From: Saccoglossus kowalevskii
Lineage: Eukaryota > Hemichordata > Enteropneusta > Harrimaniidae
Reading direction: 5' to 3'
Length of the DNA: 64,000 bases
Assembly: GCF_000003605.2 (NCBI RefSeq)
Contig: NW_003139318.1
Coordinates: 250,996 to 314,995 of the forward strand
The notes below the pieces were generated by a model. The model ran no database searches, was not told where the DNA came from, and saw nothing but the letters and a program-made list of their open reading frames with translations. Position 1 is the stretch's first letter; each line of letters opens with the position of its first letter. A program made the position numbers and the translations under genes. Positions 1-64,000 of the stretch are shown here, piece after piece.

Positions 1-686
1 CATGCAATAGATGTAAACGATTGAATGGAAATAAATGATTATTCGAACCCGTCTCTCAAGATGGAAATTGATGTAATGCATCTTATTAAGTCAACTTTCA
101 TTTAAATATTACACCACAGTTAAAAAAGGAATAATTATATTATTATAGCATAATAAATAAATACTGTAATTGAATCAATAAGAATTAAATGGATATGGTC
201 TGACATTAATAAAATAATATTTTATAATAATAAACAACTTTTCATAGACAAGATGGATTTTCAAAATTATTTTGCCCATTGTTTGAGGTTTGTTTTCAGG
301 CCGACATTCTCGTCAGGCTAACTTACTCATCGCGCACATTTGAAGTCGTTTACGCTCCAATATTCCTTGAGACTTATAACTATGTTGTTTCTGACACTGT
401 AATAGACTGTTACTTTCACAGACAGGGTCAATAACTGACGATAACATTCAATAGAAATACTTTTATCCGAACATAATTTTAATCTGACAATTCATTGAAT
501 ATAAATTACATGTGTCAACCCAAATTTACAGTTTCAGCCAAAAATTAATTCCACCAAAATAAGGTTACGTACAGTGTTATAGATCTAGCATGATAGTTTA
601 ACATTCCTAGATTTTACCCAGGGTTGCACTATCTATTAAGGTAGTCTCCAACTATTCAAACTTATAGAGAATGCCCACGAACGTTG
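1..686. other. AT-rich DNA, no gene seen
   Basis: No open frame of useful length, RNA gene or recognisable transposon was seen here. The DNA is AT-rich with short A and T runs. Confidence 0.6.
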
Positions 687-935
687 AAGCGTTATTTTTG
701 CAAACTTTTCTCAATGAAGCCTAAATTTCATTGAAATTGGAAAATCAGTGACACATTCTTTTTTTTTAATTCAAATACATCTAATTCAAACTGTATTTTG
801 CAATTTGTTAAAGCGTTATTTTTGCAAACTTTTCTCAGTGAGGAGCCTAAATTACATTGAAATTGAAAAATCAGTGAATCTTTTTTTTAATTTAAATACA
901 TCTATTAAATTCAAACTGTATTTTGCGATGCAATC
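687..935. repeat. two-copy tandem duplication, ~123-bp unit
   Basis: The phrase AAGCGTTATTTTTGCAAAC recurs at about 687 and 810. The following ~110 bases also match, including CCTAAAT..CATTGAAATTG, a T-run and AAACTGTATTTTGC. The second copy carries small insertions such as GAGG. The short open frame across it is a by-product of the duplication. Its function is unknown. Confidence 0.85.
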
Positions 936-1239
936 ACAGTATTGAAAATTAGATTGAGAAGAACACTGATAGATGAGCATTTCATCTCACTCCATTGAAA
1001 AGGTGTGGGTTTTTTTAGAAAAATGATCAATAAGAACATTAATGTGTGAGTGAACCTTTTTTTTCAAGTCATGAATTGACAAATGCATGTACATCAATAA
1101 TCTTGCAACTGCACTCATTATATATTACTCCACTACATGCTTAGCTACAATGCTAGTATTATCTTATCATGCTCAACTACTGGCCATAAATTTAAGTGCT
1201 TGTGAAATGACATCAACATAAGCATTATGTCAATCATTT

Positions 1240-2313
1240 TAGTGACGGGTGATTATGGAGTATTCCTTGTGCAGAGCATTTAAACTGGCCAATGAAAATA
1301 AAGCGACCATATTTTATTTCAATTACAAAATTACAAAATCTTATAGGGTGTGATGTTCACATAAATCTGAATGGGTAATGTGATATTACTAGCATGACAG
1401 CTAGGCATTAGTGCAATGTTGTAAAGTGACTGGATTATGGGGGATTCTCTGTGCTAAGCATTCAAATTGGCCAATAAACATATTTGAGTATCTTATTTCC
1501 AGAGACCAATTATGAATTCGCATAGTGTGCAACATTTGCATAAATCTGAATGGGTAATGAGATATTACTAGCATCACAGCTAGGCATTAGTGGAATGTTG
1601 TAAAGTGACTGGACTATGGGAGATTTCCTGTGCTAAGCATTAAAATTGGCCAATAAATATATTTGAGTATCTTATTTCCAGAGACCAATTATGAATTTGC
1701 ATAGTGTGCGACATTTGCATAAATCTGAATGGGTAATGAGATATTACTAGCATCACAGCTAGGCATTAGTGGATTGTTGTAAAGTGACTGTATTATGAGG
1801 GATTTCCTGTGCTAAGCATTCAAATTGGCCAATAAACATATTTGAATATCTTATTTCCAGAGACTAATTATGAATTCGCATAGTGTGCGACATTTGCATA
1901 AATCTGAATGGGTAATGAGATATTACTAGCATCACATCTAGGCATTAGTGGAATGTTGTAAAGTGACTGACTTATGGGGGATTCTCTGTGCTAAGCATTC
2001 AAATTGGCCAATAAACACATTTGAGTATCTTATTTCCAGAGACCAATTATGAATTCGCATAGTGTGCAACATTTGCATAAATCTGAATGGGTAATGAGAT
2101 ATTACTAGCATCACAGCTAGGCATTAGTGGAATGTTGTAAAGTGACTGCATTATGGGGGATTCCCTGTGCTAAGCATTCAAATTGGCCAATAAACATATT
2201 TGAGTATCTTATTTCCAGAGACCAATTATGAATTCGCATAGTGTGCGACATTTGCATAAATCTGAATGGGTAATGAGATATTACTAGCATCACAGCTAGG
2301 CATTAGTGGAATG
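1240..2313. repeat. 179-bp satellite array, six units
   Basis: GGGTAATGWGATATTACTAG starts at 1373, 1552, 1731, 1910, 2089 and 2268, so every spacing is exactly 179 bp. The first, partial unit (from about 1240) is the most diverged, and the array breaks off after GCATTAGTGGAATG near 2313. Later units differ by only a few bases. Most contain an exact POU octamer, ATTTGCAT, just before AAATCTGAATGGG. The period is close to a nucleosome repeat, as in many animal satellites. No indels occur between units, which suggests recent unequal crossover or gene conversion. Confidence 0.95.
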
Positions 2314-3372
2314 GCGTATGTAGGATTCCACATAGATTCTTGAATTGTTCTACTTTATGATCACAATGGAATAAAACTAACTCAGATAAGCTTTAAAATG
2401 GCAAGTCAACCAACCATCTCGAAAAAAACCTCTATCATTCCTTCCTATCAATATATACATCCTTGTATTTGCACGTTTTGGTTCTTGATCACAGAAAGGT
2501 TGATCAGGTCAGGTAAATGGCAATCCCATGTATGAGTTTGGAAATGCCACCTCAATTCATTGGTTCAGTAGTGAGACTCAGATGTTCGGTTTCATCGTCT
2601 CCAGGGAAACAAGTCCACAGCGGTAGAAAGCATAGAAATCTACTACTATGAATCATTTGTACTTTTTTTTCGCAATGCCAACTGAATAACAATTTTTTTG
2701 TCTGTATTTTTAGAGAAAATATCTATAATATATAAAATAGGACGGTTAGAAACTAAAATTAGCATAGTTTATCCAGCTAAATGACGGCAATTATGAATGT
2801 TGTTCACAAAATATTATAATTCTCTCAAAAATATTTGGTTGAAAATTAAATAATAAACAAAATGATGAAAAAATTTGGTGTGTGTGTGTGGGGGGGGGGG
2901 GGGGGGCAGGCAAAACGGACAAGTTGGGCCACATTTATCTATTTATTTGTGTTCACATGTATGCCCACAGCTCAAGTATTTTGTGTGTTTTTTCAATTGG
3001 TTAAGGGTTATCGAATCCCCAAATGATAAAATTTCAATAATTTTCTTAAATATACTGCTGATGCACATAAAATCATGAAACGCAATCATTGCTTAAAAAG
3101 TAATGCAAAATCTAAATAAAATATATGAAAAAAAATAATTTCTGTCAGAACTTGTTTGTCAGTGAAAGGTACAATGATATGACTCATCGCATCAAATGAC
3201 CAAAAAAATCATGTTTTTTGAGTAAAAACTCTGAAATCCAACAGTTTGGCAGAATTAATTTTATACCAAATTATAACCACGCATAAATTTGACAATTAAA
3301 ATGAAATAAAAAAAAATCAGCAGAAAGCAACAATTTGTATCGGAAATGTACAAATATGCGCAGCAATGCCAA
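2314..3372. other. unannotated AT-rich stretch
   Basis: No gene or mobile element was recognised apart from the TG/G tract listed separately. It contains several A and T homopolymers. Confidence 0.55.
2876..2906. repeat. (TG)n followed by a G17 run
   Basis: Alternating TG is followed directly by 17 consecutive G on the plus strand. This is the longest G run in the window. Comparable runs lie at 7500-7512 (G13), 17787-17799 (G13) and 56631-56642 (C12). Exact lengths in an assembly are unreliable. Confidence 0.9.
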
Positions 3373-3619
3373 TTAACCTTTTTACTACCAGACTTTCTCG
3401 CCCAAAATTTTTTTGCATATTTTTCTTGAATATTCTTAAATATTTCTGGAAATGAACCATGATTTTGGAGCCAACAGATGAAATTTTAGTCAATTTTCAG
3501 TTTTTACTCAAAAAATGTGGCTATTTTTGTCCCAATCTTTTGAAGGAAAGTGCAGACGATATAGGGGACTATTTTGTGAATTTGCGATGAAAACAGGGAA
3601 CTGGTGGTAAAAAGGTTAA
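3373..3619 (-). mobile_element. family C MITE copy 1, TTAA-flanked
   Basis: The element starts TTAACC at 3373 and ends GGTTAA at 3619. The terminal inverted repeats read CCTTTTTACTACCAG and CTGGTGGTAAAAAGG. The interior matches the other C copies in inverse orientation: CTCGCCCAAAA, GGAGCCAACAGA, TTTTTACTCAAAA, TTTTGTGAATTTG. TTAA at both ends is the target-site signature of piggyBac-type transposons. No coding capacity is present, so it is a non-autonomous derivative. The superfamily assignment is inferred from the termini only. Confidence 0.85.
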
Positions 3620-4112
3620 AAACAAGTTAAAATTCATACAGGTAGCTTATGACTCATCCACCTGAATGATTAAAAATATATGTGACAATGCGCATGTTAA
3701 GCGGATATCTTGACGAAACTGAGAAAAGAAAAGAAAAAATGCAAATATAAAGTTCAACTAGTGTCTACGAAGAATTCTGTTTAATTTATCATTTAATCAT
3801 AATTTGATTAATTAAATATGATTTAATTTTTTTTTTAATTTAATGACGTATTATTTATCATTTATGGTAATGTGTTTTTTTTTTTCGTATTCAATTTAGA
3901 TAATGTTGTTTAATACATCATACTGTAAATCATGTGATTTTCTCTGCTAAGAATTTTCAGGATTTGGTCATTTTATGGTATCTATAAAAACAAAATGTTG
4001 TGAAAGCTGCTGTGTTGTAAGACTAAAAAAAAATCAAAATTTTCACAGACCCATGAAAGTTTTGTATCTCAAATCAAATTTCTTTAAAGTGATTCATAGT
4101 AGTTATTAACTA

Positions 4113-4320
4113 CTGTAGAATACTGTATTTTCGCTTGGAATTTATTTTCGCTATTTTCGCTGAATGGATGATTCCGTGAAAATAAAATCCAGCGAATATA
4201 CTTTTTTTCCTATATTTCACATTAAATTCATCAAAAATCAGTGAAAATTAGTTCCATACAAAACGCCCAAAAAGCCTTTTCAGCGAAAATTAATTCCAGC
4301 GAAAATAAAGTATTCCACAG
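4113..4320 (+). mobile_element. family A MITE copy 1
   Basis: This 208-bp element has inverted ends, CTGTAGAATACTGTATTTTCGC at the left and TAAAGTATTCCACAG at the right, flanked by TA on both sides. The interior is a set of inverted short modules (TTTTCGCTGAA, CCAGCGAAAATA, CAAAAATCAGTGAAAA). It is taken as the reference orientation for the family, whose other copies start near 21334, 33865, 45286, 48071, 52926 and 60657. A TA target with short inverted ends suggests Tc1/mariner-type mobilisation, an inference as no transposase is present. Confidence 0.9.
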
Positions 4321-5214
4321 TATTACCCCGGTAAGCGCAATCGATTTTCATACCAAAATTTTGGAGCAAAATTTTGAAAATATTCATAAATTATTCAATT
4401 TTTTGCTAATTTTTTAACCAGATGAACTAAAATTTGCTATTGCTTACAGGTTTTAAACTAAAATTTTAAAAATTTTAAAATTGGAAAAATGTTTTCGCAA
4501 TGTAAGTGCGAAAAGCAAATATGCTACAGAAATAAGGTTGTTAAGTGGTTCGGAAAAATTTGTAAAAGTATATTCTGTAAGAGAATTTTTCAAACTTAAC
4601 TGAAAGAGGAATAAAATTACTTGAACTGAAAAAAATCCAAACGTAGTACATTATCTAATAATAATTTAAAAGCAGTTTGTGATGAGAAAGAATCAAATTA
4701 TAGAGGGAAAAAAAATCATGCTGATATTAGAGCAATTGGCATCGAATAGTTTTTAAATGCATACAGGAAGGGCTTGGAACCCTCTGCAAGTCATTTGAAA
4801 AGGCAGCCGTACTGCTGAAAACTGCACATTGGGGTTATTGTCACACGAGACAAATTGGCAATTTTTTAACACTTTTTAATGATACGAATGAGACAAAATC
4901 TTTGCGTCTGAGATAACAATTATAGTCTGAGTACTCCAGCAGTTATTGAAAAAAATCACACTGTTGAGTTGAATTGAAAATAGTATGAGTCTTTTAGTAA
5001 GGATTGAATGCTTAAAGAATTCTATAATAAATTGTATTTTGTTATTTAGTAATTGGTACACATAGCATCAATAACAAAACATATGTATAAGAAATTTCAT
5101 TGTATGAACTAAATATAGTCACGCACGCTGTTCTATCGTTCACTAAATATATATTTGAATATTTTTTTTTCATTCATACGAAGTCCACAATTCACGCCAA
5201 GACCACCCCTTAAG
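4321..5214. other. unannotated AT-rich stretch
   Basis: No supported gene or transposon. The short minus-strand frame at 4876-5061 is low-complexity and within chance length. Confidence 0.5.
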
Positions 5215-6130
5215 CTTCCTCTCATTTCCTTCAACACAACCCCCTAAGTTACATTTTATTGCACAGAACCAGGCATCTAATGTACAATGCACTTCACCAC
5301 AACCCCCTAAGTTACCTATCATTACACACTACCAGGTATCTAATGTATATTGTACTTTAACACAACCCCCTAAGTTTCCTATCATTACACACTACCAGGT
5401 ATCTAATGTATATTGTACTTTAACACAACCCCCTAAGTTACCTATCATTACACACTACCAGGTATCTAATGTATATTTACTTCAACACAACCCCCTAAGT
5501 TTCCTATCATTACACACTACCAGGTATCTAATGTATATTGTACTTTAACATAACCCCCTAAGTTTCCTATCATTACACACTACCAGTATCTAATGTATAT
5601 TGTACTTTAACACAAACCCCTAAGTTTCCTATCATTACACACTACCAGGTATCTAATGTATATTGTACTTTAACACAACCCCCTAAGTTTCCTATCATAA
5701 CACACTACCAGTATCTAATGTATATTTACTTCAACACAACCCCCTAAGTTACCTATCATTACACACTACCAGTATCTAATGTATATTGTACTTTAACACA
5801 ACCCCCTAAGTTACCTATCATTACACACTTCCAGGTATCTAATGTATATTTACTTCAACACAACCCCCTAAGTTTCCTATCATTACACACTACCAGTATC
5901 TAATGTATATTGTACTTTAACACAACCCCCTAAGTTTCCTGTCATTACACACTACCAGTATCTAATGTATATTTACTTCAACACAAACCCTTAAATTACC
6001 TATCATTACACACTACCAGTATCTAATGTATATTGCATTTCAACACAACCCCCTAAGTTACCTATCATTACACACTTCCAGGTATGTAATGTATATTGTA
6101 CTTTAACACAACCCCCCTAAGATACCTATT
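5215..6130. repeat. ~62-bp minisatellite, 15 units
   Basis: The core CCCCCTAAGTT recurs at about 5240, 5303, 5366, 5429, 5491, 5554 and so on to 6109, with 61-63 bp spacing. Each unit holds AACACAACCCCCTAAGT, CCTATCATTACACACTACCA and GGTATCTAATGTATATT. Length variation comes from two sites: presence or absence of GG in CCAGGTATC, and TGTACTTTAA versus TTACTTCAA. Two unit types are therefore interspersed. Every unit has a cytosine-rich strand core, against an AT-rich background. Confidence 0.95.
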
Positions 6131-6184
6131 ATTGCACACAGATACAAGTAATCCAATACCTGAATTGGATCACTAAACTATGCA

Positions 6185-6530
6185 TCAGGTGTCCATTACA
6201 ATTCCTCAATCAGACCCTCCCACAGAAGTTCCTGTTACATTCCCACTAGCATTCCTCATCTGGACCCTGGAAGTACCCCCCTTAAATTCCCACTAGTTTT
6301 CTCAACAAGACCCTCCAAGTTCCCCATTATATTCCCCTACTATATTGCAACAAATATCCCTTAAATGGGCCCTCCAAGTTCCCTGTTATATTGCAAATAT
6401 TATTTCTCAACAAGACTCTCCAAGTTCCTCATTATATTCCTCCACAATATGCCCTGTTATATTCCAACTAGTATTCCTCAACTGGACCTTCAAAGTTCTT
6501 CATTATATATTCCTGCAACAAAAACTCAAC
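6185..6530. repeat. degenerate CCAAGTTCC / ATTATATTCC repeats
   Basis: Phrases such as GACCCTCCAAGTTCC, CATTATATTCC, CTAGTATTCCTCAACTGGACC and TCAACAAGACTCTCCAAGTTCC recur with irregular spacing. The tract directly follows the minisatellite and looks like an older decayed tandem array. It explains the short overlapping frames around 6345-6581. Confidence 0.7.
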
Positions 6531-7567
6531 TGGATTCGTTTGTTACAATTATACAAAAATCTCCCCTCTAATAATCAATAATATTCATCTCTCAGTAATA
6601 TTCAATCTATGATATACAGCGATAAATTTGAGAAATAAACACAAAAAAAGTTATTCATTTGGAACACATCAAGTATACCCCTGGAAAATTACTACAGAAG
6701 AAAATGAGATAGTTGTGTTTTTCATGTTTCTCTGAAATCCAATTTGAATCATCAATCCATCTCATGCATCCTAAATATGAGAACAAGTAATTCAATTTGG
6801 AAATATTCGTTAACTGTACGTCTGATGTAACTAATTCTATTACCTTTACGTCATGCAATATTTGGTCTAGTATATCACCATGGCGATAACTATCATCCGC
6901 AAACCATGGAAACAGAATATAAAATCTATAGGAGAGATGTCGCCCTAATAAGCATGACCTATGACCCAAGCAATGCAAACTAAAAATACATCTTTAGATG
7001 GAGGAAGCATTTCTCTTATTACTAATTATAATGTCTGGTTGCCGTGGCAACAGTCTGGGAGAGGAAATCACAGAAAAGATTTCTTTTTGTATGAGTTTAT
7101 AAGTCTGTTGTGCAGTAACCGGTGAAGGAATGAATAAAAGAATGTTCTGATTTGGATTCTGTCGTTCGTCTTTGGAAAGATTTAGAATGAGCCATTCAAG
7201 AATGAGAATTACTGCTTCTGACTATTTTTTTCATCTAAGTAGGTTAATCAATTAAACTTGTTAATTTTTCACAAAATGCGATAATTTGAAAAAAAACGCA
7301 TAGTTGGAGTGTAAAAGTTTAAACTTAATGTATTTGTCAAAAGCATTTTTATTTATATCTGTATTTAATTATTCTGCTATAGTAATGTGCATTGGCAGGT
7401 GAATGCTAACAGGTGGCACACACCTATACATATTCAGTATAAAACGAAAGGTTTTATTTTTCTTGAAGTAATCTGGTACTTACTGCAACAAAATACTGTG
7501 GGGGGGGGGGGGTGTATAAGTACAATGAGAATTGAAAAAATAAAAGCTCAAACAACCGACAACTTTA
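6531..7567. other. unannotated stretch with an X-box-like site
   Basis: No gene is supported. The 107-codon minus frame at 6655-6978 has no recognisable domain and is within chance length. Contains the palindromic RFX-like site at 7038 and a G13 run at 7500-7512. Confidence 0.5.
7038..7051. promoter_or_regulatory. X-box (RFX) consensus site
   Basis: GTTGCCGTGGCAAC is a 14-bp inverted repeat that fits the RFX X-box pattern GTNRCC-NN-RGYAAC at every fixed position. RFX factors are conserved in animals and often control cilium genes. With no gene beside it, function is only possible. Two-nucleotide spacing is the usual form. Confidence 0.5.
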
Positions 7568-7775
7568 CGACTCCCTCCCACTGAACACTTTTCTCACATA
7601 CGCCACTGACTTGCGTTCTCTTCCACTGAACACCGTTCTCGCATAAATCTCCAATTTACGTTCCTTTTCCACTGAACATCATTCTCGCATAAGTCCCTGA
7701 TTTACGTTCCCTTTCAACTGAACATCATTTTCACATAAACATCCAATTTACATCCCCCTTCAGCTGAATCCCATT
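7568..7775. repeat. 46-bp minisatellite, about 4.5 units
   Basis: CACTGAACA or a close variant recurs at about 7581, 7626, 7672, 7718 and 7764, spaced 45-46 bp. Each unit contains a TTCTCRCATAA phrase and a TTACGTTCC phrase. Units diverge by several bases, more than in the 179-bp satellite. Confidence 0.88.
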
Positions 7776-7961
7776 TTCTTAACTAGGAATAAAAGAATCC
7801 TGGAACTAACAACAGACATTTTTTTTCTTGACAATCAGATCATTAAAACAACACAGTCACCACACAATGTTGTATTCGATGAAAGTCCCATGAAAAATGT
7901 GTAAAACCAAATGCATTACCTTGACGCTTTAAATTCAGTTGTGCAAGACAATTTTTTGTGT

Positions 7962-7990
7962 ATTTTGCGATTCACTAAGAATCGCAAAAT
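7962..7990. repeat. perfect 12-bp-stem hairpin
   Basis: ATTTTGCGATTC (7962-7973) and GAATCGCAAAAT (7979-7990) are exact reverse complements separated by ACTAA. Flanking bases pair weakly for a little further, so this could be the centre of an eroded foldback element. No poly-T or coding context suggests a terminator function. Confidence 0.75.
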
Positions 7991-9011
7991 GTGTTGGCTG
8001 TGTAAATTTCACTAGGGTATTTAGAGTACTGCATATGAAATATTATACAAACAAACGCCATTATAGTCACCAAATCTTAAAAATTATTAGTAGCGAAAAT
8101 TAACAGCATTCTATATTATCTATATTTTTATATTATGTTGTAACACAATTTTTTCTGGTTAAACTAAGCCTTGAAAAGTCAGGTTTTCATTGCAAAGCTT
8201 ACCCCAGTATCCATCTTTATTTTATTCATAAATCCATTCGCGTCTAACTTTATGACTACTACAGTTAAAAAAACGAGCTTTCATTACATTTTTTTATTGT
8301 TTTCTAGTTGTTAGTAACTATGCTGTACTTTCTAAAGTCATTGTTGTGACGTGTCACTAAATGAATAAATGTAAATGTTAGGTTTAGATCTGAAGGTTGT
8401 TGCTATTGCAACAAAGTTGTGGGCAGCCATTTTGCTAAGCCATGTATGAGATTCTAAGAAAAGGGTTCAGAACTAAAAATCAATGTGGATTTCAACAAAC
8501 AAGGAAATTTAGTTTTGGCTTCCTTTGGTTCATATCCTTGATATGGGTGCCAGTGATTAAGGCAGGATAAATGTCGCCAGGAATACTGCAGGTATACCCA
8601 TGATGAGTAATCAAGTATTTCCTGGAATCCTAGGATGAAAACACTGATCACCATAGAAACTAGAATTCACAACTGTAAATCAATTTCAACATATCAAATT
8701 TTATTTTCAAAATTTGGTAAATTAATGGTCATGTAAGAAGATGACATATCATGAAAGTTGTTGTGATTTGCCATAAAAAACGTAGATCTCGTTGTTAATT
8801 TGGAGAATTTATAGAGAAATGTGAATATATTCCTCAAATCTATAACATTTTTATCATTGGTTAATATAATAAATGTATTTAGCATTTTTTTTCACATATC
8901 ACGTCATATTTACGAACAGCATCCGACAATTTGCAAATCAACATGTTGAAGTATGAATATCAAACACTGACGGTTCTCACCCTTGATGGAGGGCGGAGTG
9001 TCCCACTAGTG
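7991..9011. other. unannotated AT-rich stretch
   Basis: No gene or transposon recognised. Short frames at 8454-8654 and 8694-8885 on the minus strand are unsupported. Confidence 0.5.
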
Positions 9012-9025
9012 ACACTAGAGGGCAG
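9012..9025 (+). promoter_or_regulatory. CTCF-core-like motif
   Basis: ACACTAGAGGGCAG matches the CTCF core CCASYAGRKGGCRS at every position but the first. CTCF is present across bilaterians. The site lies just left of the H1 transposon copy. This is one motif match with no occupancy or conservation evidence. Confidence 0.35.
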
Positions 9026-9057
9026 CAGACTGACCAATAATAACAAATCAGACAATA

Positions 9058-9373
9058 TCCTCGGGGGCGGAGCTACGTCACAGACGTTCCACATTGCTAC
9101 GACAAGCACCACTGTACCATGCATTTCTATGGGCTCTGTGGAACACCGGTCGAGCTGGTGAAAATTCGAGAAAACAATACAAACTCAACTTTGAAGTAAT
9201 CCCGAACAATCAAATTTATATATGTTACACACGTAGGGCTAATCTTGTTGCACTGTTCAGAGGAGTCTCAACAATCACCCCGAAGTACCGTTTTATGCGA
9301 GTTTTGGGCCTTTGTTTTCACCGCCGCGGGTTGCCAGGCGGTGAAAATGCCCGGATGTACGCCCCCCCGAGGA
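9058..9373 (+). mobile_element. family H MITE copy 1
   Basis: This 316-bp element starts TCCTCGGGGGCGGAGC and ends CGCCCCCCCGAGGA, with TA directly outside both ends. It is markedly GC-richer than its surroundings. A second plus-strand copy (30209-30534) and an older inverted copy (26723-27031) share the interior: CTACGTCACAGACGTTC, CACCGGTCGAGCTGGTGAAAATTC, GGTTGCCAGGCGGTGAAAATG. The 104-codon frame across it has no family support. A TA target and inverted ends suggest a Tc1/mariner-type non-autonomous element. Confidence 0.92.
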
Positions 9374-10083
9374 TAATACTGTTTTCTCGATCAAGCATTA
9401 GAATATAGTTGCTACTTCATGCAGTGGTCTTTGCACTGTTTTTTGTTCAATAAAAATTGTTGTTGACTCGCCGAATGATATAAAACATGAGCTGCTATTT
9501 CTTGCAATATATTTAATCAAAAATACACATAATAATTATCAAAATACAGTTTCTGACTGAATATTTACTAAAGGTTGACAAGCAGGATATTGTTGCCAGT
9601 GTTTGGAGAAAAGCTGCTGTGACACTTGGCCAGAATAAAGATCGAATGACTGAGGGAAAATGAATCAGTTTAAAAATACAGCATATCACATGAATCAGTA
9701 AGGAGACAATAGTTAGGCCAGGTAAAAAAAATTCTCTGTTTCTCGTTTCATGGAAATTTTAAAATGAGGCGGCGGGGCATTTTTTTTTTTAAATAGTGAG
9801 CTTAAATAGGGGAAACTTGAGACAAGTGCAAGTACAAGCGCATTTTGGAATGCTTTAGAAGGAAAAAAACGTCTGAGGCACATATAAGAGAAACAGAGAT
9901 ATTTTTTTTCTCAGCCTTAGGACAAATTTACACATTGACCCTTGATCCATTTCCCTTTCTTTTTTATGAAATTCAATAAAAGCGATGATAGTCATGTTGC
10001 ATAATTATCAAGCATTTAGGAGAATTACAAGCAACCAATGACATCATCCTATTTAATACATTGATCTCACCTGATCAAAGTCA
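9374..10083. other. unannotated AT-rich stretch
   Basis: No gene recognised. The phrase GAGAAACAGAGATATTTTTTT near 9890 recurs near 43655, which may mark another old interspersed repeat too short to define. Confidence 0.5.
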
Positions 10084-10262
10084 ATTTTTTTGTCAGGGAA
10101 ACTTTTAATTTTCCCACTAAAATTTTGAAGCAGCATTTTGCGTCTAATTATATATTATTTTTTGGAAATTTTTTTTGTTAATTTTGGACACAATAATGAA
10201 CATCTCCAGAGTTTGATAATTTTTTTAAGTAAGGGCATAAAAATGAAGAAAATTAAATATTT
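10084..10262 (-). mobile_element. family D MITE fragment (D3)
   Basis: GAAGCAGCATTTTGCG, TTTTTTTGTTAATTTTGGACAC and AATGAACAT parallel the interior of D2 at 24255-24501 in the same order. Clear TTAA termini are not seen here, so the boundaries are approximate and this is probably a truncated or old copy. Confidence 0.5.
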
Positions 10263-10784
10263 ATATATTTTGCTGAGTTAGCCCTGCCTTGGGTCGACCC
10301 CTAAATCAATATACAAATCGCGTTTGTTAGGATCCTGCTATAATTTCAAGACTTCCTCATACTGTTTAATACTGCTAATAACACTCCACAAAAGTTCAGT
10401 AGTGTCCTATATAATTTACTTTGCAATATATCATACTATTAAAGGCAGCCATAGTAAGCTTTCAGCCTGACGTCTAAGCAATATCTAGTATTAAAAGTCA
10501 CTGAAAGTCTATTAGGAACAGCAGCCTCTGTAGAGTCGTATAAATTATTGACTCCTCTAGACACACCAAGATTATAGCAGTCTCTTAACTCGGATACTAA
10601 AAATCTTTATCAAACTTCCCTTACAAGCCTAGATACAGGATAATAAACCTAGTTAGGCCTGCACAATAAATAAATGTGCCATGCATTTTTTAACGGCAGT
10701 TATATTTACTGAATAGCAGGCATGAATTAATTTTAATATTTTATGTTATGTAGTTTAACCCATGAGTAGAATAAAGTTTAAACG

Positions 10785-10788
<4 letters not shown>

Positions 10789-10844
<56 letters not shown>
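10789..10844. repeat. (TA)n microsatellite, ~28 units
   Basis: Uninterrupted alternating TA. It directly abuts the 3' end, on the minus strand, of the ribozyme-bearing retroelement fragment at 10845-10985. In that reading it is the element's simple-repeat tail or its preferred target. Confidence 0.95.
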
Positions 10845-10845
<1 letters not shown>

Positions 10846-10985
10846 GTGGACAGAGAAATTAAGACACGACTACATGAGTAAAGTTCACTCTACAGTACTG
10901 TTTCGTAAGGTACATGGAGTACCTCACTCATCAGGAGTTAAGACTTTATTAAATAAACCACCGAAACAGACTACGTTATAAGCGC
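10845..10985 (-). mobile_element. 3' end of a Penelope-like element or retrozyme (inferred)
   Basis: The segment between the (TA)n tract and about 10985 holds a complete hammerhead ribozyme on the minus strand, followed by a CTTAATTTCTCTGTCCACG tail running into (TA)n. Type I hammerheads with very short stem III are known from Penelope-like retroelements and animal retrozymes, where they lie in terminal repeats. No reverse transcriptase or GIY-YIG endonuclease frame is visible upstream, so the copy appears 5'-truncated or is a non-coding derivative. The left boundary is clear at the TA tract; the right one is a guess. Confidence 0.65.
10879..10948 (-). ncRNA. type I hammerhead self-cleaving ribozyme
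   Basis: Read on the minus strand, all parts are present in order. Stem I 5' side: TAAAGT, internal loop CTTA, ACTC. Core: CTGATGA (plus 10928-10934). Stem II: GTGAGGTAC / GTACCTTAC, nine pairs including one G-T, loop TCCAT (10905-10927). Core: GAAA (10901-10904). Stem III: CAG / CTG with a two-base TA loop plus the A-U pair. Then the GUA cleavage triplet (10891-10893), and stem I 3' side: GAGT, GA, ACTTTA. Cleavage would fall between plus positions 10891 and 10890. No conserved core base is missing. The tiny stem III and its palindrome CAGTACTG suggest activity as a dimer, as proposed for Penelope-element hammerheads. Confidence 0.9.
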
Positions 10986-11370
10986 TACAGATTTGCATAA
11001 CAATGGAGTGTGTTTACGATATTAAAACTAGTTGTTGCATAGCAACGATTTGGCTCTGTGAAAGAAAAAAGCTCATTTCTTTTATTTAAACTACAGTAAT
11101 GTGGTTGGAAAATTATAATATATTTCTCTCTAATACATAAGTTGCAACATTTGCTTGAAGTATTGTATGGTGCAGCACGCGATAACACTCCATTTGATGT
11201 CGTAATCGATGTTATTGTCTTTTAATGACCAAGCGTATTTACTGAGCTCTGTTGCGTTTCTCAATGATTGGTTGCGTAGCAATGCAGTGTGGTTTCTGTA
11301 TATATATATATAGCTTTTTTTGTGATATACTGGTAAACATACCCTCAGTCTTATTATCTGGTAAACTTGT
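10986..11370. other. unannotated stretch
   Basis: Contains two 13-bp imperfect X-box-like palindromes (GTTGCATAGCAAC at 11034, GTTGCGTAGCAAT near 11270) and a short (TA)n near 11296. The minus frames at 10985-11396 show no reverse transcriptase, endonuclease or other recognisable motif. Confidence 0.5.
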
Positions 11371-11699
11371 TTAAAGAGCGATGGTCTCCACACCACGCAT
11401 GTTCAAGACTTCTGTTGATAAACTTTCACTTTCCCACAATCCAATGCTCTCACTTAGTGGCAAGCATGAATACGAATTTGAAACTGAATACAATGTGCAC
11501 TGAATACTGACTTCTTGGATTACTGACTTTTCGAAATACTGACTTCTTGGAATACTGACAATAAATTTTAATCATTCCAAGAATTATGTAACATCTCTTT
11601 CTTTGTACTCATTGATCTGTATAGCAATAAAAGTCGCCATCCTTGTTGTATGGGACCCACATCTCTTGCATGCGTGGTACAATAACCACCACCTTTTAA
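11371..11699 (+). mobile_element. family T MITE copy 1
   Basis: It starts TTAAAGAGCGATGGTC and ends CCACCACCTTTTAA, with inverted CACGCATG and CATGCGTGG modules just inside. Its interior matches the T copies at 19729 and 30633: GTTGATAAAC, CAATGCT, TTTGTACTCATTGATCTG, AAAGTCGCCAT, GGGACCCAC. Unlike them, it carries an internal tandem run of TACTGACTTCTTGGAA-like units at about 11503-11566. Confidence 0.82.
11503..11566. repeat. short tandem run inside the T copy
   Basis: About four units related to AATACTGACTTCTTGGA, spaced 17-20 bp, absent from the other T copies. The expansion is therefore local to this copy. Confidence 0.75.
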
Positions 11700-13165
11700 C
11701 CTGTGTGCTATTTGCTATAATCATTACAAAACCTGGTGTTATACCAATAGGTTTCTGAATTTTGGCCACAACAAAAAAATATATGGACCTGGAAGACCCA
11801 CCATGTCTTACTGGAAGATTATATGACATTAAGGCAATTTTCTACTCCATGAGATGTTTAACATACACAAAAGGCAGTCATTTTATAATGTACATATATG
11901 AATAAAGACGTCAAATTTCAGACTCAGGCATTCAATACGTCATGCATACTTTCTAAAACACATAATTTTTAGTTGAGTGGCAGTTTATTGTTATAGATTT
12001 GATCATCATCTACGATGGGGAAAGGCAGATTTTGATGGATTAGTTTGAGCAAATTTGTTCGTCATCAATCTTCGTAGGAGACACTCTTGATATAGTAGAT
12101 TTGTTCGGTTTACTTCAAAGATTTACACTTAAGGTATTGAAAGAGAAACTTCCTAATATCCAGCAGCGATACATCCTTCTGCATGGCAAGAAAACTGTGA
12201 TACGCCAAAAAAGTGGACAGAAAAAATACACATTTTCAGTGGGAAGAGATGGCTATGGAAATCAAACCCATATATTTCAATCATACGTAAATTCCATATA
12301 ACAAACAACAGTGTTTAAATGTGACTTTAATAAAAATAAATTTTACACATATGCCAAGTAATGAAGTTGCCTACATAGGGTGCAACGAACAACACAATGT
12401 TACCATTTCATTGCATAATGTATAAAATCTATCAAAGAGATGAATAGTCCTTATACGTATCGAAGCATGGGGTATATTAATTTTTTCCGGTTTTAGCCAT
12501 GAACATGTACATGGCCAATAAATGTTTACCATAAATGTCGGCCATCAAAAAATGACTGTTGATTAGTAACGACACATGACTCTAACTGACCAGTGGATAT
12601 TGAGCAATGACATAATGACCACTGTCAGTAGACCACTGAAAACTGCAATGCTCATTGACTAAGACCATAACAATCAATGATCGTTGGCCAGTTAATCAAC
12701 CATTGACACAATGACCAATGATAGTCACATATGACCAGTGCAATTCAATTAATTAACAGTTGACCCCTGGATATTCATAACAATTAATGAATGTAAATAT
12801 GAATGATAAATAATATAATATTAATTTAAAATAACTTTGTTGAATGTCAATACTGATCTGATTAATTTCAGTCAAATTCTGAACTGTAAATCTTTGTCAC
12901 CTGGAACAAAAATATTATACGAAAGCTGAACTGTAAATATTTATGAATCAATTTCTGATAGATATAATTCATGGCACCTCGATAAAATGTAAACAATAAC
13001 AGTTGTAACAGTTATTCACTAAAGAATATATAGTGATAACATTTCACAACGAAGAAACCTACTAAGAACCTACCTTTCGTATATCCATTACAGCTCAAAG
13101 CAAAGTTCATGTTTTTTTATGAGATATTTTCCATGCACTGCTTTCAACATTGCCCCAGTATTGTA
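11700..13165. other. unannotated; TGACCA-rich tract at 12540-12780
   Basis: No gene is supported. Between about 12540 and 12780 the words TGACCA, GACCAGTG, CAATGACC, ATTGAC and their inverses recur many times without a fixed period. It may be a decayed simple repeat. TGACC also resembles a nuclear-receptor half-site, but the spacing shows no consistent architecture. Confidence 0.45.
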
Positions 13166-13376
13166 TTAACCTTTTCACCACCAGTTCCCTCTTTCACAAA
13201 TTCACAAAATAGTCCAGTTTATAGAAGATCTGGACAAAAATAGCCAAATTTTTTAGGTGAAAACTGAAAATTGACTCAAATTTTGTCTTTTGGCTTCAAA
13301 ATTATTGTTCAATTCCAGAAGTATTGAAGAACACAAGACAAATTTGAGCGAGTAAGTCTACTGGTGAAAAGGTTAA
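13166..13376 (+). mobile_element. family C MITE copy 2, TTAA-flanked
   Basis: Intact TTAA lies at both edges. The ends read CCTTTTCACCACCAGTTCCC and CTACTGGTGAAAAGG. Interior markers shared with the family are CACAAATTCACAAAATAGTCC, GGACAAAAATAGCCAAATTTTT and GGCTTCAAAATTA. It is shorter than C1 and C4 because of small internal deletions. It has no coding sequence. This copy sets the family's reference orientation. Confidence 0.88.
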
Positions 13377-15172
13377 TGTAAAAGGGTGGCTCAGTAAATG
13401 AACTTATAAGTGACAGAAAAGTCTTAAAATATGTGGTAGGGTGGGACAGAAAGTTGGGGTGGGAAACTTATAGTTTCTGCTTAATTTTGTTAACATTAAT
13501 GTCATATTTTTATCTCAATTTGAAACAAAAAAATTTGTGTGTGTATTTTTTATTTATTTTTTAAGAAAAAAACATGAAAAACATTAAATTAAATATGTAT
13601 AAGAATTATCCGCACCCATTGTGTCTTTATCTTTATCCCACCCAACATAAGCATTAATGATAACTCCCTGTCCATTTTTACTGACAAGGCCAACTTGTCT
13701 ATCAAGATTATTGGAGTTGAATAGGTAAGATATAGTTTATGATTCAAGCAGTGTTTGATTTGCAATCATTTTCAAATTGTTGTTCTCATTCTTTTTAATT
13801 TGACTGTACCGAATGCAACCAAGTAGAGAACAAGAATGTTCTCTGTGGGTACAAAGACAACGATATTAAGGTGGAAAAGTCACTTTGAGTCAACATAAGT
13901 TCAGCTGTGTTATTAATCACTTTAGAAGTTACTTGTTAATGATTGGCATGACTATTTACAGACTAAAATCCAATGTAAACAAACGTGGTTCGTAGGAATT
14001 GAGCCGATGTGACTATGTATATGATATCAGGAACAGGTAAATTTTAGTTCATCAAAGCATAGAGCGTAAAATTACAATTCTGTCTAAAATCTTACAAATT
14101 TTCACAAAAATTGGACGAAAATGGCAAAAAAGGGTAATCGTGCATGCAACTGTCATTTCACACTGACAAGGTAATGTATTGTTATTTAGCAAACTTATCA
14201 ACTGTGCTCAACGACATGTAATAACTTTAGTCAACAAGGAGTAAAGACGATAAACAAACACGCAGCTGGCACCCGAGGATCGCTAACTATTCAGAGGCAG
14301 AACTGTTCTGAATGAATGCACCTCTCTAATTTCATTCTGAAATACATTTCTAGTATGTTTGTCGAAAAAAATACCATTTAGAAAAATGTGCAGCAAGTGA
14401 GAGAAAAGATAAAGCCATTTATTGTACTGACAATTGAGACATTACTGGTATATAAACCAGTATCTTATATATTTGACTAGAACTAGATTATATTTCTGCC
14501 AAATATTCTTCATAGTCCCATTTTTCACTTTTTGTTAGTATTACATTAAGTAACAGTTTATTTTAAGTGTCTGTTAAGAGAGTTTTCAAAATTTTGATAA
14601 AATAAAAAAAAAAAAAAATCTGAAAAATATATATACATTTATATATGTTTTTAACTACCGGTAACTTGTTTTTGCGATTAAAATGGTACTCCCAAATACA
14701 AGCAGATTTAACAAAAAATCATCTATGTCGTTTACAGTCAATTTCATGAAGGCATGAATTTTTTTTTATATAAAGCACTTCTAAATATTGACCATATAGG
14801 ATACCTTTTGCATCTACGGCAGTAAATCGGTCAGTGAAATCGAAAGGAACCTCCAAATGGTTTTTATAGCCAAAAACTGTATCCTTTTGATTTTAATAAG
14901 AACAAGGCTATCCTGGGTTGAATGTTTTATGAATATTTTATTGATTTCTATGAAAAAACATTCATGCCTTTGTGAAATTGACTGTAGTGTTAGCAATGTG
15001 TTAAAAAATTGACGAAATATCAATGACATTATCTCATATCATTTCAAAGTAAGGAACAAGTTATAATCTGTCAAGAATAAAGAGACTAAACAAATTTATT
15101 TTTTCAAAAAAACATGAGACCAATGAAATTAAAATTACCTTTCATGTTTGTATTTTCAAATTAATGTTGTAA
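13377..15172. other. unannotated AT-rich stretch
   Basis: No gene recognised. Weak inverted ends around GGGTGGGACAGAAAG (near 13440) and CTTTATCCCACCC (near 13630) could bound an old MITE, but no second copy was found. A TACCGGTA palindrome lies at 14656. Confidence 0.5.
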
Positions 15173-15189
15173 TGTTTATGGTCATTAAC

Positions 15190-15318
15190 TGCAATCAGAC
15201 AACCCCCCAAATAAAAATAAAATGTTCACAATCATTAAGGGCAACCAGACGAGCGCAACTAGAAATAAAATGTTTACGACGATTATGGGCAATCAGAAAA
15301 CCCCCCAACTAGAAATTA
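15190..15318. repeat. 49-bp minisatellite, left part
   Basis: Units of the form AATGTTTACGATCATTAA..GCAATCAGACAACYCCCAACTAGAAATAA occur with 48-bp spacing (AATGTT at 15221 and 15269). The array stops at AGAAATTA (15318) and resumes after the F element at 16351. The two parts are therefore one array split by an insertion. Confidence 0.88.
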
Positions 15319-15338
15319 CAAGTCATTGTCAATGACAC

Positions 15339-16350
15339 GTCCCCGTTCCGTTCATATTTGAGTGACATATACATTCAAAGCAGATCATGACCGAAATGCA
15401 CCTGCATATGTACAACACATTGTGCTAAATCTGAACAAAATCCATCCATGCATGACTGAGATCCGGTTCTGCAATTGTGAAAATATGTGATTTTGATGCA
15501 TTTTCGGCCTTAAAATGGCCATCATTCCGCTATTGTTAAGCAGATCATGAAACAAATGCACATATCTATTTGTGACATGATGTACCATGTGTGTGTGAAG
15601 TTTGAACTTGATCAATCCAGACATGTCTTGGATACGGATCCAGAACTGAATTCTTTAAAACAAAATGGCCGCCAGTCGGCTATTTCGAACTTGATCCGAA
15701 AAAAAAATGACGTGCATCAAGGTCCTATTATGTTTAATGTATGTACCAAATTTGAATGAAATCCGTCCATGCATAACTGAGATCCGGGTCCGGAATGGTG
15801 AAAATGTGCGATTTCAATGCATTTTCGGCCTTAAAGCGGCCGCCATTTGGCTATCGTTAATGAGATCATGAAACAAATGCACATACATATTTGTGACATG
15901 ATGTACCTTGTGTGTGTGAAGTTTGAACTCGATCAATCCAAGTATGTCTCAGATACGGATCCAGAACTGAATTCTTTAAAACAAAATGGCCGCCAGTCGG
16001 CCATTTCGAACCCGATCCAAAAAAAAAAATGACGTGCATCAAGGTCCTATTATGTTTAATGTATGTACCAAATTTGAACAAAATCCGACTATGCATAACT
16101 GAGATCCGGGTCCGGAATGGTGAAAATGCCTTAAAATGGCCGCTATTCGGCTATCGTTAATCGGATCATGAAAAAAATGCATGTGCATATGTCCCATATA
16201 ATGTGTGATGTATGAGTGAAGTTTGAACTTAATCGGTCCATGCATGTTCGAGATACAGGTGATCACGGACGCACGGACGCACGGACGCACGGACGCACGG
16301 ACGCACACAAAACATAAGTCCCCGTTTTCGGACTGCGTCCGAACGGGGAC
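15339..16350 (+). mobile_element. family F element, ~1 kb, internally repetitive
   Basis: Left end GTCCCCGTTCCG and right end CCGAACGGGGAC are inverted with one mismatch. Inside, GATCATGAMMRAAATGCAC starts at 15383, 15543, 15864 and 16164. A ~320-bp composite unit is made of two related ~160-bp halves, each ending in an AAATGGCCGCC-like phrase. The third composite unit lacks about 21 bp. The right end holds an 8-bp tandem array and a strong hairpin. Frames across it repeat with the unit and are not a gene. Class is uncertain: a subterminal hairpin could suggest a Helitron-like end, but the inverted termini argue for a DNA-transposon derivative. Confidence 0.8.
16265..16307. repeat. (CGGACGCA)n, five units
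   Basis: Perfect 8-bp tandem CGGACGCA inside the right end of the F element. It is CpG-rich in an otherwise CpG-poor region. Similar short GACGCACG-type runs near hairpin ends are a known style of invertebrate non-autonomous elements. Confidence 0.93.
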
Positions 16351-16351
16351 T
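16317..16351. repeat. terminal hairpin of the F element
   Basis: AGTCCCCGTTTTCGGAC and GTCCGAACGGGGACT pair across a TGC loop, with a two-base bulge (TT) on the left arm. The right arm is also the element's right terminal repeat, so the hairpin and the terminus coincide. Confidence 0.85.
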
Positions 16352-16545
16352 AAAAAGTTTACGATCATTAACTACGATCGGACAACTCCTAACTAGAAAT
16401 TAAATGTTTACAATCATTAACCACGATCGGACAACTCCTAACTAGAAATAAAATGTTTACGATCATTAACCGCAATCAGACAACTCCCAACTTGAAATAA
16501 AATGTTTACTATGATTAAGGGAAATCAGACACGCCTAACTAGAAA
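16351..16545. repeat. 49-bp minisatellite, right part
   Basis: AATGTTTAC recurs at about 16403, 16452 and 16501 (49-bp spacing). It uses the same unit as 15190-15318 and ends at CCTAACTAGAAATAAGTGGG near 16545. It continues the split array in the same phase and orientation. Confidence 0.9.
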
Positions 16546-19500
16546 TAAGTGGGCTGGAACTAAAGCAAGGAAAGATACGGAAGACATGCTGAAAATTATA
16601 ATTTGTTTGTGTCAAGCAATTAATTAATTAGATCGTTAGGTACACATTAGACTGTAATCACTACTTAATACCTCATTTATTATCTGATTAATGATCAAGA
16701 AAATGTAGTACTGATTAAAATGTAGTATGTTGCATTGTGCATATCTAATGAGATTGCAACTTTCTCTTGAACCAGCTCAACAATCAGTAGACTGCCCTCT
16801 ATTGTTGACAATTGATTTTTACTTTGTTTTTTGTTTTCAAACTTGCAAAATATCACAGTATTTATTTTGCAGACACTTTATTTGAATGAAGGCATTGACA
16901 CAATTTTATACAGAAGAAAATTTAATTTGATCGATACTAGAAAATTATATTTTGAACTGCAAATGTAGGTCAGTCACTTGAATGTGTAAATTTGCTTTGC
17001 TTTTGGAATTGAATTTCAAAAACTTTCCAAAAATTACATTCCCCATTTCTGAGCGCCTTTTAAACTATCTGAGGTACCACATACTACAAATACAAGTCTA
17101 TAATATACAAGAACATAAAACATTTAAAAAGCAGTTTGTCACTACACATAATAGACCCCACATGTGTAACTAAAACAGGTTTTCACACAAAATCTGAATG
17201 AGTGGTTCATGACAAAAGGGCAGCATTTCAAGATTTTATTACAACTTGATCACAAACTGTAATTTACTACAAATAACACAATTAATTCATTCTCACTTTT
17301 AATCAGTCGCCACTCAGTGTTACATTATTAGTATTGTTATATTTTGTTTATATAAGAGATTATATTTATTATATTATATTTATTTATATGTATTGTTATA
17401 TTTTGTAACCATGGCAATTTTAGAATTATATTTAAAATGGCAGAACATATTAAAAGTTTGTGTAAAGAAAACAATGATTGTTACATGGCGTTGTTTACGT
17501 TGCATGGGACCCACAACACATCACCAATTCTATAATCTATTCAAAACTGGCAGTTATAAACATTATCAACAGACCTGTAAATCCTGAAAACTTTTTTTTT
17601 ATATTTCAACCTAAGTTTGTTTTCGTCTTACCAGTTGAGAAAAGAAAGTCATTACAAAAAGTAACAATTTTTAAAAACAGTTAATTGTGCGACTTATCTA
17701 AAGGAAAATGGAGCACTTATGAGTCTGTGACACCGAGAATAAACTTAAATCCTATCATGTACATTGTACCCTGTTCAAATAACAATGGGGGGGGGGGGGT
17801 TAAATTTTGAAGTGAGGACACTCCACAAAAACATTTAATGACTGCAGCGGTGACACCTACACGTCTATTGGGTCGCAGAGAGTTACCTGAGTCAACTTAC
17901 AAGGGTACGTGAAGGCGTCCATTAGTCCAGAGACTGTGAGACAACAGACACAATAGTAAGGTATGCACGGTTTAAGTATGGGTCAACAAGTGGCGCTGTA
18001 CACTTTATTTGCGTCAATCGTATGCTGTAGATGTTGATCAGTAAAACATAATGTCATTGAGAAGATAATATATTTAATTTATTTAATTTTCACTTTGTAT
18101 ATGTTTGTTTGGGTTAATAGACTATTCTGAACAAATATTATTATTATATTATTTCAATTATATATATTATATTTCGAAAGATACATTAAATACCAAAATA
18201 CACATTTTTTTACGAGTAAATGTTGTAAATCAGATTATTTTAATGTACAGACACGTCTGAAAAATAAAAAGACTTTGTTTTTATACCTTACCGGTACTCT
18301 AATTATTATGTTCTCGTGCACAATAAACAGGTCAGATTTGGTAACTAGTTAAGAACTACTAGATGTTTAAAGACAAAGGGACGATGACCTCATTTTCTGT
18401 AATCTACTGGTCATCAGACAGTCAATGAGAAGACAGTTAATGTTAAAAATGTCTACACTTGATTGCAGTCCTTATTTTGATCTCAAATTTAGGGTCAGTT
18501 TTTGGAGGAAGGTTGTCCACAATAGTAGGGAGACACAATAACTATTTCATAAGGGAGGTAATCTAATTTCGTAGTGAGGGACGAACAGTTGAAAGCCTGG
18601 AGTTTTGTACAATGTGTCATGAGAATGAGAGGCAACAGGTACATCATTCACCTTGGCAACAAGTGGTCCAAACCCTAAAGTCTGAATTACTTCACAAACA
18701 TTATAAAGAAATCTATCAATATTTGAAGAATTTTCATGAGTAAAAAATCTATGAAATTTTAAATAATATGTTGAACATATTGATTACATTTTCTGATTTT
18801 GATAACTTTGAAAACTTATGTGCATGCAAATTGTGAACAATTTTAGAAGTTTTACTTAATTCTCAAAACCCATCCCACCCCCACCTCAAAAATAGAATGA
18901 CCCTCACTATTTGTATCTGATTGGCCAATCACCTCCTTGACGCCACAGATGCACCCCTCAGAATTTAATTAACTTCATGCTTGTGTTATGAGGGAAATAC
19001 GATAAGAAATGTTGTTCGTTTCTACGATACGGTGAAGTTTCTGAATTTCAAGTTAAACGTTTCAAAACTCTGGTGGCATTGTCCTGGTATTGAAGTGTTT
19101 TAGCAATAAATCTCGGTAACAAGTCTGTCTTTAAACAACAGTTTTGAACACTGTGTCAATGGCCAACTGTTGACCTTTTTTTTTTAAATATGGGTCGAAC
19201 AAAATACATGGATTTCATTTTCGGTGATTTATAGACCTTTACACAGTTTATATTTGATATTTCTATAACTGACATATTTTTTTCAATGCTTTCTTCCCTC
19301 AGTTTATTTACGTTTTCCTCACTTGGATTGAACATCTCCCTAGCATAATCCAATGAATACTTTTATTGTAAAAACCATGAGTGGAGACTAGAATTAACAA
19401 ACACACATATACACAGATTACTCCATTTGTACATTTGTATATCAGTGTCCATGGCAACACTCAACCATCAGCTTTATACATATTTATAACAGATGGAAAC

Positions 19501-19727
19501 ACAACCCACTTAATGCTAAACCAATAAATGGCAGCAATTCGGCACAATTACAAATCTTACCTTTGGTTGTCTATGCATACCGCAAACCCAAACAAATCCG
19601 TGTTCATGTTCAGAAATCAATTTTCGTTCAGTGTGCTAATTTTACTATTTGTTGTGTGTGGAGGTATCCCACTTGCTGTGTTTGTTTGTGTTCACATTTT
19701 ATCACCAGGAAGCACAATAGAGTGATA
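16546..19727. other. long unannotated stretch
   Basis: No gene, tRNA or defined transposon in about 3.2 kb. Frames at 16982, 17393 and 17478 are short and lack motifs. Features noted: a near X-box GTAACCATGGCAAT at 17405, a G13 run at 17787, a GC-richer patch at about 17840-18010 with no recognised identity, and the palindrome GATTGGCCAATC near 18920. Confidence 0.5.
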
Positions 19728-19728
19728 T

Positions 19729-20039
19729 TAAAGAGCGGTAGTCGCCGCGCTGCCTATGTGTGATATTTGTGTTGATAAACATTGAATTTCCTACAATACA
19801 ATGCACTCTTCTAATGGAAATCACGAGTACAAGTTTTGACCTGAGCACAAATTTCACTAATTACCGCCAATAACTCCTTTGATACCTTCCAATTACCTAA
19901 AAAAAACCTAATTAAAGCTTGGTGCTGTCTCAGTTTGTACTCGTTGATCTGACTGCAACAGTCAAAGTCGCTATTTTTGTTTATATGAGACCCATATATA
20001 CATCGCACGCATGCGTGGCACGATGACTAACGCCCTTTA
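19729..20039 (+). mobile_element. family T MITE copy 2
   Basis: This 311-bp element starts TAAAGAGCGGTAGTCGCCG and ends GATGACTAACGCCCTTTA, forming ~20-bp inverted ends. The interior carries GTTGATAAACATTGA, CAAGTTTTGACCTG, AAAGCTTGGT, TTTGTACTCGTTGATCTG and AAAGTCGC, shared with copies 1 and 4. The target duplication is not clear. No transposase frame. Confidence 0.87.
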
Positions 20040-20088
20040 TCCAATGTTGTAAATATAACTGGTATGTTATGGTATTGGTACGAGGTCT

Positions 20089-20188
20089 TAAAGGGAGATG
20101 GTTGTCTCAGAGCACATGTACGAATATTATGTAAACAAACAATGCATTTTACCCATGTTGTACACGTGACGACCACCACCACCCTTTA
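20089..20188 (+). mobile_element. 100-bp internally deleted T element
   Basis: Starts TAAAGGGAGATGGTTGTCTC and ends GACGACCACCACCACCCTTTA. It keeps both family T inverted ends but almost none of the interior. It lies only 50 bp from copy 2. It is either an extreme deletion derivative or a separate miniature member using the same ends. Confidence 0.75.
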
Positions 20189-20820
20189 AGTTTGAAATTC
20201 ACAAATAATACAAAACAAATCTTTAAACGTAATATTTCAGAGGCAAGAAAACTTTAAACAAATTAAAAAATACTTAAAAATTATTTTTTAAGACTAAACT
20301 TTGATACAGAACAATTCTTTAAAACAAGTTTTCTGTTGAGTTCCCTGTTCAAATGGGAATAAAAATCTCAAATAAAATAAAATATTTAAATATATCATTT
20401 AAGTATCAACAAAACTCAGGAACGTATAAAGATAATAAGGATGTATTACTGTTGTTTCCAATTTTAAAATGTCATCAAAAATGAAGAAAGTGATAGTTTT
20501 TCTTACAAGAATTTGAGACAGCTAGTGTTCATCAATAACATAACTGCTTGGATGGGTTTTTATTACTAAATTACTTCATCTTCTTCTTTATGTGTGACAG
20601 TTTTTTACATCGATTTTCAGTAGTAATTGCAATCAGAATAAAAAAGTACTTTATAAAATCACTGTAATCTGATTGGTCAATATAAGGAGATTGGACTTTT
20701 CGCATCATGGCTGATGATCTCAAAACACTCCAATCTATTAACAGCTTGGTGGTTTCAGACCGTATCTCTTGAAGGATAGTTATAAATTACAGTAATTTGA
20801 ATATTTCTGTAGTTTAGTGC
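20189..20820. other. unannotated AT-rich stretch
   Basis: Nothing recognisable as a gene. CTGATTGGTC (20670) is an isolated inverted CCAAT-type word. Confidence 0.5.
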
Positions 20821-20824
20821 AAAT

Positions 20825-20945
20825 AACACAAGGATTGTCACGACAATACACCTGGTCAGTTCTGTGATGTTTATTCCAACGTTTCGCCCTAGAAATAGGG
20901 CTTCTTCAAGAAAACTCTGTTGGGATACCGTGAGATGTAAATTGG
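20825..20945 (-). mobile_element. retroelement-like 3' tail with hairpin
   Basis: On the minus strand it reads CTTGAAGAAGCCC-TATTTCTA-GGGCGAAACGTTGG followed by AATAAACATCACAGAACTGACC. The hairpin GCCCTA/TAGGGC with a TTTC loop is perfect (plus 20886-20901). The layout 'GAAGAAGCC..hairpin..GGCGAAACGTTGG' followed by an AATAAA-like word is one I associate with 3' tails of animal retroelements. The short frame running into it (20889-21077 minus) has no identifiable domain. Confidence 0.5.
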
Positions 20946-21333
20946 CATCTGTAGTTTAGGATATGGGTTTAAATGGATGGTGAAGCCATGTATACTCAAG
21001 GCACAATTTCTAATTTCCTTAATCTCAACAGGTCCATGCATCATAGTTTGTTTTCTACCCTTGTGACTATTTCCCACAGATGTGTAAGTCTTATGTTACC
21101 AATGTGGCCCCAAAACTGTAAATATAGGGACTTTTCCATGGTCAAAATAAGTAATATTTTTATGATTTATTATATAGCCAATGTGATTTTTGGACTATAT
21201 GCCCTAATATTAGGAATGTGCTTCTAATAGAAATATTACGATATATGTGATAAGTAACATTTGTGACTATATATGTATGATATCAAATTTGTTAAACTTG
21301 TCTGTTATTGTAGGTTCGTTAACAAGATATCTA

Positions 21334-21534
21334 CTGTAGATTACTTTATTTTTGCTTAGAATTAATATTTTCGCTGAAGGAATGATTCAGTGAAAATAAA
21401 ATCCAGCGAATATACCTTTTTTCCTATACTTTACATTCAACTTGTCAAAAATCAGTGAAAATAAATTCCATACAAAACACCCAAAATGTCTTTTCAGCGA
21501 AAATTTATTCCAGCTAAAATAAAGTATTTTACAG
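21334..21534 (+). mobile_element. family A MITE copy 2
   Basis: Ends CTGTAGATTACTTTATTTTTGC and AAAGTATTTTACAG, flanked by TA on both sides. The interior follows A1 in order: GGAATGATTCAGTGAAAATAAAATCCAGCGAATATACC, CAAAAATCAGTGAAAA, TTTTCAGCGAAAATTTATTCC. It has mutated to GCTTAGA and CCAGCTAAAATAAAG at the inner ends. Confidence 0.88.
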
Positions 21535-22140
21535 TATTATGTGTTTCACTGCTAAAAATTGTCCATCGAAAATATATGAACGCAACATTTTCCAATTTTG
21601 TCTATTTCCTGGATTTTTTTTATACAAAAATTTCAAATCTGAACTGTTCACATTTTTTACCAAAAATAGCTAAAAACACCAAAAACGTTTTGCATTAGTA
21701 CACTCTATTAAGATAAAAATGTTGGTGATACGAGTCAATTTTCATCACTTTTCAGGTTAGAAATTTCCGCAGGAAACTGTTTAAATCAACATACAAAATC
21801 ATTTGTTACAAACTCGTCAGATTTAAATTCTGATCGGTATACTTAACGATGACGATAAATTCAAAGCACGGTACATTAAACACAAAACTCGTTCAAATCT
21901 TTGTGACAGACTGTAAAGTGACTGAGTAGACAAAAGAAAATTGCTACTCTGTGACAATTACGGAAATACATTGTAGTAAGGACAATCCATCAGACAGAAT
22001 TGTATTGTCTTGATTGACAGTGATTTGTAAATCATCGAAAAATGACTCATCGAAAAAGAGTTATGCTCAATAATCCATAACAGCAGAACAAATGATAGAT
22101 TGGATCTGGGACTGTTATTCTCAAAGAAAATTAAACACAA
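21535..22140. other. unannotated AT-rich stretch
   Basis: No gene or repeat recognised between A2 and the 192-bp array. Confidence 0.5.
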
Positions 22141-22711
22141 AGCATAGTGTGCATGTCAGATGGTATTATCAAAGCTGCATGTCAGTTTCAGAGGGACTCA
22201 AACTCTGTAAATTTTACGGCTTGTCAAAAAATGTATATAAATCTGATCCATATTAGGAAGATATTACACTTGAAGGAAATACAAGATGGAATAAATCAAA
22301 TCTACTATCAATACATGACGAAAATATGTCAAAGCATAGTGTGCATGTTAGATGGTATTATCAAAGCTGCATGTTGGTTTCAGAGAGATTCAAATTCTGT
22401 CAATTTTACGGCTTGTCAAAAAATGTATATAAATCTGATCCATATTAGGAAGATATTACACTTGAAGGAAATACAAGATGGAATAAATCAAATCTACTAT
22501 CAATACATGACGAAAATATGTCAAAGCATAGTGTGCATGTCAGATGGTATTATCAAAGCTGCATGTTGGTTTCAGAGAGATTCAAATTCTGTCAATTTTA
22601 CAGCTTGAACCATTTACATTGATATTAGGAAGATATTACACTTGAAAAAATTAAAGAAATACACAATGGAATAAATCAAATCTACTATCAATACATGATG
22701 AAAATATGTCA
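22141..22711. repeat. 192-bp tandem array, ~3 units, open in one frame
   Basis: AGCATAGTGTGCATGT starts at 22141, 22333 and 22525, giving a period of 192 bp, or 64 codons. Units 1 and 2 are almost identical. Unit 3 has a mutated AGCTTGAACC, a deletion and an AAAAAATTAAAG insertion. Because the period is divisible by three, one plus frame stays open for 153 codons (22147-22608), repeating a 64-residue segment with DGIIKAAC and FQRDSNSVNFTACQ. A stop lies just upstream at 22132 and no start context or domain supports a gene. I treat the frame as a by-product of the repeat. Confidence 0.92.
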
Positions 22712-22715
22712 AACT

Positions 22716-23280
22716 GATGTAGGTGTAGTCTGCAGTTTTTGTGTAGTCTGCAAAATGTTAGTATAGTCGGCAAATTTTTGTGTAGTTTGCAAAATGTTGT
22801 GGACATCATAGTGTTGGTTCAGTCTGCAAGATGTTGGTGGTCTTCTAAATGTTTGTGTAGTCAACACAATGTTGACATAGACTGCAAAATGTTGGTGTAG
22901 TCTGCAAACTATTAGTATAGTCTGCAAAATGTTCTGTAGTTTGCAAAATGTTGTGTGAATATCATAATGTTGGCATAGACTGCAAAATGTTGGTGTAGAC
23001 TTCAAAATGTTTATGTAGTCTGCAAACTATTAGTATAGTTTGCATAATGTTTTGTAGTCTGCAAGATGTTGGTGGTCTTCTAAATGTTTGTGTAGTCAAC
23101 ACAATGTTGGTGTAGACTTCAAAATGATTGTGTAGTCTGCAAACTATTTAATTAAGTCTACACAATATTGTAGTAGTGTGCAAAATATTGGTATCGTCTA
23201 CAAAGTATGGTGTAGTCTGCAAAATGTTTTTGTAGTCGTCAAAATGTTAGCGTAGTCTACAAACTGTCTACTGTCTGCTT
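22716..23280. repeat. degenerate ~22-bp array (TGTAGTCTGCAAAATGTTGG)
   Basis: Roughly 25 imperfect units related to GTGTAGTCTGCAAAATGTTG run from the end of the 192-bp array. Higher-order blocks such as GTCTGCAAGATGTTGGTGGTCTTCTAAATGTTTG recur twice, so larger segments were also duplicated. The 98-codon minus frame rich in Cys, Thr and Gln is a reading of this repeat and not a gene. Confidence 0.9.
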
Positions 23281-23992
23281 GTTACCCATATGAAAATTGC
23301 CAAATTAATATGCATAAATTTGTATATCTAACCAAACCAGTTTTTCTTGAAGAGAAATGGACAATACAAGAAGAGATGGACAAACCAACATCAGTACAAA
23401 ATTATGTTGTGTTGAAATTAAAGAAAAAGAAAGAGAGAAAACACTTTGAAGGGGATTGTCAAATCTTGAGAAGCTCACAAAACCGCCTCGAAATATATAC
23501 TACATCATGAAGCCCATACTGAAGATAAATCCAGTAGATAAATCAAAGGGAAGTAATCAGAAAGCAAAAAAAAAAAATACCTGGCTGTTTCTCAGCGTGC
23601 CGTGATTGCCATCATGCTGAGACGGGACAAATAAAACACACGATTTATGTAGCTCATAGAACATTACAGTCATCGGATTGTATGTGTCATCCACTTTAAA
23701 CGGTTACTACATGCTCTATGCCAGGTGGGTTTGGTTGCTATGTATAATTTGGCTCTGGGTTAATCATAGAGAACGTTAAAATCGGGTAATGATCTTTGAA
23801 ACTTTTATTATTGCCCATTTTTTGGTTGATATGGAATTACACAGTACAAATAATGAATAATAAGTTAAAAGATATGAACTTTGACCTTTATATTTTATTT
23901 ATATCAACAACATTTATTAGCATTTTCTAGATATTAATTTCTGATAAATCCTTTAAACAAAAGTTTAAAAACTGGTTGCCAACATTCTACTA
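23281..23992. other. unannotated stretch
   Basis: No gene or repeat recognised. The Lys-rich frame at 23310-23510 is short and A-rich. Confidence 0.5.
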
Positions 23993-24173
23993 CTGTAAAA
24001 TCTGTATTAGAAGCCGCGACTTCTATTGAAATGGTACAATGCAACAGAGGGGATGCGGCTTCTATTAGAGCATCTACACATATGAGAAATGATGAATTTT
24101 TGGTTCTCAATTGTTCAAAAAAGAATGGGTGCGACTTCTATTAGAGATGCGGCTTCTAATACAGATTTTACGG
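23993..24173 (+). mobile_element. family B MITE copy 1
   Basis: This 181-bp element starts CTGTAAAATCTGTATTAGAAG and ends CTTCTAATACAGATTTTACGG, a ~26-bp inverted repeat with one mismatch, flanked by TA on both sides. The core is ACATATGAGAAATGATGAATTTTTGG and CTCAATTGTTCAAAAAAGAATGGGTGCG. Inverted GCGACTTCTATT/GCGGCTTCTA modules repeat inside the arms. It is non-coding. Confidence 0.93.
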
Positions 24174-24254
24174 TAGTAAGCACTATTATCCTGGGAATAA
24201 ATTAGATAAAAATGGTAAATATATTCAAAGTTTTTGTACCATTATTCCTTTGCC

Positions 24255-24501
24255 AGTGTTGCCACTGGCTCACTTTTTACGAAAGCTAACTAAATCTGGT
24301 TTGACACAAGTTTTTCACTAAGACATTGCTAGCAGCATTTTGCAAATTTTTTTGAACTTATCTACAATTTTTTTGTTAACTTTGGACAAAATGAACATGA
24401 ATTTTCAATTGGCTATATTATTGATCAAAATTGGTGAAAAAATTAGTGCAGATTTATTTTGTGAATGCTATCAGAATTGACATTGGTGTTTGAAGTGTTA
24501 A
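24255..24501 (-). mobile_element. family D MITE copy 2
   Basis: Right edge GTTTGAAGTGTTAA keeps a TTAA at 24498-24501. On the minus strand it reads TTAACACTTCAAACACCAATGTCAA..CACAAAATAAATCTG, which parallels D1 at 28478. The left end is eroded, so the start is approximate. Confidence 0.65.
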
Positions 24502-25558
24502 ACCTCTGTGACAGTCTCTTTCTATCTATCTATCTATTTCGTGACGTGTGCCACGACACGTAAAAGTCGTATGTAAATACAACTAAACTTTACACATACG
24601 AAGAAGTATGTCACCACAAATTACCATAACAGAACGTGTCATATATTTTATGTGACAAAACTAGTTGTGCTAATTCACTGGCACATTGACGCAATAGAAA
24701 ATCGTATGTTGATATAGTGATCTTAAAATAATCTGTTAAAATGAAATTCACAAAATAATGGACATAAAAGCGAAAATTCACCTACTACATGTACGTTTAT
24801 TAGTTCAAGACTTGTTATAGTATACTATTTACCAGTATAGTGAAAAAAAAGTTCTGGGTGCATTTCGATTTGAAAAGACCCCCTAACCCCCTCCCTTAGT
24901 ATCAAATGGACAACCCTTAATCTGTTTCCAGAAAAACTTTTGGCTGATATTCTTTCGCACAACATTTAAAATTACCAATCTCCTCCAAGTATGTATCGAG
25001 AATACAGAAACTTGTCAAATATCACAACACAGACTCAAGTTCAAAATCAGCAATTTACCTTTATATTTTACCAATATTTTTCTTATTTAGAAGAAATTAA
25101 ATAAAATTTGGAATAAAATTGAACCCATTCACAACGTTCAATGTTTCCTTCCGAGCGTAACTTTCACAGCTACTGGGCACCAAGAGTTGCTAAATATAAT
25201 CCCACTCACTAATTCAAAGTGTCACGTTCACAACTACTAGCTTCTGAGAGTTGCTGGGAAATGTTACACAGAGATTAGATTTAGCATGCCAAAATTCACA
25301 TCAACTTGTTGGATTTCACAATATATACCTTGCAACCAAACCTGAATGTTTTTTGTCAGTGTTCCTAAGCAAGCGAGAAATTCGCAGGTGTCTTTCAAAT
25401 TAGCACACCTGGTGTATGTTTCTGTATACATTAATCTGACACTTTGTATCCTCAAGGGTCAAAGGTTATGCACGTCACTGTTACGCTCCACCAGCACATT
25501 TTTATTAGCTCTAATGTCAACTCGCTGTCGAGTGGAACTTATCATATGAGTGATTGTC
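24502..25558. other. unannotated stretch
   Basis: Begins with a short (TCTA)n run near 24520. No gene recognised. Confidence 0.5.
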
Positions 25559-26186
25559 TGTCGTTGTCAACTTTGCCTGTGTCAACTTTTTATCTTTTCG
25601 ATTTCTTCTTAAAAACTACAAGCCTGATTGCTTTGATACTTGGTATATATGTACCTTGGGTACACCTCAATTTGATTTGTTCATTTCATGATGATATCTT
25701 CAATTCTCTAATTTAGATTAATATTTTTGTCATTTTTTGTAAAAAGAGATATTTGTTAAAAAACACAAGCAGATTGCTTTGATATTATACATTATGGTAC
25801 TTTGGGTACACCTCAATTTGATTTGTTCATTTCATGATGATATCTTCAATTCTCTAATTTAGATTAATATTTTTGTCATTTTTTGTAAAAAGAGATATTT
25901 GTTAAAAAACACAAGCAGATTGCTTTGATATTATACATAAAGGTACTACAGGTAGACCTCTTCAGATTTGTGATGATATCTTCAATTCTCTAATTTAGAT
26001 TAATATTTTTGTCATTTTTTGTAAAAAGAGATATTTGTTAAAAAACACAAGCAGATTGCTTTGATATTATACATAAAGGTACTACAGGTAGACCTCTCTC
26101 AGATTTGTTCATTTTATGATGATATCTTACTCTATATGTGCATTGCTAACAGCAGGGCTATCTCAGCCGAGAGGCTGCTTGTTCCT
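25559..26186 (+). repeat. family E interspersed repeat with internal 146-bp array
   Basis: A unique 5' part (GTCAACTTTTTATCTTTTCG, CTTCTTAAAAACTACAAGCCTGATTGC) leads into ~3.5 units marked by GATGATATCTTCAATTC at 25690, 25836, 25972 and a variant at 26118. Spacing is 146, 136 and 146 bp. The third unit lacks about 10 bp (TTCATTTCA). It ends in TGTGCATTGCTAACAG and GGCTATCTCAGCCGAGAGGCTGC. A minus-strand relative lies at 50263-50601. The 90-codon frame across the start is shared with that copy only because the DNA is repeated. The class is unknown. Confidence 0.85.
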
Positions 26187-26722
26187 TTTTTTTTAAATTC
26201 ATCAAATTATCCTAACTCCCAAAAATGAAATGAAGGTTGTTCACTCAAAATTGTATATTTAATAAAAAACATTACATGAAAATGAAAATAAAAAAATCTA
26301 CACAATTAATGCTTCTAAACAGCACAATTCGAGCAATGACACTAAAATCTTAAAATAGATATTGTTCATGAACATTTCTGTTTAATGACAGTACACCTGA
26401 GCATTTGTGTTACAGCGCCCCCACACAATATCTAAAAAAACTTTTGTTTTTTTTTACATTTTAGAAATAATTTGATTAGCAATATTTTGTCCAATTTTGA
26501 TCAAACAGAGATTAAATCTGAAACCCATATAATAACCATTCAGTGGAATACTTTGCTTCCGAAACATACAAGGAGCCTAATGTTTTAATTCTATTTTAAA
26601 ATAATGACATGTTAACTGTTGTGGCTCTTAGCCAATGTAATACAAACAAACAATTTTCATGACACAACTAGTTATGCTCATTCTGTATGAACTCCAAATG
26701 ATGCAATAGAAAATCATACATA
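26187..26722. other. unannotated stretch
   Basis: No gene recognised. Confidence 0.5.
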
Positions 26723-27031
26723 TCCTCTGGCAGGCATCCGGGTATTTTCACCGCCAGGCAACCTTCATGGTGAAAACAAAGGCTGAAAATTCCCAGAAAA
26801 CTGTATATGGTATAGTTAATGAGACTCCCTTGAAAAGTGTATCAAGATTACCCCTACTAGTGTAACATTCAGTTGCCCAGGATTAGTTGAGTTTGTGGTG
26901 TTTCCTCGACTTTAGCTGTTTTCACCGGCATTCCACAGCAGCTCACACAGAGCCCATAGAAATACATGGTACTGAGTGGTGCGCCTTAGCAAAATAGAAC
27001 ATTGTGTGACGTATAGCTCCGCTCCCAAAGA
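26723..27031 (-). mobile_element. family H MITE copy 3, degraded
   Basis: Inverted relative of the copies at 9058 and 30209. It reads TCCTCTGGCAGGCATCCGGG, TTTTCACCGCCAGGCAACC, GCTGTTTTCACCGGCATTCCACAGC, GAGCCCATAGAAATACATGG, GTGACGTATAGCTCCGCTCCC in that order. TA precedes the left end, but the right target duplication is lost. Many CpG positions are now TG or CA, so this is the oldest of the three copies. Confidence 0.85.
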
Positions 27032-28477
27032 CAGTTTTTCATCAAAAACATTCTTTTGGTAAATTACACTTCTCATATTTTATATTTAACACAAAATGAG
27101 TCTAAAACGAAGGATATCGAGTGTCAGAAGCATTTAGTTTTTACGTTTTTTAAAAGTCACCTACAGCCACATAAATCTTTATATTTCCCTGAAGACTACT
27201 TCCCCTAGTAGTCAATAAACTGACCCAACTTGAGTTTTGAAATTCCATTGTGACTCAAAACCCCTGCAAAATCAGTTCTGTTAGAGGGTGCACTGATAGA
27301 AACTAGTTTTATTTTCGCACAATTGCAGAGCCTGGCAAACCAGCAGCCATTTTTGAGCGAAGTACATATGTATACTTAACTTTGAAAAGATTTGCATGTT
27401 TTTGTCAATCTTTATAGGCATTACTGCTTTTATTCCAGACACAATTGTCATTTACATAAATATCTATATTTATACTATAAACGGAATAATTTACATTAAA
27501 AAAAATCACAGAGGGATTTTTGAGGGTGACACACTTTTTGAACGGCGCCGGTAATGATTAGATGTAATTACTTCACATTCAGTTCAGTATAATTTGTCGA
27601 TTCATTCATCTGAGCGTTAATTCAGTGGTCAACAAAGCGGAAAAACACATCGCTAAACCCAGCTTGCTTTAATTTTAGTAATTACAAGATTACTTTCAAT
27701 ACGGGCAGCTTGTGACAGTTCATTTACGTTTCTTTTGTTCGAGTAACGTCTTATTCGCATTTGCGATATTAGATTCATCAATCCATGTGGCGTTGGCGAT
27801 TTCGAGTGAAACTTAGCGTAATCGTCACTAGCATGCTCATTTCATCCAATCATTTGGATCGTCCTGCTTGAAAGCCATACTGAAAAAAAGATTCGTTTTG
27901 CTCGCATGCATTAAATACATTACTATATACTAAATTATAGAAATTTTAATTTAATTTTAAACTTTAATTCAACATTTTTGATATTCGACTTGCAAATTCA
28001 GTGAGTGAGCTAGGGTTGATGAAGTAGTTAGTGGAATGAATCTTCTAATCAGTAAAAGTTGAGTTTTGTTTTAAAGCGTGGAGTCATCACCCTGGCATGC
28101 AACAGACAGCCATATTGTGTCATTGTTTAAAAACAAGTGTCTACCCATTAGCCTTTGCATTTTTAGCGTGCATTGTTATTAATGTCGCTTAGTACTCAAT
28201 ACCCACTTTAATTAAAGCATGATTTATTACAATCCAACTACGTAGAAATAACTAACAGATAATCCTAGCATTTAGAGTGTGGCCTAGATACATGTACCAA
28301 GATCATGGTACCCTCAAAAATTTGTTTTTCTTGTCTGTATTGCAGTGGAAACACACACTTCCATATGGTACATATACAAGCCTATACGTGACGTCATTCT
28401 CACCACCACCATTGAACACAGACCCAAGCCCTTGATTAACCGCCTTTTAGAAAATAATTCAAACAAAATTTTTGTTA
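27032..28477. other. long repeat-free stretch
   Basis: No repeat family of this window falls in 27.05-28.45 kb and no gene is recognised. It has somewhat more CpG than its surroundings (for example GGCGTTGGCGATTTCGAGTG near 27790). Being free of transposons, it is one of the better places to look for conserved non-coding sequence. Confidence 0.45.
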
Positions 28478-28711
28478 TTAACCCTCTGAATGCCAATGTC
28501 AACTTCAGGTACCATCCACAAAATAGGTACATTTATAGTCTGCCTTTTTTCACACAAAATTTTGATGAAAATTTCAACTTTTTTGATCAAAAACTAAAAA
28601 CAATTTTCTGTTTGGTCCAAAATTAAGATTGAATTCAGTGAAAATTACAGTAAATGTGAACAAATTTACGTTATTTTGAGCAGGAAAAAAATTTGGCACT
28701 GAAAAGTTTAA
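28478..28711 (+). mobile_element. family D MITE copy 1, TTAA-flanked
   Basis: TTAA edges at 28478-28481 and 28708-28711, with ends CCCTCTGAATGCCAATGTC and TTTGGCACTGAAAAGT. The segment CCACAAAATAGG..TTTATAGTCTGCC is shared with family C (CACAAAATAGTCC..TTTATAGTCTGCA), so D is a diverged branch of the same TTAA-targeting group. Short frames on both strands here are chance. Confidence 0.72.
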
Positions 28712-30208
28712 ACGAGCAGTCACAAAAAAATCACTCATAACATTTTCAAGATTTATCAAGATTACTCTCTGATTTACAATGCCACAAGATCTTCAGAAAA
28801 TCACAAAATAATTAATAATATGATAAAATAACACTTAAATCTCTTGCTTTGGTTTTTTTTTCTACACAAGAGTAACAGCAAGGAAGGAAAAAAAAAAGTC
28901 TTTACCTAAAACTGATCATAAGTCATGAGATGGGAAATGAAGTGCAGTCACATGATTTGCACATCACTGAGATAGACTCAGAAGATTGGTGTTATCAATC
29001 TTTCTCAAAGCCTGAGGCAGGAACTCCTGTTTCTATCTGTACATTAAAAGCAAACAGAAAGAAATTCACGATCTGCATGTCGTAATTTTCAAACGAACAA
29101 TCTGCAAACATCAATTTACGAGATCATTCGGATGCGGTTGACATGGCAACCAGAATTTATGCTTCAGGTTATCCAAATACTTGTGTTTTACCGCTGTGAC
29201 GAATTTCTAGCCTGCTAAATTATCGATCATAAAAAAGAAGTTTTCAGTCTTGTGCATTGCATCAAGGGAAACATTCAACAATAAAAACATTTGCATATTA
29301 TAAAACCCAAAAACAACAAACATTTGAAATTTAATTCAATCTATATTTTAGTGACTGAAACACAATGCATGGAACGAGAGACATAATTGCATATGTTTAA
29401 CACCCACATTTATGAACAGAATTTCCAGTAAAACAAATTACATAATATTTGTTGAACATAGAAGCCGAATGATCAATGCCAACTTATTCTAGAACATTCT
29501 ACAGTAGTAGAAATAACTTTTTTAACAAAAGCACAAGAACATTTTTCACGAAATTACGATTGATTTGCGTTACATCATCACCATCTCATGAATATGCATG
29601 AGCACGTTTCATTTGACCAAAAAAATCAGTAGTCAAAAACTGGAATAGAAAATGATGTATTATTCATGACTTTTGTGGCCTGGAAATAATTTTGCAGTGT
29701 CATTGTACAGGAAGTAAACTTCACAAAGATTCATAAAAAAAAGTCACTGAAAAGCTGCAACAAGAAGATGCATATAAAGTAGAAGAGATCTGTCCATGTT
29801 GTTCATGTTTGATCCGTTTTACTCATTGAACAATGTTCTAAGGTTACGGCAGTGCAGTTCAGTTAGAAAATCTCATAATCATAACTAATGCTATTAACAA
29901 AAAAATTGAAAAACTTTAATTTATCATCTAATTGAAAAAAAGTATGTATCAATATGGAAACAATAATTGATTGTAAAAATTATTACATTCAAGTTAGGTT
30001 TCATGTTTCATGGCACATTGGAGTAATATTTTCCCATCTAAAAAACAAACCAAAATGGATCATTGCACTTGATGATACAAACTGATCAATCAATAATATG
30101 AAAATGCTAGAGGTACATGTACATGATAACGTTTAGTAGCAAAGAAAGCTACTCTCATTATGATGGAGTATGTGATAGATAGGTGACATCATCCGGCTAT
30201 CATTTATA
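28712..30208. other. unannotated AT-rich stretch
   Basis: No gene or known repeat. Contains an X-box-like GTTGACATGGCAAC at 29137 with one mismatch to consensus. Confidence 0.5.
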
Positions 30209-30534
30209 TCCTCGGGGGCGGAGCTACGTCACAGACGTTCTACGTTGCTAAAACGCGCATCACTGTACCACGTATTTCTATGAGCGTTGTGCGCGCTGCT
30301 GTGGAACGCCGGTGGAGCCGGTGAAAATTCAAGAAAACAACACAAACTCAACTTTAAAGTACTCCTGAACAACCAAATTCATATATGTTACACACGTAGG
30401 GCTAATCTTGTTACACTGTTCAGGGGACTCTCAACAACCATCGCAAAGTAACGTTTTCTGCGAGTTTTTGATCTTTGTTTTCACCGCGAGGGTTGCCAGG
30501 CGGTAGAAAATGCCCGGATGTCCGCCCCCGAGGA
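30209..30534 (+). mobile_element. family H MITE copy 2
   Basis: This 326-bp element has near-perfect inverted ends TCCTCGGGGGCGGA and TCCGCCCCCGAGGA, flanked by TA on both sides. It is close to copy 1 throughout but carries an additional GTTGTGCGCGCTGC-type segment in the left half. The preserved CpG content suggests recent insertion. Confidence 0.94.
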
Positions 30535-30632
30535 TACATATATGTCTGAGCATACATGTGAAGTGTATTCTGCTACAGGAACCATTTAGTGACACAGTTG
30601 CTGTGTGACAATCTTCCTAACATACTGGCATT

Positions 30633-30897
30633 TAAAGGGCAGTGGCGATAAACATTGATTTTTCCCATAATTCAATGCTTCTAATGGAATCGCAAGTACC
30701 GATACAAGTTTTGACCTGGCGTGACATGCAAGATTACCGCTGGTGACTTCGTCGATACCTTTTGACCACCTAACAAATTACCTAGACTTAAAGCTTGGTA
30801 ACGTTTTAGCTTGTACCGGTACTCGTTGGTCTGCGCAACAGTCAAAGTCTCCATCTTTGTTTATATGAGACACTTATTTCGCACATGCGTGGTGCGA
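30633..30897 (+). mobile_element. family T MITE copy 4, 3'-truncated
   Basis: Begins TTTAAAGGGCAGTGGCGATAAACATTG and follows copy 2 through CAAGTTTTGACCTGG, ACTTCGTCGATACCTTTTGACC, TTAAAGCTTGG, GTACTCGTTGGTCTG and CACATGCGTGGTGCGAG. The expected right inverted end (CCCTTTA) is absent. The copy also lacks the segment between the left end and GATAAAC found in copies 1 and 2. Confidence 0.78.
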
Positions 30898-31573
30898 GAA
30901 AACAGTTTTGAAAACGGTCTGCAAGCTTAAGATGGTACTTCTTAAAAAAGTATTGCGAGTGATTGGGGGAGCTAATTAATATTAAAATCTTTTCGAAATG
31001 ATATGAATTTAGAGAGTGATACATGTAATTAGTTTTTCTGGGTTGTTTTGATTTGGGGATTTTGAGTGATCACTTTCTTTAGAAGGTAAGGTCTACATTA
31101 TGCCAATTCAATGAGCTATCCCGGCAACAAGGCACTGGTCAAACATGGACCCATGGATCTTCAATTTTACACATTTTCATATAATTATATAATTGATTAT
31201 TAATAAATACATAAATTCCTTGGGAAAATTAAAAAGTATCTCCTGCCAAATTTGTGTACATTGTTTGAAAGCCTCCAGAAACCTCCAAAATGTATGAAAA
31301 AACCAGTAGGCAATGTGTTAATAGAAGGGCACTCTTTGAGATTAGCTTTTCCTATTAAAATTCACATTCAAAAATGATTCCCGACCAGTGCAGCTTAATC
31401 AAGTCAAGCACACTTGGGCTACACTGCACAATCATACAGTAGCGGCAATGTAAATTCTGATCACATGCCCCAAGCAACAAATACAATATTAGTGGCAATT
31501 CAATTTGTGTACTAAAAACAATGTTTGAAATATTTTTGTGTTAGACGTATATATAATAAATTTAGTAATAATA
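30898..31573. other. unannotated stretch
   Basis: No gene or repeat recognised. Confidence 0.5.
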
Positions 31574-31780
31574 CTGTAAAGGGGTTAATTATTCACTGGG
31601 TTTTAATTTAGCTTATTTCGCTGACTGGAAAATGCGCTAAATTAAAACCCAGTGAATATGTAAAATTTAGCATAGAACACATTATCTAAATGATAAAACC
31701 GTGAATTTAAACCCCACTGAATATGCCTGAAATGGTAAATCAGCGAAATTTTAACCCAGTGAAAATTAGTCATTTTACAG
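31574..31780 (+). mobile_element. family A-related MITE
   Basis: This 207-bp element has ends CTGTAAAGGGGTTAATTATTC and TAGTCATTTTACAG, flanked by TA. The architecture matches family A: the same length, the same CTGTA termini and an interior of inverted CAGCGAAATT / CCCAGTGAAAATT modules. The modules themselves differ (AACCCAGTGAA replaces CCAGCGAA). This is a sister family rather than an eroded A copy. Confidence 0.82.
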
Positions 31781-32443
31781 TATATTTATTGAATTCTTAA
31801 AAATAGCTTACATCGGTTAACAGCGTTAAAAGGCTAGACAGTGTGACAGTTATCGGCACTAGGGCTTGAACTTCGCCGAGACATCAAAAGACATTGCCTT
31901 GATGACCCAATGAGTTTGCCTTGGTGCTTTTTTGATATCCATTTTATAAATTTTGGCTTAGAAAATTGGTGCCCTCTCAACTCTCAAGCTCAAGCTCCGC
32001 CACACTTGTGTTTCATGACTTTTTTTAAATGTAGAATTTGTAAAAGTGTTGGTATGTATTGCGTATACAGCATGTTTTCAGAAAGGCAGTATTCCATAGG
32101 CGTACTCTAAAACACCAATACAACATAGTATATGCAGTCACTACTCTCGTCACCATATAGAAGACGAAATACATTTACATATGATATGCTCTAAATACCA
32201 AAACCATCAAACTGATATACTTCCAAACGTAGTTTCCATCTGCAATCACAAATGACCAACAAAAATTCATATACTTGAATGGAAAGTACTAACAAAAATA
32301 TAATATTATTGGTTAATTTTAACATTTTCTTGTTTTGACTAATTTTCTTTTGTATCATTATTTGTTGTTTGTATTTCATCTTTATTGCTATAAACTGATA
32401 GAAACACTGATATATTTCTATCGATGCAATAAAGTTATTATTA

Positions 32444-32690
32444 TTTTTATTATTATTATAATGCCATTATTATAAACATGGATATGCTATTGTGGCGCAA
32501 ACGTAACCAATCATACTTAGTCGCAGAACCATCAGTAAACAAATCACAGCTAGTGGCTTTATTATTATTATTATTATTGAAATGCAATTATTATAAACAT
32601 GAATATGCTATTGTGATGCAACCGTAACCAAGGTTACCTAAAGTCACAGGATCATAAGTTAACAAATCACAGCTGAAACCTGCATACCTG
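32444..32690. repeat. two-copy 121-bp tandem duplication
   Basis: TATAAACATGRATATGCTATTGTG occurs at 32471 and 32592. The following GCAACGTAACC, AGTCRCAG and AACAAATCACAGCT segments are in the same order. Each copy is preceded by an (ATT)n run that differs in length between copies. Confidence 0.85.
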
Positions 32691-33864
32691 GGCTACAATG
32701 TTGATGATTAATTTACCTGAAAAATCTATTCACCTTACATGTGTATACTCAGCCTAAAACCATAAAATGTTACTATTTTAATGTTCTCACTTTGCGTAAT
32801 TTCAATTTCCCCTGTTTTGCGACTGTGAAATTGATTTCTCAAAGTGCACAGACACCTTGAAGATATTTTGAAAGCAAGCCATTGTTCTCTCTGTCACAAT
32901 AAATCTAGTAACCATGACGATAGTATATTTTATCAATATTTTCATCACGTATAGATAGTAAAACTCGATTGCAATTGACAAAATCGTAAATTTTCAAAAA
33001 ACAACTACCATGATACCTGTCATCATTTTTAAAAGCCAAATATAACAGTGATATTGTGTTTTCTGATTTTTTGGCTTGAGTAAATTTATATCAAAACAAT
33101 TATGCAAATTTATTATTAGACACTGCAACTGATTAATCATATAAAGTATTATTTTTCCATGATACTAATAAATCAAACAACTGTATTTTGTGCAGCCATG
33201 GAGGTAAAAGACAGCAGCCAATAGCTACGGTCATTTGGCTGTTTAAAAAATTTAGGAAATCAGAAGTACAATGACTGACTATTTATTTTTATTATTATAT
33301 GAATTGTATTTTATTACTAACGTTTTATTGCTGATAACCAATGAAACTATTCCCAAGGATGCAATAAATTTATTATTATTTATATTTGGCATGCGTAACT
33401 GCAAACAACTACAGTTGTTCTGACACTAACAGGCACTAAATGACCCAATGTCCTGAACGATCAGTGGTTGATTCATTCATGACCGAAGCATCAGTCTATT
33501 AAAACTCAGTGAAAGCACTTTGGTGACAAGAAAGTTTAGGTCAAAGATATAATCAGAGAATTAAATCATGATTACGAAAGTTGACTACATAACAGTGTAC
33601 AATTAATATGGGTCATTGTGAACAGAACACCAGGTATTCGTATTTTGTGCAACCAAGGTCTGGAATTGTCCTTTCTTTAACCCGATGGAATGTCACTAAA
33701 TGACTTGTGTCATTCATTCTAGTGTAACTGTAGCTAATACGTCACCATTGGCAATGTGCTAACATTGAAAAATTCACATCCCTATTTCCCTAAAAAGTAA
33801 ACAGCGCCACCACAGGCAGTTCAAGGATACAGTAAAAGCATGATTTGTAATATCAAATTATATA
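32691..33864. other. unannotated AT-rich stretch
   Basis: No gene or known repeat recognised. Confidence 0.5.
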
Positions 33865-34178
33865 CTGTGGAATACTTTATTTTCGCTGGAATTAATTTTC
33901 GCTGAAAAGGTTTTTTGGGCGTTTTGCTTTTGAATTTATTTTCACTGATTTTTGATGAGTTTAATGTGAAATATAGGAAAAAAAGTATATTCGCTGGATT
34001 TTATTTTCACGGAATCATCCCTTCAGCGAAAATANNNNNNNNNNNNNNNNNNNNNNNNNNNNNNNNNNNNNNNNNNNNNNNNNNAAAAAGTATATTCGCT
34101 GGATTTTATTTTCACGGAATCATCCCTTCAGCGAAAATAGCGAAAATAAATTCCAAGCGAAAATAAAGTATTCTACAG
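33865..34178 (-). mobile_element. family A MITE copy 3, interrupted by an assembly gap
   Basis: Ends CTGTGGAATACTTTATTTTCGC and AAAGTATTCTACAG, flanked by TA. The interior is inverted relative to A1. A run of 50 N lies inside, with the same 55 bases on both sides. Removing the N run and one duplicate leaves 209 bp, matching A1 (208 bp). The apparent extra length is therefore almost certainly an assembly error. The 83-codon frame spanning the gap is meaningless. Confidence 0.9.
34035..34084. other. 50-N assembly gap, probably false
   Basis: Exactly 50 N. The bases at 33980-34034 are identical to those at 34085-34139, ending GCGAAAATA on the left and GCGAAAATAG on the right. The contig ends should have been merged by overlap. 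Confidence 0.97.
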
Positions 34179-34775
34179 TATCGCAGTTTGTTTTTTTGCT
34201 GATGGATTCTCTGACATATCATCATACACTATGGCAATTTGTACACATACAAAGGGAATATGGGACTATCGACTATTCATACTGTTTTCGCTATTTTTTA
34301 TATAAAGCTGTTGCTACTAATAAACTTCCCAATCACCTCCAATTTATAGCACTTGGAATCAATAAGCCAGAAATTATACAATTCTGAATGATTGGTACTT
34401 TTCAACAAGCAAAACAAGGCGGTGATGACGGATATTAAAACCATAGGTGAAATAAATCACTATTATAACAACTAAACATGTCATTTTTATTAGCTGCTTA
34501 ACGACTAGAACATTACATTAATTCTGAAAATCTCACACCCCTTGATGATGTCATTGAGACACTTTTATTATCATATTTGTGGCAAATTGTTAATACATTA
34601 ATAAAATATTAATAAATCTGATGATAAATTATCAGTGGTGAAGTCTGGTAATCTGAATTCATTCATCGGATTAAATGGATTTCTGATTGTTAAATCAATC
34701 TTTCTACATTTTATAAATATTAATCATAAAGCATTACTACATTACTATGTGGTTCAGCAAATTATCATTTTCAAG

Positions 34776-34983
34776 GAATATTTTTTAAAAAAACCATGCC
34801 CACTTTTGTGAAACCACGCCCAAATTGTTACTCGTTGTTCGAGTTACTAAATGTGAACATTCAACAAAAACAAAAATATATGTTGCCCATAACTCAAAGT
34901 TCCGTCAACTGTTAATTGAACATTGAGTTACATTTTGGGCGTGATTTTGCAAAGGTGGGTGTAGTTTCTAAAATATGAGCGTG
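34776..34983. mobile_element. foldback element with ~70-bp arms
   Basis: The left arm (CATGCCCACTTTTGTG, CCACGCCCAAATTGTTACTC, ending near 34847) is the imperfect inverse of the right arm (GAGTTACATTTTGGGCGTG, GCAAAGGTGGGTGTAG, starting near 34912). The arms extend outward through A/T-rich sequence to about 34776 and 34983, with TA-like flanks. No second copy was found in this window. Confidence 0.72.
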
Positions 34984-36000
34984 GTCATTTTTGTAACTTG
35001 ACGTTCATAACTCGAACAATTCAGCATCTCGAAGCAGACACACTGATATTAAAGTCTCACAGTTTGCAAGAATCTTTAAGCACCTGCAAATGCCAAGTGA
35101 TTTTTATTGGTGAAAATATAAAAAAAAAACTAAAGTGATCCAACAGGTACAAGTGACTTCAATAAACAAGAATTTATTCAACAGGTTTTATGAAAATGTG
35201 CAAAAAAATATGTAGGTTTATTTTATGAAAGGTGACGACAGTTGATATTAGCATTTACAGTTGAACAAATATTTTTTGGCAAGAAAATCATATTTGGAGA
35301 AAATATAATATAATAATATAATAATATAACACTGATGAAAGGGATATTCTGTACACTGAATTAACCAAGGAAATCCCCACTTCCAGTCTGAAAACAATAT
35401 CAACAAGTTTATTATCATTATTAATATTAACCATCCTAAACTAATTAGATATGTGAGACAGTATCTGAAAGTGTGTTTTGAAAAACACAAACTACCGGTA
35501 CATTCATTTTTTACTACCTAATCTTATGTTATTTTAACATTCTGTTTTTTACTTACCTTTCTTTTCATTACTTTCAGCCAAAAATGAATTAGTAATTTCA
35601 TTACGGTGTAATAAATCTGTATTATTATTATTATTGTTATTATTATTATTATTGTTATTATTATTATTATTATTATTCCTATTACAGTCTGGAAGCTTTG
35701 TTATACTACACCATCAATAGTTACATATTTCTAAAAATAAAATTAATTAAATCTACCTGATCAATTACACGGAACCTACCAGTAGAAGTGTAAGAGTGAA
35801 TCTAAATAAATATGAAGTCTTTTGTTTGGCCGAATTATGTTATATTCAGCTACTGAAACATTTTCTGTCAAACATTATTTTGTAACAAATTTTGTTTTTA
35901 AATTACTCAACTATTTGAACAGAAAAATGTGGCTGTACCATTAGAGATAGACCAACGATATTTTAGTAGAACAAAGTTTTTTTTTCATTGTGTGACTTCT
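34984..36000. other. unannotated; (ATT)n at 35621-35677
   Basis: Holds an interrupted ATT/GTT trinucleotide microsatellite at 35621-35677 and a TACCGGTA palindrome at 35493. No gene recognised. Confidence 0.55.
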
Positions 36001-36228
36001 TTAATCTTTTCATCACCAAAATATCTCGTCCAAAATTTTTATTATTATATTCTTTATTATTTTTGGAAATAAACTTTAATTTTGAAGGCAAAAAAAATGT
36101 CAATTTTCAGTTTTTACTCAAAACATTTGGCTATTTTTGTCTCGATCTTCTTAAGGAAAGTGAAACTATGAATTGGACTATTTTGTGAATTTGTGATGAA
36201 AAGAGGGAACTGGTGGTGAAAAGGTTAG
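36001..36228 (-). mobile_element. family C MITE copy 3
   Basis: Left edge TTAATCTTTTCATCACCA, right edge ACTGGTGGTGAAAAGGTTAG. The left TTAA is intact and the right is mutated to TTAG. The interior is in C1 orientation: CTCGTCCAAAA, TTTTTACTCAAAA, GGCTATTTTTGTC, ATTTTGTGAATTTGTGATGAAAAG. Confidence 0.87.
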
Positions 36229-37135
36229 ACGCATTGGCATGCCCCTACTACATATGGAAAAGAAAATGTATCATAGCAAGATCTCATTGGTCTTTTTGCC
36301 CCCTGCAGAAAGCTCAATATTCTGAGACCCTCAAAGTAGTATATACTGGGTACAAAAAATAATCTCCCCTGATACGAGTCACTTGATATTTCACCTGATG
36401 CATGGTGACTTACAGGAGACAATATATCATCACTGGCACCAACATGGATGACTTATTAAATATCAAATTTCACAGATCAAAGGTAAAACTGTTTTTTTTT
36501 TATTTCACCAGAGTGTAACAGAAACCAAATGGGAGTGTCTACTTGATTTGGCTTATCATGTGACTAAGTCATAAAAAAGATAGATTTATGGTCACTGATA
36601 CAAATACTGCTATTTCATAAACAAGATCCTAAAAAGTAAAGAAAAATGTTGTCAGTCTATAATTCCAGACATTGAAGTCACTGCTCTCTCTCACATTTAG
36701 GTATTAGGAGCCAACCATTTAAAATCATGGGGGAGGTGGGGGTATTGGGGGGGTGGCTGGAAGAGTGTGACGAGTGCAATTTTTTTTCAGCGTCTTATTT
36801 GATAATTTATATTTTTTTTTAATTTGCCAATAGTTTTTCTTCTTTTGCTGTCTAATTTGCAATTTTTTTTAACAAATTTTCCAGCGACACTCCATAATTT
36901 CACATGATTGAGCCTTTAGGCAGTAATTGCAATTGCTTGTGTGCAAACTAGTCTCTCAAATTTACGAAGCTCTACTTGTATCTATACTGTTGAGTGAAAC
37001 AGCTGCCTCTGGCAATCAAACCCAGCATTTCACTGATCCTGTCTTTCTAAATCAAAAATTAACAAAGAAAAATACAGGAAAATATGCCAAATAATTCATC
37101 AAAAGTTTGGTGAGAAAAATTGTGGGATTAAAGGT
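36229..37135. other. unannotated; G-rich tract at 36729-36757
   Basis: The only notable sequence is GGGGGAGGTGGGGG followed by TATT and a G7 run. That gives enough short-spaced G blocks to form a G-quadruplex on the plus strand. No gene nearby. Confidence 0.6.
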
Positions 37136-37382
37136 TTAATCTTTTCACCACCAGTTCCCTTATATTATCACAAATTCACAAAACAGTCCTGTTTATAGTC
37201 TGCACTATCCTTCAGAAGATTGGGACAAAAATAGCAAAATTTTTTGTGAAAATACTGAAAATTAACTAAAATTTTGTCTGTTGGCTCCAAAATTAGGGTT
37301 CATTTCCAGAAATATTGAGGAATATAAGGAAAAAAAAGTGCAGGAAAATTTGGGCCAGAAAATCTGGTGGTGAAAAGGTTAA
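37136..37382 (+). mobile_element. family C MITE copy 4, TTAA-flanked
   Basis: TTAA at 37136-37139 and 37379-37382. Ends TCTTTTCACCACCAGTTCCC and TCTGGTGGTGAAAAGG. It is full length and close to C1 in content (CAGTCCTGTTTATAGTCTGC, CCTTCAGAAGATTGGGAC, GGCTCCAAAATTAGGG). It is the best-preserved plus-oriented copy. Confidence 0.92.
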
Positions 37383-38446
37383 AGTCACCATGAGTTTTTG
37401 CCAGTACATCAACTCCATGTATTGTATGGCAACACGATTTTGAAGCCTCATGAATTCCCATAAATTGTGTTGCAAAATTAATTAGCTTACAGTATACCTG
37501 TGCACTTTAAATAGGGTTAATACAATAGTATGCCACACATTATCAGGAAGTGACTATAAAATTGAAATTGCGTACGATTTTTTGTTAATACAAAATTGCC
37601 TACAGCTTTATGAAGATTAAACCTCACCAGAATATGCCTGCCTATAGAGCCAGGAGTTGATTGTATACAATTATGTAATACTCAAAAAAAAAACGCCTAT
37701 AGCGATGGATTGGGTATATTTGTAATGTTTCTCATTCCATTGTTCAAATTGCAGGAAAACACAACAATGGCAGACAGTCTACGATTGGGAACACCAATTA
37801 TTTAAAATTATCTGAACTTGTTGGGCACCCTTGCCCTGAGGTGACAAATATGAGTGATGCATCTGTTCGTCTATAGAGGTAATATTGTAATACGATCGCG
37901 ACAATCATTTGCATTTAAAACCAGCAGTCTGGTAGACTGGGTTTGGAATTACTTTAAAGCCGAGTGTTACTTAACATTGACAGCGCATGTTTTAAAACGT
38001 TGCGAATAAATCAGGGAATGTATTATTTTAAAAGCACTGAGTTAACACAGTACTATAGGGTTATCGATCATCGAGTGATCATGGCGAACTTTTAAGTACG
38101 CCTAACATGATGCGATACGGAACCATTGTTTTACGTCTGGCAGATGGTTCCAGCTTTCAGAAAATAATTAATCCTTTGACCGCAACGATGTGCTTGTTTT
38201 ATCTCTCACTGAAATAAACCTACATAGTGTTTTTTTTCAAAAATTTGAAAGAACTAGTCTAAGAATCCTATGTGAATGTATACATATATTCATTTGGTCT
38301 GAAACTAACAAATTCAAGAATAATACAATGTATGGAAAATTGTGTGCCACACCCATTTTTACATGATAAATTATATACATAAACTTTTTTTTGTATATTG
38401 TTGATGGATATTCACAGAAGGAAAGTAACACAACTTAGAACTACTA
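37383..38446. other. unannotated stretch
   Basis: No gene or known repeat recognised. It is slightly richer in CpG around 37870-38110 than its surroundings. Confidence 0.45.
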
Positions 38447-38621
38447 CTGTAAAATCTGTATTAGAAACCAACGCTTCTATTAAAATGATACAATGCAACA
38501 AAGGAGATGCGGTTTCTATTATCTACACATATGAGAAATAATGAATTTTTGGTTTTCAATTATTCAAAAATAATGGGTGCGACTTCTATTAGGGATGCAG
38601 CATATAATACAGACTTTACGG
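38447..38621 (+). mobile_element. family B MITE copy 2
   Basis: Ends CTGTAAAATCTGTATTAGAA and ATAATACAGACTTTACGG, flanked by TA. The core is ACATATGAGAAATAATGAATTTTTGG. It lost the GAGC segment before ACACATATG and is about 6 bp shorter than B1. The flanking short frames are chance. Confidence 0.92.
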
Positions 38622-39242
38622 TAATAGCTTTTAATTTCTCTGAAATTGTACATGTGTATCTGAGATTTGAACCGCCAAATCTATGCACTTTCAATCTGAT
38701 GGAAACATGTAGTAGATGGTAACCATGACAACTAGACTGGCACATCAGTTTCCTCATAACTTGAAAACTAATTTAATTACTCAAGCACTATTCTTTCATC
38801 CCAGCATCGCCATGGAGACAAAAACACAGATTGCTAAGGGTAACAATTTAGGAGACAATAGATTAGTGACCAAACAATTTATAAAACAACAAAGAGGAGA
38901 TAACATTATTTAAACATATTTGAGATGGTAAATGAAGTTGTCTTTCAATAGTTCTGTATGACAGATGCCTCATTTAATTTCTTTATCATATTACAATAAA
39001 AATCGGAAAGGATGAATGACTGGTATGACATAAATTGAGTCGGCTATTGTGATGTACACACATCACGATTGAAATTAGAATTTTGTTCCTGAGAAACCTG
39101 GCTTAGTTACTATCTGGAAAGCTGTAAATGTAGCTCTGTTGGTTGTGTACTTAAGGAGATTACATAACACTGCAAATACAATATAAATACACTCCATACC
39201 TGTTTGATTAAACCAAGGCAATTGATTCAGTGTATACAACCA
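38622..39242. other. unannotated stretch
   Basis: No gene recognised. X-box-like GTAACCATGACAAC at 38719 has one mismatch. Confidence 0.45.
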
Positions 39243-39405
39243 GTTTGAGCCAGTTCATGCCAGTTTCTGTAACTGGGTTTATCCAGTCTATGCAACTGGT
39301 TTGATCCAGCCAATGTAACTGGTATGATCCAGTTCATAAAATTGGTTTGATCCAGCTTATACAGCAAGGTTTAATGTTGTTTATAAACGGGTTTGATGAA
39401 GCTCT
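39243..39405. repeat. degenerate ~27-bp TTTGATCCAG repeat
   Basis: AACTGGTTTGATCCAGCC, ACTGGTATGATCCAGTTC, TTGGTTTGATCCAGCTT and earlier CAGTTTGAGCCAGTTC-like units follow at 25-29 bp intervals. The words TGGTTTGATCCAG/CTGG also give weak dyad symmetry within units. Confidence 0.75.
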
Positions 39406-40189
39406 ATGAAGCCTCCACCCTTTCGTCTAGAACTCCTACTGTCTGCAAGCTATATTTGGGGAAATTATCTCCCATACTTTCTGCATGATATGATTCTGTA
39501 TTTTTGTAAAAAGCTAATTCTGTCAAATTGGAAGAGTTTAACTCCCTGAGGACAGTCAACATTCTTAATTTGGACTTCAAACATCAAACAAATATTGTGT
39601 CTGGAGGTTTAGGTCTAATCAGTGATAAAAATGAAATAATGTTCTTCCTCCGAGCTAATTTGAGAGTGCCTCTAACTGGATTACAGATCGTATCACGACA
39701 TGTAACTTTGTTACAAAGAAATTACTTCCAGTCAAGCATTAACCCCCTTGTAGTCAGAATGATTTCTGTTGTAGACTTGATGTACGCTTTCCCTTATTCT
39801 CAATATTATTTCATAAATTTAACTTTTTTTTTTGGACTAAAATTAAAAAAAAAAAATAATTTAAAGGGTCCAGTGTATTTCAGAATACGGATTGAATCAA
39901 GTTTGTATAAATAGAAAAGATTGGAGGTGGATGTGAATAGCACTGAAAGCATGAAATACTAAGTGAGTCCGATGGGGGATTTGGGAAAGGAGGTCGAGAG
40001 GGTATTAGCTTGGCTATAATGATAAGGATATGCCGGCAGTACCTCCAAATCTCTACTTGTTTCAGACAGCAAAAATATTAGTTTTCAGACAGTTTTGCGC
40101 TAAATGTATGCATGTATATCCTTCTTAACCTATAGTTCATCTTCAACATATAAAAACATTTAAATACACCCTCCCTCCATTTAATTTAT
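39406..40189. other. unannotated; 128-codon open frame of no recognised family
   Basis: A plus frame at 39528-39914 is the longest outside repeats. It lacks a convincing start, has no domain I recognise, and ends in a T-run and A-run. Given the AT content, one frame of this length in 64 kb is expected by chance, so I do not call it a gene. Confidence 0.45.
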
Positions 40190-40900
40190 CAACCATCATT
40201 GGCTTTATCAATAATTTATTGATTGTATTAACCATTTACTATTATTATTTTTATTAATATTATTACTATTTTTACTATTTTTAACTTTATCAACCAGTAT
40301 ACCTTTATCAATAATTTATCAATTGTATTAACCATTTACTATTATTATTTTTAATAATATTATTACTTTTTAACTTTATCAACCAGTATACCTTTATCAA
40401 TAATTTATCAATTGTATTAACCATTTAGTTACTATTATTATTTTTAATAATATTATTACTATTTTTAACTTCATCAACCAGTATACCTTTATCAATAATT
40501 TATCAATTGTATTAACCATTTACTATTATTATTTTTATTAATATTATTACTATTTTTAACTTTATCAACCAGTATACCTTTATCAATAATTTATTGATTG
40601 TATTAACCATTTACTATTATTATTTTTAATAATATTATTACTATTTTTAACTTCATCAACCAGTATACCTTTATCAATAATTTATCAATTGTATTAACCA
40701 TTTACTATTATTATTTTTATTAATATTATTACTATTTTTTAACTTTATCAACCAGTATACCTTTATCAATAATTTATTGATTGTATTAACCATTTACTAT
40801 TATTATTTTTAATAATATTATTACTATTTTTAACTTTATCAACCAGTATACCTTTATCAATAATTTATTAATTTTATTTACTATTTAATAATATTTTTAT
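40190..40900. repeat. ~91-bp AT-rich minisatellite, eight units
   Basis: CCAGTATACC recurs at 40294, 40383, 40478, 40569, 40660, 40752 and 40843 (89-95 bp apart). Each unit contains CTTTATCAATAATTTATYRATTGTATTAACCATTTA and a variable ATT/AAT tract. Two sites alternate between units: TTATTGATTG versus TATCAATTG, and CTTTATC versus CTTCATC. This shows a higher-order pattern. Decayed units continue to about 41040. Confidence 0.95.
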
Positions 40901-41762
40901 TTTTAACTAATTATCATCAACTTTATTCATTTACTACTTATTACATCATCAATTATATCAATATATTAAATATCAACCAGTTGTAAATTTTATCAACCAT
41001 TTATTAACTAGTCACAAAATATTATTAACCAGTAACAATATAAGTGTGCCAAACATGTATCAATATTATAAATCATCTATGAACTTTTTACTTGAATAAA
41101 AAAACAAAATCTTGTATTTAAAAACACACAATCATGTTTGTTTTTCCTGCAACTCATCTCAAATAAGTACAAAATGTACACAACTAGACAAACTGCTGGT
41201 TTCCGGGGAATTGAGCTCTTGAAAATGTCAAAAAGAATCACTGATTCTTTTTTTTAAATAAAGCATGGAAAACATGACATTTTGGACTGACAACAAAAAT
41301 TGAGTATTACAAATTCACAATTAAGATCTAGTGTCCAAACTTTGATAAATGAACTTTTAATAGCAATTTTGCCCCGAAACATTTTCAATATCAGTTTTGA
41401 TGTGACCCTAAATGTAGCAAGCTTTCATCACCGATTTCGTCAGACTTGCATAACTGACAACACAGCGATTGCTAGATGCATTGTTCTACCTTCGTCTTCC
41501 CACTGGGAATCGATGACTCAACAGAAATGAGTGATACTAAAAATAAAACCAAAGCACTCTAAAGAAACCACCCATTTACAAGCATGATGACAATAATGGT
41601 TTCTGACAGACGACACTTATGTTTTGCTTGAAAATGCAAAAAGAATTTTAAATATCGCTTCTAATCATTTTTTTTTTCAATTTGATTTCAAGCAGAAAAT
41701 GTTTGGGAAACATACAGAATGTTTGGTTTACAAAAAAAAAATACATTAAAATGCAACTACTA
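40901..41762. other. unannotated AT-rich stretch
   Basis: Decayed array edge, then no recognisable gene or transposon. Confidence 0.5.
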
Positions 41763-41942
41763 CTGTAAAATCTATATTAGGAGCCACATCCATAATAGAA
41801 GTTGCACCTATTCATTTTGAACAATTGAGAACCAAAAATCCATCATTTCTCATATGTGTAAATGCTCTGATAGAAGCTGCATCTTCACTACTGCTTTGTA
41901 CTATTTTAATAGAAGCCACAGCTTCTAATACAGATTTTACAG
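41763..41942 (-). mobile_element. family B MITE copy 3
   Basis: 180 bp with ends CTGTAAAATCTATATTAGGAG and CTTCTAATACAGATTTTACAG. The core is inverted relative to the other B copies (CATTTTGAACAATTGAGAACC, CATCATTTCTCATATGTGTA). TA precedes the left end but the right flank is TG, so one target copy has mutated. Confidence 0.9.
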
Positions 41943-43458
41943 TGTTATTTGTTGTTTGCAAATAAAAAATATTGGAAATTCAATCTGTCATTTTTTATGA
42001 AAACTTATGTGTGCATGTACAAAGATGCAAATTACCATACATAGTCATTAAAATACAGCCAATATTAATATTGGCATCACGCAATGGATTATTCTTGATG
42101 ATAAAACAAACATGCTGGACCAAAAATGATTTTTGATGACCATGTGACTTTTGAACTTCTAGGAAGTGACTGAAAAAAATACAGAAAAGATAACACTCGA
42201 ACATAAAAATTTAAATGGAGGTGGAGATGCATCTAATTCTATGTATTGTCATAGAAGACAATGATATAAAAGTACAAATTACATTTTCAGTTTGTGTTTG
42301 TAGTTTTTGTTTGATATAAAGGTCCTCTTTGGTAACTTTTCCCATGATGCAACAGATTAAAAACATTTGCATCATGCATTCATACTGGAGATACTGAGAG
42401 AAATAGAGATTTTTTTTTTTTACATAAATGTTTTTATCAGACACACGTATGGATTGTTTGACAAATTATGTAAATCACTTTAACTTTGTAAAAGAGGTAT
42501 TTTCATGAATTTGGAGAGTCAGGGAAAATTGCAAAATTTTGCTATAAAAATCATGAAAATAGGTAGAAGTAAAACCAGTTTAAAGAACATTTTTATCAAA
42601 AATTTTGTTATATTATTATTAGAGTATTTTTTGAAAATACATTCTTTATTAATTTCATAAATGCTGAAAATTTGGTAATGTTGAATCATGTTCATAATGC
42701 TGGAGACAGACATGCCAGTGTATTAATTGACGTAATTCCTCTGAGAAGTCAAAATTGAAATGTCACATTCAGTTAACGACCGGAATCATCAAACAACGCT
42801 ACAACTTTTCACAATATGGAACCCAACCCTCCACGGAATGCTTTTAATATTTGCTTAGGGAATTCAGAATTTAAGAAAGCAAATACTAAGGCATCATTCG
42901 ATCTGACCTTTGACTTTGTCTATGATTTTACATGTTTGCAATTTGGGTTCAGAAAAGTAATTATTGTAACTCAGAATGCCGGTTACGTATAACGCCTGGG
43001 AGCTGTATTGTTTACATGGAAACCAATTGCGTTCAAAATTTAGTTTGAGTGAAATATTTCAGACAGAAACCACTTAGAAAGAAATATTTCTGTCATATTC
43101 AGATGATTTATGTATAGCTCTAAGGCAAAACAAGAATCATAATCTACATATAAGTATTGACATTTTTTAAAGACAGGAGAGTTTATTAATATAGTCATGA
43201 TCGATTATGTCTTCAATCAAAATGGAATTGGGACTGGCTGAAGAGAAAGCACAAAGCAAACTCTTCGACACCTGATTTCCTTTGTTTTTATATTTTGCTT
43301 GTTTCCACAACTATGATATATACGTTTTTCTGAGTCAAAATATGGTTTTCTTTTGCGTCATTGGTGTGCAAGGGAATACCAATCTGAACTGCAGACTAGA
43401 GGTGTTGATACTCTGCCGTCAACCGAGAAAATATCAGGGCGGTTATATATTTATAACA
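41943..43458. other. unannotated AT-rich stretch
   Basis: No gene or known repeat. Minus frames at 41995-42713 are short and lack motifs. Confidence 0.5.
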
Positions 43459-43625
43459 AGCATATTTTCACACTATTACACAGTGAAAGAGTATTAACAG
43501 TGAAACTATTGCTAGAATAATATGGAATATAAATATATCACTTGATGCCTCATATGTTAGTTTTGTTGATGACCTGTTGTTTTATTTCAGGCAAACACCT
43601 TGCATACACTGTGTGGCGATTTTGC
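43459..43625 (+). repeat. family G interspersed repeat copy 1
   Basis: GCATATTTTCACACT, AACAGTGAAACTATTGCTAGAATAA, TATCACTTG, TTTATTTCAGGCAAACACCTTG and TGTGGCGATTTTGCT correspond in order to the copy at 59138-59311. Termini are not defined and the class is unknown. Confidence 0.65.
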
Positions 43626-45285
43626 TTGTTGGTAATACACGATGCATGCGGAAACGAGAAACAGAGATATTTTTTTTGGAGGGACTAATACAAACATGAG
43701 CTTGTCATAATGAACTATTATTACCACAATCTGCAGTTATCAAAACATATATAAAGAATAAGCTCTGAACAACGTTTAGGTAGATTGAAATAAAGTTCAG
43801 TCGTATATGACGTTGGTTACAGTGGTGATATGGATTTATGATCTGCCCTATGTCACATCACAGTGTGGTGATACACAAATTATGCATGTGAAACAGATCT
43901 TGTCCTTATTTATGTAAGACATTATAAATGGAAAATCTACTCAACATATGCATGACATTTCCAAAACCCAAATTTGGTAAGGCCAAATAAAACAAATAAT
44001 ATGTTTCTAGTAACCCAACCTTGCTTAGATTTTTCAGGCTGATCCTGTGATTTTTTTTATGGCCAAATAAAAATTCTTCATTTTTGAAGCAAAATGCCAA
44101 CTTGTACATGCAAGATGAGTTATGATAAAATAAAAGTTTATTCCAACCTACATTACCTTGTTTTGTTCTCAATGTTACCAGAAACACAATATTAAATTTA
44201 TTTGGCCTAATCAGAATATTCATGCACTGAAGTACCATTTGTTATGCAATGCATGAAGCAGAATATATTTACATGAAAAATATTGTTATTATCCACAGTT
44301 CAATTATTATTATATAATAATCCCTTAAATCATTTCAATATTATGTATAAGTTTTATTATTATTGCTTTTTTGAAAGTGGCGAGACCAACTTGGCAACCC
44401 GCAGGTATGTAAATTACTGTACCTTGTGTAATCAACAGTGCGTGTAACGGATCTACTGGGCCCGACTACTCTAATGAATTCAGAGGATTCAATACTTACA
44501 ATAGCGTGACAACGGGCTATGACTCAGAGTTATGACAATCAACTCGCGCTGATACTCCATGAAATGCATTTCAAAAGAATACCACTCAAGAAATCAATGA
44601 AATGGTCACGTTCTCGTCACATAGGGCGAATTATGTGGCATTTGTTCAGATAATGATCTGGAACATTTTTTTTATACATTTTGCAAAATTTTGTGTATTT
44701 TTCTAAAATTTCATCAATTATGGACAAAATGAACATATTTTCATGTAGACAGAATTTTGTAATTTTATAAAAGTGACGAAAGGGAAATTTTAACGGACTT
44801 GTATGCCAACCTTTGGTGGAGGGCATTGACCACTTCCTCTGAAGTCAAAAATACAGTATTTTGTATGCAGATGCAACCTACTAGTATATTAAGGATGCAT
44901 CTGCTATGTAAGTTGCACGCGTGATATTGTGATTGTGATTGTACCAACCAACATGACAAAGTAAGATTTCATTTACCGAATCTCAGCAGACTGATATATT
45001 TGTATTTGGATCCCATGAAAAAATACAAACGTCTTGTTTGCAAATTAGTCTCACGACTTCCGGCAACATGGTTTATCTTCTAACAACACTGCACACATAA
45101 GTAATTTCAAAGGAATAAAAAAAAAGAGAATATTTTTTTCAACACAATTGATTTTAAAGCGCACATAAACCAACATTTGCATTCATTGAATACAAATCAT
45201 GAAATCACTTTTGTTGATCATGAACATACAATGTATTTCTGTTGTTTACGCAAATGCATGCGCACTAGAGCAAATATGGTAAATA
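43626..45285. other. unannotated AT-rich stretch
   Basis: No gene supported. The 110-codon minus frame at 43906-44238 has no recognised domain. A weak family-D-like phrase (TTTTGCAAAATTTTG..ATGGACAAAATGAACAT) lies at about 44680-44735. Confidence 0.45.
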
Positions 45286-45497
45286 CTGTAAAATACTTTT
45301 CAATATTTTAGCTGGAATTAATTTTCGCTGAAGAGACTTTTTGGGTATTTTGTATGGAATTTATTTTCACTGATTTTTGACAAGTTTAAAGTAAAATGTA
45401 GGAAAAAATATATATTCGCTTGATTTTATTTTCACTGAATCATTCCTTCAGCGAAAATAGCAAAATAAATTCCAAGCGAAAATAAAGTATTCTACAG
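45286..45497 (-). mobile_element. family A MITE copy 4
   Basis: 212 bp with ends CTGTAAAATACTTTTCAATATTTTAGC and AAAGTATTCTACAG, flanked by TA. The interior is inverted relative to A1 and well preserved (GAAGAGACTTTTTGGGTATTTTG, CACTGATTTTTGACAAGTTTAAAG). Confidence 0.9.
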
Positions 45498-46129
45498 TAC
45501 ATTTTTGGGGGTTCAATTTATACAAGTGAAAGTGCAAATTATCCCTAATATTAAAAAAAAAACAGAAAAAATGAATAAATCTGTGCAGACTATAATTTGT
45601 AAAGAAGGCACTCAGTATGCAGGTCAGGAAGCTCACTGGTTGTCTTCTCTTTGATCATGATTTATCCAAAGTACCTGTAATCTGTACATTACATCAAAGA
45701 CTCTTTCACTAATCTTGCTGTTTTTAATGATCTCACTAGGACATTTATAACTAATAATTAACTGTTCTTAGTTGCATCTTGTATTGGCAAAACAAATGGC
45801 CGCCGGAGCCACGCTGATTAATCCTACTGTTTCTCATCATCAGTACTAAATTAATCAGAGCCACTGATATTTTTAGTTTTGTATCCTTGCATACAATTTT
45901 ATTAAAATTACTTTTTCAAAAGAAAATTTAATATTGGTCGATTTTACATTGCAAATGAGTCTGAATACGAATAGAGTCTAATTTAGGGTTTAATTTTAGG
46001 GGATTTTCTCCAGATTTCAAATTCAGTAATTTGTGAAATAAACATTTTATTATCAACTTTGACCTGGATTTTAATTTAGCAAATGTAGCTATCAACGAAA
46101 TATGTGGGAACAATAAATGGCTAATAATT
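45498..46129. other. unannotated AT-rich stretch
   Basis: No gene or known repeat recognised. Confidence 0.5.
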
Positions 46130-46900
46130 ACCGTAAGCTTGAAAAAGTATCTGAATATCTGTAAAGTTAGGGGAACTTGCACACCAGTATCTAATTTGCA
46201 TATTGAACTGAATCTAACTACATGTAGTAGAATTAGGGGGAGCATATACATGATGGATTCTGCATTGAGAATAAATATGAATATGAGAGGAGTTAGGGGG
46301 TTTAAATATAAGTATCAATTTCACTTTAAAGATAAATCTGAATATGAGTGGAGTTAGGGAGCTTGAATATAAATATCGATTACAATTTAAAGATAAAGCT
46401 GAATATGAGTGGAGTTAGGGGGCTTGAATATTAATATCAATTTTACTTTAAAAATAAATCTGAATATGAGTGGAGTTAGGGGGCTTGAATATAAATATCG
46501 ATTACAATTTAAAGATAAAGCTGAATATGAGTGGAGTTAGGGGGCTTAAATATTAATATTGATTTTACATTAAAGATAAATCTGAATATGAGTAGACTTA
46601 GAGGGCTTAAATGTGAGTATCAGTTTCACTTTAAAGCTAAATCTGAATATGAATGGAGTTAGGGAGCTTAAATATTAATATTGATTTCACATTAAAGATA
46701 AATCTGAATATGAGTAAACTTACGGGGCTTAAATGCAAGTATCAATTTCTCTTTAAAGCTAAATCCGAATATGAGTGGAGTTAGGAGCCTTAAAAACAAG
46801 TATCAATTTCACTTTAAAGCTAAATAAGTATGAGTGGAGTTAGGGAGCTTACATGTGAGCCTCCATTTTGTATTAATTTAAATGTGACTAAGAGTGGACT
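46130..46900. repeat. 61-bp minisatellite, about 12 units
   Basis: AGTTAGGG recurs at 46291, 46352, 46413, 46474, 46535 and onward, exactly 61 bp apart. Each unit contains AAATCTGAATATGAGTGGAGTTAGGG, a GGCTTRAATATAARTATC segment and TTTAAAGATAAA. Units at both ends are diverged. Adjacent units alternate between GATTACAATTTAAAGATAAAGC and ATTTTACTTTAAAAATAAATC types, suggesting a 122-bp dimer. Confidence 0.94.
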
Positions 46901-48070
46901 AAGGGGCTTACTACAAAGCCATATTGTTTTGAAGACCAAAACAACAACATTGCTAGATTAAAGTTGCTGACTGGTTTGCGATGTGAGTTAAGATTATTCG
47001 ATGATTGGAACAAGTTGGGTCAAATCAAACCCAACAGGAAATTTCAAACTAATATTCTGAGACAAATTGAATATCAAAAGAAGATGCGATTATATAATTT
47101 CATCAAATCATATGAATTGCTGTATGACAAAGTTATCCAAATAAATTAATATAAATGTATGTACTGACGTGGTCTCACATGTCTGGACACAGCTGCTCAC
47201 AGGTGTGCATCTAGTGCGTAGAATATCGCTTGTAAAGTCACGCATTTAGCAGAATGGCGCACACTCATAAAAAAGGTTTGATCTAACAAGTTCCGTCCAT
47301 GCAATGATTTCTTATAAAAGCAACTTAGCTGGCATTGTCGCTGTAGTTATGTATGAATATGAATGGAGTTCTACATCAGATCCATCACACATCACACAAG
47401 TATCTATGTGGAATAGCATTTGAACAATGCAAGATACATGTATCTGCTAGATATTAATACAAAACGTTTCAACAACAGAAGAAACAATGGCTGTATAAAG
47501 TGCAATGATGCATTCTGGGAAATCAGATGGATTGCTACACTGAATGTAACTACAAAGCTAAGGTATATCACTCCCGCTAAAATGAACGAGCTGATTAAGC
47601 TTTACTTTACTGGATTAATCTAGCCTTCCTCGCGACATGAACGCCACTTATCCATCATTTGATGACAAACAATAGAACAGGTTAATAGCTTCCGTGGTAA
47701 CCAGGTCGTGAAATGTCAACCCACTTTGAAACAATGCTGGAGGTTAAACAGCGTTGACACTGTTCAATTCATGGATGCATTGTTTCCGGAGTGGGATGCC
47801 GGTCACAAATATCGTGATTAGTTGAAACTATTATAAAATCTGACAGCCTGTTCTAATTTTTTAAGAGACTGTAAATTCATTTAACGTCTGTGGTATAATA
47901 CAAGCTAGACTCTACACCAAAACAACCCACCCATCCACCCACAGTGAAACCCGCCAAAAAAAGTTTCTGGTAATTATTTTTTCTAAAAATTTAAAAGAGA
48001 TAATACTGATTCTTTCTTTGTTGGAATGAACAACAGGAGACGTGATCTATAATCAATTATATGAGATTTA
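46901..48070. other. unannotated; weak possible exon at 46901-47149
   Basis: A plus frame at about 46901-47149 reads on from the array edge to a TAA. It encodes a Lys/Asn/Gln-rich segment with LRLFDDWNKLGQIKPNRKFQ and EYQKKMRLYNFIKSYELL. Its composition is more protein-like than most frames here. No convincing splice acceptor or known domain is seen, and chance is the better explanation. Confidence 0.3.
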
Positions 48071-48278
48071 CTATATAATATATTTTTTTTTAGCTGGAAT
48101 TAATTTTTTGAAAAGACATTTTGGGTGTTTTGTATTGAATTTATTTTCACTGATTTTTGATGAGTTAAATGTAAAATATAGGGAAAAAAGGTATATTCGC
48201 TAGATTTTATTTTCACTGAATCATTCCATCAGCGAAAATAGTGAAAATTAATTCCAAGCGAAAATAAAGTATTGTATA
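48071..48278 (-). mobile_element. family A MITE copy 5
   Basis: The interior matches inverted A1: GACATTTTGGGTGTTTTGTATTG, CACTGATTTTTGATGAG, CACTGAATCATTCCATCAGCG, TTCCAAGCGAAAATAAAGTATT. The termini have mutated (CTATATAATAT and TATTGTATA), so edges are approximate and this copy is older than A4. Confidence 0.85.
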
Positions 48279-50262
48279 CTATATGATTTAATTTGATTTG
48301 ATTTTGACATGGACTTGAACTTGACGGATGAATTGAGGGGTATTGTCCCAATGCCAGAGCTTGATTTGGTGCCCTTGTCTTGGCAATTTTATACAAATTT
48401 TGTCTGATAAATGAGTGTCCTCATCTCCAAAGTTCAAGCTCTGATGATTATACGAAACTATATTTTTATATAAAAAACATTAAATGTTTAAATATACGTC
48501 AATATTGTTTGCGACATTGAACACAAAACCAAGTTTTTAACACAAACTAAGCCTTCACATGTTATTAAACAAATGGTAATCCAGACATGAAGCCTATGGG
48601 AATAAATAAATTATAGAAAAACCAAATATGAAATGTTGCACCATAAGATTGGGGGGAGGAATTTTCCCTAATTCCTTGATTTTTCTAACATTTTTCTAAA
48701 ACTTAGTAAACTTACAAACAAAATAACATCAAATTAAAAAAAAAAAAATTATCAATTATATAACTTGTTAGGCACAGAAAGAGAAAAAAAACATTTCAGG
48801 TCAAATAGTTTTCAAAAATCAATGTTTACAGATTTCAATTTTTTTAAATTATCATAAAACGTGATTATATTTGAATTTTCATGAACACAGAATTTCTCTT
48901 CTGTTTAAAAAAAAATTTAAAAACACAAAAGCAATCAAATACTAAAAAAAAAATATTTAAGTTCTAACAACTGAAAATACTGTCAATCAGGTAAAAAAAA
49001 AAGAGGGGTTAATTTTTCTTCATGTGATGTCACAGTGCCAGAGGGTAGATTTGTAATGCAGGCTCTTCAATTGGGGTTACTGAGCTTTGTAACAATCTAA
49101 GATGGCCGCCTGCAGTTGAACAGATATCGAGGCAACTTTATACATAAAGATAATTATGCAATATGTCCACAGACATATGAAAGTATTCCAGTGTTGCTAA
49201 GCAGGACACGTTATCACGAACAGACAGACATCTTTTTAAAGTCAATTTGGCTATCTTCAATTTTAATAACTGAATTATTCCCACCAAAAAAAATCACCTC
49301 TCCAATAACAATTCTGAAAGCATTATCATGTTTCAAATCTCCTGGATATTGAAAAAAATCATATTTCCCGTTTTCTGAATTTATCTGATTAATTTACGAT
49401 GAAAGTCTGTCAGCAGGAGTTGAGATTCTCAATATGAAATACTACACCGAGGTTAATGAAAAAAAACTTGATAAATTTTAGTATTACTGTCATACATGTA
49501 CCAGCGATTATGATGAAACAGACATCATCAAATTGATATTTGACAACAATGGCCACTTCACATAAAAGTTTTGTATATGATATCATTGATCTTAGTATTT
49601 TCATGTCTAGGAAAGTATAGTTGTGGCTTGAGACATAACATCAGTTTTATAATATTTCGTAAAATTTTAATCAAAAACATTGCAACAATGTTAAATTCTG
49701 AAAGTGCCTCCACCACACAAATTTGATGTTAGATTTTAATTAATTCTTTGAGCACCAATTTTTTTTTTATGGAAAAACATTAAAACTGTGATTGTGAAGA
49801 TTTTTTATTTAAATATAACCATATAAAAATGTCCTAATCTTATCGAAATATGGTTTTAGACACAATTGCATATACAAGGCTAATGTCACACGAAATGAAA
49901 TGTGAAAACTAAGGATCGAGTGCCATTACATTGAAATTAGATTTTAATGGATGGCGCCTTCTGGAGACCTAGACGTGACCCAGCAGCCATCTTTTTTCAC
50001 TTGCAAGTGATTTATTATATAAAACGATGGAATTTTGCATACATGTATAGGCTAGGCTTTCAGTGTTCACATTTTGGCACTAATGACACAGGGAATGCTT
50101 TATTAAAAATAGAAAATCAAAAAAAAAAAGTTAGAGCTTTAACATCAAAATATGGTAATTAATTAGTACTTTGGGTCAAAAAAACTGTCAAACCTTTTCA
50201 CTGAATAAACCCAAATATTTTGATCAATACACTTTTTGCCAATAAGAAATTTTGTTCATTTG
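48279..50262. other. unannotated AT-rich stretch
   Basis: Many A and T homopolymers. No gene or known repeat. Frames at 49116-49352 and 49947-50162 lack motifs. Confidence 0.5.
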
Positions 50263-50601
50263 GTCTGTTAACAATGCACATTTCAATTGAAAATATCATC
50301 ACAAAATAAACAAATCTGAGATCAGTTCACAGGAGGTACTATATATGTACTATATCAAAGCCATGTACCTATATGTACTATATCAAAGCCATCAAACTTG
50401 CAGTTTTCAACATGAAGTCGAAAAAATCACTTTTTACCAAAAATGACAAAAATATTCACCAAAATTAGAGAATTAAAGATATCATCATGGAATGAACAAA
50501 TCAAAGTAAGGTACATATACACCAAGTAGCAAAGCAATCAGGCTTGTAGTTTTCAAGAAGAAGTTGAACAAATAAAAAGTTGACGCGAACGACGATGACA
50601 G
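50263..50601 (-). repeat. family E interspersed repeat copy 2
   Basis: On the minus strand it runs GTCAACTTTTTATTTGTTCAACTTC, CTACAAGCCTGATTGCTTTG, CATGATGATATCTTTAATTCTC, AATATTTTTGTCATTTTTGG and TGTGCATTGTTAACAGAC, in the same order as 25559-26155. It has two internal units where the first copy has about 3.5, and one short CATGTACCTATATG-type duplication. The 107-codon frame over it resembles that of copy 1 only through shared DNA. Confidence 0.8.
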
Positions 50602-52925
50602 AAAGTCAACAGCGGAGCTAGAAATACTTTTGGCCGGAATGACATATAAAGCATTAAAGCCCCATACCGGTACCATATGATAGCTGTCACCCCTATACTG
50701 GATTAATCTCGCCCAATCCAATCCACTTTTGTCAATTTCACATCCACTACCAATTTCACTCATTAAAACACAAGACACACTTGGAAATTTGTCATGCTCA
50801 TAACACAAAAGACTTCCCAGACATTGTGGCGACCGAAAAAGAATACATTGAAAATTACCTTGATGATTGCTGACGAGCAGGTTTTTTTATTAAATTCTCA
50901 GGTTCACCACATCCTATACTGTCGCATAACAAACCAATTTACTAACATAACAAGACAATATAATAGCATATTTTTTGAACTTGAGTGTTTTCAATTAACA
51001 ATGGTCCTCCCAGACACAATGGTGCCAACCATTAGGATGCATTTCATTTACCTTTCATCTTTTGTCGATATCAATTTAAAAAAAAAAAATTCCCAATGTC
51101 ATGTTTAAATTGATCTATATTTTCTGAGGTAACGATTATTGACAATTTGTCTGCACTTGGACGATCCATTAATTCAATCACAAAATGAGATTGATTTCAA
51201 AGAACAGCATTGATATTAATATACCAGATCTGATTTTAATTTTTTAAATAAACAAATAATTCTTATCATACAAATATTTGAACAAATATCTGACAAAGAT
51301 TTCCTTGACAAATTATTGAAAAGGAAATTTTGTTGATGAAAAAGATATTTTTTTAAGAGAATGCACATTAACTTATTTTTGTGTACAATTATGGCATAGG
51401 CCTTTTATCCAATCAGCAAAAAGAAACACTTTTAAATGAACCAATCAAATGATCTCTCTTTTATAGTTTGTATAACAGGAACACACTTATTTTATTTATC
51501 AATTTTGTTATGGCTATACGTAGTTTGAAATCTGAGTCTTTAGTCGGCCCAAGCATTTTACCACACATTCCACGCCTATAGTCAAAATGATTGGTTACAG
51601 TTACACCCTGACAGTGAGTTTGAATGGCTGATTACAAATTCTGTAGCTGCAAATTGGTTTCATACACTAATATCTTCGGCTAGTTGGCTGAAGATACAAC
51701 AGCTGTGGTGGAGGCAATGTTGGTTTCAGGAAGCCAGTCTCTAGATCATTATCAGATTCCCTGATGATACAGCTGTAGAAAAACAAAATTTGTGGCCACA
51801 GTAAAGATACGATGTATAAATAAAACAACATTTAAAACCCATCCCTTTTGGATCACCTGTTACCACAAGAAAGCCGTTATAAAATTTACCCACACTGCAG
51901 TATACAGTAGCTTGCAAATGCATCAATCAGCATTCCTCCCTTCCATTACAGGGGGCCTATCAAACTACTTACAAACAGACTCTCTGTGCCCTCGTTCAAA
52001 TGCTGTTTGCTTTCACAGCGATTACTACGCTTTGTTGCTATATTTCGCCAAAGTATGTTTGTAGGGTAGTAGGAAAAATACTACGGTGGACGAGAATGAA
52101 GTAATCATACCATAAACAAACATGAGGATAACCAGTTGACAAATTTCTTAAAATCAATATAATTGGTCAATGAAAAGAAGGATTGATTCATATTTCAGTA
52201 TGTTATTTTCTGCTGTTTTTCATTAATCCTAGCAAACTTGATAAATACCTCATGTATGTTCAATAAGGAAATCGTTTGGAGCTCTTTGGTATTTTTCTCT
52301 TGAACAACCCAAGTATTTCGTAGTTTTACCTAACAATTTCACTATGAAGTTTAATACCCGGTACTCATCAATGAAACAAAAGTTGCAGGAATATTTGAAA
52401 ATATTTTGTGTTTCTGAATGCACACCTGGATGTTGTAAATCATTAAATTTTGGGGATTAGACAGTTTAATTTTATTTGCGAGGACAACATTTTGCAAAAA
52501 TTGCTATGACGTTGTGTCTTTACATAAACTTGAAGAGATATTGTCGCGGATACAAAATTTAGCAAATATTTTTCTCTCATGAAATTGAAACGGCTACCAG
52601 TATAACTCCAGGATTTAAATTAAGTATTCAACCCATTGGACCATAATTTTACCAGCCAACAATTTGGTTCAATATTTGTATACTTATAATATTTATATAT
52701 TTGTAAATTGCATACTCCACATGTAAGGCCAAAAAAAATATGTTGCCCTCAAGTCGGAAAATTGAAAAATTGGGTTGTCGTCAAACTTTTTTTTTTTTTT
52801 TAAACTCGTGAAAACTAAGGATATTGTAAATAGCCGAGGTATATGGGGAAAAAAACGCAATCCGATATTTCATATTTTTCGGTCGGTCGTTTTTTTTGGC
52901 CTAATGCTACTGCAGCAAGTTAAAT
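50602..52925. other. unannotated stretch
   Basis: No gene supported. Contains a TACCGGTA palindrome at 50665, a CCAATCAG word near 51413, and the start of a sequence shared with 57736 (52258-52350). Confidence 0.5.
52258..52350 (+). repeat. short shared repeat, copy 1
   Basis: TTCAATAAGGAAATCGTT followed by GGTATTTTTCTC, GTTTTACCTAAC and CACTATGAAGT parallels TTCAATAAGGAAATCGTT, GTGTATTTTTCTA, TTTAGCTAAC and CACTACGAGGT at 57736-57832. It may be an old interspersed element; ends not defined. Confidence 0.5.
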
Positions 52926-53111
52926 TACTTTATTTACACTTTGAATTTATTTTTGGCAACAAAATGAATCCATGAAAATAAAAGCCAGCGAAAGTATCTT
53001 TTTTTTTTTACATTTAACTCATCAAAAATCAGTGAAAATAAACTTCATACAAAACAGCCAAAATGTATTTTACAGAGAAACAAAATTTTAACTAAAATAA
53101 AAATAGTTAAT
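52926..53111 (+). mobile_element. family A MITE copy 6, degraded
   Basis: Recognisable by AATGAATCCATGAAAATAAAAGCCAGCGAAAGTAT, CTCATCAAAAATCAGTGAAAATAAAC and CAAAACAGCCAAAATGT. Both termini have decayed and no target site is visible. This is the oldest copy of the family here. Confidence 0.75.
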
Positions 53112-54549
53112 GTAAGTAAGTGCATTTTCTAAATATTTATTTTAATAAATTTATATTGATATACAGTAATGTTAATTGAAAATGGAAAATTTCAAAAAAC
53201 AATTAAATAACAAATCTCCTTATGGATTCAGAGAAACAGAAATTTTATTCTGCATGGCCAAACAACAAAAGGGTATTCAAATATTTATAGAAACTGAAGA
53301 ATAGTCAAAAAATGTCTATAGTTTGACTGAAATTTGAAATAAATTGTTACTATACCAACAGATAAATCTTTCAAAAAACATAATTTTTACCATGAAAATT
53401 TAAATTTTGTACTTTGTTATGTATTTTTCCCTCAAAGTTTGAACCAAAGTGTAAATTTTTTTTCCTTGGTTGCGGATCTTGATCTAATTTTTAAAAAAAT
53501 AATGCAGGTTTATTTTGCGAATGGCGACAAAAGTTTCATTTGGCGTGAAAAAAAATGTTTAAATATTTTTACAAACAAAATTCTGTGCCAAATTTTGTGC
53601 GAAATGAAGTTAGGTGACCAATCATTTTTTCATCAGGATTTTGAGAGCAGCAGTAACAATGGTAAAAATGCAGGAAATACAGAAATAGGTGGTAGCCAAA
53701 TACCATAGTAACTAACATGGTCCCTCTAAGCCTTATAATTTGCACACTGACAGTTCAATAAAATTGAAAAATTAAATGAATTTTTTATTTGTTTTTTGAA
53801 AGCTTATTTTTTACTTTATAAACTCTGTAAAATGGCTTTCAGTGCAATCCCATCATTTCACTGAAATTGATCCTTATCTACTACGTTCTTATCCATTCTA
53901 TTTTCACCTAACAATTTGTATTCATATGAAAATCAATAACCGACATGTTCCATAATTTCAATAATTCTTTCTCGCTTCAAGCTAAAAGCTTTTTTTACCA
54001 AAAGTGTCAAAAGATTTACAATGTTTCGTTCACCCTTCATCAATTGCATGGCCTGATGTGAAAATGGTTGCCGCGAACAACAAAGAACGAGAAAGATAAG
54101 AATAGATAATAGTCCTTACATATAAGTATGTTTTGCCTGAGGGAAGGATCAAGCCATTTCTGGAAGCGGGTATGAGCAAAATGTTCAAGAAAACATTTTT
54201 AATTCGGAAATTGTAAATAAATATGTATATATTGAAATGTACTTACTGTTTCAAAGTAGAGATGACATTTAAAATTAATTTTAATATCGAAATATGCTGC
54301 CTATCATGACCCCCCCCTTCCCCCTCCCACAAATCAAATAGTTTAGCCCAGCTGGTCTCACCTGAGGATGAATTGTGAATAGGGATGGTCGCTCTATTGT
54401 CCGAGTTTTCTTTTTTGACGCTTTTACTCAACAGTGACAAAATGATTGGTGTAGGATTTCACAAAAAAGGATGTACATAACTAAGATGCAAAACTGAAAA
54501 CAAAAGTTTTCAATAAAAAAAATCTTAGATAAACAAAAAATTATACTTA
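53112..54549. other. unannotated AT-rich stretch
   Basis: No gene supported. The 89-codon frame at 53439-53708 has no recognised domain. Confidence 0.5.
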
Positions 54550-54729
54550 CTGTAAAATCTGTATTCGAAGCTGCGGCTTCTATTTAAATGCTACAATGCA
54601 GCAGAGAGAATGCGGATTCTATTAGAGCATCTATACATATGAGAAATGGTGAATTTTTGGTTCTCAATTGTTCAAAAAGAATGGGTGCGTCTTCTATTAG
54701 ATGTGCGGCTTCTAATACAGATTTTACAG
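54550..54729 (+). mobile_element. family B MITE copy 4
   Basis: 180 bp with ends CTGTAAAATCTGTATTCGAAG and CTTCTAATACAGATTTTACAG, flanked by TTA and TAA, i.e. a TA target. The core ACATATGAGAAATGGTGAATTTTTGG and CTCAATTGTTCAAAAAGAATGGGTGCG is nearly identical to B1. Confidence 0.93.
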
Positions 54730-57453
54730 TAATTCTGCTAGCAATTCAAAACACTATAATTTTACATGCACAGTGAAGGAAATAAATGCAATGATGAGAT
54801 ACGCCTCTAGAAATCAACGTGTCAATAAAAGCAAATTACAGGATAGGACACATGCGTCTGGCAGATACTGACCAAAATTGAAAAGCGTGGGTTTCATAGG
54901 GGAAAGTTGCAACACCTTTTCTATACAATACACATAGCTCAATTTCCGTAACCTATTGTTACATCTCTTCTCCACTCGTCAAAAAACCTTAAAAGCAAAT
55001 GGCTGCTAAAATATTGTTGAGAGCGAGAGCAACAAAATTTTTATTTTGACCCTCATGTTGTGTTCCATTATCTCCCAACATAACGCCCACTGATGTATAT
55101 GTAACCATGGTAATTGTAACGAACGTGATGGGGAGAAAGAATAGAACGCTATTTAAGAGCAAAAACAAATCTTGGGTTTTCTCATTGTCTTGGTTCATCA
55201 TTTTGTACATTTTAGTAATTTGCTTTAATTTTTTTTTAATATTGGACGAAACAGCAGGGATTTTTTTAAACAAGGAAACAGGGGCGCAGTGCCCTCATGC
55301 CATGGCCATGCACCCCCTTACCCTTAGGAGCAGATCCTCTGGCAACCATAAAATTCTGATTGACCAGGGATCACATGTGGCCACAGTCTTCAACTGTGAC
55401 GTGTCTGATAGTAAATTTGGCCCCAAGGAAGCCATAGAATGCTTCATTTTAACTTAGAATTATCAAAAACTCAACACCCTGGTAGGGAGAACCCTATCTC
55501 CCTAACTTGATGGCGTCACTGAATTGCAGTGCTCCCTCTTGCAGTTTTTTTCTAGAAAAACCCATGAAACAGAAATACTTTTCCCATTTACTCCAGGTTT
55601 CCAGTGTCATGGTAGTTTGTCGTCAAGAAAACACTGGATTAAATCATCAGACTGAAAAAGTTTCTCGGAATTATAAAAGGTTTATAGCGTCATTGAAGAT
55701 ACATGACATTAACATGTCTGAAGTAATCAGAGAGATGAGTCAAGTGTTACGCTTGATGAAATGATGATGTACGATTGCTTCGCGAGTGGCAATATGTTTT
55801 TCGCTCTGATTCAAGGAAAGTCTTTCTCGTCTACTGATTCAATTTGCAACACGCTTTTGTTCAGTTTTCAATACATTTCAGGGAAATTTCTATGGAGGAA
55901 AATATCTACTTTCTAAATCTTTTCTGCACTTATCAAGACGTTACTCCAAGACTGACCAGCTATTCATAGGTAGAGCAACAAAAAAGACGTTCCAATGGGA
56001 ATTCTGGAGAAGTGAAAATTCACAAAAATCACTTAAATTTTTTGGCAATAAACGCATTTATAAAGAGACTTTTGAAATCATACATTTAGAAGCACTATAA
56101 AAATATGCACATAACGTTTTTTTTTTTTTTAATAATAGAAACATTTGGTCATACAAAATTACGGCCTGCTATGAGACTTAAAGCTCTTGTCATGTAACAG
56201 CAAATGATCAGAGCTAAAATTCTGGTTAAGGGACAGAAACAAAATTCATGCCTGAGATACTGAAATATTCTATAAAAATTGAAAATTTGGTATAGTTCTG
56301 AGGATAATTATATTTAATTTTATTCAATTTAACGATGAAAATGCAAGCAAGCATGTGCCGAAGGTATATGTACAGATGAAGTGCAAACATACTAAGTTTT
56401 TTTTTCATTTTTTTTTAAATACTGTTAATTAACTATTATTTTTGCGGAACACAATTTCTTTTCAAATTCTGGAAATTTGTTGAAGAAAATTGCAACAATT
56501 TTGTAGCTGTGGATATTTTACTGGGGTCTTTCTGAAATAAAGACTGAGACTCAATGTCATTCATCAAATTTCTTCCCCATAAATCCATAAAATCAATTGG
56601 AATATTTTTGTTTTGAAATTTAAGATATTGCCCCCCCCCCCCAAAAAAAAACGTAATCATTTTTTTTTTTTCAAAACTGAAACATCTAAAGACTCAGAGA
56701 AATCTGTATTACCTCACTTTTGAGAACTATAACATGAAAAGAAGTTATACATCAAAATTAATTTGTTTCCACACATATATAGAAAATCATCAATTGGCCC
56801 AATTGATACAAGAGCGCTAACTTGCAACAAAGATGAAGAAAAAAAAGATGCTATAAAAATCATAATTGGTTGAATTGGATACTCTGAGTGTAAAGCTGCA
56901 AGATTAGTTGAGCCACAGACAGCATGCAGAGAACAAAACAAATCATATCAGAGGAAGAAGAAAAAACATTTAGCGTTCACTCATGCTTTTAATGTAAAGA
57001 AATTTTGTGACAGTATGACAGCATGTTCTGGTCATCAAATAGTTACTACAATCGGATGCTATTTGCTGTTAACAAAGTCATCACACAGACTCCTATTTCC
57101 TGACAAAGGACAGCTTTTTATCAGAAATATGATATCGTTCTTTGAATCTACTTAAAATGTCACAACTTGAGTCACTGCGTAAATAATAAAACCAACCTAT
57201 TATTTCTCAAATTTGTCACCCATAAAAACTATCTGCTTTGTACACAGAGCTTCATACACTAACATCAATATGTAGTTGACAGAAAATTCTGTTCCAACAA
57301 GAACACCCTAGACTACTTTTTATGAGTTGCTTTTAAAGCCTACTTAACTTTGCAATAAATCTACCTGTAGTCTATAAATCACTCCCAAGCTCTGTTATAT
57401 GGACAACTGATTCACATAATTGTTGTTTTCATTTATAAATAAACTCATACTGA
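54730..57453. other. unannotated stretch, no gene supported
   Basis: Frames at 55107-55457 (116 codons) and 55507-55764 lack recognised domains. The first has a hydrophobic run but also mixed low-complexity sequence. A near-perfect X-box GTAACCATGGTAAT lies at 55101-55114, just before the first frame. C12 run at 56631. Confidence 0.4.
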
Positions 57454-57568
57454 CCAATCAGGTATTACCTTGCTTATGGCCAATCAGATTGGAGCTTTTA
57501 TGAGGTTATCTGATTGGCTACTCACAATTCGGCTCTCACCTTTAACCCTGAACATGCAAACCAATCAG
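57454..57568. promoter_or_regulatory. cluster of four CCAATCAG boxes
   Basis: CCAATCAG occurs at 57454-57461, 57480-57487 and 57561-57568 on plus and as CTGATTGG at 57510-57517. A further GATTGG overlaps the second. CCAATCA/G is the NF-Y binding core, and clustered copies are typical of some animal promoters. On the minus strand a TTATAAAT word follows about 20 bp beyond the outer box (57433). No transcript or gene is identified, so promoter function is only possible. Confidence 0.4.
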
Positions 57569-58986
57569 CCATCACTTGCTAGTTAGCTTGCAGCTAATTT
57601 GGTCAAAAATAGGAGGAAATATACATGTAACTTGGGAGGTATGTCTCCATGGAAATAGTCCAGTGAGAGACCTCGTAATAGAACTTCACATTGTCATTCA
57701 AGCGAACAAAAGAACACATAATAAACCTAGGGTATATTCAATAAGGAAATCGTTCATGAGTGCTGGGGTGTATTTTTCTATCACATGATCCATTTTTAGC
57801 TAACGGCACTACGAGGTGACTCACCAGTGTAACTAAATGTTTTGTACTACTGACTACTGTCAAAATATCGTTTTACTTGCCAAATTATTTTCAAAACAAT
57901 TTTTACATTTTTATGTATTTTTGGTGATTTCTCAAATTGTAAACTTTAAAACAAATGAATACAATTGCCACATTGTTATAGTTTGTGTTCAGAGTTTTTC
58001 AAAAAACAGTGGAGAAAATGTTTGAATAGAAAAAAATGAAATAATTCCCTCATTTTTTTGTGATTTTAATTGCCCGCTTTGTAACGAATCCTTATTTTGA
58101 TGTGAATGTGTAGTGACAGTGACCTCCGACAACTGTCACAATAATGAACGTGATTATGCATGCCGATTACAGCATCGTGTGTGACTAAAAACTCAACATT
58201 ACAAACTTAAAAAGTGATTTCATTTCTACTATGAAAACAAAGGTTTTAAACATATGCACACTTGTCATGAAACTGCAGGCATGGTTAGTTGACAAGCACA
58301 ATAGGTGACGATATCATATTGGACATCGGAATAACGACAGCTTTACAATGGGATTTATGCATGGCGAACGAAGCGGGAGTCACTGATACCTCTCAATTAC
58401 CGTTCATTAATTATACATGTTTGAAAATAATTACAACAGCAGATGCAAGTATTGGGTGTGTCATTTGATAACAAGGAAAATTAACTTTTGTGATACAACA
58501 GCTGTTTGCGACATGTTGTGGCAAAGGCGAGAAGAAATTATCGAATTATCGGTCATATTATTCAGCGTAATTACAGTTCGACTGGTATATATATGCGAAC
58601 AGAGAATTAAATGAAATATTCCTTAAAAGTACAGACATTTTCATTTTTTATAAAATATAAATCAACAATATTCATTTTCTATATAAAATTTGCATCCATA
58701 AATCTTTCCCAAAATTGCAAATGTTGTATCAAAAGATGAACAAATTTTAATTTGAAATGAACAAATTTCAAACTCACGCATAACATTTACATTTATTTAC
58801 ACTATTTTTTACTATTTTTAGTTGCTTTATTTTACACTATTTTTTTTTACCTTAATGTATCCACAGCAGATTGCAGTTGCGTAATAAACTATGATTATTA
58901 TTAAACTATTATTATCAAACTCATAAAATTTTTATCAATATCAGACAAAACTGTGATCAAACCAAATTTTTATATATAATCCCACA
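57569..58986. other. unannotated stretch
   Basis: Includes copy 2 of the short shared repeat (57736-57832). No gene recognised. Confidence 0.5.
57736..57832 (+). repeat. short shared repeat, copy 2
   Basis: Partner of 52258-52350, in the same orientation and order of matching words. About half of the positions between the words have diverged. Confidence 0.5.
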
Positions 58987-59113
58987 ATATTTTCTCTTAT
59001 GTTCACGTCAGCAAACACATATGATTACCGACAGAGTTTTGTATCAATCCAAGCCACATATTACTCTGGCGGTAATTACGTGTGTATGCTGACGTCAACG
59101 TAAGAGAATATAT
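58987..59113. repeat. foldback with 45-bp arms and 27-bp spacer
   Basis: Arm 58992-59036 (TTCTCTTATGTTCACGTCAG...CCGACAGAG) and arm 59064-59108 (CTCTGGCGGTAATTACG...CGTAAGAGAA) are inverse copies with seven mismatches in 45. Several mismatches would be G-U in RNA. The right arm contains the CRE palindrome TGACGTCA. Pairing may extend a few bases outward. It could be a miniature inverted-repeat transposon or, if transcribed, a small-RNA precursor-like hairpin. No second copy was found. Confidence 0.85.
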
Positions 59114-59137
59114 CATGTGATTGTATATATGTAATAC

Positions 59138-59311
59138 ATGCATATTTCTACAGTGTGACATAATGAAACAGTGAAGTGAGAACAGTGAAACTATTGCTAA
59201 AATAACAATTAAATCAAATGTATCATTGCAATTACTATTATAAATTTTGACGCCACAACGTTCTATTTCATGCAAACATCTTGTGTATACTATACGATGA
59301 TTTCGCTCGTT
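59138..59311 (+). repeat. family G interspersed repeat copy 2
   Basis: AACAGTGAAACTATTGCTAAAATAA, TATCATTGC, TTCATGCAAACATCTTG, ATACTATACGATGATTTCGCTCG match 43459-43625 in order. It lies directly downstream of the 58987-59113 foldback; the other copy has no such neighbour. Confidence 0.65.
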
Positions 59312-59926
59312 CAGGTCATTTGCTAAAATTTATTATAACTTTAAAACTTTTAAAACTGATTAATAATTTCCAAAATTTATATGTGAGTTTGCCAAAATGA
59401 ATCCGTACAAACCATGGATACATTGTATCCAACTGCATATAACCCAAGAAGTTTCAGACAAACTTCTGCAATGTACATGTAATGTCCATATTTAGAGGTG
59501 CAGTCCATATTTGGAGCTGATGTCCATATTTGGAAAATGTGATGAAGCAAACCCTATTGGACACCAGTGCTTATAGTGCCTAGCTAGGAGGAAAAAAGCT
59601 GTGAGTCGAGTTTATCAAGCATTTCACTCCCTGCAGCTACTTTTATTGCAGGAATTCACTGTCTATTGTTTGGAACCATGTAATTGATATTGGTTTGAAT
59701 TATTAAAACATTTATGTGCTGCAAGCATATTGCACTACAGCTAACTTTTCAATGGTTTATAGCTCAAGACGCAACCTTTGTCAAAACTTCTGAACTATCA
59801 CGTTTCTTTAATGGGAAGAAGAGGAAGACAGACACAGAACTGCCTATCAAAGCCCCAAACAGAAATGGCAGCCATTTTTTTTTAAAAAAAGGACATTTTT
59901 ATGTACATGTACATTACTAGCCTTTT
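59312..59926. other. unannotated stretch
   Basis: Near 59480-59540 the phrase GTCCATATTTGGAG-like appears three times in short succession. No gene recognised. Confidence 0.5.
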
Positions 59927-60117
59927 CACCCCAGTTTCCTCTTTATCATAAATTCACAAAATAGTCCCATTTATAGTCTTGTACTTTCCTTCAGAAAATT
60001 GGGACAAAAATAGCTAAATTATTTGGGTAAAAATTGACTAAAATTTGTTTCTGTTGCCTCCAAAAGAAAAAAGTGCAGAATAATTTGGGCGAGAAAGTCT
60101 GGTGGTGAAAAGGTTAA
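59927..60117 (+). mobile_element. family C MITE copy 5
   Basis: Ends CCTTTTCACCCCAGTTTCC and GTCTGGTGGTGAAAAGG. The right TTAA is intact and the left has become CTAG. It is shorter than C4 by a deletion between GCCTCCAAAA and AAAAGTGCAG. Confidence 0.87.
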
Positions 60118-60656
60118 ACAAGTGTTTTCAAAGAAGAATTCTAATTTTAATCAATCAAGAACTTTACACCATTATCCAAAAAAAAGTAATTATTTTTTGA
60201 AGAAAAGAAAAATATATTTTTCACAGGGACACCGATTATGTATTGAAAGTGAGAAACGGTGTGCATGCTCAGAAACAAACAGAACTATTCAAAAACAAAA
60301 AATAATAATAATGAATTCATTGCATTTTTTGTATTGGTTAACAGAAAATGAGTAGATATTTTGAAAATGTAAAAGTTTTGATAACTGTTTCAATCCTTGA
60401 TACATCGTAAACAAGTGCAAGTGTGCTGGTACATGTAAAATAGTAAACAACCCAGTACCCCAGTATCATTTACAATTTAATTTTTAGCAAGGATCTCAAG
60501 AGTGAAGATTGACACTATTTTTTGTGATGATTCTACAAAAATAGTACCAGATGGATTCATCTTTGGGTTCAATCAACTGATTTATTCAACCACCTGTGAA
60601 TATGAGGTAAACTAACCGATCTTTTAGACGGCATTTGTGAGAATCTGCAATAAGTA
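60118..60656. other. unannotated AT-rich stretch
   Basis: No gene supported. Confidence 0.5.
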
Positions 60657-60822
60657 CTATATTATTTTTTTTTCTGAAAGAGTGATTCAGTGGAAATAAA
60701 ATCCAGTGAATTTACTTTTATTTTCCAATATTTGACATTCAACTCATCAAAAATAAGTGAAAAAAAAAATCAAACAAAAAAAACTCGAACTGTCTTTTCA
60801 GCAAAAATAAAGTATTTTACAG
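60657..60822 (+). mobile_element. family A MITE copy 7, shortened
   Basis: 166 bp. The right end AAAGTATTTTACAG is intact with TA after it. The left end (CTATATTATTTT) is decayed and about 40 bp are missing relative to A1. The interior retains GAGTGATTCAGTGGAAATAAAATCCAGTGAA and CTCATCAAAAATAAGTG. Confidence 0.82.
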
Positions 60823-60930
60823 TATGTGCCGAACAGTGCCTTATATGAAATTTGTAAAAAATTGTGTCACAAGAAAGCTCTGACATTTAAAGTTGGACTA
60901 GACAAAAATAGTGTTTCAATTTGTGTTCCA

Positions 60931-60943
60931 GTTGCCTAGCAAC
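60931..60943. promoter_or_regulatory. X-box-like palindrome, 1-nt spacing
   Basis: GTTGCC-T-AGCAAC is a perfect inverted repeat of the RFX half-site with a single central base. RFX proteins tolerate spacing of 0-3 bases. No gene is adjacent. Confidence 0.4.
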
Positions 60944-63330
60944 TACATCTCTAAGGAAGAATGAAAAGAGGGAGGAAACTCAGTGCATACACTTAACATT
61001 AAACTTGAATGACATACTGACAAGCTTACACTGATTTCTAAATGTCTACTTTGAGAAAATTATTTAATTTTTTTTTCCTATTTGAGTAACAATGCTGCAC
61101 ACTGAAAGACGTGATGCTATTACATACAATCAATCTCACAACCTGTCGCTCAAACCGGATTTTAGATTCCGCTAGTTTTCATTTACATACATCAACTAAG
61201 AGGCTTCTTTTATGAACTTTAGATTCCAGCGGTCAATGAATCGGCTATTAATATTACAATCACAATGTATACTGCTTTAAATCTCATATATGATAAATCA
61301 CAGGAAATCTGTGCCACTTAAGCATGGACAAAGACAAGAATTTCTTTTTTTGTTATTGAGTTCCTTAATAAATAGTATTGACAGTTTCCTATCAATAGCG
61401 GATGGATATACGTGATCGGACGTTGGCTGATTCAACAATGACTTATACTTTACAGAGATGTCGTTGGCGCATAAAAAACACATCAACGTTGCAACAATTA
61501 TTGGAATACCGCAGAAAAATATTTTCTTGCATTCTAAAAACGAAAAAATTGACGCATCAAAGGACTTACGTTCTGACTTATTCACACAAAAGAAATAGAA
61601 ATTAAAGTCATCACAAAATTAGTAACAATTAATTAATTAATTAATTAATCATTAGGTAAATTAAAAAGTTGACAAAAAAGTGATGCATCAAGGTAATTAC
61701 CCTATACTTGTGTTTAGAAACGAATTTTTGTTTATTTTTGTTCTTTCTGACAACGTGGTTGGCATTATAGAGACAAAATTGTACATGGCATGGCATGGCA
61801 TGGAGATAGAACCCAAAGTGCATATGTTTTGACTATGTTCTTTTTAAAACGAGTTATCAGCCAGGCTAGTGGAATCCAGTTCTGCTTTAAGCGAAAGAGA
61901 TGAAAGTTCTTTAAACTACAAGTCATTTTTGTATCAGAATCATTTAAAAGTACTTAATCTTTTATAATTCATGCTGATTGCCTGAATGCCTGAATGTGAT
62001 ATCGTTTCGGCATAAAAAATATTGCGCAAGGAGTGCCGGGAGGTTGTTTGGAACTTCAAACATATTGAAGTCAATCATCGATTGCCCATATTTTACGGAT
62101 ACATTATAATAAATCTTTTCAGTGATTTCTTTACTAAATAATAATAAATGAAACTTAGAGACATCGTAGAAATGAGTTGAGCCAAAAAAAAAATGTTCAC
62201 TCAGCAGTCAGTTTACACTGATAGTTCCTTGAGTGGAGTGCGTTCTACGCATGATTTTTTTTTTACGCTTGAAGACGTTCTATTTCAAGCTAGTTGAAAC
62301 CTGAAATTACGCAGGAAATATTGAACTTCAAACACAAATTTTATTATCGTTATTTTGTGTTAATTTCTTCTGTTCTAAAGATTGAATTACATATGACATT
62401 AATATTTCACTAAAATATGTGATTAAAAAGCAACTGAAATTGTAAAAAGAAGTTTCAAGTTTCGTGTATGAATACTAGTGTAAAACGACAGCATTTAGCC
62501 AAAATCTGCTAGTAAGGCGCCATATGACACAACACTTGGTCACTTTATTATGAATGATATATTCCATCTGCTCAACCAAAACACATACCATGTTAATTGT
62601 TATTCATGTTTGACATGTGTATCGTCACTTGTGAGTAATATCTCTCCTTCATCATCAGTTAACATACGTCTTTATGACATATTAAAACTTTTAGTATGTC
62701 ACAATTTTTAGCGCCATCTTTGTTATTTAAAGCACTTTGATTCATTCAGAACAAGATTTCTCAGCAGTCGATAATTTCCAAGAGTTTTCAAGCATTTTTA
62801 TATTTCAACAGATGGAAGACCCCCTAAGCTGCTGATAATAATTGATATCAGTCATAACGAGGACACATCAGCGAAGAGAAGGCTGTCACACATAATACAC
62901 ACTATGGAGAAGCAAAAGAGTCCTCCCGACCTCAGCATCCATTAAAGGTGTCGCATAAGTCGATCCGCAGATGGGAAAACTACTAATCCAATATTGAAAA
63001 GGCAATTTAAGTGGTGAAACATTTCAGTCAGAGGGCGACAGATAACAAAGACAAATTACGGGGCTGTCAAGGTTCATAAAATGTCGGTTAAACCTCAAAG
63101 TGTTACAATGTTTCAATTGTGTGAGTGTAAAATCATGCATCTTTAGCTGATTTGCATACTTCTACTGTTATAAATACCGTCCTTGTTTCAGGAAGCCCTG
63201 AGGCGTGAACAATAGGACTCATTTGCATGGAAATGGACATGATAACTGATCTCACTGTCATCCTCTTCTATTGTACTATCTGGTTTCCATTGTTCCTTAC
63301 ATTACTTTAAGAATATCCAATAGTTTAACA
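60944..63330. other. long stretch largely free of repeats
   Basis: Apart from (TTAA)n-like ATTAATTAATTAATTAATTA at about 61628-61650 and (TGGCA)4 at 61784-61803, no repeat family or gene was recognised. It includes the exact octamer ATTTGCAT near 63220. Being free of known repeats, it may be of interest for conservation tests. Confidence 0.45.
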
Positions 63331-63440
63331 TTATTCTATTGTTTTACGCTGTATTCTATTGTTTTACACTGTATTCTATTGTTTTACACTGTATTCTATT
63401 GTTTTACACTGTATTCTATTGTTTTACGCTGTATTCTATT
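63331..63440. repeat. 20-bp minisatellite, 5-6 units
   Basis: TATTCTATTGTTTTACRCTG repeats with almost no change except A/G at one site and shortened edge units. The short plus frame at 63359-63544 is a reading of this array. Near identity of units implies recent expansion. Confidence 0.95.
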
Positions 63441-64000
63441 GTTTATCTAAACAGAAAATTGTTGAAATGTCAATTTTTGCTCACCATGTGACATGTTTTG
63501 GAGACAATATATTGATTTATGAAAAGAATTGTATTGTCTTATAATAACAACTTTATTGAATCCTTAGAAATACAATGTTTCTATCAGTTAATAGCAATAA
63601 AGATTAGTTGTGATAACTACTACTACAAAAAGAAAGTTAGTTGTTAATGGGATAAAGCAAGTGTTACATATCAAATGGCATTTTCATTTCTTGATTGAAA
63701 TGCATTATGAATATAATTGCCAATCTTTTTTATTATTACATCATATTTTGAAGTCATAAAAAAATTAAATTTCTGTCATTTTTACAATGAAGAACATATA
63801 ATCAGAATTTATGATGTAATATTCATTAGAGCATGTGGGGATAAAAGTTACATGATTTGATGCACAGGATTAGACATGCAACTTCATCCTTTGACCCGAT
63901 TGGTCAAGTTTTGCCAAAGTTGCTTCAAAAAAATGATAGAGACAAAATAAAATTATTTACAATAATCTGATGACTCAGAGTAGAGTAACATATTATTTCT
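63441..64000. other. unannotated AT-rich end of window
   Basis: No gene or repeat recognised. Confidence 0.5.

What the first reader, a model, noticed from the sequence alone, without database searches (positions are those of the whole stretch)
10879..10948. Complete type I hammerhead ribozyme on the minus strand
Every conserved core base is present (CTGATGA, GAAA, a GUA cleavage triplet). Stem II has nine pairs. Stem I forms 4 bp, an internal loop of CTTA opposite GA, then 6 bp. Stem III is only CAG/CTG plus the A-U pair with a two-base loop, and its strand is the palindrome CAGTACTG. Known biology: short-stem-III type I hammerheads occur in Penelope-like elements and animal retrozymes and may work as dimers. 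This is the clearest functional RNA in the window. The extended stem I with an internal loop resembles the tertiary-contact arrangement of fast natural hammerheads.
Basis: partly seen in the sequence, partly recalled or inferred. Interest (0 to 1): 0.88.

Follow-up and report, generated by a model that had tools for sequence, protein, structure and literature searches.

The report
Hammerhead ribozyme in a Penelope-like retrotransposon
The sequence carries a real self-cleaving-RNA motif of the hammerhead kind, and it is there because a broken copy of a known type of jumping gene (a Penelope-like element) landed in a run of TA repeats; such ribozymes are already known in this kind of element.

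Summary
The hammerhead is there, on the minus strand at 10948-10879, with the cut predicted between 10891 and 10890. A structural descriptor finds it once in the window and never in 200 shuffles. It lies in a repeat: minus strand 11300-10836 is a 5'-truncated, frame-broken copy of a retroelement that I identify as a Penelope-like element (PLE), with (TA)n on both sides. The tight motif occurs 77 times in the 572-Mb genome, 0 times read backwards. Two subfamilies (endonuclease regions 44-67% identical over matched parts) keep it at the same place. One other copy shows it before the N-terminal coding region. Against: no Rfam hammerhead hit; core no better kept than flanks among young copies; Pfam, NCBIfam and PDB did not recognise the protein pieces. 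Worth following: the (TA)n association with two alternative 3' ends, and a second, telomere-adjacent hammerhead elsewhere in the genome.

The parts
10836..11300 (-). 5'-truncated, frame-broken copy of a Penelope-like element (3' end of the ORF, 3' UTR, hammerhead, terminal sequence)
   Evidence: Parts of it match in 37 of 37 fetched loci, with scattered 5' ends; in 31 of 37 the match reaches 10843 or beyond at the 3' side
11063..11300 (-). Remnant of the C-terminal endonuclease-like region, split over two frames (11300-11178 and 11188-11063)
   Evidence: tblastn of P0001 and P0003, E 4.8e-22 and 2.7e-24; open reading in L013
10879..10948 (-). Type I hammerhead ribozyme motif, stem I to stem I
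   Evidence: sequence; descriptor 1 hit, 0 of 200 shuffles; family model R1 114 bits, but the model was built with it
10928..10934 (-). Core CUGAUGA
   Evidence: Sequence
10905..10927 (-). Stem II, 9 pairs, loop TCCAT
10901..10904 (-). Core GAAA
10892..10901 (-). 10-nt palindrome ACAGUACUGU, stem III of a possible dimer
   Evidence: Sequence; paired between strands in the two-strand minimum-energy fold
10890..10891 (-). Predicted cut, after A10891 of GUA
   Evidence: Position follows from the motif; not tested
10788..10844 (.). (TA)n at the 3' side of the insertion
   Evidence: 38 of 53 3' ends of family pieces have a (TA) run of 8 or more bases within about 30 nt
11299..11312 (.). (TA)7 at the 5' side of the insertion (2 bases shared with the element)

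Best explanation
This is the terminal (pseudo-LTR) hammerhead of a Penelope-like retrotransposon of the usual domain order (RT, then a C-terminal GIY-YIG-type endonuclease), here in a dead, 5'-truncated copy. Shown: the motif, its place just 3' of the endonuclease-like frame, a copy of it before the N-terminal coding region in one other locus, two subfamilies that both have it, (TA)n beside the insertions, and two alternative 3' ends. Inferred: the PLE name itself (recalled motifs plus architecture); that in an intact element the RNA carries the motif at both ends or in tandem units; that two motifs pair through ACAGUACUGU into a double hammerhead (perhaps helped by the element protein); and that they cut after GUA to release unit RNAs. 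The window copy has one motif and can at best cut with a partner.
For: Dispersed family with 5' truncation. The 3' part of an ORF with CNCR..CPLDGNCL..VYQA..ETYVGLTGNEFKTRYRNH, which I recognise as a PLE endonuclease from memory. RT-like FDVTMGSFDGAETCELVG..GLYRDDGL upstream in L035. Hammerhead, then tail, then MKEINLGYSTKNIP..RMRWKAYFFL in L042. 77 motif copies in the genome against 0 for the reversed control. A second subfamily (44-67% identical over matched parts among the 22 places taken) has the motif at the same place. Identities between subfamilies: 0.64-0.65 in the ORF (2 rows), 0.52-0.56 in the ORF end plus 3' UTR (5 rows), 0.74-0.77 in the 70-nt motif for 4 of 5 rows and 0.61 for L054. 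The two-strand fold of the type-1 motif is the double hammerhead. A (TA) run of 8 or more bases within about 30 nt of 16 of 40 5' ends and 38 of 53 3' ends, against 8 of 2970 window and 19 of 1421 flank stretches of 32 nt. Published PLEs show the same set: hammerhead in pLTRs, optional 3' tail, AT-rich targets, inverted pLTRs (PMC11167929, PMC3846280, PMC7761336; passages).
Against: No Rfam hammerhead match in the window or in L016 and L070. Pfam, NCBIfam and PDB found no RT or GIY-YIG in the pieces, and the genome-wide Pfam GIY-YIG search found 19 places, none of them these loci. Among young copies the core differs at 14 of 565 cells against 63 of 2251 in the rest of the motif, 114 of 2946 upstream and 39 of 1303 downstream (44 of 66 alignment rows counted), so copies show no clear protection of the core. 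Several copies carry core changes (L015, L020, L024, L032, L064). Covariation is thin: one pair with changes on both sides (494 of 500 shuffles reach that), further pair types reached by 499 of 500, while cells paired, cells changed on both sides and covariation score are reached by 0 of 500. The energy gain of the dimer is not beyond shuffles (52 of 300 as low; 31 of 300 for the second subfamily), and the second subfamily's lowest-energy dimer is not a double hammerhead. The monomer's lowest-energy fold pairs core CUG with CAG. 8 of 20 endonuclease-flanking stretches had no R1 match. Insertion 5' ends do not gather at the cut (1 of 40 within 3 nt). No single copy was seen with the motif at both ends.
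Confidence: 0.9

Rival explanations
1. A non-autonomous metazoan retrozyme: a short tandem repeat whose hammerhead makes small circular RNAs, mobilised in trans.
For: Same ribozyme type; retrozymes and PLEs share genomes (PMC7229834, passages).
Against: The copy runs into an endonuclease-like frame, not into a second short unit; the fetched copies are 5'-truncated single or head-to-head pieces, and I saw no array of 150-450 bp units among them.
Confidence: 0.04
2. A fossil only: the motif was inherited from an active ancestor, and none of the present copies is cut in cells.
For: Core decays like the flanks among copies; the window copy is frame-broken; in the anole PLE the ribozyme is described as protein-assisted, its mutants still insert in vitro, and no RNA-seq reads began or ended at the cut (PMC11167929, passages).
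Against: Two diverged subfamilies have the motif at 0.74-0.77 identity in 4 of 5 rows while the ORF end plus 3' UTR falls to 0.52-0.56, which suggests selection at least between them; several copies are 99-100% identical over the query, hence young.
Confidence: 0.3
3. Chance motif without any ribozyme history.
For: No Rfam match.
Against: 0 of 200 shuffles; 77 genomic copies in two subfamilies, 0 for the reversed control.
Confidence: 0.01

Closest known systems
Minimal type I hammerheads of Penelope-like elements (Cervera & de la Peña 2014; Lünse et al. 2017; seen as citations in PMC7761336 and, the first, PMC11167929; originals not held)
   Same: Type I core, very short stem III, place in the flanking repeats, dimer proposal
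   Different: Here stem II is long (9 pairs), and one subfamily has an outer stem I with an internal loop; whether others have these I could not check
Poseidon PAc of Anolis carolinensis (PMC11167929, passages)
   Same: Hammerhead at the pLTR-ORF junction, optional tail from two RT start sites, AT-rich targets
   Different: There the ORF starts at stem II of the ribozyme; in L042 here the recognisable N-terminal coding region lies downstream of ribozyme and tail. Flanks here are (TA)n runs
Terminons, telomere-attached PLEs (PMC6431247 and PMC12477314, passages)
   Same: Hammerhead near the 3' terminus, beside a terminal sequence that resembles the target repeat
   Different: Repeat is (TA)n, not telomeric; an endonuclease-like domain is present
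Metazoan retrozymes (PMC7229834, passages)
   Same: Type I hammerhead
   Different: Not a short non-coding tandem repeat

Membership tests
Type I hammerhead ribozyme | CUGAUGA, GAAA, NUH triplet and three helices, open at stem I | tested here: met
   stem III has only 3 possible hairpin pairs in a monomer
Type I hammerhead ribozyme | Match to an Rfam hammerhead model | tested here: not met
   also none in L016 and L070. I do not regard this as defining (recalled view)
Type I hammerhead ribozyme | Self-cleavage at the predicted bond | not testable with these tools
   Needs a bench assay
Penelope-like element | PLE reverse transcriptase | tested here: inconclusive
   Motifs in L035 and L055 fit what I recall of PLE RT; Pfam and NCBIfam silent
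Penelope-like element | C-terminal GIY-YIG endonuclease | tested here: inconclusive
   Conserved VYQ..YVGLTGNEFKTRYRNH-type region and Cys motif; Pfam GIY-YIG does not reach it, PDB profile search neither
Penelope-like element | Hammerhead in flanking repeats at both ends | tested here: met
   3' side in many copies; 5' side in one copy, L042; no single copy was seen with both
Penelope-like element | 5' truncation, optional 3' tail, head-to-head copies | tested here: met
Metazoan retrozyme | Short (150-450 bp) non-coding tandem units | tested here: not met

The most novel reading that the evidence does not exclude
A PLE lineage specialised on (TA)n microsatellites, in which the terminal hammerhead and the nearby CGUAU(G)UA end work like the Terminon 3' end: the ribozyme fold presents a short sequence that pairs with the nicked (TA)n, with a second start site about 70 bases downstream used without such pairing. 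The two 3' ends, seen in both subfamilies, would be the traces.
Probability: 0.25. Interest if true: 0.55.

Novelty: new member of a known kind. Interest (0 to 1): 0.35.

Why it matters
What the hammerheads of PLEs do is still open in print (PMC7761336 of 2020 calls it a mystery; passage). This family offers young copies, two subfamilies, defined ends at a simple repeat and a ribozyme that Rfam does not see, so the dimer and template questions can be tested in it. By itself it is one more example.

Tried and rejected
Retrozyme array and chance were considered and set aside. Core conservation among young copies was tested and gave nothing. I tested whether insertions begin at the ribozyme cut, as they would if cut RNA were the template: 1 of 40 ends lies within 3 nt (the 40 values were copied by hand), and an exact junction scan gave 10 rows at 2 places, neither at the cut. 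9 of the 40 ends lie within 20 nt just upstream of the motif (16 of 20,000 uniform draws reach that), but ends come from local alignments, two of the nine belong to inverted pairs and short copies are under-sampled, so this is a lead only. Rfam Hammerhead_1 in the whole genome gave no match and rang in none of the 14 control genomes, so it says nothing. Protein profile searches led nowhere. A phage-collection search gave no match. The organism was not identified. Papers: passages only of PMC11167929, PMC7229834, PMC7761336, PMC3846280, PMC12477314 and PMC6431247; others from search listings; (RDDG with Penelope) listed none. Cervera 2014 and Lünse 2017 are known to me from citations and recall. 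No structure prediction was run.

Full report
Observation. My descriptor of core plus three helices finds this site alone in the window and nothing in 200 dinucleotide shuffles. Rfam finds no hammerhead, at gathering scores over the window or at E up to 10 over 10780-11080; the 14 matches there are microRNA and other models that overlap the TA run. A loop of two bases in stem III is not possible in a hairpin, so the monomer has a very weak stem III.

What it lies in. A search of the window's own genome (572 Mb, 4830 contigs) with 201 bases gave 42 matches from 40 scored candidates of 136, so counts are lower bounds. I fetched 37 stretches, covering 41 of the 42 rows, that is all but the window itself. 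All 37 match minus strand 11300-10836 in part; 5' ends are scattered, and in 31 of 37 the match reaches 10843 or beyond, the other six stopping at 10866 to 10935. Longer copies extend upstream into an ORF. L013 reads openly from the LVDKCF..GNKLRKIF region through CNCRKKSECPLDGNCLQSALVYQ and ETYVGLTGNEFKTRYRNH to a stop about 95 bases before the ribozyme core. L035 has FDVTMGSFDGAETCELVG..GLYRDDGL and NFLDVTFNL further upstream, in two frames. From memory these are signatures of Penelope-like elements. No profile library confirmed it: Pfam, NCBIfam and PDB were silent on the pieces, and the 19 genome hits of Pfam GIY-YIG are elsewhere. The filing therefore rests on recalled motifs plus architecture. 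The window copy keeps only the C-terminal end, in two frames.

Second subfamily. The endonuclease query P0001 gave 122 matches. I took two longer loci from its less similar matches and the sequence 3' of 20 others; these 22 are 44-67% identical to the query over the matched parts. The family model R1 finds the motif in 12 of the 20 and in both longer loci; 8 of the 20 have none. The model had been built from 34 of 50 motif sequences, themselves picked by a fuzzy core pattern, and 10 of these 14 are among the 34, so only L054, L067, L071 and L072 are independent. Of the 12 such motifs printed, all have ACAGUGCUGU in place of ACAGUACUGU, 11 have GUC and L071 has GUU in place of GUA, and loop II is shorter. 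Between subfamilies (L013 against five rows) identity is 0.64-0.65 in the ORF (2 rows cover it), 0.52-0.56 in a 153-nt stretch made of the ORF end and 3' UTR, 0.74-0.77 in the 70-nt motif for 4 of 5 rows (0.61 in L054, whose stem II is shortened), and 0.60-0.74 after it. So the motif stands out over what precedes it, less over what follows. Genome-wide the tight pattern gives 77 places against 0 for the reversed control; that pattern fixes the core, so it counts copies and does not measure conservation. Among young copies the core is not clearly protected: 14 of 565 cells differ, against 63 of 2251 in the rest of the motif, 114 of 2946 upstream and 39 of 1303 downstream; 44 of 66 alignment rows were counted, the rest being short or under 80% identical. 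Covariation is limited: 93.7% of cells paired and one pair with changes on both sides; slid controls pair 24-44%. Three of five measures (cells paired, cells changed on both sides, covariation score) exceed all 500 shuffles, and the two that count pairs or types do not; with two lineages this is weak.

Ends and target. Type A copies end at CACGTAT(G) followed by (TA)n; type B copies run about 70 bases further, to ACTACCTTCC, then (TA)n. Of 11 type-B copies listed, 8 show that end or a close variant, L023 ends a little earlier, L041 differs, and L042 runs on into coding sequence. The second subfamily shows both kinds of end in the rows aligned (L054 and L075 short; L070 and L066 long). A (TA) run of 8 or more bases lies within about 30 nt of 16 of 40 resolvable 5' ends and 38 of 53 3' ends, against 8 of 2970 window stretches and 19 of 1421 flank stretches. 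The rows are alignment pieces, some of them two per locus; ends beside N or contig ends were dropped. L042 shows (TA)n, the motif, the tail and the N-terminal coding region in that order, then a gap of N, so the motif also stands at the 5' end; this is one copy, and none was seen with both ends. The published anole PLE has two RT start sites, an optional tail, AT-rich targets and a protein-assisted hammerhead, and its ribozyme mutants still insert in vitro (PMC11167929; passages).

Mechanism. Most likely two motifs of one tandem or full-length RNA, or of two RNAs, pair through the palindrome. The two-strand fold of the window motif is the double hammerhead, -51.0 against 2 x -20.4 kcal/mol; but 52 of 300 shuffles gain as much, and the second subfamily's best dimer is another structure, so energy alone does not argue for it. 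Cutting after GUA would release unit-length RNA. Whether that RNA is the template is doubtful: 1 of 40 insertion ends lies within 3 nt of the cut, and the exact junction scan found 2 places, neither at it.

Verdict. A real hammerhead motif in a Penelope-like retrotransposon copy: a new member of a known kind, activity untested. The (TA)n association and the paired 3' ends are the parts worth following. I did not see that combination in the listings and passages looked at, but the library lacks the two key papers, so no claim of novelty is made for it.

Noticed in passing
L046:1104-1175 (+); L078, core near 2759 (+): A second, GC-rich minimal hammerhead (Rfam HH9 32.4 bits, below its cut-off of 52; in L046 stem III ACCGGU and GUC) on a contig that starts with 41 CCCTAA repeats and has short CCCTAA runs inside. 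The 89% copy in L078 begins right after CCCTAA repeats that follow a long run of N; the blocks occur in swapped order, as in a chain of telomere-attached units (Terminon-like?). 2 places of the motif block, 3 of the other block.
   Followed up: partly
L031, L049, L050: Head-to-head pairs of terminal regions, in L049 and L050 joined near the ribozyme, as described for other PLEs.
   Followed up: partly
window 1360-2313, 5224-6139, 15427-16128, 22138-23267, 25659-26128, 40180-40906, 46271-46851: Many tandem arrays with units of about 20 to 320 bases.
   Followed up: no
window 9716-9871: 85% match to L011:1776-1936, another dispersed repeat about 1 kb from the element.
   Followed up: no
window 18394, 35332, 48441, 51761: Four other CTGATGA...GAAA matches that do not meet the helix descriptor; probably chance.
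   Followed up: yes
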